The notes under the pieces are model-generated. The model had not been told where the DNA came from, searched no databases, and worked only from the letters and a program-made list of their open reading frames with translations. Below are positions 1-8,701 of a stretch of DNA of 8,701 bases, in pieces. A program made the position numbers and the translations under genes. Each line of letters opens with the position of its first letter. Within the stretch, counting starts at the first letter, position 1. The stretch lies in contig JAICSD010000164.1 in NCBI GenBank assembly GCA_025937075.1, forward strand, positions 1-8,701. The letters run 5' to 3'. The stretch comes from Vicinamibacteria bacterium (GTDB lineage: Bacteria; Acidobacteriota; Vicinamibacteria; Vicinamibacterales; 2-12-FULL-66-21).

Positions 1-123
1 ACGGTCCTCGACGTGGGGCTGTCAACGGTGGAGACGCATCGGGCAAACCTGATGCTGAAGCTGAATCTCCATAACACCGCGGAGATCGTGCTCTACGCGG
101 TGCGCAAGGGCATCATCGTGTAA
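1..123 (+). CDS. LuxR/NarL-family regulator, C-terminal HTH (5' partial)
   Basis: The first 40 codons of frame 1 are the end of a gene that starts outside the window and stops at TAA (121-123). The peptide matches the last part of a LuxR/GerE-type DNA-binding domain: the recognition helix is seen in LSTVETHRANLMLKL, followed by the usual closing helix (TAEIVLYAVRKG) and the terminal Ile-Ile-Val. Response regulators of the NarL/FixJ type end in just this way, so the missing part is probably a receiver domain, but a sensor-less LuxR regulator cannot be excluded. It is the only plus-strand gene here. It converges on the PAS-protein gene and overlaps its stop by 11 bp. It may control the respiratory cluster; that is inference from position only. 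Confidence 0.87.
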   Translation, partial: TVLDVGLSTVETHRANLMLKLNLHNTAEIVLYAVRKGIIV

Positions 124-694
124 CGAGAGCGTTCTCGGTGGCTGCCTCGCGCGCCATCGTGCGGTAGGGCACCAGAAACCACCGCCACAGTGCGCGATCA
201 ATCCCGTCCGCACGCCGTCCAATCAAGTGACACTCGACCAGCGGGTGATCGCGGGGCTGGAGCTGCACGTCGGCTTCCACGCGCGAGACGCCGCGCGCGA
301 TCTGCTCCAGTCGCGCCGAGAACGCGTCGCGATCGGCAACGAACAGGAGGAGAGGGGTGCCCGAGAGGCCGCGTACGCGGCAGCGGAGCAGGAGCGCCGC
401 GTCGCGGTTCGCCTCCTGAATGACGCCGTAGGGATCCGTCAGCACGCATGCAAGCGGGATCTGGTCGAACAGATCGCGCCGCCGCCGGTCGCTTGCCACG
501 GCGTCCGCGCGCAGCCGCTCGCACTCCAGCTCAACGCGGCGGAAGTCTTCGAGCAGCTCGGGGACCTCGGTCACGAGGCGCTGGTGAGCCGCAACGTGGC
601 AGCCGTTCCGCGTGCTGTCGATCCGCAGCCGCTCGCTCCAGTACTCCCACTTCAAGCGTAGGCGTGGCATCCGTAGAGACATACCACAATGCAT
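113..694 (-). CDS. Stand-alone PAS-domain protein
   Basis: A 193-residue soluble protein with no signal peptide or membrane helix. Residues 40-74 are charged and probably helical, possibly a coiled coil. Residues 75-178 look like one PAS sensor domain: FDQIPLACVLTDPYGVIQEAN opens the fold (the Leu-Thr-Asp-x-x-Gly turn and the Asn after it are typical), followed by a Leu-rich helix and a GTPLLLFV strand. No histidine kinase, GGDEF or HTH domain follows, so output must be through a partner; the convergent LuxR-type regulator is the obvious candidate. Its ATG lies 6 nt after the stop of the GlcG-like gene, suggesting cotranscription as the last gene of the operon. Met5 and Met9 are other possible starts and no strong ribosome site separates them. 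The bound ligand or cofactor cannot be told from the sequence. Confidence 0.82.
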   Translation of the reverse strand: MHCGMSLRMPRLRLKWEYWSERLRIDSTRNGCHVAAHQRLVTEVPELLEDFRRVELECERLRADAVASDRRRRDLFDQIPLACVLTDPYGVIQEANRDAALLLRCRVRGLSGTPLLLFVADRDAFSARLEQIARGVSRVEADVQLQPRDHPLVECHLIGRRADGIDRALWRWFLVPYRTMAREAATENALVTR

Positions 695-700
695 GCCCGG

Positions 701-1525
701 TCAGTATCCGGCGGCCTTCGGTTCCTCCCCAACTTTCTTTCCATTTCTCCAGGTATTCGGACACAGCGGATGCGTGAAGATCGATGGTCCGTCCACGCTG
801 CTGAACTGGATGTCGTCGGCGAACTCTCCCTTCTCGGGATCGAGATTCGCCAGGTGGCGAATGCGCTTGGCGATCTCGTGGTCCGCACACGCGGTATCGC
901 CGCTGACGCCCAGGCCGCCCACGCGCGTCTTGTTGCGGTAGAGCGGTACGCCGCCACCGAACGCGATGGAGCCGCCGCAGACTTTGCCGTCCGTCTTGCC
1001 CGAATCCTTCGGCGAGACGATGCAGTCGCGATTGAACGGATTCGGTTCCGCGACGCCCCACAGCGAATGCCCCGGCTGCGTCAGCGTGTAGAGGCGTGCG
1101 GTCGACATCGGTGCCGTGTCTGTACTATAGGCGTTGGCCGTGTACGCCTTCGCCTTCGAAATCGCCTGGCTTCCGGGCCACGCGCTCGAGGGATCATCGG
1201 TCGCCACCGCGGTGGCGCACACCTCACCCTGGCGGTTGACGACCGCCGCCCATTCCATCTTGCCGGACATCAGGCCGCCGGCTTCGGATTCGTTCGGCGC
1301 CTCGCGCAGCCATTTCTTCAGATCGTCGACCGAGGGCAGATCGCTGCACTGCGCTGACGACGCGCCTTGTTTCGGTCCGGCGCTCTGCTCGGCGGCGCCG
1401 CCCGCCTGGCGCTCCGACGCATCGCTCCCCTCGGGCCGGCGCGATTCCACCTTCGAGCACGCGACGAGAAAGCACGCGATCGCGAGCGCTGCGCCCATCC
1501 CTCGCCAGGTCTTCGACGTGATCAT
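701..1525 (-). CDS. GlcG/HbpS-like heme-binding-family lipoprotein
   Basis: A 274-residue protein with a lipoprotein signal (residues 1-22, lipobox LVAC, lipidated Cys23), then a low-complexity Ser/Gly/Ala/Glu linker (about 24-58) and a C-terminal domain resembling the GlcG/HbpS (DUF336, Haem_degrading) family: a helix with AISKAKAYTANAYS (121-134), the GGSIAFGGGVPLYR strand-turn (184-197), and VGGLGVSGD followed by Asp215-His216 (202-216). HbpS of Streptomyces binds heme and senses redox state; the function of most family members is unknown. Six cysteines after the lipid anchor (60, 103, 168, 183, 213, 255) could form disulfides. The start is the ATG forming an ATGA overlap with the coxB stop, preceded by GGAGGGG 5 nt upstream; upstream in-frame starts lie inside coxB. 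Context suggests a role in heme supply, redox sensing or electron transfer for the oxidase. Identity of the fold is fairly sure, role is not. Confidence 0.82.
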   Translation of the reverse strand: MITSKTWRGMGAALAIACFLVACSKVESRRPEGSDASERQAGGAAEQSAGPKQGASSAQCSDLPSVDDLKKWLREAPNESEAGGLMSGKMEWAAVVNRQGEVCATAVATDDPSSAWPGSQAISKAKAYTANAYSTDTAPMSTARLYTLTQPGHSLWGVAEPNPFNRDCIVSPKDSGKTDGKVCGGSIAFGGGVPLYRNKTRVGGLGVSGDTACADHEIAKRIRHLANLDPEKGEFADDIQFSSVDGPSIFTHPLCPNTWRNGKKVGEEPKAAGY

Positions 1526-2544
1526 TGCAACCCCTCCAGATAGGTCACGAGCGCGCGGAGATCCTCTCCCGTGAACGCTGTAATGTTCGGCATCTGCGCG
1601 TTCGGCTTGAGCGACTGCGCGTGCGTCACCCACGCCTCGAGGTACGGGGTCGTGTTCGGATACGCGTTGGCCGCCAGACCCTTGCGGCTTCCGATGTGGG
1701 TCAGGTCAGGCCCGACACGTGCCCGGGCGGGTGTACCTCGAACCGTGTGACAGAGCGCGCACGCGCTGTTCATGAACAGTTGTTGCCCGCGTTCGGCGGC
1801 GGCGCTGGCGGGAACAGCGGCGGGCTGCCGTTCGTGCGCGAGCCACGCGTCGAAATCGGACGGCGCGTCAGCCTGCAGCAGCAGGATCATGTGCGCGTGC
1901 TGCGGCCCGCAGTACTCCGCGCATTCGCCGCGGAACAAGCCGGGTCGATCCGCTTGAAGGCGGATCCGATTGACGAACCCCGGCACGAGATCGACCTTGC
2001 CGTGCAGCCGGGGCACCCAGAAGGAGTGAATGACGTCCCGCGTCTGCAGCTCGATGTCGATTGGCTGGCCGGCAGGAATGTGGATCTCGTTCGCGGTGAT
2101 CAGATGCCCGTGCGTCGCGCCGAGCTTGTACTCGATCTCCCACCACCACTGATGGCCTGTCACGACGATAGCGGGCTCTCCCATGTGCATCTCCGCATCG
2201 CCCATCGGGAACGCGCGGAGCGTGCGGAGCGTCATGACGAAGATCGTGCAGAGGATGATCGCGGGAACCAGAAATCCTCCGATGACAACCCAGCGCTTGT
2301 CGTTCGGCGCATTCCACGGCGCGTGCTCCGCGAGAGTGCCGCGGCGGCGCGCGGCGACCCAGAAGATGAGGACCCACATGATCACGGTCACCGCGCAGAA
2401 CGTGATCAGCACGTACCAACCGAGGTGCGCGAGCGTACGCGCCTCGGGTCCCCCGGGCGCCATGAGCGGCTGCACGCCGCTGCACGACGCGGCGGCCACG
2501 GCCGATCCTGTCAACGCGAGCAGCCATCGCAATCGTCTGCCCAT
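1522..2544 (-). CDS. coxB: Cytochrome c oxidase subunit II fused to cytochrome c (caa3 type)
   Basis: A 340-residue subunit II carrying the binuclear CuA site that takes electrons from cytochrome c and passes them to subunit I. The N-terminus is a probable lipoprotein signal (lipobox AASC, Cys21). Two membrane helices follow (about 40-66 and 85-107). The periplasmic cupredoxin domain has the aromatic WWW patch (133-135) and all CuA ligands: His173, then Cys208-x-Glu210-x-Cys212-x3-His216-x2-Met219. A C-terminal monoheme domain (about 246-340) has CALCH (262-266) and a likely axial Met318, as in caa3 oxidases. The start is chosen because the signal peptide begins there; it lies 4 nt after the upstream cytochrome's stop, without a strong ribosome site, so translational coupling is likely. 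In-frame extension upstream to 2706 would only overlap the cytochrome gene. It is separated from coxA/coxC by the dehydrogenase and two cytochromes, which is unusual. Confidence 0.96.
   Translation of the reverse strand: MGRRLRWLLALTGSAVAAASCSGVQPLMAPGGPEARTLAHLGWYVLITFCAVTVIMWVLIFWVAARRRGTLAEHAPWNAPNDKRWVVIGGFLVPAIILCTIFVMTLRTLRAFPMGDAEMHMGEPAIVVTGHQWWWEIEYKLGATHGHLITANEIHIPAGQPIDIELQTRDVIHSFWVPRLHGKVDLVPGFVNRIRLQADRPGLFRGECAEYCGPQHAHMILLLQADAPSDFDAWLAHERQPAAVPASAAAERGQQLFMNSACALCHTVRGTPARARVGPDLTHIGSRKGLAANAYPNTTPYLEAWVTHAQSLKPNAQMPNITAFTGEDLRALVTYLEGLQ
1531..1537 (-). promoter_or_regulatory. Ribosome binding site of the GlcG-like gene
   Basis: GGAGGGG on the minus strand, 5 nt before the ATG at 1525 and inside the last codons of coxB. 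It fixes the start of the lipoprotein at the ATGA overlap rather than at the GTG at 1633. Confidence 0.7.
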
Positions 2545-2548
2545 GCGA

Positions 2549-3070
2549 TTAGCTCGGGGGCTGCGGTTCGTTCGGCGTCCGCAGCGATTTGACATAGGCC
2601 ACGAGCTTCCAGATCTGATCGTCGGTGAGCTTTGTGCCCCACGCCGGCATTCCGTGAGCACGCCCTTCGGCGATGGTGCTGAAGATCTGCGCGTCGCTGC
2701 TGCCATACAGCCAGTCGGGATCTCGCAGGCTCGGACCCATCCCGCCTCCGGCGCGGCCGCCGTGGCATCCCGAACAGTTCATCCGCACGAACAGCGTTCG
2801 CCCTTCCGTCATCGCGGCGATGTCGCTGGCGTACGGATTCGCCGGGCGGACAGGATTCTCGGGCGCACCCGGTACCGGGCCAACGGGTGTTCGCACCGGT
2901 GGCGGCCCCGCGCTGGCCGCCGCGTCGCCCGGAGGATGGCTGCACGACGCGAGCGCCATGACCAATACGCCCGCCATCGCTCGGATCAACAGGCGGACGG
3001 CGATCGAGCCGGCCGAGCGGAATTGGTCCGCCTTGCCCGCGTGTTCCGCGACCCTAGAATCCGAACACAT
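2549..3070 (-). CDS. Lipoprotein monoheme cytochrome c, probable dehydrogenase-oxidase shuttle
   Basis: A class I c-type cytochrome of up to 173 residues: heme-attachment motif CSGCH (99-103), then GPSL, and a probable axial Met141 in GMPAWG before the closing helix (DDQIWKLVAYVKSL). A lipobox LASC (Cys43) ends a short hydrophobic stretch, and a Pro/Ala/Gly-rich linker (44-78) tethers the heme domain. It sits between the PQQ dehydrogenase and coxB, so it probably accepts electrons from PQQ and hands them to the cytochrome domain or CuA of subunit II. The start is uncertain: the ATG used here overlaps the dehydrogenase stop by 17 bp and has AGGGA upstream; TTG at 2989 or ATG at 2977 would give a shorter, more typical lipoprotein signal. 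It is too divergent in sequence to call it a true XoxG/MxaG. Confidence 0.9.
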   Translation of the reverse strand: MCSDSRVAEHAGKADQFRSAGSIAVRLLIRAMAGVLVMALASCSHPPGDAAASAGPPPVRTPVGPVPGAPENPVRPANPYASDIAAMTEGRTLFVRMNCSGCHGGRAGGGMGPSLRDPDWLYGSSDAQIFSTIAEGRAHGMPAWGTKLTDDQIWKLVAYVKSLRTPNEPQPPS

Positions 3071-4904
3071 AAACCGTATTCCCTGGCGCGGTGTACTTCT
3101 TGATGTCCTTCATGGCGCCGACGACCCCGAGCGCCGCATACGGGTCGTCCGCGGAGACGCTTGGAAACGCGACCGCGCCCATCCAGCCGCCCACGCCGGA
3201 ATACACGGCGACGTACTGTTTGTTGTCGGGACCGAGAAACGTGATCGGATTGCCGACGATTCCGGATCCTGTATGGAACTTCCACAGCTCCGTCCCCGTG
3301 CGCGCGTCGGCCGCCACGAACCAGCCCTCGAGCGTGCCGTAGAACACGAGGTCGCCGCCGGTTGCAAGCACGCCGCTGTACATGGGCAGCACGGCGTCCT
3401 TGACGCCCCACACTTTCCTGGCGTGAGCCACGTCCCACGCCACCAGCTCTCCCTGGTAGCCGCCCGGCCCGGGATACATCTTCACATCCGCTCCGAGATA
3501 CGGCGTGCCCGCGATGTAGTTCGCTTCGATCCCCTCGTAGTCCATGCATGTGTTGTGCGCGGGAATGTAGAGGAGTCCGGTCCGCGGCGAGAATGCGGAC
3601 GGCACGAACTCCTTGGCGCCCGTAGACGAGGGGCAGATGCCGGACGTGACGACCCCGTAGTGCGTCCGCATCTTCGGATCTTCGTTCGGCTTTCCGCTCT
3701 GAAGGTCGAAGCGGCTCGCCCAGTTCACCGGCTGGAATTTCTCCGCCGACAGCAGCTCGCCGCTTTCGCGATCGAGCACGAAGACGAACCCGGTGCGGCC
3801 GGGATGGATCAGCAGCTTGCGCATGCGCCCCTGCCACTCCATGTCGACGAGGACGTTCTCCATGATCTCGTCGTAGTCCCACGCGTCGTGGGCGCTAATC
3901 TGATAGGCCCATCGCGCTTCGCCCGTATCCGGATCGCGCGCGAAGATGGAGCACGACCACTTGTTGTCGCCCGGACGCAGATCCGCGTTCCAGACGCCGG
4001 GATTCCCCGTGCCGTAAAAGAAGGTGTTGGTCTCCGGGTCGTACGACATGTAGCCCCAGACCGTGCCGCCGCCCAGCTTCCATTGATCGCCGCGCCACGA
4101 CGTCACGCCAAGGTCCTGGCCCTTGTCCTTGTCGTAGAACGGATGAAAGTTCGGGCCGATCCTGACGTCGCTGTCCGGACCCTGGTTGTACGCGCGCCAG
4201 ATCTCCTTCCCGCTGTCCACGTCGAGCGCGGCCACGTAGCCGCGCACGCCGAGCTCGCCGCCCGAGTTGCCGACGATGACCTTGTTGCGAACGACGAGCG
4301 GCGCCGCCGTCAGCGTCTCGCCAACGTTGATGTCGCCCACGCGCGTGCGCCAGACCTCCCGTCCGGACGCGGCATCCACCGCGACGACGTTCGCGTCGAG
4401 CAGGCTATAGATGATCTTCCCGTTCGCAAACGCCGCCCCGCGATTGACGGTGTCGCAGCAGGCGATGCCGACGCTGCGGGGATCCGGGTGTGGTTCGAAG
4501 ATCCATTTCACCGCGCCGCCGGGTTTAGTCAGGTCGACGGCGATCAGATTGTTCGGGTATGGCGTGACCACGTACATCGTGTTCTCGATGACGAGCGGCT
4601 GCCCCTCGTGCCCGTGCGGCACGCCGGTGCTCATCGTGGTCAGCGGATGGAGATCTTTCGCGTTGCTCGTGTTGATCAGATTCAGCGGGCTGTAGCGAAG
4701 GTTGCCGTAGTCTCCGGTCGGCATGCGCCATTCGCCGTTGGCGAGCTCCGAGATGACGTGGATGCCGGGGGCCACGCCGGCGGCCGTGCCCTCCGGCGCG
4801 CCCGGACCTGCCGTCCGGCCTTCGCGGCCGCACGCGGCGAGGATCGTCGCGGCGAAGCCCACGAGCATTTTCGAGGTGAAGCGGCGGCGCCGTGGTCGAA
4901 TCAT
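3054..4904 (-). CDS. xoxF: PQQ-dependent alcohol (methanol-type) dehydrogenase, XoxF-like, lipoprotein
   Basis: A 616-residue eight-bladed quinoprotein of the methanol/ethanol family, oxidising an alcohol to the aldehyde in the periplasm with PQQ. Residues 1-24 are a lipoprotein signal (basic n-region, LAAC, Cys25). Visible family marks: the adjacent Cys149-Cys150 pair that forms the disulfide ring over PQQ; metal ligands Glu217 (GGELGVRG) and Asn301 (GNPGVWN); catalytic Asp343 in WDYD; a second Cys423/Cys453 pair; and the C-terminal SGVGGW motif. Spacings Glu-Asn 84 and Asn-Asp 42 equal those I recall for MxaF (177/261/303). Asp345, two after the catalytic Asp, is the residue that marks lanthanide-dependent enzymes, where MxaF has Ala. 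Substrate is unproven: ethanol or a larger alcohol is possible. The symbol is provisional, and the lipid anchor is atypical for XoxF. It begins 7 nt after the upstream cytochrome stop, with GAGGTGA as ribosome site. No PQQ synthesis or xoxJ/xoxG homologue is visible in the window. Confidence 0.93.
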   Translation of the reverse strand: MIRPRRRRFTSKMLVGFAATILAACGREGRTAGPGAPEGTAAGVAPGIHVISELANGEWRMPTGDYGNLRYSPLNLINTSNAKDLHPLTTMSTGVPHGHEGQPLVIENTMYVVTPYPNNLIAVDLTKPGGAVKWIFEPHPDPRSVGIACCDTVNRGAAFANGKIIYSLLDANVVAVDAASGREVWRTRVGDINVGETLTAAPLVVRNKVIVGNSGGELGVRGYVAALDVDSGKEIWRAYNQGPDSDVRIGPNFHPFYDKDKGQDLGVTSWRGDQWKLGGGTVWGYMSYDPETNTFFYGTGNPGVWNADLRPGDNKWSCSIFARDPDTGEARWAYQISAHDAWDYDEIMENVLVDMEWQGRMRKLLIHPGRTGFVFVLDRESGELLSAEKFQPVNWASRFDLQSGKPNEDPKMRTHYGVVTSGICPSSTGAKEFVPSAFSPRTGLLYIPAHNTCMDYEGIEANYIAGTPYLGADVKMYPGPGGYQGELVAWDVAHARKVWGVKDAVLPMYSGVLATGGDLVFYGTLEGWFVAADARTGTELWKFHTGSGIVGNPITFLGPDNKQYVAVYSGVGGWMGAVAFPSVSADDPYAALGVVGAMKDIKKYTAPGNTVYVFGF

Positions 4905-4911
4905 CGCAATC

Positions 4912-4918
4912 TCACCTC
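4912..4918 (-). promoter_or_regulatory. Ribosome binding site of the PQQ dehydrogenase
   Basis: GAGGTGA on the minus strand, 7 nt before the ATG at 4904. Its last three bases are the TGA stop of the upstream cytochrome gene, so ending one gene and starting the next are physically linked. Confidence 0.7.
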
Positions 4919-5292
4919 AACGTGTACAGGTAGGCCGCGGCGTCGCGCGCCTGCTGGTCCGTGAGGCCCAGCGCCGGCATCGCGGTCTTCGGCTCGACGG
5001 ATTCGGGCGAGCGAATCCATCGCACCAGGTTCTCGGGCGTGTTCGGCAGCTCGCCCGCGATGAACGTCCGGCGCGACCACCAGAGCAGCGGGGGCGCGAC
5101 GAGCCCGTTCGCGCCGGTCACGCCGGGAATCGTGTGGCACGCGCCGCAGCCGAACTGCTGGATGACCTGCGCGCCGCGCTGCGCATCGCCGCCGAGGCGG
5201 ACGGAGTAGGCCACAGCCTCCGTGGGATTGTTGCCACGGCAGCCCATCACAGACGTCATGACGCCGATCGCGATCAGCGCCACGCGCCTCAT
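4912..5292 (-). CDS. Small lipoprotein monoheme cytochrome c
   Basis: A 126-residue c-type cytochrome. Residues 1-17 form a lipoprotein signal ending in VMGC (Cys18). The mature part has CGACH (49-53) as the heme-binding motif and Met105 (AMPALG) as the probable sixth ligand, followed by the usual final helix (DQQARDAAAYLYTL). The segment APPLLWWSRR and the RWIRSPESVEP stretch resemble the cytochrome domains fused to subunit II or encoded beside it in caa3-type clusters. The ATG overlaps the stop of the upstream membrane-protein gene as ATGA, with a G-rich GGGCGGG before it; longer in-frame extensions upstream only overlap that gene. It is probably an electron carrier between the dehydrogenase and the oxidase, or a fixed cytochrome subunit of the oxidase. 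Which of the two cytochromes is the direct electron acceptor of the dehydrogenase cannot be decided from sequence. Confidence 0.93.
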   Translation of the reverse strand: MRRVALIAIGVMTSVMGCRGNNPTEAVAYSVRLGGDAQRGAQVIQQFGCGACHTIPGVTGANGLVAPPLLWWSRRTFIAGELPNTPENLVRWIRSPESVEPKTAMPALGLTDQQARDAAAYLYTLR

Positions 5293-5663
5293 CGCACCCG
5301 CCCACACGTGAACAGGAAGGCCGACGACAGGCCCGCCCAGAAAATTCCGAGCGCAAACGCCGAACTGACGAGCACGCTGCCGAGCGCCATGAACTCCACG
5401 CGATCCCACGCTTCGGCATGCACCGGATGCGGCGCATCCGAGGCGCGCCGCCAGGTCCGCAGGCCGGCCCCGATCCCCGTAATCGCAACCAGCAGCGCGG
5501 CCATGCTGATCACCGCGAGCGTGACGCGCACGCTCGCCGGCGCCATCGACGCGCACACGCGCTCGCCGAAGAACCAGCCGAGCAGTCCTTGGACCGTCCA
5601 GGCGAGTGGCGCCGCGACGAGGCCGAACCAGAGCGAGCGCGAGTCGATGCGGGTGGCCATCAT
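5289..5663 (-). CDS. Small three-helix membrane protein of the oxidase operon
   Basis: A 124-residue integral membrane protein with three hydrophobic segments (about residues 12-32, 45-67 and 91-118, counting from the first of two adjacent Met codons). The first helix carries LWFGLVAAPLAWTVQGLLGWFF followed by GERVC. Proteins with a similar Pro-Leu-Ala-Trp helix and a Cys at its periplasmic end occur, as I recall, beside caa3-type oxidase genes, but I cannot name a characterised family. It is joined to coxC upstream and to the cytochrome gene downstream by ATGA overlaps, so it is made together with the oxidase; an accessory subunit or assembly factor is the likely role. The second Met (5660) is the other possible start, and no clear ribosome site precedes either. 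It is too short and lacks the metal motifs for CtaG/Cox11 or SCO. Confidence 0.85.
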   Translation of the reverse strand: MMATRIDSRSLWFGLVAAPLAWTVQGLLGWFFGERVCASMAPASVRVTLAVISMAALLVAITGIGAGLRTWRRASDAPHPVHAEAWDRVEFMALGSVLVSSAFALGIFWAGLSSAFLFTCGRVR

Positions 5664-6268
5664 CGGCTGATGTTCGGAGCGACGTACAGGAGCGCTACGA
5701 TGAGCACCCACACGAGGTCCACGAAATGCCAGTAGAGCGACGCGTTGTGGAGCGAACGGTGAGGCGGCTTCTGCCCTGGCCCAATCTGCGGCAGCACGAG
5801 CACGTAGAGCAGCATGCAGAGGCCGAGCAGCAGGTGTGCCGCGTGAAAGCTCGTGATCGTGTAGAAGATCGAGCCGTACGCGTTGGTCGTCGGCGTCAGC
5901 GTCTTCAGGTGATCGCGATACTCGAGCGTCTGCAGGACGAGAAACCCGATGCCCATCAGGATTGTCGCTCCCATGAAGGCCCTCGCCGTGCCGGTTCGCC
6001 CGTTTTTCTCTGCGCGCTCGCCGAGATGGAGGACCGCGCTGCTCGACAGGAGCACGACGAGCATGACGAGCGCGAGCATCAGCTTCGGCGGTTCCGGCGG
6101 CCACGGTCCGCGCGACGCGTGCGCGAGGTAGGAGTAGCTGAAGAAGAGCATCAGGAAGAGGGCGGCTTCCGTGAGGATGAAGAGCAGCATCCCCCACGTG
6201 CCGCGCCGCTCGTCGGTGACGCCGTGCGGCATCATCACCTGCGCACCCGCGGCGACGAGGGTGGTCAT
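5660..6268 (-). CDS. coxC: Cytochrome c oxidase subunit III
   Basis: A 202-residue subunit III of the short, five-helix bacterial form (helices about 25-47, 63-82, 98-115, 132-157, 178-197). Family marks are the first-helix Glu34 in LTEAALF, the FHAAHLLLG motif (141-149, equivalent to FHGxHV in other members) and the closing YWHFVDLVWVLIVALLY helix (179-195). Subunit III has no redox metal; it stabilises subunit I and its proton uptake. The start is the ATG that overlaps the coxA stop as ATGA, preceded by GGAGAGG 8 nt upstream (6277-6283). An in-frame extension to 6322 would lie within coxA and adds nothing family-like. The order coxA-coxC is normal; what is unusual is that coxB lies three genes further on rather than upstream of coxA. 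Confidence 0.96.
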   Translation of the reverse strand: MTTLVAAGAQVMMPHGVTDERRGTWGMLLFILTEAALFLMLFFSYSYLAHASRGPWPPEPPKLMLALVMLVVLLSSSAVLHLGERAEKNGRTGTARAFMGATILMGIGFLVLQTLEYRDHLKTLTPTTNAYGSIFYTITSFHAAHLLLGLCMLLYVLVLPQIGPGQKPPHRSLHNASLYWHFVDLVWVLIVALLYVAPNISR

Positions 6269-8139
6269 ATGGGCCGCCTCTCCGGCTCTGGCCATAACCA
6301 GGCGGCGGCCACGATCAGGCACGCAATGGTGGCCGTCAACGCAAGTCCCATCGCCTTGAGCAGAAGCGCTGCGAACAGCACCGTCATGGCAACGGCCATC
6401 AGGAAGGGCGTCAGCGTGTCGTCCGGCATCTTCGCGACCGACATCGGAATCGCATCGAGCGCGCTGGTTACGACCGTCACGCGTCCTTCGTCGAACACGC
6501 GATCCTCATCCGGATCGGCCTCTTCATCGAACTCATCCCATAACGGATGGCGCGTCGTGACGACCGGGACATGCTCCGAACCATAGACCGCGGGCGGTGA
6601 TGCCGCTTCCCATTCGAGCGTGTCCGCATTCCATGGGTTCTTGCCGGCCAGCACGCCGCGACGCAGGCTGGTCAGAAAATTCCAGACGCTGATCAGGATC
6701 CCGACCGTGAGAACGTAGGTGCCCACCGTCTCGAGCATGTTCAGACGCCCCCAGCCCGTGACGGCCGGGTACGTGTAGATCCGCCGCGGCATGCCGAGCA
6801 GCCCGAGGATCTGCATCGGAAAGAAGACCAGGTTGAAGCCGACGAACATCACCCAGAAGCTCCACTTGCCGAGCCGCTCGTCCATGAGGCGTCCTGTGAT
6901 CTTCGGCAGCCAGTAGTAGAACGCGGCGAATACCGGGAACACATTTGCCCCGACGAGCACGTAGTGCAGGTGTGAGACGACGAAGTACGTGTCCGTCAGC
7001 TGCCAGTCGTACGGGATGAGCGCAGTGATGATGCCGTTCAGGCCCCCAATCACGAACACGAGCAGGAAGCCGACCGCGAACAGCATCGACGTCGTGAGGA
7101 CGGGGCGTCCCTGCCAGATCGTCGCGACCCACGCAAACACCTGCACGGCGCTGAAGATCGAAATCGTCATGCTCGCGGCGCTGAAGAAGCTCATCGACAT
7201 CTGCGTCATGCCCGTCGCGAACATGTGGTGCACCCACACGCCGAAGCCGACGACCCCGGTGAGCACCGTCGCAAGCGCGACCCAGGTGTAGCCGACGATC
7301 GGCCGCCGCGAGAACACCGGCAGCAGCATCGAGATCATCCCGGTCGCCGGAAGAAAGATGATGTAGACCCACGGATGACCGAAGAACCAGAACAGCTGCT
7401 GCCAGAGCAGCGCGCTGCCGCCATGCGCCGTGTCGTAGAAGTGCGTGCCCCACTGGCGATCCAGCTCGAGGAAGACGAGTGCCGCCGTCAGGGCGGGTAG
7501 CGACAGGACGATCGACACCGAGATCGTGAGCGTGCTGTAGAAGAACAGCGGCATCCGGCTGATCGCCATGCCGGGCGCGCGGAGACGAAGGATCGTCGTG
7601 ATGAAGTTGATCGCGCCGGCGGTCGTGGAGATCGTCAGGAACAGGAGGGCCAGCGCGAAGAAATCCATGTTCAGCCCCGGGGAGTATTCCTTCAGCGTGT
7701 ACGGCACGTACGCGAACCAGCCCGCGTGCGGAGCCTGCCCGACGAACGGGCTCGCGTAGAGGAAGAGGCCGGAGGCGAGAAACGTCCAGTACGTGAAGGC
7801 GTTCAACCGCGGATACGCCATATCGCGCGCACCCGTCATCAGAGGAATGAGGTAGTTTGCGAACCCGGAGAGGATCGGCGAGGCGTACCAGAAGATCATC
7901 GTCACGCCGTGCATCGTGAAGATCTGGTCGTACGCTTCCGGCGTGAGAACGCCCGCGTCGGGGCGCGCGAGCTGGGTGCGGATGAGAATGGCTTCGATCC
8001 CGCCCGCGACCAGAAAGAGGAAGGCGGTCACCATGTAGCGCACGCCGATGTCCTTGTGGTCGACGGTCGCGAACCAGCCCCAAACGTTGTGAGGCCGTTC
8101 CCAGAGATGCTCGAGACGCTCCGCGATCGTCCGCTGCAC
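6265..8139 (-). CDS. coxA: Cytochrome c oxidase subunit I, A-family-like, with C-terminal extension
   Basis: A 624-residue catalytic subunit that reduces O2 to water and pumps protons. Twelve core helices precede an extension. Metal ligands are complete: low-spin heme His77 and His392, CuB His255, His304 and His305, high-spin heme His390, plus Tyr259 (HPWVY) that cross-links to the CuB His, and propionate-binding Arg452-Arg453. The D-channel entry survives (Asn95, Asp106, Asn113), yet the position of the canonical Glu (HPEVY) is Trp257, and the K-channel Lys position is Gln333 (SIFSAVQVFAW). After residue 500 comes an acidic linker (DEFDEEADPDED, 535-546) and two more helices (577-597, 599-616), like a fused subunit IV. 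I recall a similar layout in CoxN of CoxMNOP-type oxidases. The start is a GTG: third-position G/C is high from there on but poor in the upstream in-frame stretch to TTG at 8208. That TTG has GGAG 4 nt upstream and remains possible. Confidence 0.93.
   Translation of the reverse strand: MQRTIAERLEHLWERPHNVWGWFATVDHKDIGVRYMVTAFLFLVAGGIEAILIRTQLARPDAGVLTPEAYDQIFTMHGVTMIFWYASPILSGFANYLIPLMTGARDMAYPRLNAFTYWTFLASGLFLYASPFVGQAPHAGWFAYVPYTLKEYSPGLNMDFFALALLFLTISTTAGAINFITTILRLRAPGMAISRMPLFFYSTLTISVSIVLSLPALTAALVFLELDRQWGTHFYDTAHGGSALLWQQLFWFFGHPWVYIIFLPATGMISMLLPVFSRRPIVGYTWVALATVLTGVVGFGVWVHHMFATGMTQMSMSFFSAASMTISIFSAVQVFAWVATIWQGRPVLTTSMLFAVGFLLVFVIGGLNGIITALIPYDWQLTDTYFVVSHLHYVLVGANVFPVFAAFYYWLPKITGRLMDERLGKWSFWVMFVGFNLVFFPMQILGLLGMPRRIYTYPAVTGWGRLNMLETVGTYVLTVGILISVWNFLTSLRRGVLAGKNPWNADTLEWEAASPPAVYGSEHVPVVTTRHPLWDEFDEEADPDEDRVFDEGRVTVVTSALDAIPMSVAKMPDDTLTPFLMAVAMTVLFAALLLKAMGLALTATIACLIVAAAWLWPEPERRPI
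6277..6283 (-). promoter_or_regulatory. Ribosome binding site of coxC
   Basis: GGAGAGG on the minus strand, 8 nt before the ATG at 6268 and within the last codons of coxA. It supports starting coxC at the ATGA overlap. Confidence 0.6.
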
Positions 8140-8178
8140 GGCAGGAGGGGTGCAGCGCAAAGCGTGTGCCCGGTTGGA

Positions 8179-8195
8179 GACAGTTTCAAACCGTC
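8179..8195. promoter_or_regulatory. 17-bp near-palindrome in the coxA leader (candidate operator or promoter element)
   Basis: The plus strand reads GACAGTTTCAAACCGTC: two 8-bp arms around a central C, with one mismatched pair. On the minus strand it holds TTGAAA, close to a -35 hexamer, but no good -10 follows at the right distance. It lies in the 138-bp gap between the cupredoxin stop (8278) and the coxA GTG (8139), the longest non-coding stretch in the window and the natural place for an internal promoter of the oxidase genes. Its function is unproven; if coxA really starts at TTG 8208, the element would be inside the gene. Confidence 0.35.
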
Positions 8196-8277
8196 CGCAG
8201 GCCGGCAAGCGGCTCCGGACAGTTCTTTCAGCCTACAAAGCGTGTAGTCGTTTGGTACGAAAGGGCCCCAGGCTCGG

Positions 8278-8619
8278 CTATTCGACGCGAACCGTGCCCT
8301 TCATGGTCGGATGGAAGGTGCAGGTGTATGGGTACTCACCCTTCGATGTGGCACGGTACTGCCACGATTGCCCGTCCGCGATCGACTTGGAATCGAAGGC
8401 ACCGGCAGCAGTCACCGTATGCGGGAACAGATCCTTGTTCACCCACACAATCGTGTCGCCGGCTTCGACGGTGAGGTTTGCAGGCGTGAACTGCATGCCT
8501 TCGATGGTTACGGTATGCGTGACCGGTGGGGGAGCGCTGCTCCGGGCCTGGTTGCAGTGCATCAGGCCCAGAGCAGCGAGAAGAGCAAGCGTCAGTGATA
8601 CGCCGCGCCCGGTGTTCAC
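8278..8619 (-). CDS. Exported cupredoxin (plastocyanin-like type 1 copper protein)
   Basis: A 113-residue protein with a signal sequence (h-region about residues 8-20) and a plastocyanin/azurin-like domain (about 33-113). All type 1 copper ligands are visible: His67 in FPHTVT, then Cys100, His103 and Met106 in CTFHPTM. The opening VTIEGMQFTPANLTVEAGDTIVWVN is typical of the family. Cys22 could be lipidated, but the preceding residues (LMH) do not make a normal lipobox, so signal peptidase I cleavage is as likely. The start codon is GTG, 6 nt after the stop of the gene upstream; a G-run lies about 15 nt before it, rather far for a ribosome site. It is either a soluble electron carrier to the oxidase or a copper-handling protein. 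With the 138-bp gap after it, it may be in a transcription unit of its own with the gene upstream. Confidence 0.93.
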   Translation of the reverse strand: MNTGRGVSLTLALLAALGLMHCNQARSSAPPPVTHTVTIEGMQFTPANLTVEAGDTIVWVNKDLFPHTVTAAGAFDSKSIADGQSWQYRATSKGEYPYTCTFHPTMKGTVRVE

Positions 8620-8625
8620 GTCGGC

Positions 8626-8701
8626 TCAGTTCTTCCCCCCGATCTTCGACTGCACCTGCTTCGCATGCTCGAGATGCGCGACGAACGCGGGTCGCGTCTT
8701 C
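8626..8701 (-). CDS. C-terminal end of an unidentified gene (5' end outside the window)
   Basis: The last 24 codons of an open frame running in from the right edge on the minus strand, ending in TGA (8626-8628). The peptide KTRPAFVAHLEHAKQVQSKI plus GGKN is helical and basic, with G/C at nearly every third codon position like the neighbouring genes, and its stop is 6 nt before the cupredoxin GTG, so it is probably the upstream gene of the same operon. I do not recognise the family. The other two frames cannot be excluded on such a short piece. Confidence 0.5.
   Translation of the reverse strand, partial: KTRPAFVAHLEHAKQVQSKIGGKN

What the first reader, a model, noticed from the sequence alone, without database searches (positions are those of the whole stretch)
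1522..8139. A quinoprotein dehydrogenase and two cytochromes inserted inside a cytochrome oxidase operon
In most bacteria coxB, coxA and coxC are adjacent. Here coxA-coxC-membrane protein are followed by cytochrome c, PQQ dehydrogenase and cytochrome c before coxB, with junctions that are all overlaps or gaps under 10 nt. This implies fixed co-expression and suggests a dedicated alcohol-to-oxygen respiratory chain, perhaps a physical supercomplex, rather than a general oxidase. I saw the gene order directly; the functional coupling is inference.
Basis: partly seen in the sequence, partly recalled or inferred. Interest (0 to 1): 0.72.

Follow-up and report, generated by a model that had tools for sequence, protein, structure and literature searches.

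The report
Methanol oxidase operon with odd oxidase
A soil bacterium keeps a probable rare-earth methanol dehydrogenase in one operon with its own oxygen-reducing enzyme; that pairing is already known, but the oxygen enzyme belongs to a branch that appears to have lost standard proton-inlet residues of its family.

Summary
The gene order is real: coxA-coxC-small membrane protein-cyt c-PQQ dehydrogenase-cyt c-coxB, minus strand, tightly packed, then a DUF336/HbpS-like lipoprotein gene. The dehydrogenase is XoxF-type. XoxF3 genes clustered with cox genes in Acidobacteria and Gemmatimonadetes are published (PMC10875860), as is a COX operon type with PQQ dehydrogenases (PMC4013037), so the operon is a member of a known kind. 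Its order is a clade-specific permutation of the commoner xoxF-cyt c-coxB-coxA-coxC.

'Dedicated' is only partly supported: of 29 oxidases of the window's type in Gemmatimonadota, 20 had XoxF in the stretch seen, 6 did not (3 of these beside Alternative Complex III-type genes), 3 lay at contig ends.

The new point is the oxidase. None of 39 readable XoxF-linked CoxA rows keeps the K-channel lysine and none of 36 CoxB rows the K-channel entrance Glu; other A-family CoxA from 20 of those genomes keep the lysine in 27 of 32 rows. The window's branch also has Trp for the D-channel Glu (120 of 120 nearest homologues). The loss maps to one clade. My searches showed only an archaeal parallel. How protons reach the active site is unknown.

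The parts
8278..8619 (-). plastocyanin/amicyanin-like cupredoxin with a lipobox-like N-terminus (LMHC); upstream neighbour, membership of the operon not shown (138 nt before coxA)
   Evidence: PF00127 E 9e-13; N-terminus
6265..8139 (-). coxA, subunit I of an A-family haem-copper oxidase, 624 aa; all six metal-ligand His and the cross-link Tyr present; D-channel Glu replaced by Trp257, K-channel Lys replaced by Gln333 (numbers of this ORF)
   Evidence: PF00115 E 2e-147; CtaD_CoxA over cut-off; alignment to M. smegmatis chain
5660..6268 (-). coxC, subunit III
   Evidence: PF00510 E 9e-21
5289..5660 (-). small membrane protein, 123 aa, two invariant Cys (36, 119) in 19 of 19 aligned sequences, predicted three long helices; follows CoxIII like the published ~110-130 aa hypothetical protein (homology to that protein not tested)
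   Evidence: no Pfam/NCBIfam; position compared
4912..5292 (-). monohaem cytochrome c with lipobox-like signal (VMGC)
   Evidence: PF00034/PF13442, CGACH motif in the sequence
3054..4904 (-). XoxF-type PQQ dehydrogenase, 616 aa, vicinal CC, Glu217, Asn301, Asp343 and the extra Asp345; lipobox-like Cys25 invariant in 24 of 24 close relatives
   Evidence: TIGR03075 over cut-off; best PDB match 4mae methanol dehydrogenase E 2e-195
2549..2977 (-). monohaem cytochrome c in the XoxG position, lipobox-like signal (LASC); start codon uncertain (alternative ATG at 3070)
   Evidence: PF13442 E 4e-17; TIGR03872 MoxG below cut-off; PDB CcoP and cytochrome cL matches
1522..2544 (-). coxB, subunit II with CuA motif and C-terminal cytochrome c (caa3 type); K-channel entrance Glu absent
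   Evidence: PF00116 + PF00034; 2yev_B caa3 E 6e-52
701..1525 (-). HbpS-like/DUF336 lipoprotein-like ORF, overlaps coxB by 4 nt; likely last gene of the operon (inference)
   Evidence: PF03928 E 8e-14; recurs beside the cluster in L002, L003, L005, L010, L197, L210
113..694 (-). PAS-domain-like ORF, not assigned to the operon
   Evidence: PF00989 E 4e-4, below cut-off

Best explanation
This is a XoxF (probably clade 3) methanol/alcohol dehydrogenase operon of an acidobacterium (probably Vicinamibacterales) that carries its own caa3-type terminal oxidase. Electrons pass from alcohol to PQQ in XoxF, then through one or two lipid-anchored cytochromes c, to the cytochrome c domain and CuA of CoxB, and on to haem a and the haem a3-CuB site of CoxA, where O2 becomes water. 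Shown: the genes, their order, domains and key residues. Inferred: substrate, lanthanide use, electron path and membrane tethering. The oxidase belongs to one clade of A-family enzymes that lack the K channel in both subunits. The window's sub-branch also lacks the D-channel glutamate (Trp instead) but keeps the lower D-channel residues. I infer that its chemical protons enter from the cytoplasm along the remaining D-channel water chain without the glutamate valve, so that the enzyme is electrogenic but pumps little or nothing. The oxidase block is a module beside which different donors, XoxF or Alternative Complex III, can be placed.
For: Domains and cut-offs. XoxF residues; Asp at the lanthanide-associated position in 84 of 84 XoxF rows. 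Published XoxF3-cox clusters; COX operon with PQQ dehydrogenase. Synteny of 80 loci. All loci scored as permuted fall in one XoxF clade (16 rows, SH-aLRT 100), one permuted/forward change on the tree. Proton-channel residues: CoxA in XoxF loci without Lys in 39 of 39 readable rows (42 rows in all) against 5 of 32 readable other CoxA rows from 20 of the genomes; CoxB entrance Glu absent in 36 of 36 rows from XoxF loci, present in 18 of 22 others, the four exceptions being ones whose CoxA also lacks Lys. Asp-Trp-Gln at the three sites in 120 of 120 nearest homologues. Independent motif survey: 26 of 26 newly fetched Trp-type CoxA lack the Lys. Clade with 12 channel columns masked: K-less rows 100/99, Trp rows 100/100. 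CtaG-XoxF fusions in 9 of the 120 listed XoxF hits. ACIII-type neighbours.
Against: 21 of 80 XoxF loci have no cox genes although at least 6 kb downstream is seen, so XoxF does not need this oxidase; 6 of 29 Trp-type oxidases show no XoxF. Because K loss in this clade has one origin, its link with XoxF is one evolutionary event, not many, and two basal K-less members (L118, L122) have no XoxF in about 18 kb. CtaG, usual in these clusters, is absent from the window. No biochemistry was found for the oxidase; in canonical enzymes loss of the D-channel Glu blocks turnover (passage), so either the proton route or the activity is not understood. Clade 3 membership of XoxF was not tested against reference sequences.
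Confidence: 0.7

Rival explanations
1. The oxidase is a general caa3-type terminal oxidase that serves the whole respiratory chain, and XoxF is only co-transcribed with it.
For: XoxF-less clusters with the same oxidase type and Alternative Complex III-type genes in L193, L209, L211; XoxF without cox in 21 of 80 loci.
Against: In the window XoxF and a cytochrome lie inside the oxidase operon, the core order is kept in several phyla, and 17 of the 20 genomes examined also gave at least one other A-family CoxA with the Lys.
Confidence: 0.25
2. CoxA is no longer an O2 reductase but a NO reductase, an oxygen sensor or a decaying gene.
For: Absence of the K-channel Lys, the entrance Glu and the D-channel Glu.
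Against: All six His ligands, the cross-link Tyr and the CuA motif are retained in the window; the Tyr is kept in 120 of 120 homologues, and all 120 share the same Asp-Trp-Gln triplet; the Trp rows form one well supported branch spread over several phyla, not random decay.
Confidence: 0.08
3. The proton channels were replaced rather than lost: another set of residues or waters carries protons, as in A2 enzymes with their YS motif, and pumping is normal.
For: The Glu-keeping sister branch has a Glu in 27 of 27 rows at the site of Gly198 and in 19 of 27 at Asn207, while D132 is lost in 23 of 27, which looks like rewiring. Both branches have an Arg beside Tyr35 (14 of 15, one gap, and 25 of 27).
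Against: In the Trp branch no new conserved acid was found in a search for residues conserved in over 85% of rows (it did list Tyr117, Tyr128 and three Arg), and the YS motif is absent (FG or FA in its place).
Confidence: 0.35
4. The dehydrogenase oxidises ethanol or other alcohols or aldehydes rather than methanol, with Ca rather than a lanthanide.
For: TIGR03075 covers methanol and ethanol enzymes; PMC10875860 states that no biochemical data exist for XoxF3.
Against: Closest solved relatives are XoxF methanol dehydrogenases, well ahead of ethanol enzymes; the extra Asp is present in 84 of 84 rows.
Confidence: 0.2

Closest known systems
XoxF3 gene clusters with CoxI-CoxII-CoxIII, CtaG and cytochrome c in Acidobacteria and Gemmatimonadetes (PMC10875860; sections 9, 11, 17 and passages read)
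   Same: XoxF, three cox subunits, cytochrome c, a ~110-130 aa hypothetical protein next to CoxIII
   Different: Window has no CtaG, no XoxJ recognised, a permuted order and a DUF336-family gene; the parts of the paper that I read do not discuss oxidase channel residues, and its figures were not seen
COX operon type a-II (PMC4013037, passages read)
   Same: COX operon that often contains a PQQ dehydrogenase; here too CoxA has an extra C-terminal hydrophobic segment
   Different: Described for proteobacteria; COX1-COX4 fusion not tested here; channel residues not mentioned in passages read
Canonical A1 aa3 oxidases (R. sphaeroides, P. denitrificans, M. smegmatis)
   Same: Metal ligands, cross-link Tyr, subunits I, II and III
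   Different: K-channel Lys, entrance Glu and D-channel Glu missing here
A2 oxidases (a Tyr replaces the Glu, PMC3084760 passage; YS motif recalled)
   Same: No Glu in HPEV
   Different: No YS motif; K-channel Lys missing
Thermus caa3 oxidase subunit II (2yev_B)
   Same: Cytochrome c fused to CoxB
   Different: Window CoxB lacks the entrance Glu
Archaeal family-A oxidases with K-channel variants and losses (PMC8239418, passages read)
   Same: K channel lost within family A
   Different: Discussed for archaea in the passages read; Trp at the Glu site and XoxF linkage not mentioned there; its supplementary figure could not be read
Alternative Complex III-linked cox clusters (COX operon type a-I; PMC4013037 and PMC6431628 passages)
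   Same: A donor complex encoded beside its oxidase
   Different: Donor is quinol-oxidising; published a-I oxidases are A2 type, those in L193, L209 and L211 are Trp type

Membership tests
XoxF lanthanide-type methanol dehydrogenase | PQQ dehydrogenase of the methanol/ethanol family | tested here: met
   TIGR03075 617 bits, cut-off 480
XoxF lanthanide-type methanol dehydrogenase | extra Asp two residues after the catalytic Asp | tested here: met
   DYD in window; Asp in 84 of 84 rows
XoxF lanthanide-type methanol dehydrogenase | catalytic Glu, Asn, Asp and vicinal Cys pair (roles recalled) | tested here: met
   E217, N301, D343, C149-C150 invariant in 24 of 24; CC in 83 of 84, one gap
XoxF lanthanide-type methanol dehydrogenase | activity depends on a lanthanide | not testable with these tools
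   needs purified enzyme
XoxF clade 3 | groups with reference XoxF3 sequences | not tested
   no labelled reference set was used; inferred from cluster content and relatives in Rokubacteria and Methylocaldum
XoxF3-cox cluster (PMC10875860) | CoxI, CoxII, CoxIII and cytochrome c beside xoxF | tested here: met
XoxF3-cox cluster (PMC10875860) | CtaG in the cluster | tested here: not met
   no PF09678 among the 10 window ORFs scanned; the window ends 82 nt beyond the start of the cupredoxin gene, so it may lie outside
XoxF3-cox cluster (PMC10875860) | ~110-130 aa hypothetical protein next to CoxIII | tested here: met
   123 aa protein overlapping coxC; by position and size only
COX operon type a-II | PQQ dehydrogenase in the operon | tested here: met
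COX operon type a-II | COX1 fused to COX4 | tested here: inconclusive
   hydrophobic segment 576-594 beyond the COX1 domain; similarity to COX4 not tested
A-family O2 reductase | six His ligands, cross-link Tyr, CuA site | tested here: met
A1 subtype | D-channel Glu (HPEV) | tested here: not met
   HPWV in window; Trp in 120 of 120 homologues
A1/A2 subtypes | K-channel Lys in helix VIII | tested here: not met
   Gln in window; Lys in 0 of 39 readable rows from XoxF loci
A2 subtype | YS motif in place of the Glu | tested here: not met
   FG in window; YS in the 8 A2-like controls

The most novel reading that the evidence does not exclude
A monophyletic group of bacterial A-family oxidases reduces O2 without a K channel in either subunit. 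It has also altered its D channel in two separate ways: Trp for the valve glutamate, or new glutamates with loss of the entrance Asp. These oxidases are donor-swappable modules for XoxF or Alternative Complex III, and the Trp type works as a non-pumping or newly wired enzyme. If so, the two-channel requirement of family A is not general.
Probability: 0.4. Interest if true: 0.82.

Novelty: new variant of a known kind. Interest (0 to 1): 0.6.

Why it matters
The operon adds a clear case of a periplasmic alcohol dehydrogenase wired to its own oxidase in soil Acidobacteriota. The oxidase matters more. Mutant work treats the K-channel lysine and the D-channel glutamate as necessary in A-family enzymes, yet a natural clade lacks the first and, in the window's branch, the second. 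Cultured hosts carry members: Modicisalibacter luteus (L009) and Azohydromonas australica (P0256) the Trp type, Lysobacter strains (L014, L019, L059) and Methylocaldum sp. 14B (L026) the Glu-keeping type, so proton stoichiometry can be measured. It also bears on how much energy soil methylotrophs gain from methanol.

Tried and rejected
Own-genome search: no genome is held for the window. A five-term literature search for cox-linked XoxF in Acidobacteria gave nothing; later searches listed the paper with the published clusters. Five searches aimed at channel loss in A-family oxidases showed, in the listings and in the passages of the papers I opened from them (PMC8239418, PMC6431628, PMC9145763, PMC3084760, PMC7618691, PMC12901375), only the archaeal case; supplements could not be read and a 2020 review cited there was not looked up. 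The mini-review that first noted cox and ctaG near xoxF3 is not held and is known to me only through PMC10875860.

A lipobox regular expression over the 120 XoxF hits matched 66 of 120; many misses have a Cys in a slightly different motif, so I do not use the count. It found none in XoxF of L006 and L009, so lipid anchoring is probably not universal.

Rejected: misalignment of the K site (no gap within that helix, flanking residues kept); assembly error (120 homologues agree). One Trp-motif hit, L203, holds no coxA match and was dropped.

Rows dropped or not taken: of the 91 COX1 match rows I used those inside loci L081-L110 and 20 more fetched; two strong rows (G014:C78, G017:C73) and the weaker rows were not fetched, and five fetched ones (L126-L130) gave no match to the window CoxA and were not counted. 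Near-identical coxA and coxB rows were collapsed. Six short coxA rows were left out of the tree, L080 out of the XoxF tree. The 50-row tree was picked by hand and leaves out L125, a K-less CoxA outside the clade; with it the 78-row tree counts two K changes. One search used a wrong CuA pattern and was redone.
Full report
What is in the window. Nine ORFs on the minus strand run from a cupredoxin (8619-8278) through coxA, coxC, a 123-aa membrane protein, a cytochrome c, a PQQ dehydrogenase, a second cytochrome c, coxB with a fused cytochrome c, and an HbpS-like (DUF336) ORF ending at 701. From coxA to the HbpS-like gene the junctions are -4, -1, -4, +7, +76, +4 and -4 nt. The +76 depends on the start codon chosen for the second cytochrome. 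Among the listed database hits whose source name gives a taxon, the best are Vicinamibacterales, so the host is probably an acidobacterium of that order (inference).

The dehydrogenase. It is over the cut-off for the methanol/ethanol PQQ family. Its best matches among solved structures are 4mae (methanol dehydrogenase) and the XoxF entries 6oc5 and 6dam. Catalytic residues and the extra Asp are invariant in 24 aligned sequences, and the Asp is present in 84 of 84 rows of a wider XoxF set. Lanthanide use and methanol as substrate are inferred. The N-terminus has a lipobox-like Cys25, invariant in those 24 but not found in L006 and L009. The two cytochromes, CoxB, the cupredoxin and the HbpS-like protein of the window have lipobox-like N-termini too, so the chain may be largely membrane-tethered in this clade (inference).

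Comparison with relatives. Of these, 41 have cox genes nearby: 29 with cox downstream (in L033 on the other strand), 6 in the window's core order, L032 with both, L026 with cox upstream, L031 and L052 with coxB near a contig end, and L007 and L008 with coxB but no coxA seen. Another 21 show at least 6 kb downstream without cox, and 18 have too little flank. The common order is xoxF-cyt c-coxB-coxA-coxC-(small protein)-CtaG-cyt c. The window's order is a circular permutation of it without CtaG. On the XoxF tree all loci scored as permuted, and the window, fall in one clade (16 rows, SH-aLRT 100) with rows from Acidobacteria, Gemmatimonadetes, Myxococcota/Deltaproteobacteria and Gammaproteobacteria; the rest of that clade is L004 (no cox seen), L007 and L008 (coxB only), L001 and L010 (too short) and four database proteins. 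Permuted versus forward changes once on the tree, and cox linkage changes twice among 62 scored rows. L032 has a coxA-coxC-small protein-CtaG-cyt c block upstream of xoxF and a coxB-coxA-coxC-CtaG block downstream, which shows how a permuted order could arise by duplication and loss (inference). Nine of the 120 listed XoxF hits are long proteins that also carry a Caa3_CtaG domain, N-terminal in the three that I read. This fusion ties the dehydrogenase to an oxidase assembly factor.

Published status. XoxF3 co-localised with CoxI, CoxII, CoxIII, CtaG, cytochrome c, XoxG, XoxJ and a small hypothetical protein was reported for 12 Acidobacteria genomes, with a ~110-130 aa protein between CoxIII and CtaG in most (PMC10875860, sections read; passages). 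The same paper says that no biochemical data exist for XoxF3. A COX operon type with PQQ dehydrogenases was described in 2014 (PMC4013037, passages).

The oxidase. Against solved enzymes CoxA has HPWV for HPEV and SAVQ for TGIK, with no gap inside those motif helices. I then compared CoxA of loci that hold XoxF with other CoxA from 20 of the genomes. Of 42 rows from XoxF loci, 39 are readable at the K site: Lys 0, Gln 30, Ala 7, Glu 1, Thr 1 (two of the 42 rows are pieces of one gene, L045). Of 33 other rows, 32 are readable: Lys 27 (19 with the Glu, 8 with the A2-like YS motif). Of the five exceptions, L095 proved to be XoxF-linked once more flank was fetched, L107 lies on a 5.9-kb contig, L118 and L122 show no XoxF in about 18 kb, and L125 lies elsewhere in the tree. 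The K-channel entrance Glu of CoxB is absent in 36 of 36 rows from XoxF loci and present in 18 of 22 others; the four exceptions are exactly L095, L107, L118 and L122. The channel is thus gone in both subunits together. At least one other CoxA with the Lys was seen in 17 of the 20 genomes, so these hosts usually have a canonical A-family oxidase as well.

Two branches. In a 50-row tree with 12 channel columns masked, all K-less rows form one clade (100/99) and all Trp rows one branch (100/100), with one change each (L125 was not among the rows). The 78-row tree gives the same clade and counts two K changes because of L125. The Trp branch, which holds the window, has Asp or Glu at D132 and keeps N139 and N207 in all 14 rows readable there, but has Trp for E286 in 15 of 15 rows and in 120 of 120 database homologues. 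The other branch keeps E286 in 27 of 27 rows but has lost D132 in 23 of 27, has a Glu at the Gly198 site in 27 of 27 and at Asn207 in 19 of 27, and Leu, Ile, Val or Thr at the Asn121 site in 26 of 27 (the other, L021, has Asn). An Arg stands beside Tyr35 in 14 of 15 (one gap) and 25 of 27 rows of the two branches, against Leu, Met or Gln in controls. The His ligands and cross-link Tyr were kept in the rows that I listed, apart from unreadable sites. Numbering is recalled for R. sphaeroides; the channel residues of P. denitrificans are listed in PMC3084760.

Is the oxidase dedicated to XoxF? A DNA pattern for F(G/A)HPWVY matched 26 of 395 Gemmatimonadota genomes (30 sites; reversed-pattern control 0), 1 of 149 genomes of the order of L004 and 1 of 297 of the phylum of L006, that genome itself. 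One of the 30 sites (L203) is not coxA. Of the other 29, 20 have XoxF in the stretch seen (one cut by a contig end, L208), 6 do not (L193, L194, L200, L209, L211, L212) and 3 lie at contig ends (L131, L205, L216). L212 is doubtful, as its contig ends about 0.9 kb beyond the cyt c gene; it carries a more distant PQQ dehydrogenase on the other side. All 26 newly fetched Trp-type CoxA, including L217 from the other order, lack the Lys. L193, L209 and L211 carry NrfD-family proteins, and L193 and L211 also an iron-sulphur protein, as in Alternative Complex III (the ORF beside NrfD in L209 was not scanned). L194 and L200 showed no donor among the ORFs scanned. In L193, L194 and L211 the order is coxA-coxC-(small protein)-CtaG-(cyt c)-coxB, the window's order without xoxF and the second cytochrome. 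So the oxidase block is a module, and XoxF with its cytochrome is one of the donors found inside or beside it.

How it may work. Methanol is oxidised in the periplasm and electrons reach CuA through the cytochromes (inference). For the protons of water formation, the Trp branch has neither the K-channel Lys nor the D-channel Glu, and no new conserved acid was found. My preferred reading is uptake along the remaining D-channel water chain with little or no pumping; a rewired but normal pump is the main rival. A passage of PMC12901375 notes that the D-channel Glu mutant of a canonical enzyme is blocked in the oxidative phase, so the question is a real one. Loss of K channels is discussed for archaeal family A enzymes (PMC8239418, passages); five searches showed me no bacterial case, but supplements were out of reach, so absence from print is not proven.

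Limits. Association of XoxF with K loss is a single event on the tree. Contig ends limit linkage counts. Clade 3 placement, transcription, substrate, metal, complex formation and proton stoichiometry are untested.

Noticed in passing
P0075, P0085, P0086, P0088, P0091, P0109, P0111, P0113, P0117: XoxF in one protein with a Caa3_CtaG oxidase-assembly domain (863-883 aa) in 9 of the 120 listed XoxF hits; N-terminal in the three read. A gene-fusion link between dehydrogenase and oxidase.
   Followed up: partly
window 701-1525: DUF336/HbpS-like ORF overlapping coxB; weak PDB match to EfgA, a formaldehyde sensor of methylotrophs (6bws, E 0.004; PMC8153426 passages). Formaldehyde is the product expected of XoxF, so an aldehyde- or haem-sensing role is worth a test.
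   Followed up: partly
L193, L209, L211: Trp-type oxidase clusters without XoxF but with NrfD-family genes as in Alternative Complex III.
   Followed up: partly
L032 1-15816: Tandem arrangement with a Trp-type coxA upstream and a Glu-type coxA downstream of one xoxF.
   Followed up: partly
L017, L014, L016 and other Glu-branch coxA: New glutamates at the Gly198 and, in most, Asn207 sites of the D-channel helix with loss of D132: a rewired D channel.
   Followed up: partly
L004: Close relative with cyt c-xoxF-cyt c but no cox genes within about 10 kb; its genome holds a K-less coxA of the Glu type elsewhere (L134/L154).
   Followed up: partly
window 8278-8619: Amicyanin/plastocyanin-like cupredoxin with lipobox-like N-terminus just upstream of coxA; possible extra electron carrier.
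   Followed up: no
L125: A separate coxA with Val at the K-channel Lys site, outside the K-less clade.
   Followed up: no
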